A stretch of DNA of 64,000 nt from Parvularcula sp. IMCC14364 (GTDB taxonomy: Bacteria > Pseudomonadota > Alphaproteobacteria > Caulobacterales > Parvularculaceae): assembly GCF_030758415.1 (NCBI RefSeq), contig NZ_CP132334.1, positions 930,001 to 994,000 on the forward strand, written 5' to 3'. Below the pieces are notes generated by a model that saw only the letters and a list, made by a program, of their open reading frames with translations, had not been told where the DNA came from and searched no databases. Within the stretch, counting starts at the first letter, position 1. Each line of letters opens with the position of its first letter. Positions 1 through 64,000 of the stretch are shown here, one piece after another. Position numbers and translations under genes: made by a program.

Positions 1-85
1 CGCCAGAACGGCTTTTGCATTGATGATATTGGTCGTCGCGGTTTTTGTCGCCATGCAAGCTGGGCAATCTGTTTTATCGGCTTGA
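1..85 (+). CDS. C-terminal end of an unknown membrane protein (partial)
   Basis: The first 85 bases carry an open frame (from base 2) ending in TGA at 83-85. It encodes a hydrophobic stretch rich in Ala, Val, Leu and Met, like a final transmembrane helix, followed by a short polar tail. The gene begins left of the window, so its function cannot be judged. It lies just upstream of the LysE-type gene on the same strand. Confidence is low because only 27 codons are visible. Confidence 0.35.
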   Translation, partial: ARTAFALMILVVAVFVAMQAGQSVLSA

Positions 86-113
86 GCGCAGCAATCTTGG
101 CGCAGGAGATCAA

Positions 114-731
114 TTGGAACTGTTTTTAAATGTCGATTGGCCGACATTCTTATTGGCAATGCTGTTGATTGAGCTCACGCCCGGTCCAAATATGGGGTGG
201 CTTACTTTGCTCTCGGCGCGGCACGGCGCGCGGGTCGGTTTGACCGCTGTTCTCGGGATCGCGTTAGGACTGGCGGTGCAGGTACTTGTCGCCGCAACCG
301 GCCTTTCAGCTGTGATGGCGGGTTACCCGATCTTGTACGAGACCCTGCGTTGGGGCGGTGTGCTCTTTATGATCTGGCTCGCCTGGCAAGCCTTCGCGGA
401 AAATGGCTCGGCCACGCCAGCGACCGGGCTGCAGGAAAAAGGGTTCCGCCGCGGGTTCATAGCGAACCTCTTGAATCCCAAAGCGCTGGTCTTCTATGCC
501 GTTGTGATCGGACAATTCACAGACCCGACCCTTGGTTCAATCTGGTGGCAAATCCTGACCCTGGGTGCCCTTCACATTGGCATTGCCACTTTGGTTCACT
601 TGGCCCTCGTCTTTATGGGAACCCGCATTGGGGACGGCATCGAGACCTGGCGAACATCATTTACGGCGCGGGTGTTCTTCTCGGTCAGCCTCTTCGCCGT
701 TGCGATCTGGATCGCTATCTCAACCAGCTAA
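114..731 (+). CDS. LysE/RhtB family amino-acid exporter
   Basis: Predicted inner-membrane exporter of the LysE family, which pumps amino acids or related metabolites out of the cell. The 205-residue product has the family's usual length. Its first helix carries the conserved ELTPGPNM segment, and the middle has the family-typical NLLNPKALVFY motif. Five to six hydrophobic segments are visible. I chose TTG at 114 because AGGAG lies at 104-108 with good spacing; the frame opens earlier (TTG at 45), but that would add an atypical polar N-terminus. The substrate cannot be told from sequence. The gene converges on the DUF6868-like gene with an 18-bp gap. Confidence 0.85.
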   Translation: MELFLNVDWPTFLLAMLLIELTPGPNMGWLTLLSARHGARVGLTAVLGIALGLAVQVLVAATGLSAVMAGYPILYETLRWGGVLFMIWLAWQAFAENGSATPATGLQEKGFRRGFIANLLNPKALVFYAVVIGQFTDPTLGSIWWQILTLGALHIGIATLVHLALVFMGTRIGDGIETWRTSFTARVFFSVSLFAVAIWIAISTS

Positions 732-749
732 GCACCCGGGCCTGAGGCG

Positions 750-992
750 CTACAAAACAAATCTCAATACGAGATAAGGGACGAGCCCGAATGTCAGAAT
801 CAGGACCTTGTAAAAGGCAAAGAACTGGAAGTAGAGACGAGGCAATTCGATTTCCGGGACGCGCATCGTCGCGTTGTGGATACTCACAACGAAGTCGCGC
901 ATCACCAGCATGGCGAGCCATGACACGAGAAGCAGCGCGTAATTGATGAGGGTGAACCAGGCAAAAAATTTAGTCAGCAATTCCAGGGTCAT
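750..992 (-). CDS. small DUF6868-like membrane protein
   Basis: An 80-residue protein with two hydrophobic helices (about residues 10-32 and 50-78) separated by a short amphipathic stretch with Arg, His and Glu. Length and pattern, including the FFAW...LIN start and the FYK...LVPYL end, resemble the DUF6868 family of small bacterial membrane proteins. No function is known for that family. A good ribosome binding site (AAGGAG, spacing 7) precedes the ATG. It stands alone between the exporter and the integrase. Confidence 0.7.
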   Translation of the reverse strand: MTLELLTKFFAWFTLINYALLLVSWLAMLVMRDFVVSIHNATMRVPEIELPRLYFQFFAFYKVLILTFGLVPYLVLRFVL

Positions 993-1225
993 GACGCGCT
1001 CCTTTGAAACGAGTTTGCCAACAAACTGCGCTATTCATCTCGGACACAAAATAGGCAGGTCCCCTTATGTCCGGTTTTAGGAACTTCCTGACGGGCGGCC
1101 AATGTCCACTTCCGGGATGAACCTGCCGTTTGACCCAGGACGATCGATGTCTCTTTGGAGCCAATCGGGCTCTCAAGTACCTAGATTCCGATGTCTGCTT
1201 ATGTGAAAAAACAAACACCGACTAG

Positions 1226-2434
1226 TTACGAATGGGCGTTTATCAAAATGTCATCGACCGCTGCGGCAACTTTACTCTTTACCCGCCTGTATTCGGCTCG
1301 ATCGTAATGCTTCCGAGCAACCGAAGCGTTCTGCCCGTGGTTGTGCCAGATATCTATCCATTCCTCCCGCAGGTCATCTTCGTGATCCAGCAGATGCGAT
1401 TTCATTGTTCTGCGCAAGTCGCGCGGTTGAAATCTTTCAAATTCTGTTTCATCGCAGAACTTGCGAACTGCCTTCGCCACGGCGTTGGGCGTGACCGGTT
1501 CGAGCGGCTCAGTAGTATGCTGAAACAAATATTCAGAATCTGGATGTGACGAGGCTTTGGCTTCTTTCAGTATCGAAATTGCGTGAGCGGTCAGCGGTAG
1601 ATCGTGAGTAGTATCGTTTTTTGTTTTAGGAATGCGCAACAAGGGTGTTGTCCGCTTTTCATGCCACCAATCTTTCTTGCTGTTGATGACTTCCGTGACA
1701 CGGATACCGCCCATCGCGATTATCATTCTCGCCGCCGCGACAATGGCGGGAGAGGCATAACCTGGAAACTCATCCCAGAATATTTTGACTTCTTCCAGAG
1801 ACAGTTTTCGGTCCCTGGCGTTTGAACTGACACGGCCGCCGACTGCCGTCACCGGATTGCCTTCGATACCGAAGAGCGTGCCTTCTATTTCTTTCGTCGG
1901 GTCATTGTCTGCAGCGATGCCGCGACCGAATGCCGCAGACAGGTAAGCGCGTGGATGAGTTGTTTTGACTCCCCGTTTATGAATCTCCCGCAGCCATGCG
2001 GTGGCATCAGCAGGCCGGACGTTTCGCGCCAGAGTGTCAGGTCCCAAAAAATGAACAGCAGCATGAGGCGCGTCCAGCAGATACAGCCGGTTATTTTCCG
2101 AGGATTTTCCTTCTTCATCCATGCACCGGATCACAAACTCAAATAGATCTTTGACCGTGCCAAATTTTATCTGCTTTGGACATACGCCGTGGAGGCGAGG
2201 GGCTTCGGCGGTGTCCAGAGCCATCTGTCGCGCCCTCGAAAGTGATAACGAAGGATATTTACCAAGGGTAATTCGCCGGCGCTCATGGCTCTCGCCGATC
2301 ATCACGGAGAAGGTCTTTGATCTCTTCCCGACACGCAGCCGTAAGTTCGGACACGAAGTATCTATAAACTCGTCTTGCTTGTTTTTTGGCCTCACATGCA
2401 TGAGCCAGCGATCAGTGAAATTGTGTCTTGTCAT
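1226..2434 (-). CDS. P4-type tyrosine integrase beside tRNA-Arg
   Basis: Site-specific tyrosine recombinase, 402 residues. The N-terminal 80 or so residues resemble the DUF4102-like arm-binding domain of P4 integrases, with the RITLGKYPSLSLSRARQ segment. The catalytic C-terminal half shows Arg in GGIRVTEV, Lys in PKTKNDTTHDLPL, the second Arg in PRDLRRT, His in WHNHGQ and the Tyr nucleophile in KHYDRAEYR. The usual His of the HxxR box is Arg here, a variant I believe occurs in this superfamily. The gene starts 114 bp from the 3' end of tRNA-Arg(CCT), a classic attachment site. The frame is intact. No second copy of the tRNA 3' end is visible in the window, so any island it mobilises would have to extend left of base 1, or this is a solitary remnant. 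Confidence 0.9.
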   Translation of the reverse strand: MTRHNFTDRWLMHVRPKNKQDEFIDTSCPNLRLRVGKRSKTFSVMIGESHERRRITLGKYPSLSLSRARQMALDTAEAPRLHGVCPKQIKFGTVKDLFEFVIRCMDEEGKSSENNRLYLLDAPHAAVHFLGPDTLARNVRPADATAWLREIHKRGVKTTHPRAYLSAAFGRGIAADNDPTKEIEGTLFGIEGNPVTAVGGRVSSNARDRKLSLEEVKIFWDEFPGYASPAIVAAARMIIAMGGIRVTEVINSKKDWWHEKRTTPLLRIPKTKNDTTHDLPLTAHAISILKEAKASSHPDSEYLFQHTTEPLEPVTPNAVAKAVRKFCDETEFERFQPRDLRRTMKSHLLDHEDDLREEWIDIWHNHGQNASVARKHYDRAEYRRVKSKVAAAVDDILINAHS

Positions 2435-2547
2435 AGCCTCCTACCAAAATTTCCTGCCCAATAGAGCAAATCGTGAACCTAGAATGAACCTATTTCCAAA
2501 ACGTGGTTAACAGGCGTCACAGATTGATCAATGATTTCAGAGAGTTA

Positions 2548-2624
2548 TGGCGACCCCGACAGGATTCGAACCTGTGGCCCCCAGATTAGGAATCTGGTGC
2601 TCTATCCTGCTGAGCTACGGGGCC
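2548..2624 (-). tRNA. tRNA-Arg (anticodon CCT)
   Basis: A 77-nt tRNA read on the minus strand. The 7-bp acceptor stem (GGCCCCG with CGGGGTC, one G-U pair), the T-loop TTCGAAT and the encoded CCA end are all visible. The anticodon stem CCAGA/TCTGG closes the loop TTCCTAA, giving anticodon CCT, which reads the AGG codon for arginine. Its 3' end faces the integrase gene, making it a likely chromosomal attachment site. Confidence 0.95.
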
Positions 2625-2937
2625 GCTGCTGCGCGGTGATTTAGCCTGAGCCCGGTGGCTGGTGCAAGCCGTGACGCTCAGCAGAGCGGCCAGGCGGACC
2701 GCCAGGCTTCGCGGGTGTCGCAGGCGTATCTGCGTCGTTTGAGCGTCTCCATCGTTGGCCACGAAAGGATAGCTGCCTTTTTTCGGGCAATTAACCATAT
2801 CAAAATGGCCTGAAGCGCGCCATAAATGTGCCATGCACCGCGTGCCTGTTTCAGGTTACCGGGGAGGAGGGACGTGTGAGAGCACTCACGCGTATCGGGC
2901 CGGTTTTGTGCTGGCATCTGTGGAAGGATAGGGTCCC
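2625..2937. other. intergenic region between tRNA-Arg and the macroglobulin gene
   Basis: About 310 bases without a convincing gene. The left end holds the tRNA promoter. The right end holds the ribosome binding site (AAGGA near 2925) of the alpha-2-macroglobulin gene. Short open frames here lack ribosome binding sites and start codons in sensible places. I see no terminator or repeat. Confidence 0.6.
2639..2667 (-). promoter_or_regulatory. likely promoter of tRNA-Arg
   Basis: On the minus strand TTGCAC (2667-2662) and CTAAAT (2644-2639) are separated by exactly 17 bases. They lie about 15 bases upstream of the mature tRNA 5' end, the expected place for a sigma-70-type tRNA promoter. Confidence 0.5.
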
Positions 2938-5900
2938 ATGTTCGGAAAAAGTCTGGTTACCAGTGTTATCGCGATTGCTGTCGCCTTTGCGGCGGGGCTG
3001 TTCATTGGCCGGGTTGGCTTTCGTGATATTGAAGCCAATACTTTCCAGCCGCCCGTCGGGGACGTTGAAGAACTGACGGCGCAACAGCGTGCCAACATTC
3101 CCTTGCGAGAATATGAAACGGTGCGCGAAGCGGATGCTGCACGTGGCGCGCCGCCTCTGCCGGATGAATTTGCCTTTGCCAGACTGACCCTGGACACCAC
3201 GGATGAAACGCCAAAGGCCTGCTTCACTTTCACGCAGGCGCTGGCGGATGACGTGAATTACGCTGATTTTGTGGAACTGGCCCCTTCAGCACAGGTGGTG
3301 GCGAGCGTTGCCGGTGAAACGGTCTGCCTCGCCGGACTGGATTTTAACCGCGACTATGACGTGACATTGCGCGCGGGATTGCCTGATGCAGCAGGCGAGG
3401 AGATCGGGCGCAGTGAAACAGTCACCGTCTCTTTTGGTGACAAGCCGGCCTATGTGGGGTTTTCCGGCAATGGCGTGATCCTGCCGCGGCTTGAGGCTGA
3501 TGGTCTGGGCCTGGAAACCGTGAATGTGGACAGGCTGAAGGTCAGTATCCACCGGGTCGGGGAGCGCGCCCTTGCCTATAAGAGCATCATGGAAGGCGAT
3601 ACCATCGCAGAGGACCGGTATGGGTATCCCTGGGATCAGGAAGATGGTCAGGATGTTGGGGTCAAGCTCTGGGAAGGCCAGCTTGAGGTAGCAGACCTGC
3701 CCAATCAGGAGGTCACGACGGTATTTCCGCTTGGGGCGGCTCTGGGCGAAGCACGGCGACAGGCCGACGGCGCGTTGCAGCCGGGGGCCTATTTCGTCTC
3801 GGTTGAAGATGACTCGACTGGGCGCACGGACAGTCGGCGCCCGGCCCGTGCCTGGCGCTGGATCCTGTTCACAGACATGGCCCTGACCACCTATCGCGGC
3901 GCTGATGGCATTGATGTTGTGCTCAGGTCCCTGAAGAGTGCTGCACCGGTCGGTGCGGCAAATGTGCGGCTGATTGCGCAGAACAATGACGTTCTGGCGG
4001 AGCTTGAGACGGATGGAAACGGCTATGTGCATTTCCCTGGCCCGGTCACCCGTGGCACAGGCCCGCTGAGCCCGAAAATGATTGTGGCATATGGACCCGA
4101 GAATGATTTCTCCGTGCTTGACCTCTCGCGCTCCCCCCTGGACCTGACAGATCGTGATATTGGCGGGCGCTATGCTGGTGGCCCGGTGGACGCCTATCTC
4201 TATTTTGATCGGGGCATCTATCGGCCCGGCGAGGTGGCGCATATCAGCGGGTTGCTGCGGGACCATGCTGGCGACGCAGTGGCGGACCGTCCGGTAACCC
4301 TGGAACTGCGTCGTCCGAATTATACGATTGCAGAGGAAATTCGTATTGACAGCCTGGAGATCGGTGGTTTCAGCCAAAGCTTCAATGTGCCCTCAGCCTC
4401 GCCGCGCGGCATGTGGACGGCCATATTGAAAGTTGATGGCAGCGAGGAAACCCACGCCGCGACGTTTTCGGTGGAAGATTTTGTGCCCCAGCGGATCGCT
4501 GTGGAGCTGGGCCTTGAAGATGACACACCGGTGCTGGAAGGCGAGCGCCGCGCGATTGATGTGGATGTCCGCTTCCTTTATGGCGCGCCCGGTTCCGGCC
4601 TGAATGTCGAGGGAGAGGCGCGCCTGCGCGTCGATCCTAATCCGTTCCCTGACTATGAGGGATTCAGTTTCGGGGACACGCGGGACACTTTTTCAGACCA
4701 ACGCCTCAATCTGGGTGAAACCATGACGGATGGTGACGGGCAGGCAGCCCTGACGCTGGCGGTTGACCCGGGTATTGCGTCAGGGGGCAAGCCGTTGCGC
4801 GCTGAACTTGTGGTCGGCGTTGCGGAACCCGGCGGCCGGTTTGTGCGCGAAAGCACACGTCTGCCCGTGCGTGTGGATGAAAGATATATTGGTATCCGGC
4901 GCTCAGGCAACAGCCGCCCCGGCAGGAATGAGCCGGTTGAATTTGACCTGGTTCTGCTCGGCCAGGACGGCGCGCCCGTCGATCAGGAAGGGCTTGAGTG
5001 GCGGATTATAGAGGAAGATTACCGTTTCGAGTGGTACCGGCAAAATGGTGAATGGCGCTGGCGCCGTGACTACCGGGATATTCTGATCAGCACAGAGACG
5101 ATTGATGTGCGTGCCGGACGCCTTGCCAACATTTCCCGTCAACTGGATTATGGTTCTTACAGGCTGGAAGTGCGGGATCCCGTAAGCGATGCCTATAGCA
5201 GTGTGCGTTTCTATGCCGGCTGGAACACCTATGCTTCCGGCGCGCAGACGCCGGATCAGGCCAGCCTGACCATACCCGATGACCCTGTCAGACCCGGCGC
5301 ACGCACCAGAGTGACTCTCGCCGCGCCTTATGCTGGCGAAGCTGTGATCGCGATTGCGACTGACCGGGTTCATCAGGTCATGCGGATGGAGGTCAGTGAA
5401 CGGCCGCAGGAAATCATGATTGAAACGGACCCTAACTGGGGCACAGGTTTTTATGTCATGGCGACGATTATCACCCCGCGCGATGTGGTGGACCAGCCCG
5501 TGCCGCGCCGGGCCATGGGGGTCGGTTATGTGCCGTTCGATATGGCGGGCAGCAAACTTGAACTGGCGTTCGAGACAGAGGAGATGATCCGTCCACGCCA
5601 GTCTCTTGACCTGCCCGTGAGAATAGATGGCGCCGACATTGACGAGACCATCATGATGACAGTGGCCGCCGTGGATGAAGGCATTCTGCGTCTGACCAAG
5701 TTTGACAGCCCTGACCCTGCTGGCTGGTATTTCGGCAAGAAGGCACTGGGCGTTCAGGTATATGATGATTATGGCCGGTTGCTCGATGCCAATCTTGGCG
5801 CTGCAACGCGCTTTGGGGGCGACCAGCTGGGCGGTGAGGGGCTGACTGTTGTTCCCACCAAGACGGTTGCCCTGTTCCGGGGGCCAGTCAGTGTGAATGG

Positions 5901-7917
5901 CGACGGCGTTGCACAGGTGCCGATTGAGGTGCCGGACTTCAATGGCGAATTGCGCCTGATGGCGGTGGCCTGGAGTGAAGACAAGATCGGCTCTGCTGAT
6001 CGTGCCCTGACGGTGCGTGATCCGGTGCCTGCTGAACTGGCCTTGCCACGCTTCCTTGGACCAAATGATGCCGCCAGCACGACCCTGCTTATCGACAATG
6101 TCGAGGGCCGATCCGGCGTGTACATGGTCAATATTGATGGTGATGGGCCGGTCTCCATTGCTGAAGCGGAGAATTTCAATCTCGCGACCGGGCAACGGCA
6201 GGATGCAATATTCCCGCTGCAAGCCGGGGAAATCGGTATTGGTGCTGTGGACCTTTCGGTGAGCGGACCGGATGATTTTGCTGTGGCGCGCTCTTATCCT
6301 ATTCAGGTGCGGGCACCATATTTCCCCGTGACCCAGGTTGAAACAGAAGTACAACAGCCCGGCGCGGCCTATCTTGCCGACGAGAGCCTGCTGGATGGGT
6401 ATCTCGCCGGGGATATTGATGTCACCGTTTCTTACTCGCCCTTGCGCGGTATTGACCCGCAAAGCCTGCTTGGCCAGTTGCGACGATATCCTTACGGGTG
6501 TACGGAGCAGTTGACTTCATCTGCCTTCCCGCTGCTCTATGCTGACAGGTTAGGGGCAATGACAGGCGATGGGCCGGATCGGGCCTTGCGTCCACGCGTG
6601 CAGGAAGCAATCAACAAGATTCTGGCGCGGCAAAGTCCAGACGGTGCATTTGGATTATGGCGTGCAGGGGATGGCTATTCTACAGGCTGGATCGGCGTTT
6701 ATGTGACGGACTTCCTCTACCGCGCGCAGCAGGAAGGGTATTTCGTGCCGGATACAGCGCTGGAAAGTGCCTATTCTGCACTCCAGCAACTGACCAAGAC
6801 GGATCGCTGGATGTCGGTCAGCTATATCACCCGCATTGAGCGTGGTACGATCTATGCGGATAACCAGGAATTCCTGCGCCGGCGCTCGGCAGCTTATGCG
6901 TTTTATGTACTGGCGCGCGCAGGCCGGGCAGACCTGTCTGACCTCAGATACTTCCATGACTCCTTTATCACGGAAGTGCCGAACCCGCTGGCGCGCGCAC
7001 ATGCGGGCACGGCGCTGGCACTGTTGGGGGACAGGGCGCGTGCGGCCAACGCCTTCAAGCTGGCGGAAGAGGTGATCGGCTATAACAATGCCGAGAACTA
7101 TTACCAGTCTCCTTTGAGAGATGCTGCAGCAATGATTCCGCTGGCTGCGGAGATCGACAATCAACCGCTGGTCAGCCGTCTGACAGAAACGCTCGATGAA
7201 TATCTTGGCAGTGAGTATTACAACACTCAGGAACAGGCGTTTCTGTTGCTGGCGGCTGCGTCATTGCTGGATCAGTCTGGCGATGTTACGATTGCGGTTG
7301 ACGGGGCAGAGATTGCTGACGGCGGCAAGACGCCGCGCGTTGCCCTGAGCCGGGCAATGCTGCAGGACGGCGTGCGCATTACGAATGAGAGTGATGGACC
7401 ATTGTTCCGGTCTGTTGCTGTTCACGGCACGCCTGCTGCTGCGCCAGCTGCGCAAGCAAGCGGGTTTACACTGACGAAGCAGATACGCACGCTTGATGGT
7501 CAGCCAGTTGATCTTGCAGCCATTTCCCAGAACGACCGCCTTGTCATCAGCGTCTCCGGGCGACCGCAGGATTTCAGATTGCACCCGGCAATTGTCGTGG
7601 ACATGCTGCCGCCCGGTTTCGAGATTGAATCGGTCATTTCCGAAACGGATGGCGCGCGCAATGGCATCTATGGCTGGCTTGACGGTGTCAGCCGGGCCAA
7701 GGTTGCAGAAGCGCGGGATGATCGTTTTGTGGCGGCGATAGACCTGCGCCGTTACGAGGGCTCAGCTTCTTCCGGCCGTTTCAAACTGGCCTATATCGTC
7801 CGTGCCGTGACACCGGGTACCTATGTACTGCCCGGATCGGTGATTGAAGACATGTATCGCCCTGGCGTTTTCGGGCGCACAAGCGTTCAGCAGGTCAACA
7901 TTGCTGCGGCTGACTGA
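2938..7917 (+). CDS. bacterial alpha-2-macroglobulin (YfhM-like), thioester type
   Basis: Large envelope protein (1659 aa) of the bacterial alpha-2-macroglobulin family, thought to trap foreign proteases in the periplasm and protect the cell when its envelope is breached. The N-terminus has a hydrophobic segment (about residues 5-24) acting as a signal anchor, with no lipobox Cys. The middle holds the MG-type beta domains, including the DRGIYRPGE segment. The thioester signature YPYGCTEQ places Cys1188 and Gln1191, so this is the thioester-forming class. The bait region and TED helices follow, ending in a receptor-binding-like domain. An AAGGA precedes the ATG. The PBP1C gene follows after 28 bp; this pairing is well known in proteobacteria and suggests coupling of wall repair to defence. 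Confidence 0.93.
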   Translation: MFGKSLVTSVIAIAVAFAAGLFIGRVGFRDIEANTFQPPVGDVEELTAQQRANIPLREYETVREADAARGAPPLPDEFAFARLTLDTTDETPKACFTFTQALADDVNYADFVELAPSAQVVASVAGETVCLAGLDFNRDYDVTLRAGLPDAAGEEIGRSETVTVSFGDKPAYVGFSGNGVILPRLEADGLGLETVNVDRLKVSIHRVGERALAYKSIMEGDTIAEDRYGYPWDQEDGQDVGVKLWEGQLEVADLPNQEVTTVFPLGAALGEARRQADGALQPGAYFVSVEDDSTGRTDSRRPARAWRWILFTDMALTTYRGADGIDVVLRSLKSAAPVGAANVRLIAQNNDVLAELETDGNGYVHFPGPVTRGTGPLSPKMIVAYGPENDFSVLDLSRSPLDLTDRDIGGRYAGGPVDAYLYFDRGIYRPGEVAHISGLLRDHAGDAVADRPVTLELRRPNYTIAEEIRIDSLEIGGFSQSFNVPSASPRGMWTAILKVDGSEETHAATFSVEDFVPQRIAVELGLEDDTPVLEGERRAIDVDVRFLYGAPGSGLNVEGEARLRVDPNPFPDYEGFSFGDTRDTFSDQRLNLGETMTDGDGQAALTLAVDPGIASGGKPLRAELVVGVAEPGGRFVRESTRLPVRVDERYIGIRRSGNSRPGRNEPVEFDLVLLGQDGAPVDQEGLEWRIIEEDYRFEWYRQNGEWRWRRDYRDILISTETIDVRAGRLANISRQLDYGSYRLEVRDPVSDAYSSVRFYAGWNTYASGAQTPDQASLTIPDDPVRPGARTRVTLAAPYAGEAVIAIATDRVHQVMRMEVSERPQEIMIETDPNWGTGFYVMATIITPRDVVDQPVPRRAMGVGYVPFDMAGSKLELAFETEEMIRPRQSLDLPVRIDGADIDETIMMTVAAVDEGILRLTKFDSPDPAGWYFGKKALGVQVYDDYGRLLDANLGAATRFGGDQLGGEGLTVVPTKTVALFRGPVSVNGDGVAQVPIEVPDFNGELRLMAVAWSEDKIGSADRALTVRDPVPAELALPRFLGPNDAASTTLLIDNVEGRSGVYMVNIDGDGPVSIAEAENFNLATGQRQDAIFPLQAGEIGIGAVDLSVSGPDDFAVARSYPIQVRAPYFPVTQVETEVQQPGAAYLADESLLDGYLAGDIDVTVSYSPLRGIDPQSLLGQLRRYPYGCTEQLTSSAFPLLYADRLGAMTGDGPDRALRPRVQEAINKILARQSPDGAFGLWRAGDGYSTGWIGVYVTDFLYRAQQEGYFVPDTALESAYSALQQLTKTDRWMSVSYITRIERGTIYADNQEFLRRRSAAYAFYVLARAGRADLSDLRYFHDSFITEVPNPLARAHAGTALALLGDRARAANAFKLAEEVIGYNNAENYYQSPLRDAAAMIPLAAEIDNQPLVSRLTETLDEYLGSEYYNTQEQAFLLLAAASLLDQSGDVTIAVDGAEIADGGKTPRVALSRAMLQDGVRITNESDGPLFRSVAVHGTPAAAPAAQASGFTLTKQIRTLDGQPVDLAAISQNDRLVISVSGRPQDFRLHPAIVVDMLPPGFEIESVISETDGARNGIYGWLDGVSRAKVAEARDDRFVAAIDLRRYEGSASSGRFKLAYIVRAVTPGTYVLPGSVIEDMYRPGVFGRTSVQQVNIAAAD

Positions 7918-7945
7918 TATAAGAGGCACGCAGGTGTGGGGCGCC

Positions 7946-10027
7946 ATGTCACGCTGGCAAAAGGTGGGGGCCGTGCTGGCGATCCTTGTGGTGTCGCTGG
8001 TTGCGTTGGACAGGCTGTTTCCGCCGCCACTGAAGGCTGTGCGCACCAGTGTTGTGGTGACGGACAAGGACCAGCGCTGGCTTCATGGCTTCACGGTGAT
8101 CGATCAGGATGGCGAGCGTCGCTGGCGATTTGATGCCGACATTGACGCGATCGACCCCAGGTTCATTGAGCGCCTTGTGCAGATAGAGGATCAGCGCTTC
8201 TGGTCGCATCCAGGTGTTGATCTTCTGGCGGTGGTCCGTGCCATGAACAGCTTTGCACGGCAGGGGCAAATTGTCTCTGGTGCTTCCACAATTACGATGC
8301 AGACAGCGCGTCTCATGGAGCCGAGACCACGCACCATACCCTCGAAGCTGATCGAAATGGTGCGGGCGCTGCAGATTGAATTGCGCCTCTCGAAAGAGGA
8401 AATCCTGGAACTCTATCTGACGCTGGCTCCTTATGGCGGGAACCTGCAAGGGATCAGAGCCGCCAGCCTCGCCTATTTTGGCAAGGAACCGACACAGCTG
8501 ACAGATGCGCAGCAGGCATTACTGATCGCCTTGCCACAGGCGCCGGAAGCGCGCCGCCCTGACCGCAAGCCTGCGAATGCTGCGGCATCCAGAAGTACCA
8601 TTCTGGCAAAACTGAGGGAAACGGCACATCTGTCCGACACTCAGTATAGAGAAGCTCTTGAGGCGACTATCCCGGCAAAGCGGCAGTCATTCAGCCGGCT
8701 TGCCTGGCATGGCAGCTATGCCAGCCAGAAGCGTGCGCCTGAAGGCGGCGAGGTCCAGTTGACGCTGGATGCTGATCTGCAGCGCACAATCGAACGGTTG
8801 ATCGTGGCTCACCTTCAGCGTCAGGATGATGAGGCTAATATGGCCGTGCTGGTGATTGAGAGCCGCACCCGCAAAGTACGCGCGATGCTGGGCTCGGCTG
8901 ATATTTCCCGCGATGGCGGCTGGATTGACATCACGACAGCAGAGCGCTCGCCAGGTTCAACGCTGAAGCCTTTCATCTATGGGCTTGCTTTTGAAGATGG
9001 TTTTGCCGCCGGTGAAACACTGATTGATGATGCACCCTATTCGTTTGATGGCTATCGACCTGAAAATTTCACGCGGATGTTTCATGGTGATGTAACACTG
9101 GCTGAAGCCTTGCAGCATTCGCTGAATGTGCCTGCTGTGCTGGCCCTCGACCGGATCGGCCCGCAGCGATTTGCTGCCTCGCTGGAAGCGGCAGGCGTTG
9201 ATGCACGCCTGCCGGGCGGTGGCGACCAAAGGCGCAGTCTCGCGATTGCCCTGGGGGGGATCGGCCTTTCGATGCGCGATCTGGGGATGCTCTATGCCGG
9301 GCTCGCCAATGGGGGGCAGATCAGCCCGCTGATCTGGTATGCTGATGAAGATGCTTCATCTGAAGCGTTGACCTATCCATTGATAACGGAGGCCAGCGCA
9401 CAGCGCCTGACCCGCATTATGCGCGAGGCACCCGCACCTGCAGGCCGCGCCCCTGCGGCCCTGGCGCGACAAGCGCCTGAAATCGCCTTCAAGACAGGTA
9501 CTTCGTATGGCTATCGTGATGCCTGGGCTGCGGGATATACGGATGACTATACAGTGATCGTCTGGGCAGGGCATCCCAATGGGACGCCGCGCCCGGGCGT
9601 GACAGGCCGGCAGGCGTCCTTGCCGCTGATGTTCGAGATTTTTGATCATCTGCCTGCGTTAGTGCGACCAGACATATATGCCGGTGCTGTTGAAGAGGGT
9701 GCTTTTGAAGACGGGGCTTTTGACATTGGCGGCGGACTGACGAGACTATCGCCGCGCAAGCGCGAGTTGCCACCAGAGATCGTGTTCCCGGAAGATGGTG
9801 TGACGGTTTTCTATTCCGACAATCAGGCCGCGCGCGGCTTTGTGCTGGCGGCGCGTGGCGGTGCCGGGGCGTATGCCTGGTATGTGGATGGCAAGCCGGT
9901 TGCTCATGATCCGCTTGGCGGGCGCACCATCTGGCGACCTGCGCAGGCTGGCTTTTATGACGTGACAGTGGTGGACAGGGCAGGGCGACGGGCCACTTCA
10001 TCGGTCCGTGTACAGGTCGCAGGATAA
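7946..10027 (+). CDS. pbpC: penicillin-binding protein 1C
   Basis: Bifunctional peptidoglycan synthase of the PBP1C type, 694 residues, inner-membrane anchored and periplasmic. A transmembrane helix lies near residues 4-22. The GT51 glycosyltransferase domain follows (catalytic Glu81 in EDQRFW, and the GASTITMQTARL motif). The transpeptidase domain has Ser338 in STLK, SLN and Lys516 in KTGTS. A C-terminal BiPBP_C beta domain closes the protein. I chose ATG at 7946 because it starts just before the membrane anchor; GTG at 7934 is an alternative. It lies directly behind the alpha-2-macroglobulin gene and is probably cotranscribed with it. Transcription on this strand converges with carD. Confidence 0.92.
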   Translation: MSRWQKVGAVLAILVVSLVALDRLFPPPLKAVRTSVVVTDKDQRWLHGFTVIDQDGERRWRFDADIDAIDPRFIERLVQIEDQRFWSHPGVDLLAVVRAMNSFARQGQIVSGASTITMQTARLMEPRPRTIPSKLIEMVRALQIELRLSKEEILELYLTLAPYGGNLQGIRAASLAYFGKEPTQLTDAQQALLIALPQAPEARRPDRKPANAAASRSTILAKLRETAHLSDTQYREALEATIPAKRQSFSRLAWHGSYASQKRAPEGGEVQLTLDADLQRTIERLIVAHLQRQDDEANMAVLVIESRTRKVRAMLGSADISRDGGWIDITTAERSPGSTLKPFIYGLAFEDGFAAGETLIDDAPYSFDGYRPENFTRMFHGDVTLAEALQHSLNVPAVLALDRIGPQRFAASLEAAGVDARLPGGGDQRRSLAIALGGIGLSMRDLGMLYAGLANGGQISPLIWYADEDASSEALTYPLITEASAQRLTRIMREAPAPAGRAPAALARQAPEIAFKTGTSYGYRDAWAAGYTDDYTVIVWAGHPNGTPRPGVTGRQASLPLMFEIFDHLPALVRPDIYAGAVEEGAFEDGAFDIGGGLTRLSPRKRELPPEIVFPEDGVTVFYSDNQAARGFVLAARGGAGAYAWYVDGKPVAHDPLGGRTIWRPAQAGFYDVTVVDRAGRRATSSVRVQVAG

Positions 10028-10052
10028 AAAAGGGGAAGCCGCAGCTTCCCCT
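10026..10052 (-). terminator. Rho-independent terminator of carD
   Basis: Read on the minus strand, a perfect 9-bp stem AGGGGAAGC/GCTTCCCCT with a 4-base loop is followed by a run of T. It begins 24 bases after the carD stop codon and points away from it. On the plus strand the A-run precedes the hairpin, so it acts mainly for carD, although the stem could also slow the converging pbpC transcript. Confidence 0.8.
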
Positions 10053-10076
10053 GATATATCAACCTGAAACTGCTGT

Positions 10077-11105
10077 TCAGGCAGCAATTTTTTTCTTGTG
10101 CAGTGAGGCTTCCATTTCAGCCACAGCGGCCATCTGGTCTGACTTGCGCACAGCAGCGACTTCGCGGGCCATGCGGTCCACAGCCTGTTCATAAAGCTGA
10201 CGCTCTGAATAACTCTGCTCAGGTTGCTCGCTGGAGCGATAGAGGTCACGCACCACTTCAGCGACGGAGCGCAGATCGCCTGAATTTATCTTCGCTTCAT
10301 ATTCCTGTGCCCGGCGGCTCCACATGGTGCGTTTAACGCGTGCCTTGCCCTGTAACAAGCTGATGGCATGGTCAACTTCATCATTGGAGGAGAGAGGGCG
10401 CATGCCTTGTTCGTATGCACGATTAGTTGGCACGCGGAGCTTCATTTTCTCATGTTCGAAGTCTATAACGTACAGGTCGATTTCCATATCCGCAATAGAC
10501 TGCTTTTCCTTCGCTATTACGGTGCCGACGCCGTGGGCTGGATAAACAACCTGTTCTTTGACATCAAAAGTGACGTTCTCCAGACCCTTTTTCCTGAATG
10601 GCTGGCGCCGCACGGGGCGACGCGCTGACGCAATTTTCGGGGAGTCTGTTTTTTTGGAGTCTTGTTTTTTAGTTTGTAGCGCGTTTGCTGTACTCACGGT
10701 TTTACCGGTATCCTTGTTCTGTGATTTCGATGCTGTTTTGGTCTTTGCCTGTTTGTTTTTAGGCTGAGCATCGCTCTTAACAGATTTTGGCTTGGCTTCG
10801 GAAGCCTTCTTCGCAGTATTTTTTTTCGGTGCAGCCTTTTTAGGGCTTGCTTTTGCTGAAGCAGCTTTGGCAGCGGTTTTCTTCGCGGCTGGTTTGCTTG
10901 CCGTTTTCTTTGCAGCAGGTTTGCTGCTGGCTGCCTTGGCGGCTGGTTTTTTGGCAGCAGCCGCTTTTTTGGTTGTCGTGGTTTTTTTCGCCGCAGCTTT
11001 GGGGGCAGCTTTCTTGGTTGCCGTTTTTCTGGAGGCCGTCTTGCTTGTCGCAGCCTTCGCTGTGCTGGCTGCCTTGGTCGTTTTTTTCTTTGCGGCAGTT
11101 GCCAT
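10077..11105 (-). CDS. carD: CarD-family regulator with a long histone-H1-like tail
   Basis: 342-residue CarD/CdnL family protein. The last ~160 residues form the recognisable CarD domain: the RNA-polymerase-interacting fold beginning VKEQVVYPAHGVGTVIA, then a helical DNA-binding part with the conserved Trp in RTMWSRRAQEYE. CarD proteins bind the RNA polymerase beta subunit and stabilise open promoter complexes. The first ~180 residues are low-complexity Lys/Ala/Thr/Ser repeats (KKAAPK, AAKKTA, KPAAKK) like histone H1 tails or AlgP. Ordinary CarD proteins lack this. ATG at 11105 has GAAGGA at good spacing; an upstream in-frame start at 11189 has no support. fdxA lies upstream, a common alphaproteobacterial arrangement, and a strong terminator follows. 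The tail probably binds DNA nonspecifically (inference). Confidence 0.88.
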   Translation of the reverse strand: MATAAKKKTTKAASTAKAATSKTASRKTATKKAAPKAAAKKTTTTKKAAAAKKPAAKAASSKPAAKKTASKPAAKKTAAKAASAKASPKKAAPKKNTAKKASEAKPKSVKSDAQPKNKQAKTKTASKSQNKDTGKTVSTANALQTKKQDSKKTDSPKIASARRPVRRQPFRKKGLENVTFDVKEQVVYPAHGVGTVIAKEKQSIADMEIDLYVIDFEHEKMKLRVPTNRAYEQGMRPLSSNDEVDHAISLLQGKARVKRTMWSRRAQEYEAKINSGDLRSVAEVVRDLYRSSEQPEQSYSERQLYEQAVDRMAREVAAVRKSDQMAAVAEMEASLHKKKIAA

Positions 11106-11336
11106 GGTCATTCTTCCTTCATCGGATGTGGCGGCTGCGTGTGAGGCAGCCGGTTGCCAATACTCAAGTGTGACCCGGTCAGGGGCCATATAAAGGTGAG
11201 TGTTATGAAGTTGTCGGGGAACCGGGTTTCAAATGTTGTTTTTGCAGACCTTTGTCATTGCTGCTGCGCCAAAAATCACGGTTCTTCACTCACATAAAAA
11301 GGCGCAACACAATCGCTGTGCCCTGTTGATGAGCGT

Positions 11337-11365
11337 ATCATAGCATAAAATTGCGGACTTTTCCA
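11337..11365 (-). promoter_or_regulatory. possible carD promoter with long leader
   Basis: On the minus strand TGGAAA (11365-11360) and TATGAT (11342-11337) are 17 bases apart, 4/6 and 5/6 matches to the sigma-70 consensus. This would give carD its own start about 225 bases upstream of its ATG, leaving a long untranslated leader. It lies just beyond the fdxA stop codon. Confidence 0.4.
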
Positions 11366-11392
11366 GTCGAATTTCGCAACAACTACAGGGTG

Positions 11393-11731
11393 TTAGTCAC
11401 CCTCACCGGGGTTGGGGCTGAACAATGTATCCAGCTTGTCCTTCACTTCGGCATATTTGTCTGCCTCGGGCAGCGGTTCTTTCTGCCGGGTGATGTTCGG
11501 CCATTTCTCCGCATAGTCGGCATTGAACTGCGTCCATTTGCCGTCCGGGTCTTCGGTATCGGGTTTAATTGCTTCAACCGGGCATTCCGGCTCGCAGACA
11601 CCACAATCAATGCATTCATCAGGTTTGATGGCGAGAAAATTCTCACCTTCGTAAAAACAGTCTACCGGACAGACTTCAACGCAGTCTGTATATTTGCACA
11701 TGATGCAGGCGTCAGTGACAACATATGTCAT
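11393..11731 (-). CDS. fdxA: ferredoxin FdxA (7Fe type)
   Basis: 112-residue soluble ferredoxin with two Cys clusters: Cys9, Cys12 (unusual spacing from Cys17), Cys17, Cys21, Cys25 and Cys40, Cys43, Cys46, Cys50. Together with the ~50-residue C-terminal extension ending in acidic residues, this is the FdxA pattern seen throughout alphaproteobacteria, normally binding one [3Fe-4S] and one [4Fe-4S] cluster. It serves as an electron carrier; its specific partner here is unknown. GGGAGA precedes the ATG. The carD gene follows in the same direction after about 290 bases. Confidence 0.93.
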
Positions 11732-11794
11732 CGCCGAAAGTCTCCCTAGCCGTTGGACGCGGGGTTATGCCGCGTGTGCGCTGCCATGGCAAGG

Positions 11795-12256
11795 TCAGGA
11801 CTGCTCACTAATGCGTGCTTCGACCCGTTGTCTTGCCCGTGCACTGTCCTGATCGGACACATAGATGAGGCCGATCAGGCGGCGCATGATCATCTCTTCG
11901 TATTTATCTGTCTGATTGTCAGAGAGGATGATCTCCCACATGCCCTCCAGCAGCTCTATTTTTTCTTCAGGCGAGAACCCGTTTTTTACGACCGAGGAGA
12001 AACGATATATGTCTGTTGCCTCTGCCTGAGCCTTCTCCGCTTCGCGCCGCAAGGCGCCTGCAGCCTCGGCGTCAAGGCTGAACTCGCGCATGATCAGTTG
12101 ATCAATCAGCCCGGCTTCTGTTTCCGTATAGCTTTCATCAATCCGGGCGGCCTCGACCAGAAGGGCGGTATAGGCGAGCTGGCCGGGGTCAGTTTTTTCC
12201 TGCGCCTCTTCGGTGCTGTCTGTGCCGGCCAGTTTTTTCAAAATTCGGTCAAGCAT
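11795..12256 (-). CDS. TerB-like protein
   Basis: 153-residue all-helical protein of the TerB (tellurite resistance) superfamily. The TALLVEAARIDESYTETEAGLIDQLI segment is the conserved acidic helix pair typical of TerB, followed by SPEEKIELLEGMWEII. It has no signal peptide or membrane segment, so it should be cytoplasmic. Stand-alone TerB proteins are common in alphaproteobacteria and have no proven role; a link to tellurite is not implied. AAGGA precedes the ATG. It lies upstream of fdxA with a 63-base gap and may share a transcript with it. Confidence 0.78.
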   Translation of the reverse strand: MLDRILKKLAGTDSTEEAQEKTDPGQLAYTALLVEAARIDESYTETEAGLIDQLIMREFSLDAEAAGALRREAEKAQAEATDIYRFSSVVKNGFSPEEKIELLEGMWEIILSDNQTDKYEEMIMRRLIGLIYVSDQDSARARQRVEARISEQS

Positions 12257-12392
12257 GTCTGTATCCTTTGCAGTCCTGTTGCGCCGGGCATATCAGTGCT
12301 GGCCTGTTGTCGCAATCTAAGGCGGCAGCATGAGGGCCGGGCGCAGCTTGCAGCGCGCGCCAGCTGATTTATAGTCAGCCGGGGAGGGGATT

Positions 12393-12854
12393 ATGCTGTT
12401 CGCTTATTTGATACTGGTTGTGCCTTTTGGTATCGCGCTGTTGATTGCTGTTGTGATGCGAAAACCAGGCTGTGCGCATTTTGGCGGCATTCTCGGTTTG
12501 AGCCTGTGTTTCGTTGCTTTTGGCATCCTGCACTTCACCGCCACAGATATCGTGGTGCAGATGTTGCCGACATGGGTGCCTTATCGTGTGGAACTTGTTT
12601 ATCTCACCGGCGTTATTGAAATAGCCCTCGGTATAGCCTTGCTTGTACCGAAATGCCGGGTGATTGCAGGATGGTTTTGTATTGCCAGCCTGTTGGCCTT
12701 CTTTCCGGCCAATATTTACACATGGCTGGCGGATGTGCCTGTGCCGGGGCACGATAATCTGGTGGAGTTTATCGTTGTGCGGATGAATTATCAATTGCTG
12801 ATGATATTCTGGGCGTGGTGGTTCGCTGTAAGGCGAAAAAATTACTCCGTATAG
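12393..12854 (+). CDS. DoxX-like four-helix membrane protein
   Basis: 153-residue integral membrane protein with four hydrophobic helices (about 3-21, 33-50, 70-88, 95-112, plus a hydrophobic end). The pattern LCFVAFGILHFTATDI, VELVYLTGVIEIALGIAL and PANIYTWL is typical of the DoxX-like superfamily of small membrane proteins. The family's role is poorly defined. A clear GGGGAGGGG site precedes the ATG. It sits 90 bases upstream of the Anbu operon on the same strand, but that spacing does not show that it belongs to it. Confidence 0.7.
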   Translation: MLFAYLILVVPFGIALLIAVVMRKPGCAHFGGILGLSLCFVAFGILHFTATDIVVQMLPTWVPYRVELVYLTGVIEIALGIALLVPKCRVIAGWFCIASLLAFFPANIYTWLADVPVPGHDNLVEFIVVRMNYQLLMIFWAWWFAVRRKNYSV

Positions 12855-12944
12855 TGTGCAAAAAGGCACTTTCAAAGAAAAACCTTGCAATCGTGTGTGT
12901 GTTCGTGCTGCACTGAAAAAAAACAGGAGATAGCCCCGAACCCT

Positions 12945-14351
12945 ATGTTCAATGAAATGGGCACAGATAAAAACGTCCGCACACCCTATGCTGGAATTGC
13001 GGACTGGATCGAACAGACCGGCATTGATTTACTGCAGCAGCGCAGTGCTGAGGCCGAGGCGCTTTTTCGGAAAATCGGCATTACTTTTGCTGTATATGGC
13101 GAGGATTCAGACCCAGAGAGGCTGATCCCGTTTGATATGATACCGCGGGTGTTTTCTTCGGATGAGTGGCGCGTTATCGACAGGGGCGTAAAGCAGCGCG
13201 CACGGGCGCTGAACGCATTTCTTTATGATATTTACCACCGTGGCGAAATAATACGTGCAGGCATTGTTCCGGATCATCTGGTATATCAGAACAGTGCCTA
13301 CCTGCCCAGCATGATTGGCGTCAATCCTCCGGGCAAGGTTTACAGCCACATCGTCGGCATCGACATTGTGCGTACAGATGAAGATGGCTTCAGCGTACTG
13401 GAGGATAACTGCAGAACGCCGTCCGGCGTCAGCTATATGCTGGAGAATCGCGAAATCATGATGCGGATGTTTCCTGGCTTATTTCATCAACAGGAAGTTG
13501 AGCCCGTTAATTCTTATCCGAATGATCTCAAGAATACGCTGCGCGAAGTTGCGCCGCACAAATGCGAAGATGATCCCTGCATTGTGCTGTTGACACCGGG
13601 ACCACTTAACAGCGCCTATTACGAACATTCTTTCCTGGCGGACCTGATGGGCATTGAACTGGTTGAGCCGGGAGATCTGTTTGTCGATGATGGCTTCGTC
13701 TGGATGCGGACAACGCTTGGGCCGCAGCGGATTGATGTCATATATCGTCGTATTGATGACGATTATCTTGATCCACTTTCTTTCCGGCCTGACAGTATGC
13801 TTGGTATTCCCGGTATATTCGACGTGTATCGCTCTGGCGGTGTGACAATCTGTTCTGCCCCCGGCGCCGGTATTGCTGATGACAAGGCCATTTACTGCTT
13901 TGTGCCGGATATGATCCAGTTTTATCTTGGTGAACGCCCAATCTTGAAGAATGTGCCCACATGGCGCTGCGCCCTGCCGGATGATCTCGCTTATGTGCTC
14001 GATCATCTGGACGAGCTTGTTGTCAAGGAAGTGCATGGGTCTGGCGGTTACGGCATGTTGATTGGCCCGAAATCCACCAAGGCGGAACAGCAGGAATATG
14101 CCAAGCGTATTGTGGCGGACCCGGAGGATTTTATCGCACAGCCAACACTTGATCTGTCTACTGCCCCAACCGTTGCAGGGGGAAATCTTGGCGCGCGCCA
14201 TGTGGATTTCCGTCCCTTCTGTCTTGTGGGCAAGGAAGTACGACTGTCGCAGGGCGGCCTGACGCGCGTTGCCCTGAAAGAGGGGTCTCTTGTGGTGAAC
14301 TCCAGCCAGGGTGGCGGCGTTAAAGACACCTGGGTATTGGCGGAGAAATAA
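12945..14351 (+). CDS. circularly permuted ATP-grasp protein (first gene of Anbu operon)
   Basis: 468-residue circularly permuted type 2 ATP-grasp protein (DUF404/DUF407 type, COG2308). ATP-grasp enzymes join a carboxylate to an amine using ATP, so this is a predicted peptide or amide ligase with unknown substrate. Visible conserved stretches are EDNCRTPSGVSYMLENRE, VVKEVHGSGGYGMLIGP (nucleotide-binding loop) and RPFCLVGKEVRLSQGGLTRVAL near the end. I prefer ATG at 12945; an AGGAG lies about 15 bases before it, which is long, so ATG 12957 or an earlier start is possible. The alpha-E gene begins one base after this stop codon. Confidence 0.88.
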   Translation: MFNEMGTDKNVRTPYAGIADWIEQTGIDLLQQRSAEAEALFRKIGITFAVYGEDSDPERLIPFDMIPRVFSSDEWRVIDRGVKQRARALNAFLYDIYHRGEIIRAGIVPDHLVYQNSAYLPSMIGVNPPGKVYSHIVGIDIVRTDEDGFSVLEDNCRTPSGVSYMLENREIMMRMFPGLFHQQEVEPVNSYPNDLKNTLREVAPHKCEDDPCIVLLTPGPLNSAYYEHSFLADLMGIELVEPGDLFVDDGFVWMRTTLGPQRIDVIYRRIDDDYLDPLSFRPDSMLGIPGIFDVYRSGGVTICSAPGAGIADDKAIYCFVPDMIQFYLGERPILKNVPTWRCALPDDLAYVLDHLDELVVKEVHGSGGYGMLIGPKSTKAEQQEYAKRIVADPEDFIAQPTLDLSTAPTVAGGNLGARHVDFRPFCLVGKEVRLSQGGLTRVALKEGSLVVNSSQGGGVKDTWVLAEK

Positions 14352-14352
14352 T

Positions 14353-15288
14353 ATGTTGAGCCGAGCTGCAGAAAACATCTTCTGGCTGGCCCGCAATATT
14401 GAGCGTGCTGAAGCCAATGCCCGACTGCTGGAAATGGGCAGGCGCATGACCATGCTGCCGGGGTCTTCCGGCCGCAACGAGTGGCGGTCTGTTCTGCGGG
14501 CCAGCGGCACCATGAATTATCTGGCTGCTGATGAAATTGTATCGGAAGAAAATGCGGTCAATACATTGCTGCTTGACCAGCAAAACCATTCTTCCATCCG
14601 CTCCTCCCTGGTGCTGGCGCGCAATAATGCCAAGGCCGTGCGAACCGCCATGACGCAACAAATGTGGGAGACGCTGAATACCGGCTGGCGTGACCTTGAT
14701 GGCGTGACGCCTGCAAAGGCCTCTGACAATCTCGAGAATATCATTGAATCTGTGATGATGCGCACAGCCACTTTTCGCGGCGCGGCAGAAAGCTCCATGC
14801 TGCGCAATGACCGCTATGACTTTCTCAGAATTGGCTGGTTCATTGAGCGTATCGACAACACACTTCGTTTGCTGGATGTCAAATATTACATCCTCTTGCC
14901 GGAAAGTGACGTTGTTGGTGGCGGGCGAGACTATCATCAGTGGACATCACTTCTGAGTGCTGTTTCTGCCATGCGGGCGTTTTATCACGCTTATGAAAAT
15001 GATTATGCGCCGTGGCGCATTGCTGATTTTCTGATTTTGAATGAGTCATTTCCACGCTCCATAAAATTCTGTATGCGACAAATTTCGCATCATCTGAATT
15101 TACTGGGTGAGCGTTACGGCCATAAAAGAGACTGTCAGGACACGGCTGAGAGGGTGCTTGCCAAACTGTGTGAGCAGGAGACTGGCGAGATTTTCCAGTC
15201 CGGGCTGCATGAATTTCTGACCGGGTTGATGTCTGCAAATGCGCGTCTGTCTCGCGAGATTGCGGCATCCTACAACTTTACAGGATAA
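14353..15288 (+). CDS. alpha-E domain protein (DUF403)
   Basis: 311-residue protein filling the alpha-E family (COG2307), all-helical, of unproven biochemical role. The N-terminal MLSRAAENIFWLARNIERAEANARLLEM is the family hallmark, and RIGWFIERIDNTLRLLDVKYY recurs in the middle. The start codon follows the preceding stop by a single base, implying translational coupling. In comparative genomics these proteins nearly always travel with the permuted ATP-grasp and a transglutaminase, as here, and are thought to work with the ligase. Confidence 0.9.
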   Translation: MLSRAAENIFWLARNIERAEANARLLEMGRRMTMLPGSSGRNEWRSVLRASGTMNYLAADEIVSEENAVNTLLLDQQNHSSIRSSLVLARNNAKAVRTAMTQQMWETLNTGWRDLDGVTPAKASDNLENIIESVMMRTATFRGAAESSMLRNDRYDFLRIGWFIERIDNTLRLLDVKYYILLPESDVVGGGRDYHQWTSLLSAVSAMRAFYHAYENDYAPWRIADFLILNESFPRSIKFCMRQISHHLNLLGERYGHKRDCQDTAERVLAKLCEQETGEIFQSGLHEFLTGLMSANARLSREIAASYNFTG

Positions 15289-15292
15289 CAAG

Positions 15293-16096
15293 ATGCGACT
15301 GACTGTAAGTCATGTAACGACGTATTCCTATGAGCCGGCTGTGGACCGGATTGGTTTGCGGCTGCGGCTTTTCCCGTCTGTGAGTGACGGGCAGGCCGTG
15401 GAAGAATGGGAAGTTCTGGTCAATGATGAGTTGACAGTGCCTCTTTTACGGTCCGGATTTGGGGACGATGAAGCCCTTTTCATGAGTCATGAACCGCTGT
15501 CAGCGTTGAACATTGTGGCGCGCGGTGTCGTCAACACGAAAGATACATCAGGTGTGGTCAGCGGATTGCCGGGCACGGCACCTCTTGGTGTTTTCCTCCG
15601 GGACACACCGCTGACACAAGCGGGGCAGGCGATTATCGATCTTGGTACGGAAGCGGCAAAGACAGACCCTCTGGACGAGTTGCATGAGCTTTCCCGAATT
15701 GTGCGGCGGGATGTGGACTATGTCTCCGGCAGCACAGATGCTGACACGACAGCCGCACAAGCACTTAATCTGGGGCGCGGGGTTTGTCAGGATCATGCAC
15801 ATGTTTTCTGTGCCGCTGCACGTTCGCGTGGTCACCCCGCCCGCTATGTGGCGGGCTATCTCCTGCCAGACGGGGACGGCGGGGAGTTGCATCAGACTCA
15901 TGCCTGGGCGGAGGCCCATGTGGAAGGCATTGGCTGGGTCGGCTTTGACCCGTCGAACAACATTTGCCCCACAGAAAGATATATAAGGCTTGGCTGCGGC
16001 CTTGATTCCCGAGATGCCACACCTGTCAGAGGGGCTATTTCAGGCATGGGGGCAGAGAATCTGGTTGCATCTGTGGTCATTGAACAAGCACAATAG
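15293..16096 (+). CDS. transglutaminase-like cysteine protease
   Basis: 267-residue transglutaminase-like protein (COG1305). A beta-rich N-terminal domain (MRLTVSHVTTYSYEPAVD) precedes the catalytic core with Cys165 (GRGVCQDHAHVF), His203 (THAWAEAHV) and Asp219 (GWVGFDPSNN). Bacterial members of this class act as peptidases or amidases rather than crosslinkers. No signal peptide is seen, so it should be cytoplasmic. It starts 4 bases after the alpha-E stop. Within the Anbu operon it may process a peptide made by the ATP-grasp enzyme (inference from genomic association). Confidence 0.92.
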   Translation: MRLTVSHVTTYSYEPAVDRIGLRLRLFPSVSDGQAVEEWEVLVNDELTVPLLRSGFGDDEALFMSHEPLSALNIVARGVVNTKDTSGVVSGLPGTAPLGVFLRDTPLTQAGQAIIDLGTEAAKTDPLDELHELSRIVRRDVDYVSGSTDADTTAAQALNLGRGVCQDHAHVFCAAARSRGHPARYVAGYLLPDGDGGELHQTHAWAEAHVEGIGWVGFDPSNNICPTERYIRLGCGLDSRDATPVRGAISGMGAENLVASVVIEQAQ

Positions 16097-16132
16097 GCAA
16101 TACGAATCGCAATCACGGGTTTGGTAAGTATA

Positions 16133-16873
16133 ATGACCTATTGTGTTGGCCTGAAACTGAATGAAGGGCTGGTAATGCTCGCGGATACCCGCACCAATGC
16201 CGGCGTCGATAATATCTCCACATATCGCAAGCTGTTTACCTGGGAAGTCCCGGGGGAACGGGCCATTGCCATGATGTCCTCGGGCAATCTCTCCATCACG
16301 CAAGGCGTGATGACGCGCCTCAACAGGTCCATTCAACAGGCAAAGGCGGATGACAGTGTTGAAACGATTCTCAACGCGGACACCATGTTTCGAGTAGCAC
16401 AGATTGTCGGTGATGTGATGCGCGAAGTGCAGGGGCGTCACAGCGAGGCGCTGGAACAACGCGGTGCGGCCGCCGATGCGACCATCATGATTGGTGGCCA
16501 GCGAAAAGGGGGCCAGCACAGGCTTTTCCTCCTCTATGCGGCAGGCAATTTCATCGAAGCAACAGATGACACGGGGTACTTCCAGATCGGTGACCATAAA
16601 TATGGCAAGCCTATCCTCGACAGGGTGCTGGATAAGACGACGCCCATTCAGGAAGCGGTCAAAGCTGCACTTGTCTCCATGGACTCGACTTTGCGCAGCA
16701 ACCTCTCTGTCGGTATGCCGCTTGACCTGGCAATTATCCGTACAGATACTTGTGAATTCTCTCACCAGCGCCGCATTGAGCCGGACGATCAGGCATTCAG
16801 TGAAATGAGCGAGGCGTGGTCACATGCTTTACGCGGTGCCTTTCAAAGCCTGCCAGGAAATTTCGAAAGCTGA
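16133..16873 (+). CDS. anbu: Anbu proteasome-like peptidase
   Basis: 246-residue Ntn-hydrolase of the Anbu (ancestral beta subunit) family, related to HslV and 20S proteasome beta subunits. After Met removal the N-terminal Thr would be the nucleophile (MTYCVGLKLNEG). Asp18 in ADTRTNAGVDN and Lys33 in TYRKLF match the expected catalytic neighbours. Family members assemble into large rings; their substrate is unknown. ATG at 16133 is preferred over TTG 16121 because it exposes Thr2. It is the last gene of the ATP-grasp/alpha-E/transglutaminase operon and converges on the S4 gene. Confidence 0.92.
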   Translation: MTYCVGLKLNEGLVMLADTRTNAGVDNISTYRKLFTWEVPGERAIAMMSSGNLSITQGVMTRLNRSIQQAKADDSVETILNADTMFRVAQIVGDVMREVQGRHSEALEQRGAAADATIMIGGQRKGGQHRLFLLYAAGNFIEATDDTGYFQIGDHKYGKPILDRVLDKTTPIQEAVKAALVSMDSTLRSNLSVGMPLDLAIIRTDTCEFSHQRRIEPDDQAFSEMSEAWSHALRGAFQSLPGNFES

Positions 16874-16907
16874 TGGGTCGGCTAGTTCAGAATCTCCAAA
16901 ACAAGTT

Positions 16908-17318
16908 TCACAGATCCTGACGGATTTTTTCCATCTCCCGCCGGTCTTTTTTGGTTGGGCGGCCTGCGCCCTTTTCGCGTTCAAAGTCCTGGCTGCCAGA
17001 GACTTTCGGGTCCGTTTTTTTTGGTGGTGGTGGAGATAAGTCTTCGTATAGCGCCTGCGCTTCGGGCGCGGGGCCGCGCCGGAGGGCACAAGCATTGATC
17101 CGCACAATGAAAAGCTGGTCATGTTTTGTAAAGGCTAAGGTATCCTCAGGCTGAACGCAGAAACTTGCCTTTGTGATCCGGTGCGTCTGGTCATTGCGGG
17201 TGAGGCGCATGCCGCCAGCGGTGACGGTTTTGCCAGCCAGCGATCTTGTCTTGAAAAAGCGCGCGCACCAGAGCCATTTGTCAATGCGCTGACTGGTCTG
17301 GGCTGTCGCCTCAGTCAT
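16908..17318 (-). CDS. S4-domain RNA-binding protein (Hsp15-like)
   Basis: 136-residue RNA-binding protein. The first ~70 residues form an S4 domain (QRIDKWLWCARFFKTRSLAGKTVTAGGMRL), closest in layout to Hsp15/HslR, which binds stalled 50S subunits with nascent peptide-tRNA. The C-terminal tail is basic and Pro/Lys-rich with GRPTKKDRREMEKIRQ, common in alphaproteobacterial members. Its ATG at 17318 overlaps the helicase stop in ATGACTGA, so it is translationally coupled to the helicase. Confidence 0.88.
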   Translation of the reverse strand: MTEATAQTSQRIDKWLWCARFFKTRSLAGKTVTAGGMRLTRNDQTHRITKASFCVQPEDTLAFTKHDQLFIVRINACALRRGPAPEAQALYEDLSPPPPKKTDPKVSGSQDFEREKGAGRPTKKDRREMEKIRQDL

Positions 17319-20300
17319 TGTCACCTTTAAGAGCAGCCAGGGCGGCAAAAGGTGAGTCCGGGTCGGCCTGTTTTTTGCGATCTGGCCCTGCGGTGAAAAT
17401 GCGCGGTCCCTGTGGCTTGCCTTTGCTGGGGCCGCCTTTGCGTTGTGGCTTGCCATCTTTGCCGCGTGATTTGCCCTTGGCGAATTTGCCTTTCTGGCCT
17501 TCCTTATCCGCTGGTTTGCCGCGCCGCTGGTTCTGCTGGCGGGGCGCCAGACGCCATAAGGTCAGTTCGACTTCGACCAATTTTTCATCCACCAATTCTT
17601 CACCCATGGGTGATGACGGAGTTTGAGTATCGGATGCTGCGGCAGCTGGTTCTGTCTGCGTGTCGTTGCTGTCTGCTGCTGCTGCTTCAGCCGGTTCGGC
17701 CGTTGAAACTGATGCGGGCTCGGCGTTTCCTGCAGGTTCATCAGCAAGCATTTTTTCCGCCGAAGCGGCACTTTGATCAGCAGCTGGCCGAGCTTCCGGC
17801 GCAGGGATTTGAAGATCAGCGGCGTTTTCTTCAACGGTATTGTTCGCCTCAGCTTCCACTGGCGCGGTTGCAGTTTCTTCTGTCCGGGGTTCCATCTTCC
17901 GGGGGTGAGCCGGCGTATCTGACGCAGATGTGTGCCCCGTATCAGCCGTCGAGGTTTTGGGAACCATCTTGCGCACGGTGTTCTTGCGCAACCCGAGGGA
18001 TTTCAGAATGCCCTCGAAATCGTCACCGGAACAGCCGACAAGAGACATCATGCGGGAATTTGCCTCGAAGCCGTCACGCATGTCGGCTTTTTCGCGGGCG
18101 CCGCGAATCTCCTGCGCCAGTCGCTCCAGCATATCAATCCGTACAGCACGCAGGCCAGAGGGACGGTATCCGGTGGCGTAATAATAGGCGTGCGGCAGGT
18201 CCGCCCCGAGCGGGACAGAGGTCAGGCCTGCTTTGGGCGGCTCAAACTGCTCCGGGTCCTTTTCGGACCAGAGTGCCCAGAGAAGTGTCAGCAACCGTGC
18301 AGAGGCAGGTTTCAGCAGGGCGGGCATATGTATGGTGAATTCCCCGAAACGCACACCAAGTTTGCGGAGTTTGCCACGCTCGTCCTGCGGCAGTTCCTTG
18401 ACCTCGTTGATGACCATGCTGCGGGAGATCGCCCCAAAATTTTCAACGATACGATAGGCAAGACCGCGGGTTCCTGCTGCCAGCATTTCTGTGTCATCAC
18501 CGCTGCTCAGGTTCACGGCTTTCTGCAGGGAAACCAGCGGTAGCAGCAGGCCTTCAAGCTGTCCTGTAAACCAGGCGGTGAGGCGCTCTTCTATCCGTGG
18601 CAGCATGTTCACGGGCAAATGCTCTATCGCAACCATCTTGAGATTTGGCCGCAGGGGCGTTGGCCCTTTCTCCAGTCTGGCGACCGCAGAGTGCCGCCAC
18701 CAGATCACGCCGCCATCCGTCATGGTCAGGTCCGCGTCTTTGGCATTGGCCAGAGCTGCAGCGCGCGCCGCAAGCTCCGGCTTCAGGGCGGTCAGTGCGG
18801 CATGGCGCACGGCTTTGGCATGTGGTCCTTTGGCGCGGGGGTCCAGAATGAACTGAAACCCAATCAGGCGGCCAACAAATTCGCCTTCCACAATGACTTC
18901 TCCTTCAGCGGTAACACCGGCCAGTAATGGCGCATCATCCTTAAGTCGCTTCAACAGCATTGACGTGCGCCGGTCAATGAATTGCTGGGTCAGTTTTTCA
19001 TGCAGCGCGTCGGACAAGGCGTCTTCTATCGCCCGGGTGCGCTCCTGCCAATAGGCGGTGTTGTCAAGCCAGCCAGAGCGATGCGTAAGATACGTCCAGG
19101 TGCGGATATGGGCGATGCGATTTGTCAACGTATCCACATTGCCTTCAAGTCTGTCCAGACGTTCGACCTGCGCCTTCAGCCAGCCTTCCTTGAGGCGGCC
19201 TCTTTCCATCAACTGACGATAGAGATCGGCCAACATCAGGGCATGTTGGTCGGGCGACACTTTGCGGAAATCCGGTGTCTGGCAAACTTCCCAGAGCAGC
19301 TTGAGCGCTGCGCCGCCCCTCGCGATATCCTTGATGTCAGGCATCTTGAGCAGCCGGCGCAAGGCATCTTCATCATCATCCATGCGTGAGCGCACAAGTT
19401 CCTGGCGCGGCGGTTTGCGCTCCAGTGCATTAAGAAGGGCTGGCACGGAATTGAAGTCCATCGAAACGGAGCGCCATTGCAGCGCGGTGACAGGTTCAAA
19501 CTGATGGTCCTCAATTGCCTCTGCCACTTCATCATCGAGGCCCGGGCAGTCCGCTGTGGTGCCGAATGTGCCGTCGCGCACATGGCGCCCGGCCCGCCCG
19601 GAAACCTGTGCCAGTTCAGCCGGGAAAAGCTGGCGCATACGGCGGCCATCATATTTGCGTGTGCCGGCAAGAGCCACATGGTCAATATCCATATTCAGCC
19701 CCATGCCGATCGCGTCTGTGGCAACCAGATAATCCACTTCACCGGATTGATAGAACGCAGCCTGCGCATTGCGCGTGCGTGGGGAGAGTGCGCCCATGAC
19801 CACGGCAGCGCCGCCGCGTTGTCGCCGGATCAGTTCGGCGATCGAATAGACCGCTTCAGAGGAGAAAGCGACAATGGCCGAGCGGCGGGGCAGGCGTGTG
19901 ACTTTCTTGTGCCCGGCATGGGTCAGTTGCGAAAATCTCTCGCGGCTGACAAAGCCGATCTCCGGGATCAGTCTTTTCAGGATCGAGCGCATGGTGTCTG
20001 CACCCAACAGGAGCGTCTCCTGCGTACCGCGTGCAAGCAGCAGACGTTCTGTGAAAATGCGCCCGCGTTCAGCATCTGCGGCGAGCTGAATTTCATCAAT
20101 CGCCATGAAGGCGACCTCGCGTTCAAGCGGCATTGCCTCGACTGTACAGATGAAATATTTGGCATTGGGCGGGATAATTTTTTCCTCACCGGTCACCAGC
20201 GCGACTTCCCTGGCTGATTTGCGGGCAACCATCTTGTCGAAAACTTCGCGGGCCAGCAGGCGTAACGGCAGGCCGATCATGCCGCTTTCATAGGCGGCCA

Positions 20301-20418
20301 TGCGCTCCAGTGCGTAGTGGGTTTTGCCCGTGTTGGTGGGGCCGAGAACTGCCGTTACAGATTGCGTAATGACCTGATGGATCGGTGTATCATCGTGGCT
20401 CTGGCCATGTCGCGGCAT
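17311..20418 (-). CDS. SUV3-like superfamily 2 RNA helicase with disordered tail
   Basis: 1035-residue DExH-type helicase of the alphaproteobacterial SUV3-like family, related to the mitochondrial RNA degradosome helicase. Visible motifs are Walker A GPTNTGKTHY (residues 26-35), motif II as DEIQ, motif III region LLLGADTMRS, and motif VI as QVSGRAGRH. A long helical C-terminal domain follows. Roughly the last 250 residues are low complexity: first acidic Ala/Glu/Pro-rich, then LVEVELTLWRLAP, then Lys/Gly/Arg-rich, ending SPFAALAALK. The tail is probably disordered and RNA-binding. It heads an operon with the S4 gene. Confidence 0.9.
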   Translation of the reverse strand: MPRHGQSHDDTPIHQVITQSVTAVLGPTNTGKTHYALERMAAYESGMIGLPLRLLAREVFDKMVARKSAREVALVTGEEKIIPPNAKYFICTVEAMPLEREVAFMAIDEIQLAADAERGRIFTERLLLARGTQETLLLGADTMRSILKRLIPEIGFVSRERFSQLTHAGHKKVTRLPRRSAIVAFSSEAVYSIAELIRRQRGGAAVVMGALSPRTRNAQAAFYQSGEVDYLVATDAIGMGLNMDIDHVALAGTRKYDGRRMRQLFPAELAQVSGRAGRHVRDGTFGTTADCPGLDDEVAEAIEDHQFEPVTALQWRSVSMDFNSVPALLNALERKPPRQELVRSRMDDDEDALRRLLKMPDIKDIARGGAALKLLWEVCQTPDFRKVSPDQHALMLADLYRQLMERGRLKEGWLKAQVERLDRLEGNVDTLTNRIAHIRTWTYLTHRSGWLDNTAYWQERTRAIEDALSDALHEKLTQQFIDRRTSMLLKRLKDDAPLLAGVTAEGEVIVEGEFVGRLIGFQFILDPRAKGPHAKAVRHAALTALKPELAARAAALANAKDADLTMTDGGVIWWRHSAVARLEKGPTPLRPNLKMVAIEHLPVNMLPRIEERLTAWFTGQLEGLLLPLVSLQKAVNLSSGDDTEMLAAGTRGLAYRIVENFGAISRSMVINEVKELPQDERGKLRKLGVRFGEFTIHMPALLKPASARLLTLLWALWSEKDPEQFEPPKAGLTSVPLGADLPHAYYYATGYRPSGLRAVRIDMLERLAQEIRGAREKADMRDGFEANSRMMSLVGCSGDDFEGILKSLGLRKNTVRKMVPKTSTADTGHTSASDTPAHPRKMEPRTEETATAPVEAEANNTVEENAADLQIPAPEARPAADQSAASAEKMLADEPAGNAEPASVSTAEPAEAAAADSNDTQTEPAAAASDTQTPSSPMGEELVDEKLVEVELTLWRLAPRQQNQRRGKPADKEGQKGKFAKGKSRGKDGKPQRKGGPSKGKPQGPRIFTAGPDRKKQADPDSPFAALAALKGDND

Positions 20419-20595
20419 GGACCTTACTCCAACAAGACTCGACCCCTATGTAAAGGCGCAGGCACAAACGGACAAGGCACTGTCTGATACGTTTTATCGC
20501 CGGCCAGTTTGGTTGTCTCACACGGTTGTGTGGGCTGACATCTTGATGCGCTCCGATCAACGCCTATCTATCTGAAACAACAGGAGGAAATTTTC

Positions 20596-21108
20596 ATGAC
20601 GGAATGTGCAGTGTTGGCTGGTGGATGTTTTTGGGGAATGCAGGACCTGCTGCGCAACGTGCCCGGCGTCACCGCGACCCGCGTCGGCTATACGGGCGGG
20701 CATGTGGATAATGCCGTCTATGACCAGGTGAAAACCGGCAAGACAGGTCATGCTGAAGCCATTGAGATCAGCTTTGACGCCAATATCGTTTCCTATCGCA
20801 AGATTTTGGAATGGTTTTTCCAGATACACGACCCGACAACGGAAAACCGTCAGGGTAATGACCGTGGATCACAATATCGTTCAGCCATTTTTCACACGAG
20901 CGAAGAGCAGCGCGATACGGCATATTCTGTTATTGAGGCGGTCAACCAGTCTGGCAAATGGCCGGATAAAGTCGTGACCGAAGTGGTTGAGGCCGGGCCG
21001 TTCTGGGAAGCTGAGGAGTTTCATCAGGATTATCTTGAGAAATATCCCAATGGCTACACCTGTCACTTTGTCCGGCCCGACTGGAAACTTGACGGCGACG
21101 CGGCCTGA
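20596..21108 (+). CDS. msrA: peptide methionine sulfoxide reductase A
   Basis: 170-residue MsrA, which reduces the S-epimer of methionine sulfoxide in oxidised proteins. The active-site motif GGCFWG places the nucleophile at Cys11, and the conserved YTGG, EFWFQ-like [10 protein letters not shown] and GSQYRSAIF segments are present. No signal peptide, so cytoplasmic. A strong AGGAGG precedes the ATG by about 9 bases. It is a single-gene unit that converges on the GST gene with 2 bases between stop codons. Confidence 0.95.
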
Positions 21109-21110
21109 CT

Positions 21111-21767
21111 TCAGGCCGGGAAGGAGATGCCTTCATCACCTTCCTGCCACTGATCATATTTTGTCATGATCCCGGAAAAACCTTCCCAGGCCAGGAAATC
21201 TTCCAGCCATGATTGCACATGGGGAATGGGTTGCGCGAAGAACCATGTCCGGTCAACATGTGCGAACTGGCGCACGAATGGCAGCAATGCAACATCTGCC
21301 AGAGTGCGCCTGCTGCCATAAAGCCACCCCGTGTCCGCCAAGAGGTCGTTCCATTTGGACAATATTTCGAGGCCGGACGCCCGCTGCATTTCCGGGATGA
21401 TGTTTTCGTCAGGATAGCGACCGGGATATTTGTAGCGATCCAGAAACTGCTTGAAGGGCAGATCGTTTTCCGTAATCAGCGCCATCAGCTCATCGCGTGA
21501 TTCACGCCAGGGCAGCAGCCAGTCATGTGGATCATTCTGTTGCAATGCCCAGAGCATGATGTCTGTACTTTCTTCCAGCACCTTGCCGTCAGGCAGTAAC
21601 AGCACGGGCACGGTCGCCTTTGGTGAAACATCAATCATGCTTTGCGGTTTGTCGCGCAGAACGACTTCCCGCAATTCTGTCTGTATGCCACTGGTCGCAA
21701 GTGCCAGGCGCGCGCGCATGGCATATGGGCAGCGCCGGAAAGAATAGAGAACGGGCTTGCGGCTCAT
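21111..21767 (-). CDS. glutathione S-transferase family protein
   Basis: 218-residue GST-fold protein. The thioredoxin-like N-terminal half begins PVLYSFRRCPYAMRARLAL, with a CPYA motif in the place where stringent starvation/omega-like GSTs carry a catalytic Cys (Cys14). The helical C-terminal half follows from about residue 90. The substrate is not deducible. Its ATG overlaps the trhO stop by 4 bases (ATGA), so it is the last gene of a purD-trhO-GST operon. Confidence 0.88.
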   Translation of the reverse strand: MSRKPVLYSFRRCPYAMRARLALATSGIQTELREVVLRDKPQSMIDVSPKATVPVLLLPDGKVLEESTDIMLWALQQNDPHDWLLPWRESRDELMALITENDLPFKQFLDRYKYPGRYPDENIIPEMQRASGLEILSKWNDLLADTGWLYGSRRTLADVALLPFVRQFAHVDRTWFFAQPIPHVQSWLEDFLAWEGFSGIMTKYDQWQEGDEGISFPA

Positions 21768-22699
21768 GCTTTTTCCTTTCTGGCGGCAGCACCAATATGT
21801 GCTTCCCCGCGCTGGCGGGCCAGTTCCATCTGTTTCTGGCGCTCTTCAAAGCGGGCAATATCCGCGTCACTGCGTGTGCCGATACAATGCGGGCAGGAAA
21901 TGCCCGGCCGATAATCAGGGGACTGCTTTTCACTTTCGCTGATCGGCATACGACAGGCGTGACACATGTCATAGTCCCCGACTTCCAGGCCATGGCGTAC
22001 TGAAACCCTGTTGTCGAAAACGAAGCAGTCACCGTTCCATCTGGTTTCAGCTTCCGGTACTTTTTCGAGATATTTCAGAATGCCGCCCTTCAGATGATAG
22101 ACTTCATCAAAGCCCTCGCGCAGCATGTAGGACGATGCTTTTTCACAGCGGATGCCGCCGGTGCAGAACATGGCGATCTTCGGCTTCTCTTCGTCAGGCA
22201 GGTTCTGCTTCAGCTTTTCGACATAAGCGGGAAATTCACGAAAGCTCGTGGTCTTCGGGTCAATGGCGTTCTCGAATGTGCCAATCGCCACTTCATAATC
22301 ATTGCGCGTATCAATCAGGATAATGTCATCTCGGGCAATCAGGTCGTTCCAGTCTTCCGGTTCGATATAGGTGCCGACCTGTTCATTGGGATCAACCCGG
22401 CCAGCGCCCAGCGCGACAATTTCCTTCTTGAGGCGCACTTTCATGCGCAGGAAAGGCTGTTCATCCGTATAGGAAAACTTTGCCTCCACAGGTCCGATAT
22501 CCGGGTGCTGACTGATCTGCGCCAGAACGTCCCTGATGCTCTCATCAGGTCCGGCGATGGTGCCATTGATTCCCTCGTCAGCGAGCAGGATCGTGCCCAT
22601 GACACTGGCCCTGTCACAGACCTCCTGCAGCGTACTCTGTATGCTCTCAAAGGCTGGCAGGGGCACGAATTTGTATAGAGCTGCTACAGTAAAGGTCAT
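21764..22699 (-). CDS. trhO: tRNA uridine(34) hydroxylase TrhO
   Basis: 311-residue rhodanese-domain protein of the TrhO (YceA) family, which hydroxylates uridine 34 of certain tRNAs in an oxygen-dependent way. The N-terminal ferredoxin-like domain contains ADEGINGTIAG. The rhodanese domain has the active Cys179 in FCTGGIRCEKASS. The C-terminal part has Cys pairs (CHACRMPI and CPHCIG) likely to bind zinc. It overlaps purD and the GST gene by 4 bases on either side. Confidence 0.92.
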   Translation of the reverse strand: MTFTVAALYKFVPLPAFESIQSTLQEVCDRASVMGTILLADEGINGTIAGPDESIRDVLAQISQHPDIGPVEAKFSYTDEQPFLRMKVRLKKEIVALGAGRVDPNEQVGTYIEPEDWNDLIARDDIILIDTRNDYEVAIGTFENAIDPKTTSFREFPAYVEKLKQNLPDEEKPKIAMFCTGGIRCEKASSYMLREGFDEVYHLKGGILKYLEKVPEAETRWNGDCFVFDNRVSVRHGLEVGDYDMCHACRMPISESEKQSPDYRPGISCPHCIGTRSDADIARFEERQKQMELARQRGEAHIGAAARKEKA

Positions 22700-23973
22700 G
22701 TTGTCTCCCGCTGCAGCATCCGCCAGCCGATATCGCGGCGATAGAAGCCTTCCGGCCAGTCGATCTGTGCCACAGCGTCGTATGCGCGATCGACAGCAAT
22801 GCGCCCGGTTGCGCCACCGGCGGTGACATTGAGAACGCGGCCACCGCTGGCCGTCAACTGGCCATCTGTCTGGCTTGTGCCAGCGTGAAAGACTTCGACG
22901 CCGTCGCGCGCTTGCGCTTTTTCAATGTCTTTAATGACAGACCCTTTGGCATAGGAACCGGGATAGCCCTGCGTTGCCATGACGACCAGGGCGACGGTTT
23001 CCGGGGTCCAGACAAATTCCTGCCCGGCCAGTTTGCCTGTTGCAGCAGCCATGAGCACTGGCAGGATATCGCTTTGCATACGGCGCATCATGACCTGACA
23101 TTCAGGGTCGCCAAAGCGTGCATTATATTCAATCAGCTTCGGGCCGTCTGCACCAATCATCAGGCCCGCATAGAGGACGCCGCAATAAGGACTGCCCCGA
23201 TCAGAAAGTGCTTTGACCGTCGGCGCGATGATCCGGGCGATGACCTCCTGCTGAATTTCAGGCGTAAAAACCGGCGCCGGGGAATAGGCGCCCATACCGC
23301 CCGTATTTGGCCCCTTGTCGCCATCAAGGGCGCGTTTGTGATCCTGTGATCCAACCATCGGGACAATATGGGTGCCGTCCGTGATGGCAAAAAAGCTGGC
23401 TTCTTCCCCTTCAAGGAATTCTTCTATGACAAGTTCTGCGCTGGCCGCGCCAAAGCGACCGCCGAGCATGTCATCTATGGCGCTTTCTGCTTCGGCCAGG
23501 TCCTCTGCAATGACAACGCCTTTACCAGCGGCAAGGCCATCTGCCTTGATGACATATGGCGCTGACATGGTGGAGAGAAACGCTTTGGCCGGGGCTGCTG
23601 CATCAAAGCGGCCATATGCGGCGGTGGGAATATCGTGCTCCTGGCAGAGGTCCTTCAGGTAGCCTTTGGACGCCTCAATTTGCGCGGCTTCCTGTGATGG
23701 CCCAAAACAGGCGATCCCGGCTTTTTCCAGCCTGTCAGCGAGCCCCAGCGCGAGCGGCGCTTCCGGGCCAACGACCACCAGGTCCATGTTTTCCTGCATC
23801 GCGAAAGACACAATGCCCTCAACATCTGTGTCCTTGAGCGGCACATTTGTGCCAAGCGGTACCGTGCCCGGATTGCCGGGGGCACAATACAGTCCGGTCA
23901 GGAGGGGACTTTGAGCGATCTTCCAGGCAAGGGCATGTTCCCGGCCGCCACCACCAATCAGCAGTATTTTCAA
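22696..23973 (-). CDS. purD: phosphoribosylamine-glycine ligase
   Basis: 425-residue PurD (GAR synthetase), which joins glycine to phosphoribosylamine with ATP in purine synthesis. It starts MKILLIGGGGREHALAWK, the family N-terminus, and has the ATP-grasp stretches KADGLAAGKGVVIA and YNARFGDPECQ. Length matches the family. It is divergent from the Pro/Glu-rich gene/xseA operon with a 70-base gap, a layout seen in other alphaproteobacteria. trhO and a GST gene follow in the same operon. Confidence 0.96.
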   Translation of the reverse strand: MKILLIGGGGREHALAWKIAQSPLLTGLYCAPGNPGTVPLGTNVPLKDTDVEGIVSFAMQENMDLVVVGPEAPLALGLADRLEKAGIACFGPSQEAAQIEASKGYLKDLCQEHDIPTAAYGRFDAAAPAKAFLSTMSAPYVIKADGLAAGKGVVIAEDLAEAESAIDDMLGGRFGAASAELVIEEFLEGEEASFFAITDGTHIVPMVGSQDHKRALDGDKGPNTGGMGAYSPAPVFTPEIQQEVIARIIAPTVKALSDRGSPYCGVLYAGLMIGADGPKLIEYNARFGDPECQVMMRRMQSDILPVLMAAATGKLAGQEFVWTPETVALVVMATQGYPGSYAKGSVIKDIEKAQARDGVEVFHAGTSQTDGQLTASGGRVLNVTAGGATGRIAVDRAYDAVAQIDWPEGFYRRDIGWRMLQRETT

Positions 23974-24043
23974 GTGCTTTTCCTCACTGTCTCACGCATT
24001 TTTCACATGACAAGGCTATATGCCCTCGCCATAGCTTAAATCA

Positions 24044-25183
24044 ATGGTGGCACCCGGCAAATTCTCCCGTCTCGTGCCGTTGAGCGGGCCAGTGACGAAC
24101 CACAAGTGGTACGTGCCGTGGGGCTATGCGGCTGCCATAAATTTCGTGATTCTCTGGATGTTTCTGGCGACCGCTGAAGTGCGTATCGTCTATGGCCTGC
24201 CAGAGCCGAGTGGCGCGGTGCCGGTAGTCGTTCTGAGCGAAGCTGAACTCGACCCCCGGGTCGTGGAGCCGGAAACATTGCCAATGGAAGCAGTGGAGGC
24301 GGAGATCATTCCCGAAGAGGTTCAGTTGCCCGAAGAGCCGGAAATCACTGAACCGGCGCCTGAGCCGGTATTGGATGCCGAGCCCGAACCTGAACCCGTC
24401 GCAGACCCTGAACAGGGCCTGGCAGAAGAGATACCACCAGCGCCGCCGGAACCCGTTTTGGCTGACGCTTATGTGGAGCCGGAAGCTGCACCGCCCCCGT
24501 TGAGAGAAGTGGTTGCAGAGCCTGAGCCGGAGCTTGAAATTGTCGAAACATATCAGCCCTATGTACCGCCGCCAGCAGCAGAACCGGAACCGGAGGTCGA
24601 CTATTCCAATCTGACAGGACCAGAAATTGATGCGCTTTATGCCCAGCAGTCAGCACTGCCGGATGTCAGCCTGCCTGATGTTGGCGGGGATGGTTCTTCG
24701 GGTGTTGTCGCGATCTTCTGCCCGGAGCAATTCGACAATCGGGACAAGGCCGAAGAATGCGCCGGGCGCGAGATCCTGTCTGGCTGGACCCGGACTACCG
24801 AAGACTGGTCCGGCATAACATCCGCCCTTCGCCGGGGAGGCGTGAGTGTGCCGGATGAGACGGGGCAATACGGGCCCGGCTGGCGCGGCGCGCTGGCGGA
24901 GAATGAGGAATATTACGAGCGCCGTGATCTTGGCCTGATTATCGGCCGGGATGCCGCCCGCAGACTTGAGCAGCAACGCGGGTATGAGCAGTTGAAGCAG
25001 GCGTCAGTGGGTACCGAGGCAACAACGGATGCCACTGCCCAGTCACTCGACAATCTGGGTGCCGCGGTGCCCTGTTATGTGGACGACTGCAACTGGGAGC
25101 CCAGCTGGACCATCACGCAGGACCCGAATATTGATACAGATACGGTAGAGCGCATTATGCGTGAGGGCGACTCGGGCGAATAA
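24044..25183 (+). CDS. Pro/Glu-rich single-pass membrane protein, unknown
   Basis: 379-residue protein I do not recognise. A short basic N-terminus is followed by one hydrophobic helix (about residues 27-43). Then comes a long acidic Pro/Glu/Val region (about 50-190) with many EPEPEP-like repeats, as in TonB or periplasmic spacer proteins. The C-terminal ~170 residues form a distinct domain with six Cys-poor but conserved-looking segments: FCPEQFDNRDKAEECAGRE, YYERRDLGLIIGRDAARR and VPCYVDDCNW, containing four Cys. It is not TonB: the C-terminal domain differs. It probably spans the periplasm from the inner membrane (inference). No clear ribosome binding site precedes the ATG. The cupin and xseA genes follow closely on the same strand. 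Confidence 0.72.
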   Translation: MVAPGKFSRLVPLSGPVTNHKWYVPWGYAAAINFVILWMFLATAEVRIVYGLPEPSGAVPVVVLSEAELDPRVVEPETLPMEAVEAEIIPEEVQLPEEPEITEPAPEPVLDAEPEPEPVADPEQGLAEEIPPAPPEPVLADAYVEPEAAPPPLREVVAEPEPELEIVETYQPYVPPPAAEPEPEVDYSNLTGPEIDALYAQQSALPDVSLPDVGGDGSSGVVAIFCPEQFDNRDKAEECAGREILSGWTRTTEDWSGITSALRRGGVSVPDETGQYGPGWRGALAENEEYYERRDLGLIIGRDAARRLEQQRGYEQLKQASVGTEATTDATAQSLDNLGAAVPCYVDDCNWEPSWTITQDPNIDTDTVERIMREGDSGE

Positions 25184-25211
25184 TCCGGTCCAGAAAGAAC
25201 GGGAGGCTACC

Positions 25212-25568
25212 ATGCAGGCTGTAAATATCGCCAACAAATTTTCTCAGTTTACAGAGCAGTGGCAGCCCAAGCGTATCGCCACAGTCAATGACTATGATGT
25301 GCGGATTGCGAAAATTGAAGGTGAGTTTGTCTGGCATTCTCATGAAGATACGGATGAAATGTTTCTTGTCGTAAAAGGCAGCATGAAGATTCTGCTGCGC
25401 GACGGTGAAGTCAGCCTGAATGAGGGTGAGGTCTATGTCGTCCCGCGGGGTGTGGAGCATAAGCCTGTTGCAGACAGGGAATGCCAGATCCTGCTGATTG
25501 AGCCTACTGATGTGGTCAATACAGGCACAGCCGGTGGCGAACGCACAGCAACGGTTGAAACCCTATGA
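25212..25568 (+). CDS. cupin-domain protein
   Basis: 118-residue single-domain cupin. Motif 1 contains FVWHSHEDTDEMFLVVKG (metal-binding His/His/Glu pattern) and motif 2 contains VYVVPRGVEHKP (distal His). It is a small beta-barrel, probably metal binding, with unknown substrate. The longer frame from 25161 lacks support; GGGAGG sits just before ATG 25212. It overlaps xseA by 4 bases (ATGA). Confidence 0.87.
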   Translation: MQAVNIANKFSQFTEQWQPKRIATVNDYDVRIAKIEGEFVWHSHEDTDEMFLVVKGSMKILLRDGEVSLNEGEVYVVPRGVEHKPVADRECQILLIEPTDVVNTGTAGGERTATVETL

Positions 25569-26983
25569 GCAATATACGCGAATATACGGTCTCTGAACTT
25601 TCCGGAGATGTGAAACGGGTGGTCGAAGACTCATTTTCATATGTCCGTGTACGTGGTGAAATGGGGCGGGTCACCCGCGCTGGCTCTGGTCATGTCTATC
25701 TTGACCTTAAAGATGACCGGGCTGTTATCTCCGGCGTGGTCTGGAAGGGCAACGCGTCAAAGCTGAAAATTCAGCCCGAGCAGGGGATGGAAATGATCGC
25801 CACGGGCCGGTTGACCACCTATCCCGGGCAGTCGAAATATCAGCTCGTCATCGACACGCTTGAGCCTGCGGGCGCCGGGGCGCTCATGGCCCTGCTGGAG
25901 GAGCGCCGGAAGAAACTGGCGGCGGAGGGGCTGTTTGATGACGCGCGCAAGAAACCTCTGCCGTTCCTGCCGGGTGTCATCGGTGTCGTGACTTCCCCGT
26001 CGGGCGCCGTGATCAGGGACATCCTGCACCGGCTGCGTGACAGATTTCCAAGCCATGTTCTTGTTTGGCCAACACTGGTGCAGGGCGAGGGGGCGGCGGC
26101 CAGAATTGTCGCGGGTATTGAAGGCTTCAATGCAATGTCTGCTAACGGTGTTGTGCCCCGGCCTGATGTGCTGATTGTTGCCCGCGGTGGTGGTTCGATT
26201 GAAGACCTTTGGTGCTTCAACGAGGAAGCCGTCGTGCGCGCTGCAGCCGGCAGTAAGATACCGCTGATTTCGGCCGTTGGTCATGAAACAGATACGACAC
26301 TGATAGATTTTGCTGCGGACCAGCGCGCGCCAACGCCCACAGCAGCGGCAGAAATCGCCGTGCCCGTGCGGCGGGACCTGTGGCAGGAGGTGCAGAACAA
26401 GGTGCGGCGCATGGGCGCAACCCAGAGCCGGACCCTGGAGGCACGGCAAATGGCGCTGACCTCGGCCATGCGCGGCCTGGGGCGTGCGGACACACTGCTG
26501 GAAATACCGACACAGCGCCTTGACCGGGCTGCTGACAGGCTCGGTCAGGCCCTCAGGATACGCATTGAGCGCGGGGAGACAGAGCTTGGCCGCAAGGCCT
26601 CCGGCCTGCGACCGGTTGCGCTTTCCCGTAACCTTCAGGCGCGAATGGAGGGACTGGGCGCTGCGAGCGCGCGCCTTAAAAGTACCGCACCGCGCCTGTT
26701 CGATGCCCGGGAGGCTCGGCTTGAAAGCGCCTCACGCCTGCTGGATACGCTGTCATATCGCAATGTACTGGCAAGAGGTTTCGCCCTGGCGCTGGACACG
26801 GAAGGTAATGTTGTCCGGCGGGCGGCGGATGTGCAGGATGGCATGGCGGCTGGCATTCAGTTCGCTGATGGCGTGCGCGATGCCGTCTTCAGGGACAAGG
26901 GAGCGGAGGCCGGCACATCCAAACCCAAAGCAAAAAAGAAAGCACCCGGGAAACCTCTCTCTCAAAGCAGTCTGTTTGACTGA
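25565..26983 (+). CDS. xseA: exodeoxyribonuclease VII large subunit
   Basis: 472-residue XseA, the catalytic subunit of exonuclease VII, which degrades single-stranded DNA from both ends. An N-terminal OB-fold (about residues 1-105: VSELSGDVKRVVEDSF...VRVRGEMG) is followed by the nuclease domain with GVVTSPSGAVIRDILHRL, VARGGGSIEDLW and the metal-binding AVGHETDTTLIDFAADQRAPTP region, then a long coiled-coil. The C-terminus is Lys-rich. The small subunit gene xseB is not in the window. It is coupled to the cupin gene. Confidence 0.95.
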   Translation: MSNIREYTVSELSGDVKRVVEDSFSYVRVRGEMGRVTRAGSGHVYLDLKDDRAVISGVVWKGNASKLKIQPEQGMEMIATGRLTTYPGQSKYQLVIDTLEPAGAGALMALLEERRKKLAAEGLFDDARKKPLPFLPGVIGVVTSPSGAVIRDILHRLRDRFPSHVLVWPTLVQGEGAAARIVAGIEGFNAMSANGVVPRPDVLIVARGGGSIEDLWCFNEEAVVRAAAGSKIPLISAVGHETDTTLIDFAADQRAPTPTAAAEIAVPVRRDLWQEVQNKVRRMGATQSRTLEARQMALTSAMRGLGRADTLLEIPTQRLDRAADRLGQALRIRIERGETELGRKASGLRPVALSRNLQARMEGLGAASARLKSTAPRLFDAREARLESASRLLDTLSYRNVLARGFALALDTEGNVVRRAADVQDGMAAGIQFADGVRDAVFRDKGAEAGTSKPKAKKKAPGKPLSQSSLFD

Positions 26984-26991
26984 AGGTGTCT

Positions 26992-28170
26992 TCAGCCAAT
27001 CAATCCGCTCAAAGGAGCAATGTCTGCACTGTCCGGGAAAATATCCGTATTCAGCACATTCAGATCAAGTGCGAGATGGTCACGCATGATGCCTTTGAAA
27101 ATTGCCCGGCAATCCGTGGCAACAGCAAGGTCGCGGCCCTCGTGAAGCTGGCTGGGACTGAGGCCGGGGAAATCGCCGATCACAGGGCCGCCTGAAGTAT
27201 TGATCGCGCCGCCTGTCATGAGGGCAAGCCCGCCTGTACCATGGTCGAAGCCGAGGGAGGAATTCAGTTCAACCCGGCGACCAAATTCTGACAGAGCAAC
27301 AACAGCGGTGTTGGACCATTCCGCCCCGAGACCGTCTTTCAACACCTGTAGGCCGTCGTCCAGACTGCCCAGCAATCCACCGACACCGAAATTGCCCAGT
27401 GGGTCAGCCCCCGTATGGGTGTCCCAGCCGTTCACCTGGATGACGACGATGCTGGCAAGCTGCGGATCCTGATCCACGAGGATTGCCGCTGCTTTCTCGA
27501 AATCAGAGGCATCCGCCCCGACGTCCAGATCAAAGCGGCCATCCAGCGTATCCTCGACAATTTCTGCTGAAGGCGGACCAATCAGGCTGTCATTTGCTGT
27601 CATACGGACGATACGGTTCAAGGTATCAGAGTCCACATCGGGGAAATTCGCTGGTGAGAATTGTACTATGCTTGCCTCGCCGCGTAACACCTGCGGCAGG
27701 GAAATGCCCACGGCAATGCCCTCGGCCTCGGCGCCCATGGCGACCAGCGCCCGGTTGAGCCAGCCATCCAGCGCATCCCCGAGGTCAGAAACGCCGCGCT
27801 CCAACCCCTCCTGATCGTCAAAGTGGGAACGGGTATTCATTGGCGCGCCAACCGCGTGCATCAACAGTGCTTCGCCATTCTGGGCGAGGGCGTGAAAATT
27901 TGGCATAAACGGGTTCAACCCGAAATTGGCATCCAGTGGCAGGAGCTGACCTGACTCAAGGGCATATTGCTTGCGCAACCCTTCATAGAACTGATCCGTA
28001 GTGGGAATCATGGCCCCGAGGCCATCCATGCCACCGCGCAGGATTACGAATACGAATTTCTTGCCGGCAATACCCGTCTGGGCCACGGCTGGTCCCCCAA
28101 AGCTGACGGCGGCCAGTGAACTTGAAAGTCCAAGGAGAACGGCACGGCGGTTCATGATGAAATGGCTCAT
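26992..28170 (-). CDS. DUF1501 family exported protein
   Basis: 392-residue DUF1501 protein with a Tat-like signal (MNRRAVLLGLSSSLAAVSFGGPAVAQ). The alkaline-phosphatase-like fold is suggested by FVFVILRGGMDGLGAMIP near the N-terminus and FDHGTGGLALMTGGAI near the C-terminus. Its role is unproven; such proteins occur in pairs with DUF1800 proteins. Its start lies 3 bases after the DUF1800 stop, so the two are coupled. It converges with xseA (8-base gap). Confidence 0.9.
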   Translation of the reverse strand: MSHFIMNRRAVLLGLSSSLAAVSFGGPAVAQTGIAGKKFVFVILRGGMDGLGAMIPTTDQFYEGLRKQYALESGQLLPLDANFGLNPFMPNFHALAQNGEALLMHAVGAPMNTRSHFDDQEGLERGVSDLGDALDGWLNRALVAMGAEAEGIAVGISLPQVLRGEASIVQFSPANFPDVDSDTLNRIVRMTANDSLIGPPSAEIVEDTLDGRFDLDVGADASDFEKAAAILVDQDPQLASIVVIQVNGWDTHTGADPLGNFGVGGLLGSLDDGLQVLKDGLGAEWSNTAVVALSEFGRRVELNSSLGFDHGTGGLALMTGGAINTSGGPVIGDFPGLSPSQLHEGRDLAVATDCRAIFKGIMRDHLALDLNVLNTDIFPDSADIAPLSGLIG

Positions 28171-28173
28171 GGG

Positions 28174-30006
28174 TTATCTCCTTTGAAATTCCGGGCTCAT
28201 GAAAGCAAGCGTCAGCCCCTGTTGCGGCGTTGCAGCCCCGCCCGTCCAGAATGCGGTGTCTTCTGATATATCCGGCCCTACGGTATCGTTCAGCAGGTCG
28301 CCCGGTTTGATGGTGCCAAGCCTGCTGGCCACCTGATTGGCCCATTGCATTCGGGCCATCATGGGGGAGGGCTGGGCCCAGTCCGGTCCGTCATCGGACC
28401 ATCCTTCGGGGGTGGGCGGCGTAAACGGGAACTGACCGAGATCAAGGTAAAGAAGATAAAGCAGATATTCACGGGACTGCTCATTATCGCCAAAGACATG
28501 TTCCTTGCCAACGGCCCGCGCGGCTGAATTCAGGAGGTCATTCGGTGTCTTGAACTTTTCAAGGGAATTATCCCAGCTGAGGGGATTGTCTACCAGCGCC
28601 TTATAGATGGCGCCCAATTCACCATCTGTTTGTTCCCAGACGGTAATTAGATTGTCTACAAGGCCCTGTGGCGGTGTGTCGGCTGTAAAGTGAGCCGCAA
28701 TCTTCCGGCACAGGCGCGCAATCGTGGCGGGATGGCGGGCAATATCATTGAGAATGGCAATTGCCTGGCCAGCGCTTTCATTATCCTCAGCATACTGTTT
28801 GCCGAGGAAAGTACGCTCGCCTGGTTCATGCAGCAACGGCTCAAACAGGAACCGTCCAACACGCTCTGCCCCGTGGAAGGCAAAGCCATGAATGCAGCCC
28901 GTCAGGGCATTGGCGAGCTCTTCAACATCCGCCTGTGTGTAACCGCCCTCAGAGCCAAGGGAGTGGAGTTCCAGCACTTCACGGGCAAGGTTCTCATTCG
29001 CAGGCGGATTACCAATGGTGACGCCATAGGGAGAGTTTGGCCCCACAGATTCGACATTGTTCAAAAAGTTCAGCATGCCCTGATGCAGAGTCGCCCGGAC
29101 TATCAGGTTTGAAAACTTGCCAAGATAAAACCGGCGCGACACCGTGCGTTCAAAATCCCCGACCATCGTCTGAGTGTTGGCATTGGCGGTGATCGCAAAA
29201 TGATTGGTCCAGAAACGCACCAGCCTTTCTGCGAAGGGTGCCCTTGTGGTGCAGGCCATGAAATCGCGCAATCTGATTTCCTGAAAGAACAGTTTGCCCT
29301 GATAATTCTGCGCATCGAGCACATCGTCGATTTCGGGAATGCCCGGTGTCCGGTTTTTCTGGCGCAATGATTCCAGCTTGTCGATGGCGGGTACAACGAC
29401 TTCCTGCAGGTTGGGATCATCGAAAACGCCCATTCTCAAGAGTACACATTCATGACTTTCCGGCATGGCAAAGGGCATGCGGACCGCATCATACGTGAGC
29501 TGATCTTTCAGCCATTGTTGCGGGTTTCCTGAAGCTTCTTCCAGCTCCCCCGGCAGCGCGCCAAGACCAAAGCGGTTGGTCGCGACAATGCCCTCTGTGG
29601 TGACTGTGCCGTTGCCGGGCAGGCCGGTTGGTACGGGCGGCAGGCCGGCAGGCGGGTGCGGTTTGCCAGTGCCACCGGGCCGCCGGTCTGCCGCGACCGG
29701 GCCGCCAGCGCGCTGCCTCGCTGTATTGTCAGATATAACAGGCTGTATCTTGCGTGCCTGATAGTCTGCCATCGAAAATCCGACCGGTTCCGGTACGTCA
29801 ATGAAGTCCAGTCTGCTGTCCGGGGCCTGTGGCGCCTGCGTTGAGCGGCCAGCTGCCAACCAGACCTGACGGGCATAACTTTCCGGAATGTCTTGAAGGC
29901 GCAGGCCAGTCTCAAGGCAGATTGCATCAGGGCCTTGCGCGTCCTGCGTGAACGGATTGCAATACGGGTCTTCAAAAGCAGCCAGCGCCGAAGCTTTGCG
30001 TGTCAT
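28174..30006 (-). CDS. DUF1800 family protein with N-terminal extension
   Basis: 610-residue DUF1800 protein. The family domain starts around residue 140 (ATNRFGLGALPGELEEA) and includes RLVRFWTNHFAI, NENLAREVLELHSLG and WDNSLEKFKTPNDLL. The first ~135 residues form a Pro/Gly-rich extension; no clear signal peptide is visible, unlike the partner DUF1501 protein. DUF1800/DUF1501 pairs are widespread in bacteria and have no established function. It is the first gene of the pair; upstream 240 bases to hutU carry no gene. Confidence 0.88.
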   Translation of the reverse strand: MTRKASALAAFEDPYCNPFTQDAQGPDAICLETGLRLQDIPESYARQVWLAAGRSTQAPQAPDSRLDFIDVPEPVGFSMADYQARKIQPVISDNTARQRAGGPVAADRRPGGTGKPHPPAGLPPVPTGLPGNGTVTTEGIVATNRFGLGALPGELEEASGNPQQWLKDQLTYDAVRMPFAMPESHECVLLRMGVFDDPNLQEVVVPAIDKLESLRQKNRTPGIPEIDDVLDAQNYQGKLFFQEIRLRDFMACTTRAPFAERLVRFWTNHFAITANANTQTMVGDFERTVSRRFYLGKFSNLIVRATLHQGMLNFLNNVESVGPNSPYGVTIGNPPANENLAREVLELHSLGSEGGYTQADVEELANALTGCIHGFAFHGAERVGRFLFEPLLHEPGERTFLGKQYAEDNESAGQAIAILNDIARHPATIARLCRKIAAHFTADTPPQGLVDNLITVWEQTDGELGAIYKALVDNPLSWDNSLEKFKTPNDLLNSAARAVGKEHVFGDNEQSREYLLYLLYLDLGQFPFTPPTPEGWSDDGPDWAQPSPMMARMQWANQVASRLGTIKPGDLLNDTVGPDISEDTAFWTGGAATPQQGLTLAFMSPEFQRR

Positions 30007-30245
30007 TATTTCCCTCGCTCATATGCAGCCACAGCAGCATATTTTATGGTAGTTGCAACGATATTGAGGCGACGCGACTGATTTTATTCAACTTGCAACA
30101 ATCGGCGTAAACCGTCAAATCGGACAATTTCCGAACTCTCTGGGAACTTTAACGCAGCAACGAGCGTGACCTGTCGCCAATCCGGCATCAGTTTTCTGAT
30201 TTTTTCACCTGTCATCCAGTTTTGTCTGCTTGCCCCACTTGTGAA

Positions 30246-31916
30246 TTAAGTATGTATCCCCGGCAAGTTCAGGTCTTTTTCCCGGGCGCAGTCAAGTGCT
30301 TCGTCGTAGCCTGCGTCGGCGTGGCGCATGACGCCAGTGGCGGGATCGTTCCAGAGCACGCGCTCTAGGCGACGGGCGGCATCTTGCGTGCCGTCTGCGC
30401 AAATCACCATGCCGGCATGTTGGGAATAGCCCATGCCGACGCCGCCGCCATGATGCAGGGAAACCCAGGTCGCACCGCTTGCCGTGTTCAGCAGGGCGTT
30501 GAGGAGTGGCCAGTCGGAGACCGCATCCGAGCCATCCTTCATGGCTTCTGTTTCGCGATTGGGTGAGGCGACAGAGCCGGAATCCAGATGGTCCCGTCCG
30601 ATTACAACTGGTGCTGATAATTCACCCGAAGCCACCATGTCGTTGAAGGCCAGGCCCAGCCGGTGCCGGTCGCCCAGTCCCACCCAGCAGATACGGGCAG
30701 GCAGTCCCTGAAAACTGATCCGCTCACGTGCCATATCCAGCCAGTTATGCAGGTGCTGATTGTCCGGCAGTAATTCCTTCACTTTCGCATCGGTTTTGTA
30801 GATATCCTCCGGATCACCGGACAAGGCCGCCCACCGGAAGGGACCAACGCCGCGACAGAAAAGCGGGCGGATATAGGCCGGAACAAATCCGGGAAAATCA
30901 AAAGCGTTCTCCAGGCCCTCATCTCGTGCGACCTGGCGGATATTATTACCGTAATCGAGGGTTGGAATGCCCTGATGCCAGAACTGCAGCATCGCGGCCA
31001 CATGGATTTTCATGGCGGCACGGGCAGCTTTTTCTACAGTTTTGGGGTCACGCTCGCGCATGTCGCGCCATTGCGCCAGTGTCCAACCCTGCGGCAGATA
31101 GCCGTTCACCGGATCATGGGCGGATGTCTGGTCAGTGACCATGTCAGGCCGGATGCCGCGCGCTGCAATTTCCGGGAAAATGTCTGCCGCATTGCCAAGC
31201 AGGCCAACGGAAACGGGCTTGTCGGCGGCATGAGACTTCTCGATGATCGCCAGTGCTTCATCCAGTGACGCGGCTTTCTCGTCGAGATATTTCGTGCGTA
31301 AACGGAAATCTATACTCTCCGGGTTGCACTCGACCGCGAGACAGGACGCACCGGCCATGGTCGCGGCCAGTGGCTGCGCCCCGCCCATGCCGCCAAGTCC
31401 GGCTGTCAGGATCCATTTGCCGCCGAGGTCGCCATTATAATGCTGGCGGCCAGCCTCTACGAAGGTTTCATAAGTACCCTGAACGATGCCTTGTGTGCCG
31501 ATGTAAATCCACGAGCCTGCGGTCATCTGGCCATACATCATCAGGCCTTTTTTATCGAGCTCATTGAAGTGATCCCAGGTGGCCCATTCCGGCACCAGGT
31601 TTGAATTGGCGATGAGCACGCGCGGTGCGTCTTCGTGGGTGCGAAAGACGCCGACCGGTTTGCCGGATTGTACCAGCAGGGTTTCATCCAATTCCAGTTT
31701 TTCAAGTGCCTTGGTGATGCGGTCAAAATCACCCCATGTGCGTGCAGCACGGCCGATACCACCATAGACCACGAGTTCATCCGGGTTTTCAGCGACATCG
31801 CGGTCGAGATTGTTCATGATCATGCGATAGGGCGCTTCTGTCTGCCATGACTTGCAGGTAAGGGCAGACCCATGCGGTGCTTTTACCTCGCGGCTGTTTT
31901 TGCGTCGGTCACTCAT
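30246..31916 (-). CDS. hutU: urocanate hydratase
   Basis: 556-residue urocanase, the second enzyme of histidine breakdown (urocanate to imidazolonepropionate, NAD+ dependent). Family landmarks visible are [56 protein letters not shown] and [17 protein letters not shown]. It has full family length. Its ATG overlaps the hutH stop by 4 bases, so it is the last gene of the hutI-hutH-hutU operon. Confidence 0.97.
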
Positions 31917-33460
31917 GTTGGTGTCTCCGGTGAAGGAAATATCTCAGCAGGCACACTTTTTATCAGTGTACCCTGTCGTAAAGCGGTGGTTGCAGTGGCA
32001 ATATCAGGGGCCATGAGGCGATCTTCTTTCAGGCCCGGAACACGCAACCGCAGGGCGTTGATCGTGTTCTGCAAGGCCGGGCTTGTGGTGAGCGGCGCGC
32101 GCAGCTCCACGCCCTGCGCCGCGATCAGCCATTCAATGCCGATGATATGGGCGAGATTGTCATTCATGCCTGTCAGACGACGCGCGGCGTGTGCGGCCAT
32201 GGAAACATGGTCTTCCTGATTGGCGCTGGTGGGAGTTGAATCGACGCTGCAAGGCGCGGCCTTTTGTTTGTTTTCCGACATCAGCGCGGCGCTGGTTACT
32301 TCTGCGATCATGAAGCCGGAATTGACACCCGGAGAAGGGCTGAGAAAGGCCGGCAGGCCAAAACTCATTGCCGGGTCCACCAGCATGGCGATACGGCGCT
32401 GGGCAATGGAGCCGATCTCGGCGATGGCGAGCGCTAGCTGGTCCGCAGCGAACGCCACTGGTTCGGCATGGAAATTCCCGCCTGAGAGTATCTCGCCGGT
32501 TTGTGTCAGGACGAGCGGGTTGTCTGTTACCGCATTCGCCTCGGTTTCAAGCACGCAAGCCACATGGCGCAGAAGGCCGAAACAGGCCCCCATGACCTGT
32601 GGCTGGCAGCGCAGGCAATATGGGTCCTGCACACGCTCGTCATCTTCACGGTGTGTTTCGCGAATGATGGACCCTTCCAGCAGGGTACGGAGCGTCCGGG
32701 CGACATCTATCTGTCCGCTGTGGCCGCGCAGGCTCTGGATTTCAGCCCTGAATGGGGCGGGTGATCCCATCGCCGCATCAGTGGAGAGGGCGCCGGTGAC
32801 AATCGCCGCGCAGGCGATATCCCAGGTGTCAAACCAGGCTGCCAGCGCATAGGCGGTGGAGAACTGAGTGCCATTGATAAGTGCAAGCCCTTCTTTGGGC
32901 CCAAGGGTGATGGGCGCCAGTCCGGCTTTCTGTAACGCCTGCGCTGCGGGCAGCTTTTCTTCCCTGTACCACGCGTCACCTTCACCGATCATGGTTGCAG
33001 CCATATGCGCCAGTGGTGCCAGATCGCCGGACGCGCCGACGGACCCTTGTGCCGGCACGCAAGGCGTCACCTGCTTCTCCAGCATGTTCGTCAAAAGCAG
33101 GATCAGGTCCCAACTCACGCCGGAAGCGCCTCTTGTCAGTGAGATAAGTTTTAGGGCCATCATCAACCGCGTGAGCGTCACCGGCATCAGGTCCCCCACG
33201 CCGCTGGCATGAGAGAGGATCAGGTTGCGCTGCAAGGTCGCAAGGTCTGTGGCCGAGATGCGCGTCTGTGCGAGTTTGCCAAAGCCTGTATTGACGCCGT
33301 AAACAGCGGCGTTGCCTTTTGCTGCATCAGCCACAATGGAATGTGCTTTTTTTACTGACTGTTGCAGTTTTTTATCGAGGACAAGTTTGTATGGATCCCG
33401 ATAGAGCTGTGACAATCCGGCGAGCGGCACGCTGTTTTCTGATAATAGGACTTCAGCCAT
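31913..33460 (-). CDS. hutH: histidine ammonia-lyase
   Basis: 515-residue HutH, which removes ammonia from histidine to give urocanate. The MIO cofactor triad is Ala143-Ser144-Gly145 in [12 protein letters not shown], and the [10 protein letters not shown] loop (active Tyr) is present near residue 54. I set the start at ATG 33460, which overlaps the hutI stop by 8 bases; the frame opens further upstream, but that part is hutI sequence. Middle gene of the hut operon. Confidence 0.96.
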
Positions 33461-34718
33461 GGATGTGCTCAGCCTCTGTTTGTGTATGCTGCCAGGTGAA
33501 AATTTCACGACCAGCCTTGAACAGGCCTGCAAGGGGATTGTAGCCAAGCCAGTAACTCAGTTCGGCGGGCGTTGCGATATTCCATAGAGCGATATCTGCT
33601 GATTTTCCCTTGCTCAGGGTGCCCACTTTATCGCTTAGCGCAAGCGCCTGTGAGGCGTTGCGTGTCATGCCGGTCAGGGCTTCTTCCGGGGTCAGACCAA
33701 AAAGAGTGCAGGCCATGTTCATTGCCAGCAAGGGCGAAGTGACGGGCGAAGAGCCAGGGTTGCAGTCCGTGGCCACAGCCAGCGGCACGCTCGCCTGTCG
33801 CAGGGCTTGAACGGGCGGTGTCTGCGTTTCTTTCAGGAAGTAAAACGCGCCGGGCAATAACACGGCCACCGTATTGGTGGTGGCAATGGCTGTGACCCCT
33901 TCGGGTGAGAGATATTCAAGATGATCGACAGACAGCGCGTTGTAGCGTGCCGCAAGCTGGCTGCCGCTACTATCGGAAAGTTGCTCTGCGTGCAGTTTGA
34001 CCGGCAGGCCGCAAGTTCTGGCCGCTTTGAACACACGCTCGGTTTCGGCAGTGCTGAAGCCGATTGTTTCGCAAAACGCGTCTACGGCATCAGCCAGTCC
34101 GGCGCGGGCCACAGCCGGAATCATCTCTTCGCAGACAAGATTGATATACCCTTCACGGTCCTGCGCATATTCCGGGGGTAGGGCATGTGCGCCCAGAAAA
34201 GTTGTCACCACCTCCACGCTATCCTTCTTGCCAAGGTCGCGTGCCACTTCCAACATTTTCATTTCTGATTCGAGATCAAGTCCGTAGCCTGATTTTATTT
34301 CAACGGTTGTAACACCTTCTGACTGCAATGCGTTCAGACGCGACAAGGCGGCTGCATAAAGAGTTTCTTTCGGAGCGCTGCGGGTGGCCTTCACAGTGGA
34401 GAGAATGCCCCCACCGGCGCGGGCAATCTCCTCATAGCTGGCACCGTTGAGTCGCATCTCATATTCGCTGGCGCGCGCTCCGCCAAAAACAAGATGGGTA
34501 TGGCAATCAATCAGACCAGGCGTTGCCCATTTGCCATCAAGGTCCAGCACATTGCGTGCAAGCTCTCCGGGCGCATCGGACAACTCAGCTTCCGGGCCGA
34601 GCCAGTCAATCAGGCCATCCTTGATGGCAAGGGCAGCGTTTTGTACCGCGCCATATGGTGCAGCACGGTTTGTGTCCATGGTTGCCAGATTGACATTGAC
34701 CAGCAGCGTATCCCACAT
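33453..34718 (-). CDS. hutI: imidazolonepropionase
   Basis: 421-residue HutI, an amidohydrolase-superfamily metalloenzyme that opens imidazolonepropionate to formiminoglutamate. The metal-binding [15 protein letters not shown] motif and later [12 protein letters not shown] (His) and [12 protein letters not shown] (Asp) are in place. An AGGAGGG site precedes the ATG at good spacing. It heads the hutI-hutH-hutU operon and is divergent from the arginase-family gene. Confidence 0.95.
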
Positions 34719-34812
34719 CGCGATTGCACCCTCCTGTCAGTGGCTATAGACCAGATTGTAACTGCCTGTGAATAGGCCTGTGAGTCGCTGAAATAATCTG
34801 GAGATATTACTG
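34719..34812. promoter_or_regulatory. divergent hutI/hutG control region with tandem repeat
   Basis: 94 bases separate the two divergent operons. A direct repeat GCCTGTGA occurs at 34764-34771 and 34776-34783, 12 bases apart. On the minus strand TTCACA (overlapping the first repeat) and CTATAG are 17 bases apart and could be the hutI promoter. Repeats overlapping a promoter suggest an operator, but no known HutC-type palindrome is visible and no hut regulator gene lies in the window. Confidence 0.35.
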
Positions 34813-35724
34813 GTGGTAAATGGACCCTCTGCAAATGACTGGCCGTCCATCGCGGGACTGCTCGCAGACCATCCCGAGGCGGCCGTGGCGTTGTTGGGGG
34901 CGGGTCTGGCAGAAGGCTGCGTGACACCGGGGCGCTGTGACCTTGCGCCTCCGGTATTTCGCCAGGCACTGCGCCGCATCAGCACGTATGACCTTGAGGC
35001 GGGCCTCGATCTGTCTGGTCTTGCGGTCCATGATGCGGGTGATCTGGCGCTGGCTGGCCTGTCTCCGGCGGCCTGTTTTGAACCGGTTTCTGGTGCGGTG
35101 CAAAATCTTGGGGCAAAACATGCTCTGGTTTGCCTGATTGGCGGCAATAATGCTGTGACTAGGCCAGGGGTACACGGAATTGATGCTGGGCTGAAAAAAG
35201 TTGGTTTGCTGACACTCGATGCCCATTTCGATTTGCGCCCGACAGATGGGGGGCTGATAAACGGCAATCCGGTCAGCGCCTTGCTTGAAGACGGTTTGCC
35301 GGGGCAACATATCGTGCAGATCGGGCTTGCGCCATTTGCCAATACGAAAGCCATGCATGACAGGGCGCTGGACGCAGGCATCACTGTCAGAACCCTGGCA
35401 GATTGTCGGCAACAGGGCGTTGTCGAACTGGTGTCTGAAGGGCTGAAACAGCTGAGCCAGCGTTGTGACGCTATCTATGTGGACTTCGATATCGATGTTA
35501 TTGAGCGCAGCCAGTTGCCCGGCGCTCCCGGTGGCAGGCCAGGTGGCCTCAGCGTCTGCGACTTTCTGGCTGCCGCCCGTGTGGTCGGGCAACATGAGAA
35601 GGTGAGGGCCGTAGACCTGACGGAGTTTGATCCCTCCCTTGATGTGAGCGATATTTCTGCGCTGGTGGCCGGGCGCTGGTTCGCTGAAATCCTTGCCGGT
35701 TTTGCCATGCGGCACAAGGGGTGA
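34813..35724 (+). CDS. arginase-family hydrolase, probable formimidoylglutamase (HutG-like)
   Basis: 303-residue ureohydrolase (arginase/agmatinase/formimidoylglutamase family). Beside hutI/H/U it most likely hydrolyses formiminoglutamate to glutamate and formamide. Metal-site motifs DAHFD (Asp136, His138, Asp140) and DFDID (Asp224, Asp226, Asp228) are intact. The first motif, normally GGDHS or GGGHE, reads GGNNA, so the usual metal-ligand His is Asn113. That may mark a subfamily with one changed metal site. GTG at 34813 with GGAG ten bases before is the only sensible early start. cbs follows 72 bases later on the same strand. Confidence 0.8.
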   Translation: MVNGPSANDWPSIAGLLADHPEAAVALLGAGLAEGCVTPGRCDLAPPVFRQALRRISTYDLEAGLDLSGLAVHDAGDLALAGLSPAACFEPVSGAVQNLGAKHALVCLIGGNNAVTRPGVHGIDAGLKKVGLLTLDAHFDLRPTDGGLINGNPVSALLEDGLPGQHIVQIGLAPFANTKAMHDRALDAGITVRTLADCRQQGVVELVSEGLKQLSQRCDAIYVDFDIDVIERSQLPGAPGGRPGGLSVCDFLAAARVVGQHEKVRAVDLTEFDPSLDVSDISALVAGRWFAEILAGFAMRHKG

Positions 35725-35796
35725 GAGACCGTTTCCGGCCTTGCGCAGGCACGCAATAACTGGTTTACGGAAGGCAGATAAAAACAGGAGTCACCC

Positions 35797-37185
35797 ATGC
35801 AGGAAACGCCATTTGGCCCGGTTTATGATAACGTGCTGGAGGGCATCGGGCGTACACCGATGCTGAAAGTGCATAATATCGACACAGGCCCGTGTGACCT
35901 TTTCCTCAAGCTGGAAGGGCAAAATCCCGGCGGGTCGATCAAGGACCGCATGGGCGTCGCCATGATCGAGCAGGCCGAAAAAGATGGCCGGCTTAAACCC
36001 GGCGGTGCCATCGTCGAGGCGACAGCCGGGAATACCGGTCTTGCACTGGCGCTTGTTGCGGCGCAAAAGGGATATACACTGACGATTGTTGTGCCCGACA
36101 AGATGTCGCAGGAGAAAATTTTCCACCTTAAGGCCCTCGGCGCGGAAGTTTATCTGACCCGGTCTGATGTGGGGAAAGGGCACCCTGAATATTATCAGGA
36201 TGTGGCCAAACGCATTTCAGAGGAAACGGGCGCCTTTTTCGTCAATCAGTTCGAGAACGAAGCCAACCCCCACGCGCATGAGACCCAGACTGCACCGGAA
36301 ATCTGGGGGCAGATGGGCCAAGACATGGATGCGATTGTCACGGGCGTGGGATCAGGTGGTACGATTTCCGGCCTTGCACGCTACTTCCAGAAGGTCGCAC
36401 CTCATGTGGAGGTGATCCTGGCTGACCCTGTTGGCTCTATTCTTGCAGATCTCGTAAATACAGGGAACATCCCGAATGATGTTGGATCGTGGTTTGTCGA
36501 AGGCATCGGGGAAGATTTTATTCCGGATACGTGTGAACTGGAGCATGTCAAAAAGGCCTATGCCATATCTGACAAGGAAAGTTTTGAAGCAGCCCGGATG
36601 CTGGTTCTGAAAGAGGGCGTCCTCGGCGGCTCATCTTCCGGCACATTGTTGGCGACGGCCCTGAAATACTGCCGGGAGCAGACCGAGAAAAAACGTGTCG
36701 TAACATTTGTGTGTGATCGCGGCGACAAATACCTGTCCAAGATGTTCAACGATTTCTGGATGTACGACCAGGGGTTGCTGACACGCCAGTCTGTTGGTGA
36801 CCTGACGGACATTATCACACGGCGACATCTGGAACGAGCCACAGTTGTCTGCACGCCTGATGACACGCTGATGCAGGCCCATGGCCGCATGAAACTCTAT
36901 GATATTTCCCAGTTGCCGGTGCTGGACGAAAAGGGAGAAGTCGCAGGTATTCTGGATGAAGAAGATATCCTGTTTGCCGTTGTGCGCAATCACGACAAAT
37001 TTCAGGACCCTGTGAAATCTGCCATGACCTATCGTGTGCAGACGGTACAGGCTGGTTCGGCGATTGAAGACCTGTTGCCTATTTTTGCCAAGGGTCATGT
37101 GGCTGTTGTCATGAAGGATGATATTTTTCAGGGGTTGATTACGCGCTCTGATTTGTTGAACCATCTGCGTCTGCAACTGGCTTGA
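35797..37185 (+). CDS. cbs: cystathionine beta-synthase
   Basis: 462-residue PLP enzyme that condenses serine and homocysteine to cystathionine. The catalytic core has the PLP lysine at Lys49 (GQNPGGSIKDRMG) and the Ser/Thr loop EATAGNTGLALALVA. Two CBS domains fill the C-terminal ~120 residues, as in typical bacterial and eukaryotic CBS enzymes; they bind adenosyl ligands in relatives. AGGAG precedes the ATG. The gamma-lyase family gene follows after 11 bases, giving a reverse transsulfuration pair. Confidence 0.94.
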   Translation: MQETPFGPVYDNVLEGIGRTPMLKVHNIDTGPCDLFLKLEGQNPGGSIKDRMGVAMIEQAEKDGRLKPGGAIVEATAGNTGLALALVAAQKGYTLTIVVPDKMSQEKIFHLKALGAEVYLTRSDVGKGHPEYYQDVAKRISEETGAFFVNQFENEANPHAHETQTAPEIWGQMGQDMDAIVTGVGSGGTISGLARYFQKVAPHVEVILADPVGSILADLVNTGNIPNDVGSWFVEGIGEDFIPDTCELEHVKKAYAISDKESFEAARMLVLKEGVLGGSSSGTLLATALKYCREQTEKKRVVTFVCDRGDKYLSKMFNDFWMYDQGLLTRQSVGDLTDIITRRHLERATVVCTPDDTLMQAHGRMKLYDISQLPVLDEKGEVAGILDEEDILFAVVRNHDKFQDPVKSAMTYRVQTVQAGSAIEDLLPIFAKGHVAVVMKDDIFQGLITRSDLLNHLRLQLA

Positions 37186-37196
37186 GGAGAAGCAGG

Positions 37197-38366
37197 ATGA
37201 CTACTGATAAAAAGAACCGTCAGGCATTTGCAACACGTGTCATTCATGCCGGTCAGGAACATGATCCATTGACCGGGGCGGTGATGCAGCCGATCTATCA
37301 GACATCCACATATGCACAGGAAAGCCCCGGCAAGCATAAGGGGTTTGTTTATGCCCGTGGGCATAACCCGACCCGCTTCGCTTATGAGCGGGCGATTGCC
37401 GATCTTGAGAACGGCACAAGAGGGTTTGCGTTTTCGTCCGGCATGGGAGCGATTTCCACCATGCTGGAACTGTTACCCGCAGGGTCGCATATCATTGCCA
37501 GCGACGATGTATATGGTGGCAGTTTTCGACTTTTCGAGCGTGTACGTAGAGACTCCGCGAATCTATCCTTTACGTACATTGATATGACCAACCCGGACAA
37601 TCTTGCGGATGCAATAACGTCTGACACTAAGCTCATCTGGGTGGAGACGCCAACCAATCCGATGCTGAAGGTCATTGATATTGAAGCAGTGTCGCGCATT
37701 GCGCGTGACAAAGGCGTGATGGTTGGTGTCGATAACACCTTTGCTTCACCCTTCGCCCAGCGTCCTCTCGATCTTGGTGCTGACATTGTCATGCATTCAG
37801 CCACTAAATTCCTGAACGGCCATTCCGATGTTATCGCCGGTGTGCTTGTCGTTCGGGATGATGACCTTGCCGACAGGCTGGCTTTTTTGCAGAATTCGGT
37901 TGGCGCCCAGCTCGGACCATTTGACTCTTTTCTTGCCCTGCGCGGCATCAAGACTCTTGCCTTGCGCATGACGCGCCACGCTGAGTCAGGTGCGGCACTG
38001 GCGACCTGGCTGGAAGCGCATGAGGCGGTAGACCGCGTCTATTACCCCGGTCTTCAATCTCACCCCAACCACGATGTGGCAAAACGCCAGATGGACAGTT
38101 TTGGTGGCATGATTACCATCTTGCTCAAAGGCGGGCTTGAGGCGGCGCGCACGATGCTTGAGCGCGTCCAGGTGTTCACACTTGCCGAAAGCCTTGGCGG
38201 TGTCGAAAGCCTGATTGAACACCCTGGCATTATGACACATGCGTCACTACCACCAGAGCGTCGCGCGGAGTTGGGCGTCGATGACTCACTTGTGCGCATA
38301 TCTGTTGGTATTGAAGATCTTGCTGACCTGAAGGCGGACCTCGAACAGGCGCTATCAGGATTATGA
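37197..38366 (+). CDS. cystathionine gamma-lyase/synthase family enzyme
   Basis: 389-residue Cys/Met metabolism PLP enzyme. The PLP lysine lies in MHSATKFLNGHSD; the tyrosine/arginine motif is in YARGHNPTRFAYERAIADLENG and the C-terminal SLGGVESLIEHP is typical. Next to cbs, it most likely cleaves cystathionine to cysteine, 2-oxobutyrate and ammonia; gamma-synthase activity cannot be ruled out by sequence alone. I chose ATG 37197 because GAGGAGA lies at 37184-37190; the frame opens 15 bases earlier. Confidence 0.9.
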   Translation: MTTDKKNRQAFATRVIHAGQEHDPLTGAVMQPIYQTSTYAQESPGKHKGFVYARGHNPTRFAYERAIADLENGTRGFAFSSGMGAISTMLELLPAGSHIIASDDVYGGSFRLFERVRRDSANLSFTYIDMTNPDNLADAITSDTKLIWVETPTNPMLKVIDIEAVSRIARDKGVMVGVDNTFASPFAQRPLDLGADIVMHSATKFLNGHSDVIAGVLVVRDDDLADRLAFLQNSVGAQLGPFDSFLALRGIKTLALRMTRHAESGAALATWLEAHEAVDRVYYPGLQSHPNHDVAKRQMDSFGGMITILLKGGLEAARTMLERVQVFTLAESLGGVESLIEHPGIMTHASLPPERRAELGVDDSLVRISVGIEDLADLKADLEQALSGL

Positions 38367-38379
38367 GAAGGAGAGACCT

Positions 38380-38646
38380 GTGAGAACAATCTTTGTCATG
38401 ATTAAATGTGAACTGGGCAAGGCTTATGACGTTGCCGGTGAGCTTGTTGACTCCATTGAGCAGGTGCCTTCCGTCTACTCAATTTCCGGTGACTTTGATC
38501 TGATGGCGCAGTTTCATCTGCCTGCGGATATGGATATTGGACGCTTCGTCAATGAGCAAGTGCATAAAGTGTCCGGGATCGCCAATACAAAAACGATCAT
38601 CTGCTTCAATGCGTTTACCTCCGATTCAGGGATCAGTGATGCCTGA
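38380..38646 (+). CDS. stand-alone Lrp/AsnC ligand-binding (RAM) domain protein
   Basis: 88-residue protein equal to the C-terminal RAM/ASNC_trans_reg domain of Lrp/AsnC regulators, without the DNA-binding helix-turn-helix. The pattern KCELGKAYDVAGELVDSIEQVPSVYSISGDFDLMAQF and the ending KTIICFNAF are typical. Such SARD/DM1-like proteins form rings and bind amino acids, and may modulate Lrp partners or enzymes. GTG at 38380 has AGGAG at good spacing. It lies between the transsulfuration genes and the kynurenine genes, suggesting it senses an amino acid for this operon (inference). Confidence 0.85.
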   Translation: MRTIFVMIKCELGKAYDVAGELVDSIEQVPSVYSISGDFDLMAQFHLPADMDIGRFVNEQVHKVSGIANTKTIICFNAFTSDSGISDA

Positions 38647-38658
38647 GGCAGGTGCCAT

Positions 38659-39885
38659 ATGCAGCATGTAGAGCAGCTGGATCAGCGCGATCCATTGCGC
38701 CATTTACGGGGCGCGTTCCACCTGCCTGAAGGCATAATCTACTTGGATGGAAACTCTCTGGGGCCTTTGCCGCGTGATGTTTCGGCGCGTACACAGAGGG
38801 TTGTTGCTGAGGAATGGGGGCAGAGCCTGATCAAGGGCTGGAATGATCATGACTGGATTGGCCTGCCGCAGCGTGTTGGCAACAAAATTGCCCGCCTGAT
38901 CGGAGCGCCGGGTGGCACAGTGATCGCGGCAGATTCCACCTCCCTTAATCTGCTCAAGGTGCTCTCTGCCGCCCTCAGCTTGCGACCAGAGCGAAAAATT
39001 ATCCTGTCTGACACAGGTAATTTTCCCACAGACTTGTATATGGCGCAGGGAATTTCCAGTACTCTTGGTGCAGATCATGAGCTGAAACTTGTGGCGCCGG
39101 AGATGGCTGTCGATGCCATAGATGACACTGTGGCTGTGTTGATGCTAACCGAGGTCGATTACCGGACTGGGCGCAAGCATGATATGGCGGCATTGACCCG
39201 GCGTGCCCATCAGGCCGGTGTTCTGACCATCTGGGACCTTGCCCATTCAGCAGGCGCAGTGCCCGTTGACTTGACGTCGGCGCAGGCCGACTTTGCCATC
39301 GGGTGTGGCTATAAATACCTTAATGGCGGCCCCGGCGCCCCGGCATTTGTTTATGTGCGCCCGGATCACCTGAACAGCTTTGCGCCCTCTCTCTCCGGCT
39401 GGATGGGCCATGCTGCGCCGTTCGATTTTGATCTTACCTACAAGCCGGCAAAGGGCATTGACCGTATGCTTGTTGGCACACCAACAATCCTCAGCATGTC
39501 CGCGCTTGATAGCGCGCTGGACTTGTGGCGCGACATTTCCATGGAGGATGTCCGACAAAAATCTCTGGCCATGACGGATATGTTCATTGCAGAAGTAGCC
39601 AAGCGCTGCACCGATCAGGGTCTTGAATTGCTCACACCGCGCGAACATGAATTGCGTGGCAGTCAGGTTTCCTTCAGTTGCCCGAATGGCTATGCCGTGA
39701 TGCAAGCCCTTATAGCAGAAGGTGTTATTGGCGATTTCCGGTCGCCTGATATTATACGCTTTGGATTTACGCCGCTCTATTTGCGGTATGCGGATGTTAT
39801 CACAGCCGCTGAAACGCTGGCGCGTGTGCTGCAGGAGCAACTTTGGGACAGGCCGCAATTTCTTGAGCGGGCAAAAGTAACATGA
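38659..39885 (+). CDS. kynU: kynureninase
   Basis: 408-residue PLP enzyme that cleaves kynurenine to anthranilate and alanine. The fold-type I core shows [16 protein letters not shown] at the N-terminus, [15 protein letters not shown], and the PLP lysine Lys219 in [19 protein letters not shown]. Length is as expected. It overlaps kynA by 4 bases (ATGA). Together they convert tryptophan toward anthranilate; a kynurenine formamidase is not in the window. Confidence 0.95.
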
Positions 39886-40721
39886 CTGATACGAAAAAGC
39901 CGGTTGAACATCACGGCGCGGAGCTCGATTTCTCTGATAAAATGTCTTACGGGGACTACCTTCAGCTTGAAAAGATACTCACAGCGCAAACACCGCTTTC
40001 CACAGCGCATGATGAGATGCTTTTCATCATCCAGCATCAGACATCTGAATTATGGATGCGCCTTGCCATCTATGAGTTGAAGGCCGCGCGGCAGATGTTG
40101 CGTGATGAACGCCTGAGGGAATGTTTCAAGGTTCTCTCACGCATTGCCCGTATTTTTGAACAGATCAACAAGGCCTGGGATGTGCTGCGCACCATGACCC
40201 CGAGCGAATATACGGAATTTCGGGACAAGCTTGGCCTGTCGTCGGGGTTTCAGTCCTGGCAATATCGGGCCATCGAGTTTCTGGCGGGCAACAAAAATGC
40301 AGCGATGCTGAAGCCACATGCGCATCTGCCAGAGAAGCAGCTTGAACTGAAATCCCTGCTAGAAGCGCCAAGCCTTTATGATGAAGTCCTGATTCTCATG
40401 AGCAAGCGTGGTTTTGAACTACCGTCTGACGTGCTGAAGCGGGACTGGTCACGGAAGTATCAGCATAATGAGCATGTGCAGAAGGCATGGCGACAGGTAT
40501 ACGAAAAACCTCTCGAACATTGGGAATTATACGAGCTTGCTGAAAAGCTGGTGGACTTTGAGGATTATTTTCGTCGCTGGCGGTTTAATCACGTGACAAC
40601 CGTTGAACGTGTGATTGGATTCAAGCAGGGCACCGGGGGCACATCAGGAGTTGGCTATCTGCAAAAAATGCTCTCGACAGTCCTGTTTCCGGAACTCTGG
40701 CAAGTGCGAACTGATCTGTAG
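39882..40721 (+). CDS. kynA: tryptophan 2,3-dioxygenase
   Basis: 279-residue haem enzyme that opens the indole ring of tryptophan to N-formylkynurenine. [34 protein letters not shown] and [19 protein letters not shown] are family hallmarks, and the C-terminal [30 protein letters not shown] contains the proximal-His/substrate loop. It starts 4 bases inside kynU. It ends the plus-strand catabolic operon and converges on the cytochrome gene. Confidence 0.96.
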
Positions 40722-40762
40722 ACGGTCCTGTTTTCAGGATGCTCCGGCTTGAGCCGAACCGG

Positions 40763-41377
40763 TTATTCTGCGGGGCAGGGCGCGCCGGACGCTGCCCAGC
40801 TCTCAAAGGCTGTAACCGTCTCGGTGATAGAATAGGGCGCTGGTTCCCGGCCCGGGCCCGGTTCCCATCCCCAATGAACCAGCGCGTCATGCGCAATATG
40901 GTCTGCTACAGCCTGAAGGGTGCGCCCGCCATTTCTTTGCGTGTCTTTGATCTGTTCACAAATCTGCAGTGACGTCTGATCCCACCAGACCATCTCAACA
41001 GGGGCAAGTGCCCAGTGGGGCGCGCCCGGTGGACCATGTGGCAATTCTGAATTCGAATCAGCATGACATGCTGCACACGGAATGCTGTCTGATCCGTCAC
41101 GGGTTTCACCGCCATCAATGTTCATGCCGTGATATTGCCATTTCCCGTCATCAAGGCCGAAACTTTTGCCAGACCAGCGCGGACGATTATCTGCGGGCAC
41201 ATGACAGTTCGCACAGCGCGGGTGCGAGAATACATCAAAAACCTTGTCCCAATGCGCAAGTGCCTGCGCGGTTGTGACGAGTTGCGGTTCTTCCCGGTCG
41301 CTTTCCGGCGCTGCCGCGAGATTTGCCGGGGCGACGGCAAGGAATAAAGAGACGGCATATAGCGAGAGCTTCTTCAT
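40763..41377 (-). CDS. exported dihaem cytochrome c of the hydroxylase operon
   Basis: 204-residue periplasmic protein with a signal peptide (about residues 1-23, AAAPES). Two haem motifs are present: C55xxC58H59 (CANCH) and C101xxC104H105 (CAACH). The region between them carries WSGKSFGLDDG and is followed by WALAPVEMVWWDQTS and IAHDALVHWGWEPGPGR, as in cytochrome-like proteins found with isoquinoline/aldehyde oxidoreductases. It probably accepts electrons from the molybdenum enzyme. It overlaps the preceding gene by 4 bases. Confidence 0.82.
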   Translation of the reverse strand: MKKLSLYAVSLFLAVAPANLAAAPESDREEPQLVTTAQALAHWDKVFDVFSHPRCANCHVPADNRPRWSGKSFGLDDGKWQYHGMNIDGGETRDGSDSIPCAACHADSNSELPHGPPGAPHWALAPVEMVWWDQTSLQICEQIKDTQRNGGRTLQAVADHIAHDALVHWGWEPGPGREPAPYSITETVTAFESWAASGAPCPAE

Positions 41378-43626
41378 GCCCTGTACCCTTCTGTAAACTG
41401 AATATGCTTGCTTAAAGGTAACTCCCGGATGCGCCTGCCCGTGGCCGCGAAGATCGCATTGGCAAGGGCAGGGGCCGCGGGCGGCGTGCCCGGCTCGCCT
41501 GCCCCGCCGGGGCTAAATCCACTGTTGATGATGTGGGTTTCAATCAGGGGTGAGGCCGTCATGCGCAGTGCCTGATAGTCATGGAAGTTGCTCTGTTTAA
41601 CAGCGCCGTCTTCAATCGTGATTTCACCATAGATCGCAGCTGTCAGGCCATAAATGATGCCGGACTCGATTTGCGCCACGACCCCGTCAGGGGAAACCGC
41701 GAAGCCGGGGTCTATTACCGCCACCATGCGGTCGATTACGACTTCGTTATTCACGAGGCTGATTTCTGCAACCTGTGCGACGATTGAGCCGAACGATTCC
41801 TTTATGGCCACACCGCGCCCTTGCCCCTGTTTGAGGGGGTGCGACCAGTTGGCCTCTCTGGCCACGCGGTCGAGCACAGCCAGGTGGCGCGGATGGTCTT
41901 TGAGCAGCTCCGCGCGATAGGAGAGCGGGTCCTGTCCGGCAGCAGCGGCGCATTCGTCAATAAAGCTTTCCGTATAGAACCCGTGCTGTGATTCATCCAC
42001 ACTTCGCCAGGCACCCCAGGGAACGTGGCTGGGGCTTTGCAGGTATCCGATATCCTGCGCATCTACCGCATACGGAATGAGTGGTGCTTCTGCCGGTTCC
42101 TGCTTGTTGACATAGGTGTTTTCCCAGGCGGTCAATGTGCCATCCGCCGCCATCGCTGCACGGAAGTTGCTTCTGGATGCTGGCCGGTAAAAATCCTGTC
42201 TCACGTCTTCTTCCCGTGACCAGATAAGTTGGACAGGCTTGCCAACAGCTTTAGACAGAAGCGCCGCCTGAATGGCCCAGTCCGGCCGGGATTTGCGCCC
42301 AAAGCCGCCGCCCATCAGAAGGTTATTGAGCGTAACCTGGTCTTCCTTGTACCCCAGTGCCTCGGCCACGGCGCGCCTGAAGCCGAGCGGATTCTGGCAG
42401 CCGACCCAGACCTCGCATTTCCCGTCCTGTACGTGTGCGGTGGCGTTCAGTGGTTCCATGCAGGTATGGGCCAGATAGGGTACGTTATATTCTGCACTGA
42501 TCACTTTTTCGGCTGTGTCAAAGGCCGCCTGCATATCGCCTTGTGTGCGATCATTTTTCCGGTCTGCTGACAGACTAATGTCCTGCTGGTGCTGCGTGGC
42601 GATTTGCGCACTGGAAACAGCATCGTTGCCATTGCTGTCCCACTGAATATCAAGCGCGCGCAACCCGCGCTGTGCTGCCCAGTATCCGTTGGCAACCACT
42701 GCCACCGCTTCTCCGGCGGAAAAGCCGCCAATCATCATGTCTGCGCTGCTGGCGGGCAGGGGGATGACATCCAGCACACCATTGACAGCGCGCGCTGCTG
42801 CATCATCAACAGAAACAACTTTGCCACCAAATACAGGCGAGCGGGTGACGGTTGCGTAGACCATGCCCGGCAGTCGAATATCGAGCGCAAACATGGCGCT
42901 GCCATCAACCTTGGACGGAATATCCAGGCGCTGCACGGGTTTGCCCATGATTTTGTAGTCTGAAAGTTCTTTCAGTTTCGGCGTGTAGGAGGGCGTCATT
43001 TCAGCTGCCGCCGCGGCAAAGGCCGCATAGGGCTCCCGCCGTGAGCTGCTGTCATGGATCAGCATACTTTTCTCGGTGGTGATCTCAGCCGCAGGCACGC
43101 CCCATTCTTTTGCCGCAGCACGTTTGAGCATGTCGCGTGTTGCAGCGCCGGCAACACGCATACCATAGGTGCCGGTAACCCGCACGCTCATGCTGCCACC
43201 GGTCACCTGCAGGTCGAGTGAATCCGAGAGCATCATCATTGCGCCCTCTATCGTGGGCACGACAATGCCGGGCAAATTGATGTCCTTGAAAAGATAGCCG
43301 CGCCCGATGGAATAGAACGCATATTCTCCGATCGCCGGTGCTTCTTCAACCTTGACCAGGTCCCAGTCTGCATCCAGTTCATCCGCCAGCATTTGCGCCA
43401 GCGCCGTTTGCGCGCCCTGGCCCATCTCGGAATGTGGAACAATCGCGGTCACGACATTGTCCTGATCAATCTTGATATAGGCATGAACCAGTTTCTCGCC
43501 GTCACCCTCGACCAGGCCGGCCACATCATCGGCGCGGTTGCCCGGTCGCAGCGCTACGCCCACAAGAATGCCGCCACCGGCGATGACACCTGCACTCAGA
43601 AAGGCTCTTCTTGTCCATTTACCCAT
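41374..43626 (-). CDS. molybdopterin-binding hydroxylase large subunit (IorB-like)
   Basis: 750-residue large subunit of a xanthine-dehydrogenase-family oxidoreductase, closest in organisation to isoquinoline 1-oxidoreductase/aldehyde dehydrogenase IorB. A Tat signal ([21 protein letters not shown]) directs it to the periplasm. Visible Mo-site segments are [48 protein letters not shown] and [24 protein letters not shown], the last containing the expected catalytic Glu. ATG 43626 overlaps the small-subunit stop by 8 bases. The substrate, an aldehyde or N-heterocycle, is unknown. Confidence 0.93.
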
Positions 43627-44137
43627 TGTCTGCGTCCTCCCCGGCCGGGAGGGCTGGTGCAGCCGGCCTGTTCTTCGGCATTCCATCAGCGGCCGTTTTT
43701 ATCGCACTTTTGATCCGGCCATACATGCCGCAGCGGCAGATGTTGCCTTCCATGGCGCTGTTGATTTCGCTCTCCGTGGGCTGAGGGTTCCGTTGCAACA
43801 GGGCCGCGGCTGACATCAGTTGACCGGACTGGCAATAGCCGCATTGCGGCACCTGATGGTCAATCCATGCCTGTTGCAGGGGATGGGGCGTTGCATCGTC
43901 AGTGGCGAGCCCTTCGATCGTGGTGATCTCGCGCCCTGCCAGATTGGCAACCGGCATGATGCAGGACCGCACAGCCACGCCGTCAACCATAACAGTGCAG
44001 GCACCGCATTGCGCGATACCGCATCCGAATTTTGTACCGGTCAAGTCAAGTTGCTCACGCAAAACCCAGAGCAGCGGCGTCGACGGATCCACATCTATGG
44101 TCTTTTCAACGCCATTCACCAAAAGTGTTTTCGCCAT
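43619..44137 (-). CDS. [2Fe-2S] small subunit (IorA-like)
   Basis: 172-residue electron-transfer subunit of the molybdenum hydroxylase. The plant-type [2Fe-2S] domain uses Cys39, Cys44, Cys47 and Cys59 ([17 protein letters not shown]). The second, helical [2Fe-2S] domain uses Cys99, Cys102, Cys134 and Cys136 ([19 protein letters not shown]). The C-terminus is Pro/Ala-rich. First gene of a three-gene operon with the large subunit and the dihaem cytochrome. No FAD subunit is present, as expected for the IorAB type. Confidence 0.94.
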
Positions 44138-44139
44138 TT

Positions 44140-44168
44140 CTGCCCCGCGCCTGTCTATGCGGGCAGGC
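44140..44168. repeat. imperfect inverted repeat upstream of iorA-like gene
   Basis: CTGCCCCGC and GCGGGCAG form a near-perfect inverted repeat with one bulged base, immediately before the small-subunit ATG at 44137. In the mRNA its second arm covers the GGGG that would serve as ribosome binding site, so it may be a translational or operator element. Confidence 0.3.
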
Positions 44169-44375
44169 TACTGCGTGCAGAGCCTTTTGGCAACGACACC
44201 CAGAAACGGACGTCAGAGGTCAACTACCGTGCTTTCAGCGCCTTATGCAATCAGCGCCGGGAGTGACCGCTTTGCCATTCGAAAATGCACAGCAACAGTC
44301 CACCTCCATCCAAAAGCGGAGATATAACGAACGCCAAATTTTGGCTGTTTGCCCATTTCTCAAGGGGCCGCTTAT

Positions 44376-46099
44376 TTAGGCGCGCTTTAGCTGCTCCACT
44401 GTCCCCATCAATTCCGCATCATCACGACCGAGAGCACTGGCTTCATAACCGAACCTGGCAATCAGCAAAGCTGCGACATACTTCTGGAAAGACACTGAAT
44501 GAAAATAGGCATTATGAAGTAGTTCCGCCCGCTCGAAACGTGTCGCAAGTTCGATGGGGTTTGAGCCTGCGGTAGACTGCAAATCTCCAGATGCCAAGAG
44601 TGCTCTCAATCGTTCAATCGCATCGACTGCGTCTTCTCGCGACATCATCTCCATTTCTTGCTCAATGTACTCTGGCAGCGCAATCTCGCTGATGTTTCCG
44701 AGCCTTTTGGAATCAAGAACACCACTCACAGTTTCCCCATTCACATCATTTCCAAATGCCTTCGCCTTTAACAGTCTGGGTACACTGAGCGCCAGGCTAG
44801 GTGTAATGATGAGTGTGAAGAAGCCGGCAATCAAAATAGAGATAATGGCAGTTGCAAGTGCACCTGTGAAACCGTTTTCCTCTAAGCTCTTTAGTCCAGT
44901 AACTGCTTTGAATGCGCGTTGCTCAAGGCTGGAAAGCTCTGTTTTCAACAGCGAGGGAACCACACTGTACCAGATCGGCGTAATCACATTACAAACCCCA
45001 AGGTCTAGGTAAGAGGACGGTACACCGCAGGCTGCTCTATAGTATGTGTAGAACCCTTCAGTCGCAAAAATAAGCTCCTCACGCGGAACTACAAAAGCTA
45101 CGTTCTCGACTTTTGAGGATTGTGTTGCGCCATTATACTGCACAAAATACTCTACACCTCTATTATCCAGCAAGAATGATGGTGGAGGTACTACAAACGC
45201 AGGCAAATCACCAATCCGACGGTAATCCCACGTATAATCAAGGAAATAAATCGCAGCTGTTGAAGAGTTTATATTACTCATTAAACTATCTTCAACAGAT
45301 TTCTTATTATTAGCAATATTTACAAAATCTAATAGAGCCTGTTGATAGAATTGCTGTTGTGCCCTTAGGCCATGTTGCTGGGAAGGACCCGTCACAAAAT
45401 TTTCCTCGATCGGGACCAGCAAATATGTCTCAGATAATGCGCCGTACAAAACCGCCTGGGCCAGTGGGTTTTCAACCTCCATAATGGAGGCCCATGTCGC
45501 CTCAAATCCGATAATGTTCTCAATTGAAATGGCCCCAAGGTCAGTTGTCAGACGAAAACGAGGCGCTAGTACGTTGACGGCGGATCCTGGCTTTACGCTA
45601 CGCTCGAGTAAAACACGGCTCGTAGAGCGGGTATCTGAACTTTGTCCAAATGGATTTGGAACGGTTCTATTACCAGTGACGGTTATTACGCCGTCCCCGT
45701 CCGGCCACGTTTCGGGCCAATCTATGATACTTTCAGATTGCGCCGAATTAACCCCCACAATTTCTGAAATCCCGTAGTTGGATTGAAGTAACGGACCTAC
45801 GGACGGCGTTGCGGTCGACAAGATATCAATTAGGATAAGTATAAAGGCTGTACTTGTCACGGTGCCCAGAAATATTTGAGCTGGACGCGCCAAATTCAAT
45901 TTCAGATCAACGACTCGGCGCAATGCTGAAACAGCCTCGTCGCGAGAATGTACAAGGCTCACCAATTTACCGGGAAATCGCGAAGTGAAAGATGCTTTTC
46001 CGAGCGCGTTTATAGCCGCGCGGTTTTTGATATTCGCAATCAAGTATCTGATTAAATAAACGATTAGAAAGAGCGTGAAAAGCGGAGCGAATGATGCTA
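44376..46099 (-). pseudogene. C-terminal fragment of an IS-interrupted hydrolase/membrane gene
   Basis: An open frame of 573 codons after the IS junction (one TA copy shared), with no start codon at its 5' end; the first in-frame start-like codon is TTG at 46043. It begins LASFAPLFTLFLIVYLIRYLI, a membrane helix cut by the IS427 element. Further hydrophobic helices are LGTVTSTAFILILIDILS (about 50 residues later) and GALATAIISILIAGFFTLIITP. Between them lies a ~320-residue soluble region (WPETWPDGDGVITVTGNRT, FFLDYTWDYRR-like and CGVPSSYLDLGVC segments). The C-terminus is helical and acidic. I do not recognise the domain. Frame and TA duplication show it is continuous with the hydrolase fragment at 46934-47590. 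Confidence 0.8.
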
Positions 46100-46933
46100 G
46101 GGTGTGGACTCAATTGATCCAGCATTTTGCTGCGAAGAGATATATCATGTTGATGAAGTTCCTTCGAGATTTCTCGAACCGTGTAGCCAGCCGTCTCATG
46201 TCTTTCATTTTGCAGAAGAACCGCTCGACAATATTACGCATGGCGTAAAGGCTGGTGTCATGCGGGACCGGATTGCGCGCATTGGACTTGGCGGGAATAA
46301 CCGCCAACGCACCTTCATCGGCGATATCGCGCCTGATCTTCGCACTGCCATAGGCTTTGTCCAGGACCATCGCCAGAGGCGGCATCTCCCAGTCGAGGAA
46401 GACATTCATCACCTGGCTGTCATGAACATGGCCGCCAGTGACCTCAATGCGCAATGGCCTGCCATTTTCATCTACGGCCACGTGAACTTTGCTTGTGCGA
46501 CCGCCCCGTGAGCGTCCAATATCTTCCGCCAGTTCCCCCTTTTTGAGCCACTCGCTGCGCGGTGAGCTTTGACAATCGAGGCGTCTATGAAGATCAGACT
46601 GTCCTCACATTCTTCAGCGAGCGCATCGAATATGCCCTTCCAGACGCCGCGCTCGCCCCACCTGTTATACCGATTGTAAGCAGTCGTGTACGGTCCATAT
46701 CGTTCCGGCAAGTCCCGCCATGGCGCGCCTGTGCGCAAAATGTAAAAGATGCCGTTCAGGATCGTACGATCATCTTTGCGCTTCGGGCCGCGGCTAACCT
46801 TTGGCAACAACGGTTCAATCACCGCCCATTCTTCATCCGACAAATCAAACCGCGCCATTTAAGACTCCCTTTCGGAAATCCCTGAATCACGCTTTGCACA
46901 AACAAATCAATCAGTTAAATTGGGTACAGACCC
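46100..46933 (-). mobile_element. IS5-family (IS427-group) insertion sequence, 834 bp
   Basis: The ends are inverted repeats: GGGTGTGGACTCAATTGA at 46100-46117 and its match GGGTCTGTACCCAATTTA read inward from 46933 (14 of 18 identical). A TA duplication flanks the element (46098-46099 and 46934-46935), as expected for IS427-group target choice. The transposase spans two overlapping minus-strand frames. Length is typical of the group. It splits the alpha/beta hydrolase-membrane gene. Both ends and both frames look intact, so it may still be active. Confidence 0.9.
46110..46858 (-). CDS. IS427-type transposase, two frames joined by -1 frameshift
   Basis: DDE transposase read from orfA (46472-46858, 128 codons: FDLSDEEWAVIEPLLP, Asp in FIDASIVKAHRAAS) and orfB (46110-46481). 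The switch is at the run A5G5 (minus strand, in TCAAAAAGGGGGAAC): after it orfA drifts into an unlike tail, whereas the -1 frame continues GELAEDIGRSRGGRTSKVHVAVDENGRP, matching the family. The second Asp lies in MVLDKAYGSAKI and the Glu in NIVERFFCKMKDMRRLATRFEK. Programmed -1 frameshifting is normal in this group, so this need not be a mutation. Confidence 0.88.
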
Positions 46934-47590
46934 TAGTACCAAGTCCATGGACCCTAGGATCTTTTCTAACCACGTTTGACTGTATGAGAACTCGTCAACC
47001 AAATCGGATGGCAACAAGAAAATATCACTTAGGTAATATTCGAAAAAAATTTCAATTGCATAATATAGTGCGACAGGCACCTCTGAGAGCGAAGACAATC
47101 CTTCAAATTCGCCTATTACATCTCCCAGCCGTTCGTAATCTGAGCTCCAAACGAAGAGCACGGCCAACAACAGCAGCAATCTTGTAAAGGCACTTGTAGT
47201 CACAAACGGGTTGAGGCGTTGTCGGAATTTCAACAACGGTGTTCCGACACTTATCGCCCCACTGATCCGTGGCGAGACATCATCAGTATTATCACGGGAG
47301 AGCTTGTCAAGCGCCATTGCGGTAATCGATCCGCCGTGACTATGCGCTATGATCAAGGGTTTTTCTGGTTGTATACCCAAGGCATCACTGAGGTCGACAG
47401 CAGCCTTACGACGCTCGATTTCGGAATTTGCGCCACTCCAATGGAATGGCTGGACATCAAGTTTCTCAGAAACATATTTCCCAACACCCTCGAAGAAAAA
47501 AGAGCCTTGTTGCCACCACTTGTCTCCAACATCCGAGGCGTCGCCTGCAAATGTTCCATGCACCGAAATGATCGGTTTGGAATCTGACAT
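46934..47590 (-). CDS. alpha/beta hydrolase N-terminal part, cut by IS427
   Basis: 219 codons of a lipase-like alpha/beta hydrolase before the IS junction; the frame continues 8 codons into the IS (TGA at 46907). ATG 47590 has GGAG at spacing 7; the longer frame from 47653 lacks support. The oxyanion-type HG sits in PIISVHGTFAG, and the nucleophile Ser84 is in IIAHSHGGSITAMAL. SGAISVGTPLL is the lipase-like beta strand. A hydrophobic helix follows (residues ~134-149) and more near 172-192. Restored across the IS the protein is 792 residues. No family name is certain; it resembles PGAP1/DUF676-type lipases only in general layout. Confidence 0.75.
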
Positions 47591-47948
47591 GAATTCTCCC
47601 CATACACACACTTGGTAGGCTGATAGCATGGAATTTTGGACTGTAAAAGCCAAGACTATTTCCTATTTTCTTCTGTAAGCTCATATACGGGCGGATATCT
47701 GTCTGAGTAACAGCCTTCCCGTGGCGTCGAGATTTGCGCCAATGTGGCAATTTTATGAAAGATACTGAATGTCACCTTTCGGCGAACAGCTACCGGTTGT
47801 GAAACTCAGGGGCTGGTAAAGGCAGGCCACTCGACTGGCAGGCAAGCGCTGGTCGCTTGTGCGCGATGGCGCCCCTTCAGCCTCTTGCCCTCATGTTGTC
47901 AGCGTAAACATTACAATCTATGGGCCCCCCTTTGTCAGCCTTTAGTCT
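47591..47948. other. intergenic region between the split hydrolase and the orphan gene
   Basis: About 360 bases. The left edge carries the hydrolase ribosome binding site on the minus strand. I see no convincing ORF, tRNA or terminator. The two flanking genes are divergent, so promoters for both should lie here, but no strong consensus was found. Confidence 0.5.
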
Positions 47949-47990
47949 GGGTCTCCCGGCGCATTTCGCGCCTCAAAAAAAAGGAGACCC
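47949..47990 (+). promoter_or_regulatory. nested inverted repeat burying the Shine-Dalgarno of the orphan gene
   Basis: Outer arms GGGTCTCC (47949-47956) and GGAGACCC (47983-47990) are perfect complements of 8 bp. Inside them GGCGC (47958-47962) and GCGCC (47968-47972) form a second stem with a 5-base loop, followed by TCAAAAAAAA. The right outer arm contains GGAG, the ribosome binding site 7 bases before ATG 47994. In RNA the site would be paired, so translation could depend on opening this structure. Confidence 0.6.
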
Positions 47991-47993
47991 CGA

Positions 47994-48641
47994 ATGACTG
48001 CATCAACAACCGCATCAGCCCCACTCAGCCACGGCCGGGACCTTCTGCTCACGCCCCAGTCCCGCATCACCAACCTGCAGACAGCCCTCGACAGCCTGAC
48101 CCTGCAGATCGCCGATCAACGCAGCCTGTTCAATCCGCAGGAAAAGCGCGTGCGCCTGTTGCAGGATCAGGTCCGCCTTGTGGCCAGCCAGATCCGCTCT
48201 TACGAGAAACTCGAAGCCCTGAAAAAAGACATGGGATTGAAAGTTACCATTGCCGAGGCGATGGCCGTGTACAACCAGCGAACCTGTACACCCGCCCCAA
48301 CAGATGCCCCATTTGCAACAGACGTAACGGACAGGGCAGAGGCAAAAGACAAAGACACCAGCGACAAAGTACACGCCCGTCCCACGCCAGCTACAAAAAA
48401 ATCTGACCGGACCACCACGCCCGGCAATGAGATAATAGAAGCAGCCATCACCACCAAAGGGGCAAAACCGCCGCAATCCGCCTCACAACAGCCAGCCCCC
48501 GCCGCACAAGAGGACGTTTTGCCCGGCCTCAGCCTGAAAAAAAATCTCAGCCGGGCGGAGCGCCGCCGTCAGGCAAAGGCCGCGCGCAAAATGCCAGCCG
48601 CGACAGCCGACCTGTTAAACGAGATCACCGCCATGGCCTGA
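47994..48641 (+). CDS. unknown protein with coiled-coil and basic C-terminus
   Basis: 215-residue protein I do not recognise. Residues ~20-80 are predicted coiled-coil (SRITNLQTALDSLTLQIADQ, EKRVRLLQDQVRLVASQIRSYEKLEALKKDMG). The middle (about 85-170) is Thr/Pro/Ala-rich, low complexity. The C-terminus is basic and helical: LSRAERRRQAKAARKMPAATADLLNEITAMA, which could bind nucleic acid. No signal peptide or membrane helix. Its SD is hidden in a nested inverted repeat. Codon choice seems rich in CCC/GCC, unlike the AT-rich hydrolase next to it. A role in a mobile element is possible but unsupported. Confidence 0.65.
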   Translation: MTASTTASAPLSHGRDLLLTPQSRITNLQTALDSLTLQIADQRSLFNPQEKRVRLLQDQVRLVASQIRSYEKLEALKKDMGLKVTIAEAMAVYNQRTCTPAPTDAPFATDVTDRAEAKDKDTSDKVHARPTPATKKSDRTTTPGNEIIEAAITTKGAKPPQSASQQPAPAAQEDVLPGLSLKKNLSRAERRRQAKAARKMPAATADLLNEITAMA

Positions 48642-48738
48642 CCCGAGGCTGCCCCCAGGCGGGCATACGCAATCAGCAGGGCCACCTCCGCCGATTTCCG
48701 GGGCCGTGCTGATTAAGTATTGAGCCTGTCCCTCAGGT

Positions 48739-49101
48739 CTACGTGCGGGCCAGTTCGCCGAAAAAACCCAGAACCTTGACGACTTTCCCCGCATCGTTGA
48801 TTTCGGCCACCTCAAACCCGGGCATCAACAACTCACCATTCAGGTGGATCGCCCAGTGATAGCGGCAAAAATTATTCTGAAACCCGATCTTACTGGCCCG
48901 GCTATAAACAGCACCAGGTATCTGGCGCTGCACCAGTTTCACCATGTCGAGAAAGGCAGCGCGCCCGATAATGTTATGGTTGGGATCGGCGAAATGGACG
49001 TTATGTTCCAGCGCTTCCTCAACCATCGTGGCTTTCAGTGTTTCATCGGTCGTGTTCCACAAGGCCAGCATTTTATCCAGATTTTCGGTATTGGCAGACA
49101 T
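48739..49101 (-). CDS. SnoaL-like (NTF2-fold) protein
   Basis: 120-residue small protein of the NTF2-like/SnoaL-type fold: the pattern DETLKATMVEEALEHNVHFADPNHNIIGRAAFLDMV is typical of polyketide-cyclase-like or ketosteroid-isomerase-like families. It may bind a small hydrophobic ligand; no activity can be assigned. A strong AAGGAG precedes the ATG. It is divergent from the TetR gene (74-base gap), a layout in which the regulator often controls the neighbour. Confidence 0.82.
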   Translation of the reverse strand: MSANTENLDKMLALWNTTDETLKATMVEEALEHNVHFADPNHNIIGRAAFLDMVKLVQRQIPGAVYSRASKIGFQNNFCRYHWAIHLNGELLMPGFEVAEINDAGKVVKVLGFFGELART

Positions 49102-49175
49102 GATGGCTCCTTTAGGCTAAAAACAGACCATTGGTTTGTATTTGTAGGAATTGTTGATCGTTGTAAAGGGGTGGC

Positions 49176-49754
49176 ATGGCAACACAGACACAACGCACCG
49201 AATCTACCAGAGCGCAACTCGTGCAGGCTTTCCGCACGTCACTGCTTGAGCGTGGGCTCGCGGCAACGACAACGCAGCATGTGCTTGCGCGCACAGGTCT
49301 CAGCAAAGGGGCGATGTATCACCACTTCAACAGCAAGACGGACATCATAAAGGCCATCTATGAAGCAGAATCGCGCGGCGCGATTGCACGGGCCGCCGCG
49401 CGTGTTGAGGATATTTCGTCACCGCTGGAAAAACTGATTGGCGCCTGCCTTGCCTGGACAGAGGAAGTCAGGGTGCCGAGTGTTTCGAGAATATTGTTTG
49501 AGATCGGCCCTGCGGCTCTTGGGCCACAGCAGGCAAGGGAGATCGAGGACAGTTACAGCCTGAAGCAGATTGAGCATTTGCTGGAACTGGCGAATGTCGC
49601 GCAGGAAATAAATGTTGCAGATGTCCGATTGACGGCTGCGTTGATAAATGCCCTTGTGGCCGAAGCAACGCTGTACACTTTGCGCAGCGGCAGGGAGTCA
49701 GGGCCTGTGTTGCGAGATGCCATAGGCGCGATACTCAAATCATGCTCAGACTGA
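49176..49754 (+). CDS. TetR-family transcriptional regulator
   Basis: 192-residue TetR regulator. The N-terminal helix-turn-helix includes TRAQLVQAFRTSLLERGLAATTTQHVLARTGLSKGAMYHHF, with NSKTDIIKAIYEAE closing the DNA-binding domain. The remainder is the helical ligand-binding domain. It is divergent from the SnoaL-like gene and probably represses that gene and itself (inference from layout). Its end overlaps the start of the DUF1491 gene by 13 bases. Confidence 0.92.
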   Translation: MATQTQRTESTRAQLVQAFRTSLLERGLAATTTQHVLARTGLSKGAMYHHFNSKTDIIKAIYEAESRGAIARAAARVEDISSPLEKLIGACLAWTEEVRVPSVSRILFEIGPAALGPQQAREIEDSYSLKQIEHLLELANVAQEINVADVRLTAALINALVAEATLYTLRSGRESGPVLRDAIGAILKSCSD

Positions 49755-50065
49755 AGACAGCAATTTTCATCAAGGCCTGGCTGCGCCGGGCACAGGCCGC
49801 AGGTGCTTTTGCGGCCGTGGTGCGCAAGGGGGACCCGGATGGCGGTCTTGTGATCGTCAAGGTGGTCAATGCCGAGCGTCAGGCATGTGCGTGGATTGAA
49901 ACCTATGCCGAGCGTGAAGCAGACAGGTGGCGCGCGCTGACTGATGCGTTCATGCCGGAAGGTGAGATTGACGAGAAGGTCAACCGGGAATTGAAGTTTG
50001 ATTCCGATGCGTGGCTGGTGGAAGCAGAAGACCGGGCGGGGCGAAATTTTCTGGATACTGACTGA
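49742..50065 (+). CDS. DUF1491 family protein
   Basis: 107-residue conserved alphaproteobacterial protein. The sequence LKTAIFIKAWLRRAQAAGAFAAVVRKGDPDGGLVIVKV and the acidic RFDLEVE-like ending DAWLVEAEDRAGRNFLD match the DUF1491 family of unknown function. It is a compact, cytoplasmic alpha/beta protein. It starts inside the TetR gene (13-base overlap), so it is translationally coupled to it. Confidence 0.88.
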   Translation: MLRLKTAIFIKAWLRRAQAAGAFAAVVRKGDPDGGLVIVKVVNAERQACAWIETYAEREADRWRALTDAFMPEGEIDEKVNRELKFDSDAWLVEAEDRAGRNFLDTD

Positions 50066-50104
50066 CCGGAAGATTTCCTGTCAGGCAGAAATTCAAACTG
50101 GATA

Positions 50105-51160
50105 CTATCCGCGGCCGAACATGCGCTGCGGCTCATCCTGAAAATCATCAAAGTCTGAGTCCGGCATTATCCTGTCTTGAGGGCTGGCGTCCTGGGCGGG
50201 CGCTTCAGACTTCAGTGTTGATGCGCGCACCTGCCAGAACCGCATGACGCGTGTTGCTGAATCTTCCGTGATCTTGTTGTAGAGCGTTACAATCCGCGAG
50301 TTGCCATGCTGGTCTGACTCGCGTTTGTTCATGCTGTTGACCAGGTTGGTGAAAAACGGGCGGCTGAGACCAGCAGCACGGCAGGTAATGGCCAGTGCTT
50401 CCCAGCTCGAATCGTTCAGGATACGTTGCATGGTAGCGCTGTCCACGTTCAGCAGCGCGCACATGGCGAGTGTAAATTCTGTCTTGCTGTCTGTCAGCAA
50501 CAATTCGGATACATAGACCTCAGTGAGCTTGTTGAGGCGCACTTTGTGGTCGATCGCTTTTGAGGCAGCAACCAGTTCGGCCCGTGTTTCTGCCTGGGCC
50601 TCATCAAGAATTTTCTGGCGATATTTCTTCGCCGTCTGGTCCAGAAGAGCCAGCAATTTCGGACTGCCAGCCTTGCTAAAAGGGTGGCGCAAGCTGAAAT
50701 AAATGAAGCGATAGATCTCCTCGACCATCATCGGGGGCATGGAGAACCGGTTACAGTCCGGCATGTCTGCGGCCATCAGGTCAGGCCGGCGCGGCGCATC
50801 AAAGGCGATTGAACTACGCTCCCGGATCATATTGAGGAGATCCGGAACGGTCTGTGTCGCAGATTTACGCAGGATCAGGCTTACCGCCCGGTCATTGCCG
50901 CCAAGCATTTTCCTGGCCAGTCGCTGGTCTGCGCTGGCCCTCGCCAAGGTTACAGCCAGCACGCGCCGCAGGAAATGATCTATCTTCAATGACGTGCGGG
51001 AAAACATCAGGTCGAAAAATTCATGCCGGCGGGAGCCATAACGGTCCGCGGCGGTCATGAAGTTGTCGGTATTGATACGCAGCAGCTCACGCCGCGTTTC
51101 ATTGTCCCCGTCACGAGGAAAATCGATCAATGCTTCAAGTGGTGATTTACGTGCAGCCAT
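50105..51160 (-). CDS. DUF2336 family protein
   Basis: 351-residue all-helical protein of the DUF2336 family, found in alphaproteobacteria. It has HEAT-like features: FFDLMFSRTSLKIDHFLRRVLAVTLARASADQRLARKMLGGND and KVRLNKLTEVYVSELLLTDSKTEFTLAMCALLNVD. No function is established for the family. The C-terminus is acidic and Asp/Gly-rich. No strong ribosome binding site is seen before the ATG. It lies 90 bases downstream of the PBP1A gene on the same strand. Confidence 0.86.
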   Translation of the reverse strand: MAARKSPLEALIDFPRDGDNETRRELLRINTDNFMTAADRYGSRRHEFFDLMFSRTSLKIDHFLRRVLAVTLARASADQRLARKMLGGNDRAVSLILRKSATQTVPDLLNMIRERSSIAFDAPRRPDLMAADMPDCNRFSMPPMMVEEIYRFIYFSLRHPFSKAGSPKLLALLDQTAKKYRQKILDEAQAETRAELVAASKAIDHKVRLNKLTEVYVSELLLTDSKTEFTLAMCALLNVDSATMQRILNDSSWEALAITCRAAGLSRPFFTNLVNSMNKRESDQHGNSRIVTLYNKITEDSATRVMRFWQVRASTLKSEAPAQDASPQDRIMPDSDFDDFQDEPQRMFGRG

Positions 51161-51250
51161 ATCAAACTCGGTCCCGATGGATCAACCTTACGGGCGAAGT
51201 GGAAAAAAGCTGTTAACAAAAATGTTGGAACTTGCAGGAGCGTTAACCGG

Positions 51251-53485
51251 CTATTCACCACGTCGCCGGAATGGCCACCAACGTGGGCGCTGTGGTGCCG
51301 GTTCAGGGTCACTTTCCGTGTCGCGCGCGATGGGGATATCGCTGTCCATGGGATAGGTTTGCGCCACAGGCAACTCGGTACCGGTAACACTATTGCCAAA
51401 ATCGCCTCTGGCCTGCGCATAGCTGGCCCCCGCCGTGACCGTTGTGGCCATGTCGAAATCGCTTTCCAGTCCGGCGTAAAACTCACGCTGGCGCACATTC
51501 TCTGAGCCCGCATCAGCGGCAAAAGCACCGGGCAGGGATTTGTTTTCCATGCCCTCATGGGCGGCGAGCATGAAGCTGCGCCAGATACTGGCGGGAAGGG
51601 TGCCGCCGGTTACTTCCTGCATGGAAGCATTTTCATCATTGCCAACCCAGACCCCGGCAGTCATCTGCGCCGTGTACCCCACAAACCACGCGTCCTTCCA
51701 GTCATTGGTCGTGCCTGTCTTGCCAGCCGCCGCGCGTGATCCGGGGCGTGCCCGCCGCCCTGTGCCGCTGACCATGACCTGATGCATCAGATGCGTCATG
51801 TCGCGGGAAACGGATTCGTCGAAAAGCTGCTGCTGCGGCTGCAACGCGCGCTCATAGACAACTTCACCCTGGCGGTTTTCGATACGGGAGATCACATACG
51901 GGCTTGCCGAAAGGCCGCTGCGGGCAAAGGGCAGATAGGCTGAGGTGATCTCCTCCAGGGTCACTGCCATTGCCCCAAGGGCGACGGAAGGATGTGGTTG
52001 CAGATCCCGCGTTATGCCCAGGCGCTGTGCCGCCTCGACAACTTCCGCCCGCCCCACGGCCTCCGACGCCTGAACGGCGACAGAGTTGATGGACTGCGCG
52101 ATGGCTTCTGTCATCCGGATGGGACCACGATTTGTGCCCGTATAATTGCGCGGTTGCCAGCCCTCGACTTCCGTTGGCTGGTCGATGAACAATGTGCGGG
52201 TGCTGATGCCGTTTTCAAGCGCAGCCAGATAGACAAACGGCTTGAAAACCGACCCCGGCTGCCGCACGGCCTGTGTGGCACGGTTGAACTGGCTGTCATC
52301 ATAAGCCCGCCCGCCAACCATCGCGAGAAGCTCACCTTCATTATCATAGGCGATCAGGGCTGCCTGTTCCGCCCCCAGATCAAACGCTTCCTCTGTCATC
52401 ACCGCGCGTACGGCACTGGCAGCATATTCCTGTATTGTGCGATCAATCGTTGTGGTGATGACAATATCAGTTTCGATGCCCCCCAGCAGGTCCGCCGTGC
52501 GCACGAGAGCATGGTCCGTCACATAGCCAAAATCAGTATTCAGATTTTTCAGTTGCAGAATGGGCGGCGCCATTTTGGCAAGTTCGGCGGTGGCCGGGCT
52601 GATGATGTCCGTTTCCACCAGGTTGTCGATCACTTCCACGGAGCGCCGGGCGGCGCCTTCAAAATTAACGGTCGGAGACAGGGTGGAGGGCGCTTTGGGC
52701 AGCCCGGCGAGCAACGCGGCTTCCGGCAGGGTCAACTCTCTGGCCGACTTGCCGAAATAGACCTGCGCCGCGGCCTCAACACCATAAGCGCCAGAGCCAA
52801 GATAGGTCCGGTTGAGATAAAGCGAGAGAAGCTCGTCCTTCTCGTAGCGTGCCTCCAGCCACAGGGCGAGATGCAGCTCCACCAGTTTGCGGTTCAGTGT
52901 CCGCTCGTTGGAGAGGAACAGACTGCGCGCAAGCTGCTGTGTGATGGTTGAGCCCCCTTCACGCAGCGCCCGGTAACGGATATTCGTCAGTATGGCTCTA
53001 GTGAAGCCGCGCGGGTCAAATCCGTGGTGACTGTAAAAGCGCCGGTCCTCGGTCGAGACAAATGAGGCAACCACATAATCCGGCAGTTCAGTGACCGGCA
53101 CCGGGTCCCCATAATGGCTGCCGCGAATCCCGATCAGCTCGCCCTGCCGGTCCAGCAGGGTGACGGAAGGCGGGCGGTTAATCGACCAAAGATCGGTTTG
53201 CGGGTCAGGCGTGTGCGCCCGGGTAATCATGAACAGGCCCAGAAACAGTGCGATCATCATTGCAAAGCCGACTGAGGAGCCGTGGAGAAGGGTCTTTTTC
53301 CAGAAAGGCCAGTGCGACATGCCGCGCCAGCTGATCTGCCCGAGCGGCCGGAGCAGTTGCCACAGAACCCAGCCAAGCGTCTTCACGCCGGCCCAGACAT
53401 CCAGCAGCGCAGGCCGGGTTCTGGTCCAGATATCGGACAGACCATTCTGCGCTGAATTATTCCTGTTGTGTGGCTTGTTACGCAC
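51251..53485 (-). CDS. penicillin-binding protein 1A
   Basis: 744-residue bifunctional class A PBP. An N-terminal cytoplasmic stretch and one transmembrane helix (about residues 73-92) precede the GT51 domain (EDRRFYSHHGFDPRG, GGSTITQQLARSLFLSNERT). The transpeptidase domain carries Ser412 in GSVFKPF, SIN and KTGTTNDWKDAWFVGYT. The C-terminus is Glu/Pro/Arg-rich. The start GTG at 53485 is chosen because no better start precedes the helix; the ribosome binding site is weak. A second, different class A enzyme (PBP1C) also lies in this window. Confidence 0.92.
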   Translation of the reverse strand: MRNKPHNRNNSAQNGLSDIWTRTRPALLDVWAGVKTLGWVLWQLLRPLGQISWRGMSHWPFWKKTLLHGSSVGFAMMIALFLGLFMITRAHTPDPQTDLWSINRPPSVTLLDRQGELIGIRGSHYGDPVPVTELPDYVVASFVSTEDRRFYSHHGFDPRGFTRAILTNIRYRALREGGSTITQQLARSLFLSNERTLNRKLVELHLALWLEARYEKDELLSLYLNRTYLGSGAYGVEAAAQVYFGKSARELTLPEAALLAGLPKAPSTLSPTVNFEGAARRSVEVIDNLVETDIISPATAELAKMAPPILQLKNLNTDFGYVTDHALVRTADLLGGIETDIVITTTIDRTIQEYAASAVRAVMTEEAFDLGAEQAALIAYDNEGELLAMVGGRAYDDSQFNRATQAVRQPGSVFKPFVYLAALENGISTRTLFIDQPTEVEGWQPRNYTGTNRGPIRMTEAIAQSINSVAVQASEAVGRAEVVEAAQRLGITRDLQPHPSVALGAMAVTLEEITSAYLPFARSGLSASPYVISRIENRQGEVVYERALQPQQQLFDESVSRDMTHLMHQVMVSGTGRRARPGSRAAAGKTGTTNDWKDAWFVGYTAQMTAGVWVGNDENASMQEVTGGTLPASIWRSFMLAAHEGMENKSLPGAFAADAGSENVRQREFYAGLESDFDMATTVTAGASYAQARGDFGNSVTGTELPVAQTYPMDSDIPIARDTESDPEPAPQRPRWWPFRRRGE

Positions 53486-53607
53486 TGCTTCTGCCAGCTT
53501 TCCTGAACTATCCCTTTTCCTGTAGCATGAAACAGGCAGCTTTCAGTACAAAAGCTGGTAAATTTGAAGGCACTGACAATCCCCCTTCACCGGAAAGGCA
53601 GGCTGGC

Positions 53608-54081
53608 ATGTCAGAAAAGCGCGAACGGCCTTTTTGGGAGGCGAAATCACTTGAGCAGATGAGCCGCGATGAATGGGAGTCCCTGTGCGATGGCTGTGGC
53701 AGGTGCTGCCTCGTCCTGTTTCAGGATGACGAAACGGAAGAGGTCTGGGAAACCGACCTGACCTGCAAGCTGTTTGACTGCAAGACACGCCGGTGCCGGG
53801 ATTATGCCAACCGCCGGGCAAAAGTGCCGGGCTGCGTTCACCTCACGCCGCTGAATATCAAGGACCTGAAATGGATGCCCGAGACCTGCGCCTATCGGCG
53901 TCTGGCCCAAGGGCAGGGCCTGGCAGACTGGCACCCGCTGGTCAGTGGTCGGCGTGAGAGTGTCGCCGAAGCCGGCATTGCCGTCCGCGCCGACCTAGTC
54001 TCGGAAAGTCTCATCCCGGAAGAAGAACAGGAAAACCACATCCACGCCCGTCGCTGGCCAAGAGGGGAGCCGTGTGGCTGA
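53608..54081 (+). CDS. YcgN-family Cys-cluster protein
   Basis: 157-residue protein of the YcgN (UPF0260) family. The Cys signature DGCGRCC (Cys27, Cys30, Cys33, Cys34) and further Cys at 53, 58, 63, 76 and 94 suggest a zinc or iron-sulfur site, as in CxxCxxCC-type proteins. It is probably cytoplasmic and of unknown function. The frame is open further upstream to 53470; I prefer ATG 53608, which gives the usual family length, but ATG 53527 is possible. AT-rich DNA of different character starts right after its stop. Confidence 0.88.
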   Translation: MSEKRERPFWEAKSLEQMSRDEWESLCDGCGRCCLVLFQDDETEEVWETDLTCKLFDCKTRRCRDYANRRAKVPGCVHLTPLNIKDLKWMPETCAYRRLAQGQGLADWHPLVSGRRESVAEAGIAVRADLVSESLIPEEEQENHIHARRWPRGEPCG

Positions 54082-54418
54082 TAAAAGACGTATGAGGAGC
54101 AGGTCAAAGGTAATGAATATGAAAAATGCGATTAAATGAACAAAAATTGATGCAGGCTCATTTAGAATCTCTAGCACTTAGAAACCCTAATCAATATAGG
54201 TCTCTCTTTAGAGCTACAAATAATAACTTAAATGGTGCGAAAGTTAGGTTAGATAGAAACTATTTTACTGTACTGCGCAGGCTCAGAAATAAATTGTGAA
54301 GAAATCTAGATTTTGCAAATATGGGTGATAGAATTGCAATAGGGGACGCGCTTACTGATGCAATCAGAGCTGACAACCGTTTCGCGTGTGCCGGATCTCT
54401 AATTAGGAGAAGTCCATT
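54082..54418. other. AT-rich segment with two tiny possible ORFs
   Basis: Base composition drops sharply after the YcgN stop. No long gene is present. Two short plus-strand frames are visible (54126-54299 and 54321-54424), listed separately or in the findings. No terminator, tRNA or clear insertion boundary is seen. Confidence 0.5.
54126..54299 (+). CDS. 57-residue basic small protein (tentative)
   Basis: An ATG-to-TGA frame of 57 codons. The predicted product is basic, with a helical stretch followed by LRRLRNKL at the end, and is rich in Asn, Arg and Leu. There is no clear ribosome binding site, only AAAGG about 17 bases before the ATG. It lies in the AT-rich patch beside the four-helix membrane protein. 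It matches no family I recognise and could be chance. Confidence 0.3.
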   Translation: MRLNEQKLMQAHLESLALRNPNQYRSLFRATNNNLNGAKVRLDRNYFTVLRRLRNKL

Positions 54419-54829
54419 TTGTTAATTTTTGAGCAAAATTTGATCGGCTGGATTGTTAGGCGAGGTCTAGAGTTAATTATCTTTATTGTAACTTTTCTTA
54501 CACTGGAGACTTTAAGCGGTGTAAATGTCTGGGGGGAATATTTTTTTAATACAATAAGATTTTTAATGGCGATAGTAATTATATACGGTATTTTTTTGCT
54601 TTATTATCCGCTTTCTTTCCTGTTTTCCGTGATCCTTAAAACGGGTGCATTAATAGAGTTTTTGTTTTTATTCTTGCATTTATTATTGTCAGCAGTGATT
54701 TTTTATAATGGTTTCAGTGTATATTCTATTCAAAATATGATTCACAGTCCGATGATTATATCGTCTATGCCTGTATTTTTGTTTCATTTTTGGTTGGTTT
54801 TTTCCAGGGCAAACAATAAAACTGGGTAA
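54419..54829 (+). CDS. unknown four-helix membrane protein in AT-rich DNA
   Basis: 136-residue integral membrane protein with four hydrophobic helices (about residues 18-38, 45-65, 78-98 and 110-130). The N-terminus is MLIFEQNLIGWIVRRGLE. TTG at 54419 is supported by AGGAG at 54405-54409. It is unusually rich in Phe, Ile and Leu, and codon use is AT-biased compared with neighbours, consistent with recent transfer. I recognise no family. Nothing in its surroundings hints at a role. Confidence 0.6.
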   Translation: MLIFEQNLIGWIVRRGLELIIFIVTFLTLETLSGVNVWGEYFFNTIRFLMAIVIIYGIFLLYYPLSFLFSVILKTGALIEFLFLFLHLLLSAVIFYNGFSVYSIQNMIHSPMIISSMPVFLFHFWLVFSRANNKTG

Positions 54830-55121
54830 ATGGTTTATTGGCATATTAATGTGACGTGCTCCCATTGACGCCCGTGGTCACAAGGCGCAGTCTTTTCAAT
54901 CATCTGAGCAAACTTATGTGCCCCCCTGTGGCATGGCCTATTCTCTTTCGGTGGATCACCGGGAAATGGAGGCAAGCGGCGTGAACGTCACTGGGCCGGT
55001 TTATCTGCCGCAGAATTCATTGGCCTTTTCTGCTTGAAGCGGGCAGTTTTCCGGGACAATATCTGGAAAAACCTGTCGCTGGTGGCAGGGCATACAAGAA
55101 GTATCAAAAGGGAGTATTCGC

Positions 55122-56843
55122 ATGCAGGGACTGATGATGGACTATCCGCTCTTGATCAAGGGCATCATGAACCACGCGCTGAGGACGTTTTCCGAGCAGG
55201 AAGTCGTCACGCGCCTCGTGGAAGGCGGCATCCATCGCTATACCTATGGCGACAGCTACAAGCGCATGTGTCAGGCGGCCCATGCCCTGCAGGAGATGGG
55301 AGTCAAGAAAGGCGACCGCGTTGCCGTCATGGGCTGGAATACCCACCGTCAGCTGGAGCTGTATTACGCGATCAGCTGCATTGGCGCGATCTGCCACACC
55401 ATCAATCCGCGCCTCGGGCCGGAAAATGCGAATTACGTGATAAACCATGCGGGCGACAGCGTGTTGTTCTATGACACAACCTTCCAGCCGCTGGTGGAAG
55501 CGCTGGCGCCCGGCATCAAATGCGTCAAAAAGTTTGTCGTCCTGACCGACGCGGCGAACAAGCCGGACTCCAAGCTGAAGGCCGATACCTATGAGGAACT
55601 GATTGCGGGCAAGCCTGAAGCGTTTGACTGGCCGGATTTCGATGAGAACACGGCCAGCGCCATGTGCTATACCTCCGGCACGACTGGCAAGCCGAAAGGT
55701 GTTCTCTATTCTCACCGCTCAACTGTTCTTCAGGCGATGGTTACCTCCCTGCCGACCTCATTCGGGGCTGAACTTTCCGATGTTGTGTTGCCGGTTGTGC
55801 CCATGTTCCACGTCAATGCCTGGAACGTGCCGTATTCTGCCCTGATGGGCGGGATGAAACTCGTGTTCCCCGGGCCGGGTCTTGATGGCGCCAGCCTTTA
55901 TGAACTGATGGAGGCCGAGAAGGTCACCTATGCGCTTGGTGTGCCGACGGTCTGGCTGAATCTACTGAATTATATTGAGGGTGAAGGCAAGACATTCAGT
56001 TCGCTGAAATACTCCCTGATCGGTGGGTCAGCGCTGCCGGAAAAAATCATTCGTGGCTATGACAAGCATGGTGTGCGCTGTCGTCAGGGCTGGGGCATGA
56101 CAGAAATGTCACCGACCGGCACGACCAATTTCGAGCCAGTCGGCTTTTACGACTTGCCGATTGATGAGCGCATTCCCTATCAGTTGAAACAGGGCAAGGC
56201 GTTGCCATTTGTGGACATGCGGATCGTTTCCGATGATGGCAAAATTCTGCCTCATGACGGGGAGCAGTCCGGCCACTTGCAGGTGCGCGGGCCATCCGTT
56301 CTCAAGGGCTATTATGACCACGACAAACCGACCCTGACGCCCGATGGCTGGTTTGACACTGGTGACGTGGCGACGATTGACGAGACCGGCATGTTGCTGA
56401 TTACTGACCGCGCCAAGGATGTGATCAAGTCCGGTGGCGAATGGATTTCCACCATCGACATTGAGAATGCAGCCCTTTCCCATGCCGCCGTGGCACAGGC
56501 CGCTGTGATCGGGATGCCGCACCCGAAATGGGACGAGCGTCCTTTGCTTATTGTGGAACTGGTGCCAGGCGCAGATGCTGATCCGCAACAGATATTGCAA
56601 TCCGTCAGGGACCAGTTGCCAAAACTGTCGTGGCCGGATGATATTCAGATCGTTGACGAAATTCCGTTGGGCGCAACAGGCAAGGTTTTGAAAACCAAGC
56701 TGCGCGAAATGTTCAAGGATTATGTGCTGCCGGAATTGCGTGAGGGCGGTGGCACCTCTATGTCAGCCAGCGCTTCCGCGACGGACATTGATGCCGAAAA
56801 GAAAAAATCCGGCTTTCCGTTCCTGCGCCGTAAAGGAAAATAG
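55122..56843 (+). CDS. acyl-CoA synthetase (AMP-binding, medium/long chain)
   Basis: 573-residue AMP-binding enzyme that activates fatty acids to acyl-CoA. The ATP-binding P-loop CYTSGTTGKPKGVLYSHRS, the RQGWGMTEMSPTGT core, and the GWFDTGDVATIDETGMLLITDRAKDVIKSGGEWIS block are all present, as is the C-terminal LPLGATGKVLKTKLRE lysine motif. Medium/long-chain enzymes such as AlkK share this layout, but chain length is not deducible. GGGAG precedes the ATG. It stands alone between AT-rich DNA and a histidine phosphatase. Confidence 0.94.
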   Translation: MQGLMMDYPLLIKGIMNHALRTFSEQEVVTRLVEGGIHRYTYGDSYKRMCQAAHALQEMGVKKGDRVAVMGWNTHRQLELYYAISCIGAICHTINPRLGPENANYVINHAGDSVLFYDTTFQPLVEALAPGIKCVKKFVVLTDAANKPDSKLKADTYEELIAGKPEAFDWPDFDENTASAMCYTSGTTGKPKGVLYSHRSTVLQAMVTSLPTSFGAELSDVVLPVVPMFHVNAWNVPYSALMGGMKLVFPGPGLDGASLYELMEAEKVTYALGVPTVWLNLLNYIEGEGKTFSSLKYSLIGGSALPEKIIRGYDKHGVRCRQGWGMTEMSPTGTTNFEPVGFYDLPIDERIPYQLKQGKALPFVDMRIVSDDGKILPHDGEQSGHLQVRGPSVLKGYYDHDKPTLTPDGWFDTGDVATIDETGMLLITDRAKDVIKSGGEWISTIDIENAALSHAAVAQAAVIGMPHPKWDERPLLIVELVPGADADPQQILQSVRDQLPKLSWPDDIQIVDEIPLGATGKVLKTKLREMFKDYVLPELREGGGTSMSASASATDIDAEKKKSGFPFLRRKGK

Positions 56844-56864
56844 GCGCGCCTGAAAGGGCCGGGA

Positions 56865-57413
56865 CTATCTGACGACTGTCTCGGCCTCTTTGCCTTGTTC
56901 AACCAGAGCAAGGCGTCCACTATCGGTTGAAAAAATTGTGATGGCGCAATAATCCGGATGACTTATGAGCACCTGGTCGTCATCTGTCGCGGCACCCAGC
57001 GCCGCGTTAATGGCTACAAAATGTGAGAAGATAACAGTATCTTCTGTGTACTGCCTGAGTGTGTCGATAACGGTGTTTCGCCATTGCTGACAGGCAGTGC
57101 TGCTGTCAGACCATGTGCCTGTCATCAACTGGCGCAACCAGACGGTTCGTTGGGCAAGGTCCGGGATCGGGCTTTCGATTTCAGAGACTCGTGGCTCTGT
57201 TTGCGGGATGATATTCCAGTGCTGCGCAAGTGGTGTCGCCGTCTCGCGGCAGCGCCGCATCGGGCTGGTGATGATGGGCATTGGGGCCAGTCCGGCAAGA
57301 TGGTCGATCACCCGCTGTGCCTGCTGGTGACCTTCTTCGTGAAGGCCGGGGTCAGGGTCACTGTCCCAGCCTGCTGCGGCCCTGCCATGACGGATCATGT
57401 AGAGTTTTGGCAT
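56865..57413 (-). CDS. histidine phosphatase family protein
   Basis: 182-residue SixA-like protein with the phosphohistidine-forming motif MIRHGRA (Arg8, His9, Gly10) and TSPMRRCRETATPL, typical of phosphohistidine phosphatases and phosphoglycerate-mutase-type phosphatases. No signal peptide. The substrate is unknown. It starts 36 bases after the AsmA stop and may be the last gene of that transcript. Confidence 0.9.
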   Translation of the reverse strand: MPKLYMIRHGRAAAGWDSDPDPGLHEEGHQQAQRVIDHLAGLAPMPIITSPMRRCRETATPLAQHWNIIPQTEPRVSEIESPIPDLAQRTVWLRQLMTGTWSDSSTACQQWRNTVIDTLRQYTEDTVIFSHFVAINAALGAATDDDQVLISHPDYCAITIFSTDSGRLALVEQGKEAETVVR

Positions 57414-57449
57414 GTCATTTATCCTCGACAGGAGAGGGGAGAATGAAGA

Positions 57450-59591
57450 TCAGTCCTCATCCTTTTGGCGATTGCCAAATAGGCCGTTGATCAGGGCGCC
57501 GGCAATTTCTTCTTCTGTTGAAGCTTCTTCTTCGTTCTCTTCTCCGGCAGTGTCGTCCTGATCGCCACCGCCAAGCCTCCGGCTCAGGGCATCTCCCGCC
57601 AGGCCGCGCAGGTTGTCCTCGATGCTTTGCTCACCGTTTAACTGCGTGCCCGTCGCATCGCCAAGCAATCCCCGCAGGCGATCTTCCACAACGCCGCGGA
57701 CAAGGCCCTGTGTGTCAAAGCCGACTTTGGGCTGATTGAATGTGCCACTGACCTGCAGCGGAATATTCAGCTTACGGCCAGAAACAGCTTCCAGTGTCTG
57801 ATACACTGTCGGTACAAACTGCATTGTCATGCTCTGATCCGGCAGGTTCACCCGGCCATTCCCCTCGATCATGAAGAACGGCCCCTGCATGAGAATATTC
57901 TGCGCCTGCAGGAGACCGTTATTGACCTGAAAGCTGGAATTGAGATTGGTGAATTGTGTTTCTGATGCCGGTCCTTGTGCTGCTGCTACAGCCGTTGCCA
58001 GTGCGGATACATCAAAATTGCCGCCCTGAACGCCGTCAAGCAGGGCGCTGGCAGATTTGACGATCTTGCCAATATCAACACCCTCAACTGCTCCCTTGTC
58101 GATCGCAAAACTGCCTGAGCCACTCAATGTACGCATGAAATCAGCGACGGTTGAGCCGCGAGCGGAAAGGTTTGCGTCCAGGCCGCCAACGCCGCTCAAT
58201 CGGGAAAGTCCCAGCACTTCTGTTGCGAAAGTCTGGGCATTCATCCCGGTCAGGCTGACATTGCGCAATTCAACTGTTGGCGAATTCTGACGGGAATTTA
58301 CATATAGGGTCCCGCGTCCACCGCCATCATACAGGTTCAATTCTGTAAGCGCAGCAGTCAGCACTCCATTGTTGATATTGAAATCAAGGCCACTGGAGCC
58401 AAACGTCATCCCGTGCAGAAAGATACTCTCTGTCGTTGCTTTAAGATCAACGTCAACAGCGCGCAACGGGGAGAAGTCAATCCTGTCTTCCGGCCATGGC
58501 GGAAAAGCAGCATTCTTGTCGGCCTTTGCGGCGGTTACCTGCTCACTGGGTTCCGGCAGATAGGGACGCAGATCAAGCGCCGTCAGGTCAATCTGGCCAC
58601 TGACTTTCGGGCGGGTGCCGCCCCAGTCAAATACAATATCTGTTGTGCCGTTGGCGTCGTTACTGATTTCATCAAAGGTGATATTGGCATCACTGAAACT
58701 CATGCGTGTACCGGTGCCTGAAACATCACCCGAAATATTCAGTCTGTTGAAGCCGTTCTCTACTGGTAAATCCATGCCGAGCGTTGCCAGCAGGCTTTTC
58801 AGGGATGGGGCGTCGATGTCGAGAAAGCCATCATAGGCCAGATCACCCCCAGCAAGATTGATCTGTGTGTCCACCGTATTGTCGCTTACCCCAAAATTCA
58901 GATTGATGGATGCAGCTGTATTATCCATGAGCGCCCGGGGCGTTGTGACGGTTGCTTTCAGGGAAGCTGGCTCGCCCTGAAAAAGCATGGTGCCGTCTAC
59001 TTTCAACGGATCTGCGAGACTTGTCAGCGTCAGCGTAATATCCGCATCATCTGCAATAAACACCTGATCGGATGCACCATCACGGTACGTGACTTTTCCC
59101 TCTGTCAGCTGGACGGTGCCAAGATTGAAGTCGCGATCGCTCGTACCCGCACTGTCCGTTTCACTGTCTGCTTCTGATTCTGGTGCGTCTGTGCTTGTGC
59201 CAAGCAGCCAGTTGACGTCGCCGTTTGCGCGTTTTTCAAGATTTACCTGGGGGGCGGTCAGCACAAATCCGTCTATCTGAATGTCATTGCCGCGTGACGT
59301 AATAAGCGGCATCAGTTTGACCTGGATGCGGGCTTCACCGACCGACGCAAAATAGGGGTCGCTCATGCCGTCTGCGTTGGCAATCACCAGTCCTTTCAGG
59401 CCGAAGCTCGGGTTGGGGAAAATGCGGCTGTCTGTGACTTCTTCCACAGTCACCGTGCGGCCCAGCGCTTTTGTCGCCTGCTCTTCAATCAGGGTCTTGT
59501 GGTCACCGCCCGATATAATGACATTCAGGGCGATCACGCCAATAACACCGAGCGCTACGATACCGCCGACAATCCATGTGATAATGCGCAT
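57450..59591 (-). CDS. AsmA-family membrane-anchored protein
   Basis: 713-residue AsmA-like protein. One N-terminal membrane helix (RIITWIVGGIVALGVIGVIALNV) is followed by a long periplasmic beta-rich repeat region ending in the AsmA_2 domain: LNIPLQVSGTFNQPKVGFDTQGLV. AsmA-like proteins are thought to bridge the envelope and affect lipid transport or outer-membrane integrity. The C-terminus is acidic and Glu-rich. I prefer ATG 59591 over ATG 59624, because the first helix begins there and AGGAG lies 10 bases upstream. Confidence 0.87.
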   Translation of the reverse strand: MRIITWIVGGIVALGVIGVIALNVIISGGDHKTLIEEQATKALGRTVTVEEVTDSRIFPNPSFGLKGLVIANADGMSDPYFASVGEARIQVKLMPLITSRGNDIQIDGFVLTAPQVNLEKRANGDVNWLLGTSTDAPESEADSETDSAGTSDRDFNLGTVQLTEGKVTYRDGASDQVFIADDADITLTLTSLADPLKVDGTMLFQGEPASLKATVTTPRALMDNTAASINLNFGVSDNTVDTQINLAGGDLAYDGFLDIDAPSLKSLLATLGMDLPVENGFNRLNISGDVSGTGTRMSFSDANITFDEISNDANGTTDIVFDWGGTRPKVSGQIDLTALDLRPYLPEPSEQVTAAKADKNAAFPPWPEDRIDFSPLRAVDVDLKATTESIFLHGMTFGSSGLDFNINNGVLTAALTELNLYDGGGRGTLYVNSRQNSPTVELRNVSLTGMNAQTFATEVLGLSRLSGVGGLDANLSARGSTVADFMRTLSGSGSFAIDKGAVEGVDIGKIVKSASALLDGVQGGNFDVSALATAVAAAQGPASETQFTNLNSSFQVNNGLLQAQNILMQGPFFMIEGNGRVNLPDQSMTMQFVPTVYQTLEAVSGRKLNIPLQVSGTFNQPKVGFDTQGLVRGVVEDRLRGLLGDATGTQLNGEQSIEDNLRGLAGDALSRRLGGGDQDDTAGEENEEEASTEEEIAGALINGLFGNRQKDED

Positions 59592-59762
59592 GGGTAGAAT
59601 TCTCCTCAACATTTGACCCGACACTTAACATAGAGCCGGGGCTAAAGCGACTTTAAGTCCAATTCATGGCGCGGAATTTGGTTCCTGACAGCTGCAGCGT
59701 CTTGTGTTCTTAACAAAGCAAACGGATTGGAGGATAGTGCGTAGAAACAAAGCGGGGGCTTC

Positions 59763-60326
59763 ATGGATCTACCTATGCTTATCATTGCTCTTTTCATTGC
59801 TGTCGGCGGTGCTGCTGCCTTTATTTATAACCGTCTGGTCCAGCGGCGCCAGTTGGTGGAAAATGGCTGGGCAGATATAGACGTTCAGTTGAAGCGGCGG
59901 GCCAACCTGGTGCCGCAACTGGTGGCCAGTGTTCAGGGGTATGCCCTCCATGAGCAGCAACTATTTGAACGTATTGCAGAAAAACGAGCCAATGCGCTGG
60001 CAGCCGGGGATGACAAGCAACAGCGCGGGGCGGCAGAAACAGCCTTGTCCCGCCCGGTTGCGCGACTGGTGGCCGTGGCTGAAGAATACCCCGATCTCAA
60101 GGCAAGTGAAAACTTCCTGAAGCTGCAGCAGGAGCTGGTTGAAACGGAGGAAAAAATCGAAATGGCGCGACGCTTCTATAATGGTGCCGTGCGGAAGTTG
60201 AACACAAGCGTTCAGAGTTTCCCCAACTCGATCATTGCAGGTGCCTTTGGCTTTGTCATCGCCGCATATTTTGAAATCACCACGGCTGACAAGATGGTGC
60301 CGCCAGTTAGACTGGATGCTGCATGA
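59763..60326 (+). CDS. LemA family protein
   Basis: 187-residue LemA-type protein. An N-terminal membrane helix (MLIIALFIAVGGAAAFIYNRLV) precedes the helical LemA domain: WADIDVQLKRRANLVPQLVASVQGYALHEQQLFERIAEKRANAL, and the ending FYNGAVRKLNTSVQSFPNSIIAG. Function is uncertain; the family associates with envelope and stress genes. It overlaps the DUF2207 gene by 4 bases, a very common pairing. Confidence 0.95.
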   Translation: MDLPMLIIALFIAVGGAAAFIYNRLVQRRQLVENGWADIDVQLKRRANLVPQLVASVQGYALHEQQLFERIAEKRANALAAGDDKQQRGAAETALSRPVARLVAVAEEYPDLKASENFLKLQQELVETEEKIEMARRFYNGAVRKLNTSVQSFPNSIIAGAFGFVIAAYFEITTADKMVPPVRLDAA

Positions 60327-62053
60327 TGTCTGGTAAATCAGTTCCGTCAGCAGCTTTGCTGAGCATTTTCCTGTCTGTATTCCTGACCTTTTCGGCGCAG
60401 GCAGCTGAGGTCATCAACAGTTTCAATGTGACCATTGAGGTTGAAACGAGTGGCGATATTATCGTTACTGAAGAGATTACAGTCACCGTGGAAGGCAACC
60501 AGATCAAACGCGGCATTTTCCGTGATCTGCCGCGCTATTTTGAAGATGACATGATGCGCCTGCCGTTCGACTATGATGTGCTGAACGTAAGGCGCAATGG
60601 CCAATCTGAAAGATTTCAGTTCAGTACCGACGGGCAGGCGTATCGCATTCGTATCGGCCGGGCAGATTACTTTCTGCCCGTTGGTCAGCATACTTATCTT
60701 ATCGAGTACAGGGTCGCGAACCAGATACGTTATCAACAGCAGGTGGATGAACTTTACTGGAATGCCACTGGCTCTTACTGGAATTTCCCCATCCTGTCGG
60801 CCCGTGCCACCATCGTCCTGCCATCAGATTCGCAAGTGGTGGCCCAGGACGCTTACACAGGTCCGTTGGGCTCCTCGGCGCAGGATTACAGCTACAGTAA
60901 TCAGGGCAACAGACACATATTCACTGCTCTGGGTGAACTGGCTATTCGCGAAGGCCTGACAGTTTCCCTGTCGCTCGAAAAGGGAGTGATCGACCCGCCT
61001 ACACGAGAGGAGCAAATCTCCCGATGGTGGCAACGCAACGGAGCGCTCGCCATCCTGATCGTTTCGGGGTTTGGCCTGTTTGTGCTTTTTAACAGTCAAT
61101 TCAACCGGGTTGGGCGTGACCCGGTCAAGGGACCGGTATTTCCGCGCTATGCCCCGCCGGAAGGATATTCTCCGGCTGCCGTGCACCATCTCTGGTACAG
61201 GGCCGTGAGCGGGCATAATGCTCTCATCGCGACGTTGATGAATGCGGGTATCAAAGCGGTTCTGCGACTTGATTCACATTCTGATAAAAAGACGAGCGTG
61301 ACGCTGGTGAAATCAGCCAGTGAAGAATGGGACTTGCCTGACGAAAGCCAGAAATTTCTCAAGGCACTTTTCGCCTCACGGTCTGTTTTCATGCTTGGCA
61401 GCAAATATGATGAGACCTTTACGTCGGCCTATACCGAATTCAGCAAGCAGCTATCAGCACGCTACGGGAAGGACTATTTCCGCTGGAACATTCTATATGT
61501 TCTGATGGCGTTGGGGTTAAGTATCATCGCTGTCCTGATCTCGCTGGCTTTTGTCACCACATGGACTGTCTGGCATACGCTGGCGGTTCTGGCGCTGGCA
61601 GGTCTCAATTTCTGGTTCATGTATGTCATTCCGGCACCGACCCGGAAAGGGCAGGATATACGCACCGAGATAGAAGGTTTCAGATTATATCTCGAAACGG
61701 CCGAACAGTTGCAGCTCAATACGGCAGAAGTGGGGGCAGCTGTGCCGCCTGCCATGACCAAAGAGCGTTATGAACGGTTCTTGCCTTATGCGATTGCGCT
61801 TGATCTTGAAAAGCCGTGGACAGAACATTTTGAGAAACTGATCCCGCGTGAAGCAGAGGACTACACCCCCCATTGGGGCAGTTTTCACCATGGCAGTGGT
61901 CGGCAATCCCTGGCTGCCATGAACAGCGCTTTGGTCACCGGATTGTCTTCCGGCGTCACAGCTGCCCTGCCACAGAGTTCATCGTCATCAGGCGGTGGCG
62001 GTGGCGGATTTTCTGGCGGCGGCGGCGGCGGCGGCGGCGGTGGGGGCTGGTAA
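60323..62053 (+). CDS. DUF2207 membrane protein with Gly-rich tail
   Basis: 576-residue DUF2207 protein. A signal peptide (MSGKSVPSAALLSIFLSVFLTFSAQA) leads to a large outer beta-rich domain (EVINSFNVTIEVETSGDIIVTEEITVTVEGNQIKRGIFRDLPR). A membrane helix (GALAILIVSGFGLFVLFNS) follows, and two more near residues 390-440. It ends in a Ser/Gly-rich tail of GGGGGF/GGG runs and final GGW. This is the usual partner of LemA, with which it overlaps (ATGA). It converges with a 62-residue gene, stop codons 2 bases apart. Confidence 0.94.
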   Translation: MMSGKSVPSAALLSIFLSVFLTFSAQAAEVINSFNVTIEVETSGDIIVTEEITVTVEGNQIKRGIFRDLPRYFEDDMMRLPFDYDVLNVRRNGQSERFQFSTDGQAYRIRIGRADYFLPVGQHTYLIEYRVANQIRYQQQVDELYWNATGSYWNFPILSARATIVLPSDSQVVAQDAYTGPLGSSAQDYSYSNQGNRHIFTALGELAIREGLTVSLSLEKGVIDPPTREEQISRWWQRNGALAILIVSGFGLFVLFNSQFNRVGRDPVKGPVFPRYAPPEGYSPAAVHHLWYRAVSGHNALIATLMNAGIKAVLRLDSHSDKKTSVTLVKSASEEWDLPDESQKFLKALFASRSVFMLGSKYDETFTSAYTEFSKQLSARYGKDYFRWNILYVLMALGLSIIAVLISLAFVTTWTVWHTLAVLALAGLNFWFMYVIPAPTRKGQDIRTEIEGFRLYLETAEQLQLNTAEVGAAVPPAMTKERYERFLPYAIALDLEKPWTEHFEKLIPREAEDYTPHWGSFHHGSGRQSLAAMNSALVTGLSSGVTAALPQSSSSSGGGGGGFSGGGGGGGGGGGW

Positions 62054-62055
62054 GG

Positions 62056-62244
62056 TCAGCCTTTCACCTGCCGGGCAGCCTTGGCAGCAGCGATCAATTC
62101 CTCGGCAATCGCTTCGGCGTCTTCCGGGTCAAAATCCAAGGGCAGGTCGAGCGTGTCCGAGAAAACATAAAGCCTTACCATGCCTGCATCGGTCGCACCG
62201 ATCTGCAGGTCAGCGCCGTCTTCTGATGGTGTATTGATGCTCAT
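62056..62244 (-). CDS. small conserved protein, 62 residues (DUF6324-like?)
   Basis: A 62-residue protein: ADLQIGATDAGMVRLYVFSDTLDLPLDFDPEDAEAIAEELIAAAKAARQVKG. The pattern resembles a small family (DUF6324-like as I recall, uncertain) of alphaproteobacterial proteins, with a beta-strand N-terminal half and a helical, Ala/Glu/Lys-rich end. No function is known. It lies between converging DUF2207 and the ABC transporter genes. Confidence 0.72.
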   Translation of the reverse strand: MSINTPSEDGADLQIGATDAGMVRLYVFSDTLDLPLDFDPEDAEAIAEELIAAAKAARQVKG

Positions 62245-62332
62245 ATCAGCTTTTGTCCTCTTTTATGCGGCCTGACTTAGCGCCGATTGTACAAGAGGAA
62301 AAGTGCCCTGCTGACAACTTGTTTCATTAGCT

Positions 62333-62416
62333 TCAGGGTGTGGGAAGTATCATCACCAGCGTCAGCAGCAGGACGACGGCGGCAATCAGGAATATGGGCG
62401 TTGTCTTGTTCAGCAT
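62333..62416 (-). CDS. 27-residue single-helix membrane microprotein
   Basis: Read on the minus strand, ATG at 62416 begins 27 codons ending TGA at 62333: a short Lys/Thr start, then a hydrophobic helix rich in Ile, Val and Leu, and a Pro-Thr-Pro end. The ribosome binding site GGAAGGA lies 8 bases before the ATG, which is strong. It starts 29 bases downstream of the ABC permease stop on the same strand, so it is probably the last gene of that operon. Function is unknown; small membrane proteins often modulate neighbouring transporters. Confidence 0.55.
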   Translation of the reverse strand: MLNKTTPIFLIAAVVLLLTLVMILPTP

Positions 62417-62444
62417 GTCTGATGTCCTTCCAGGGAATATCGTT

Positions 62445-63176
62445 TCAGCGCCGTTGCAGACCCCAGGCAATCATCGCCAGGGCGGCGAAACCTGCAGTGT
62501 AGAGTCCAAGTACGGATAAATGTTGTCCGGTATCATCACCCATACCGATCACGGAAAGGGCGGTCTGCCCGGCGTGATAGGACGGTGTCAGGCTGCCAAC
62601 CGCCTGGAACCAGTCAGGAAACATGCTCGCGGGCATCCATAAACCGCCAAGCAGGGCGAGGCCGAGAAAGATCAGGTTGGTAATCGCAACGGCGCCGTTG
62701 CCTTTGACCAGAAACCCGATGGTAAGACCCAGTAACGCGAACGGTAATGTCACTGACAGATGTACAAGGACAAGTTGTCCCCAGATCGGACGGGCCAGTT
62801 CAACACCGCCAAGCCAGCCGCCGACCGCGTAAAGTATGGCCAGAGTAAAAGCTGAAAAAATCAGTGCACCAAACAGCTTTGAAACAAGGTAAATCCAGAC
62901 TGGCATAGGCGCGACACGCTTGAGATCCAGCCAGCCGCGATCCTTTTCCATGGCAACGCCAACACCAAAGCCGAACATGGCTGGCCCCATGACAGCAAAG
63001 ACACCGAATGTTGCCAGCAAATAGGCAGCTTGTGGTCCGCCACGCCCCATCATGACACCAAAGATGGAGTAAAAAATAACGGGGAAGGCGATTGTCGGTA
63101 GCAGGAATTCTGGCGCACGCAGGAACTTAAGTGTTTCTGCAGCGCATTCGCGGGAGAGGGCGGTCAGAATATTCAT
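62445..63176 (-). CDS. ABC-2 type transporter permease
   Basis: 243-residue integral membrane protein with about six hydrophobic helices, typical of ABC-2 type permeases (DrrB/NodJ-like layout: FPVIFYSIFGVMMG, FGVFAVMGPAMFGFGVGVAMEKDRGWLDLKRVAPMP, LFGALIFSAFTLAILYAVGG). Substrate and direction (export is usual) cannot be told. It overlaps the ATP-binding gene by 4 bases (ATGA), so the two form one transporter. Confidence 0.88.
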   Translation of the reverse strand: MNILTALSRECAAETLKFLRAPEFLLPTIAFPVIFYSIFGVMMGRGGPQAAYLLATFGVFAVMGPAMFGFGVGVAMEKDRGWLDLKRVAPMPVWIYLVSKLFGALIFSAFTLAILYAVGGWLGGVELARPIWGQLVLVHLSVTLPFALLGLTIGFLVKGNGAVAITNLIFLGLALLGGLWMPASMFPDWFQAVGSLTPSYHAGQTALSVIGMGDDTGQHLSVLGLYTAGFAALAMIAWGLQRR

Positions 63177-64000
63177 GACAGGTCTCCTTGTGTTTGATGG
63201 CCTGTGAGCGCGCGGAAGGCGTCTTCCAGCCCGGTGCCGGAGACGCTTATATCACTGATGGTCTCATCATGTGAGAGAAGCATCCGCAGTGTAGCAATTT
63301 CATCTGATGTCAGAATGTCCAGATAGCGACCGGCCCGGAGAGCAGAGCGTACTTCCGCCTGCGCCTCAACCTGTGCTGCCTCAAGGGTTGTCAGGCAGCG
63401 CACTTTCTTCCCCCCGACCCGGGCACGAATTTCCGCTGTTGCCCCGTCAGCAACCAGTTGGCCCTGATCTATAACTACTATCCTGTCGGCCAGATTATCT
63501 GCTTCCTCGAGATAATGGGTCGTGAGGATGATCGTCACGCCTTCTTCGGCCAGGCCTTGAACGACCTGCCAGAGTTTCTGGCGTGCTTCCAGGTCCAGGC
63601 CGGTTGTCGGTTCATCAAGGAAGACCAGTTCCGGCTTGCCCGCGACTGCCGCGGCAAACTGGACCCGACGTTTCTGCCCGCCTGAAAGGTTATTGTACTT
63701 GCGCCCGGCAAGGTCACCCAGCCCCCCCAGAGCCAGTGAGTCTTCTACTGGCCGCGGATCGGGATAATAGGCGGAGAAGAGGGCCAGATGTTCGGAAACC
63801 GTCAGGTTTTCTGGCAGTTCCGTATCCTGCAGCATGGCGCCAATACGCCGCCGCGCGGCCATCCGGCCGGGCTTGCCGCCAAAGACCGTCGCCTTGCCAG
63901 CACTTGGTGCGACAAGCCCGAGAAGGATATTGATCAGAGTCGTTTTGCCTGCGCCATTGGGCCCCAGAATGGCAGTTATGCCGCCGGCCTCAATCGTCAG
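63173..64000 (-). CDS. ABC transporter ATP-binding protein (partial at right edge)
   Basis: The ATPase partner of the ABC-2 permease. The frame runs to the last base of the window, so the N-terminus is missing. Visible are Walker A GPNGAGKT, the Q-loop region MLQDTELP, the signature LSGGQKRR, Walker B LVFLDEPTTGLD and the switch His in ILTTHYLEEADNLADR. The C-terminal ~80 residues resemble those of drug and lipid exporters with extended DUF4162-like tails. Substrate unknown. Confidence 0.92.
   Translation of the reverse strand: MTIEAGGITAILGPNGAGKTTLINILLGLVAPSAGKATVFGGKPGRMAARRRIGAMLQDTELPENLTVSEHLALFSAYYPDPRPVEDSLALGGLGDLAGRKYNNLSGGQKRRVQFAAAVAGKPELVFLDEPTTGLDLEARQKLWQVVQGLAEEGVTIILTTHYLEEADNLADRIVVIDQGQLVADGATAEIRARVGGKKVRCLTTLEAAQVEAQAEVRSALRAGRYLDILTSDEIATLRMLLSHDETISDISVSGTGLEDAFRALTGHQTQGDLS

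Follow-up and report, generated by a model that had tools for sequence, protein, structure and literature searches.

What can a hairpin over a ribosome binding site regulate when half of it appears to lie in the gene's own promoter? This question is raised by a 215-residue gene (47994 to 48641, forward strand) in a 64,000-nucleotide stretch of the Parvularcula sp. IMCC14364 genome (NZ_CP132334.1, positions 930,001 to 994,000), referred to here as the window. An initial annotation described an orphan gene whose Shine-Dalgarno (SD) sequence is locked in a nested hairpin, and suggested that a switchable RNA structure would fit. Our tentative answer, which falls somewhat short of likely and depends on a predicted transcription start, is that the hairpin acts as a translation lock on RNA read through from upstream: because half of it apparently belongs to the promoter, it probably silences only read-through RNA.

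The hairpin over the SD sequence

The hairpin proved to be laid out as annotated. Its 5' arm, GGGTCTCC (47949 to 47956), overlaps the promoter discriminator, and its 3' arm, GGAGACCC (47983 to 47990), includes the SD motif GGAG. Between them lie an inner stem-loop, GGCGC-ATTTC-GCGCC (47958 to 47972), and a run of eight A residues preceding the SD (47975 to 47982), which has 7 to 9 A in other copies of the leader in the same genome. All four features are on the forward strand, and the start codon is the ATG at 47994. The folding check suggested with the annotation, run on positions 47930 to 48020, gave -27.4 kcal/mol, where shuffled sequences averaged -18.8 (z -2.99) and 1 of 200 was equally stable. 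When a 15-nucleotide segment over the 5' arm was paired with the SD/start region, 24 of 1,000 shuffles paired as well or better.

A repeated, genus-restricted unit

The gene is not the lone gene that the word orphan implied. The genome, a single contig (C1) of 3,417,277 bases, contains six gene copies and a leader-only seventh. Besides the window copy (977994 to 978638; c978k), genes are found at 719284 to 719838 (c719k), 405660 to 406295 (c406k), 368848 to 369495 (c369k), 2684114 to 2684749 (c2684k), and 173149 to 173712 (c173k); in their matched parts, these five share 83 to 99% amino acid identity with the window protein. The truncated leader copy (2685974 to 2686085; c2686k) diverges a few codons into the gene. 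BLAST comparisons between the copies, together with alignments, put the longest stretch that the window copy has in common with the others at 47782 to 48683 (forward strand), comprising leader, gene, and a short 3' tail with ends that vary; we refer to this stretch as the unit.

Diverged copies of the unit gene occur in two of five congeners, both Aquisalinus MAGs (G001 and G004). Among 100 relatives including the genome itself, four matched, namely the genome itself, G001, G004, and, weakly, G041 (E 4e-4), the last of which was not reproduced by a profile search of the family (62 family genomes). In a sample of the class, 2 of 385 genomes matched, one being the genome itself and the other marginal at E 5e-4. 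A first scan of a genome contig collection returned no homologues, an alignment-based scan of it returned four loci, all in the two Aquisalinus MAGs, and a viral contig collection contained no homologues of the unit gene. Judged by these searches, the unit gene family is dispersed and genus restricted. A diverged subfamily, subfamily II, came to light in G004 (E 3.8e-6) and G001 (E 2e-4) when the 62 family genomes were searched with the profile, and the promoter pattern search described below added members in the genome itself, at 2665747 and 2669980. In an hhalign comparison (E 1.4e-5, probability 80%), the coiled-coil core is the part over which the two subfamilies align.

The own-genome copies are recent, with third codon positions 87.5% identical. 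Unit proteins are 43 to 48% identical across species versus 83 to 100% within the genome, a difference that within-genome homogenisation or repeated re-colonisation would explain. The upstream neighbour is divergently oriented in seven of nine unit copies (own genome, G001, and G004; gene calls by eye); by eye, the upstream gene is co-directional at c369k and, 1.1 kb away, at the copy on contig C108 of G004. At c719k, and at the copies on C266 of G001 and C95 of G004, the 3' end faces a BCCT-type transporter followed by an FAD oxidoreductase (by eye); these transporters are 90 to 91% identical between species, and the synteny is one-sided only. The unit consists of one gene, no transposase family or terminal inverted repeats were recognised in it, and its ends differ between copies. 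Four loci were searched against the genus for a mobile element with precise ends, a possibility that drew no support there: congener matches were scattered pieces of about 67 to 91% identity, and the congener flanks were too diverged for an empty site to be resolved.

Several copies have distinctive surroundings. Copy c173k (locus L011) lies between two 932-bp stretches that are identical, mutually inverted, and carry transposase genes (1635 to 2566 and 4453 to 5384 of the locus), an arrangement that resembles a composite transposon. In the window, positions 46110 to 46858 encode a transposase in two overlapping open reading frames, and the same DNA occurs near c2684k. At 2912 to 4886 of locus L010, an ArsR-like/SRPBCC-like gene pair is enclosed by a full unit and a truncated leader that point the same way, and a G001 copy (L035) likewise lies divergent to a pair of this kind. 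Downstream of c369k (L009, query positions 2674 to 2967), a stretch of as much as about 270 bp recurs at six other places in the genome at 75 to 83% identity.

The covariation check called for in the initial annotation could be carried out on ten leaders, nine of them distinct, from the genome and its congeners. Over the nine distinct leaders, 94.4% of outer-stem cells and 90.9% of inner-stem cells are paired. One outer-stem pair is G-C in the genome and C-G in all three congener leaders; these three form one clade, so the swap counts as one event. Another outer-stem pair is gone in the same three congener leaders and one is gone in c369k, while the inner stem has lost its first pair in the three congener leaders and another pair in c406k. 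Covariation thus backs the stem, thinly.

The promoter and the predicted start

Upstream of the hairpin lies a promoter box, AATCTATGGGCCCCC (47915 to 47929, forward strand), recognised by pattern search and aligned sites and predicted to span -40 to -26. The pattern AAYYTATGGGCCC matches 16 times in the genome, 7 times in G004, 6 times in G001, once each in G002 and G003, and never in G005, whereas the reversed pattern, used as a control, gave 2 matches in the six genomes together. The genomes with 16, 7, and 6 matches are the three that have the unit gene; the three congeners without the gene have 0 to 1. We aligned 18 non-unit sites from the genome, G001, and G004, dropping identical ones and taking the first A of the box as the origin of the column numbers. 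Every one of them has TA at columns 28 and 29 and 16 have T at column 33, and C occupies box columns 13 and 14, which lie beyond the searched pattern, in 17 and 16 of the 18. The nine distinct unit sites all have T28, A29, and T33. This -10 element, TAGTCT in the window copy (47943 to 47948, forward strand), stands at a fixed spacing from the box; by eye, the box matches in the outgroups G002 and G003 have no such element. A TTGTCA/TATGGG promoter, our initial guess by eye, was dropped once the spacing between the box and the downstream -10 proved constant. An RNA helix proposed by RNAalifold (47918 to 47925 with 47938 to 47945, one two-sided change) was also set aside: its bases are those of box, spacer, and -10, so we read its conservation as that of promoter sequence. 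Between the genome and its congeners, the box is 90% identical, the spacer 64%, the -10 78%, the 5' arm 75%, and the 3' arm 67%, compared with 56% for the coding sequence.

The box plus -10 was not found in the viral contig collection. In the window it matches twice versus 0.18 expected; the second match (54911 to 54944, one mismatch) lies about 180 bases upstream of an acyl-CoA-ligase-like open reading frame (55122 to 56843). Among the literature matches listed for TATGGGCCC as a promoter sequence, all concern other subjects, going by titles and the first lines of abstracts, and publications on Aquisalinus, judged by title, included none on the box or the gene. On the grounds of these literature searches, box and gene are apparently not in print.

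With the last T of the -10 set at position -7, +1 falls at column 40, which in the window is 47955 (forward strand), inside the 5' arm. Consistent with this placement, gltD-like reading frames of the genome and G004 have ATG at column 40, as a leaderless start would. Only 4 of the 18 sites have a purine in that column, so the prediction may be off by about two bases. A start near 47955 would leave most of the 5' arm (-6 to +2) out of the gene's own transcript.

This prediction bears directly on the role first proposed for the hairpin, that of an element in the normal 5' UTR that would open in response to temperature, a small RNA, or a protein, which might be the basic product itself. The strong fold, the conserved stem, and the conserved basic C-terminal motif of the protein all speak for such a switch, which nevertheless requires a transcript that begins at 47949 or upstream, and the conserved -10 ends at 47948. 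Nor is the leader a recognised regulatory RNA, since an Rfam 15 search of positions 46800 to 49800 returned two matches, the better at E 0.67 and 17.3 bits, far below the gathering cut-off of 40, and assigned no family. We consider this explanation unlikely. What stands of the earlier proposal is a foldable, conserved structure that can close the SD; a thermosensor, small-RNA target, or autorepressor site in the ordinary mRNA is unsupported, as the predicted +1 near 47955 cuts the 5' arm and most of that arm precedes it.

SD accessibility and arm complementarity

To follow how the 5' end affects the SD, we computed the mean unpaired probability of GGAG in RNA folded from different starts at ten unit sites. 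For starts at columns -20 to 34 it was at most 0.016 in nine of the ten sites, c369k giving 0.009 to 0.29. For a start at the predicted column 40, the computed value was 0.26 to 0.53 in all ten. A similar jump, from about 0.2 to 0.44 and 0.55, is seen in the leaders of gene transfer agent (GTA)-like operons of G004 and G001, which carry the same box, and from 0.19 to 0.49 in the G004 subfamily II leader. The jump is small in the own-genome GTA-like leader and absent in own-genome subfamily II.

In the window copy the transition is steep, with values of 0.001, 0.13, and 0.53 for starts at columns 36, 38, and 40. Since these columns fall within the plausible range of starts, polymerase might itself choose between starts a few bases apart, a longer RNA closing the SD and a shorter one opening it. 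Column 36, however, is only 3 bases past the -10, closer than usual, and the start region is rich in C and T with no clear alternative purine start; regulation by start-site switching therefore seems improbable.

Complementarity itself was examined in 21 leaders by pairing columns 30 to 44 with the SD/start region and counting, per 1,000 shuffles, those at least as good. Eight of the ten unit sites were included, c719k being left out because its stretch is identical to that of c978k and c2686k because it has no gene. The unit leaders gave 24, 10, 199, 23, 45, 46, 66, and 25, the 199 belonging to the poorly pairing c369k. Subfamily II leaders gave 24, 232, and 31, GTA-like leaders 1, 98, and 11, and the others 984, 7, 688, 909, 870, 116, and 49. 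Complementarity to the SD thus occurs mainly in unit, subfamily II, and GTA-like leaders, the exceptions being argG of G004 and C72 of G001. Because leaders of one group are related to each other, the per-leader figures were left uncombined.

These counts are also where another alternative must be weighed, namely, that the complementarity has no function: discriminator and SD region would be separately constrained or inherited, and their pairing would be a by-product that persists because the unit was copied recently. Several observations already described would fit, including the recency of the own-genome copies, the single two-sided change in an outer stem from which the congeners and c369k have each lost a pair, and the divergent upstream neighbours of seven of nine copies. 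Against it, seven of the eight tested unit leaders beat 93 to 99% of their shuffles, and complementarity recurs in GTA-like and subfamily II leaders of different sequence. We regard the by-product explanation as doubtful, with an appreciable chance of being right.

Other genes with the promoter box

Downstream of the box lie the unit genes, subfamily II genes, a GTA-like operon in all three genomes, and, by eye, gltD, argG, tlyA, and others. The GTA-like operon of the genome, a virus-derived gene-transfer cluster (G000:C1:2625556-2632700; L127 and L133), encodes a large terminase, portal, head protease, capsid, adaptor, and tail genes according to PHROGs, and in G001 and G004 the box precedes the same first gene of the operon. 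A promoter type common to unit and GTA-like operon is suggestive of a GTA link; the box class also serves housekeeping-like genes, among them the acyl-CoA-ligase-like one in the window, so we refrain from counting the unit among GTA genes. Unit copies are not directly upstream of terL, which lies in L133 with the units elsewhere.

A wider scheme would have a lineage-specific promoter class control the GTA-like cluster and two dispersed coiled-coil families, with a discriminator/SD lock tying translation to the start site in all three, and the repeated proteins, which each species would have homogenised across its loci, acting as GTA-linked adaptors for packaging or antitermination. Taken whole, we would give this scheme little credence.

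The protein of the unit

The unit protein is predicted to consist of a helix hairpin (residues 21 to 97), a variable linker, and a conserved basic C-terminal motif, KKNLSRAERRRQAKAARK (codons 182 to 199; 48537 to 48590, forward strand). The coiled coil of the initial annotation is upheld by a confident helix hairpin in the structure model (residues 21 to 41 and 51 to 97); its basic C-terminus would be a helix of low confidence. The modelled linker is disordered, the C-terminal helices are of low confidence, and the mean pLDDT is 62.1, poor outside the helix hairpin. Substitution rates (NG86; four intact own-genome copies, six pairs) follow the same division: dN is 0 to 0.012 versus a dS of 0.06 to 0.14 in the core (residues 20 to 95), 0.12 to 0.19 versus 0.18 to 0.33 in the linker, and 0.02 to 0.06 versus 0.15 to 0.25 in the basic C-terminal part. 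By this estimate the coiled-coil core is under strong purifying selection. The basic motif opens with an A8 run (48537 to 48544), which has 9 A and 7 A in two of the six own-genome copies (L007 and L011), frameshifting them near the C terminus; no sign was seen that slippage at this tract has a function.

Pfam, PHROGs, NCBIfam, and PDB sequences offered no convincing relative. The protein is a short coiled coil like those of the SlyX family (Pfam PF04102), but the match, at E 0.4 and 11.8 bits, is below the gathering cut-off of 30, and membership was rejected. A PADLOC match to SngA (E 0.0015) extends over almost all of the window protein; the congener protein has no such match. Small-terminase homology was likewise rejected: hhalign against the protein at the terS position of the own-genome GTA-like operon gave E 0.055 and a probability of 1%, and fold searches had no terminase among the matches listed. 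The RcGTA small terminase gp1 is reported to combine a coiled-coil pair with a conserved C-terminal helix, with no helix-turn-helix seen (PMC6854486). The unit protein is like gp1 in being helical and unlike it in that its gene is not beside the large terminase.

A proposed translation lock on read-through RNA

The reading that we favour, a lock on read-through RNA, would work as follows. The unit gene would be driven by the box/-10 promoter type that the GTA-like operon also uses. Transcripts from this promoter would start inside the 5' arm, retain the inner stem-loop, and present an open, A-rich SD, and so would be translatable. RNA arriving from upstream would carry the complete 5' arm, fold into the nested hairpin, and not be translated. 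The purpose of such a lock may be that the protein is produced only upon firing of its own promoter.

The repeated unit, the box and the -10 at constant spacing from it, the complementarity, and the jump in computed accessibility are observations; precisely where transcription starts, how translation is affected, and what the lock is for are what we infer from them. The weakest point is need: with the nearest upstream gene divergent in seven of nine unit copies, there would be little read-through to guard against. It also counts against the lock that RNA starting at column 36 would have its SD shut once more, that c369k pairs poorly, and that the jump is weak in the own-genome GTA-like leader and absent in own-genome subfamily II.

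If the lock is real, the position of one SD-hairpin arm within the promoter discriminator would make a gene's translation depend on its own promoter, and costly modules such as a gene transfer agent could be protected in this way from accidental read-through. The analysis gives a handle on an uncharacterised promoter box of Aquisalinus genomes, and it argues for checking an SD hairpin against the transcription start before naming it a riboswitch or thermosensor.

Comparison with known systems

The insertion sequences IS10 and IS50 have read-through locks in which RNA from outside folds over the SD and RNA from their own promoter does not. The unit is like them in being multicopy and in that, on computed accessibility with the predicted start, its SD would be closed in outside RNA and free in own-promoter RNA. 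It differs from them in having no transposase or recognised terminal inverted repeats, in having an arm of the hairpin in the promoter discriminator, and in that the same trait occurs in a GTA-like operon. Escherichia coli pyrC exemplifies start-site switching, in which polymerase picks starts a few bases apart and leaves the SD open or closed. There too a few bases at the 5' end decide SD pairing; pyrC is an unrelated gene, and the unit has no sign of alternative starts.

In Caulobacter, GafY and IHF are reported to switch on the GTA cluster together with about 18 further promoters, with a putative GafY site 113 to 123 bases upstream of the start (PMC11150451). The box described here, by comparison, overlaps the -35 region (about -40 to -26), differs in sequence, and belongs to a class that also serves housekeeping-like genes. 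It is like the regulons of Caulobacter GafY (PMC11150451) and Rhodobacter GafA (PMC9638019) in that a GTA-like cluster and genes elsewhere in the genome are served by a common promoter type.
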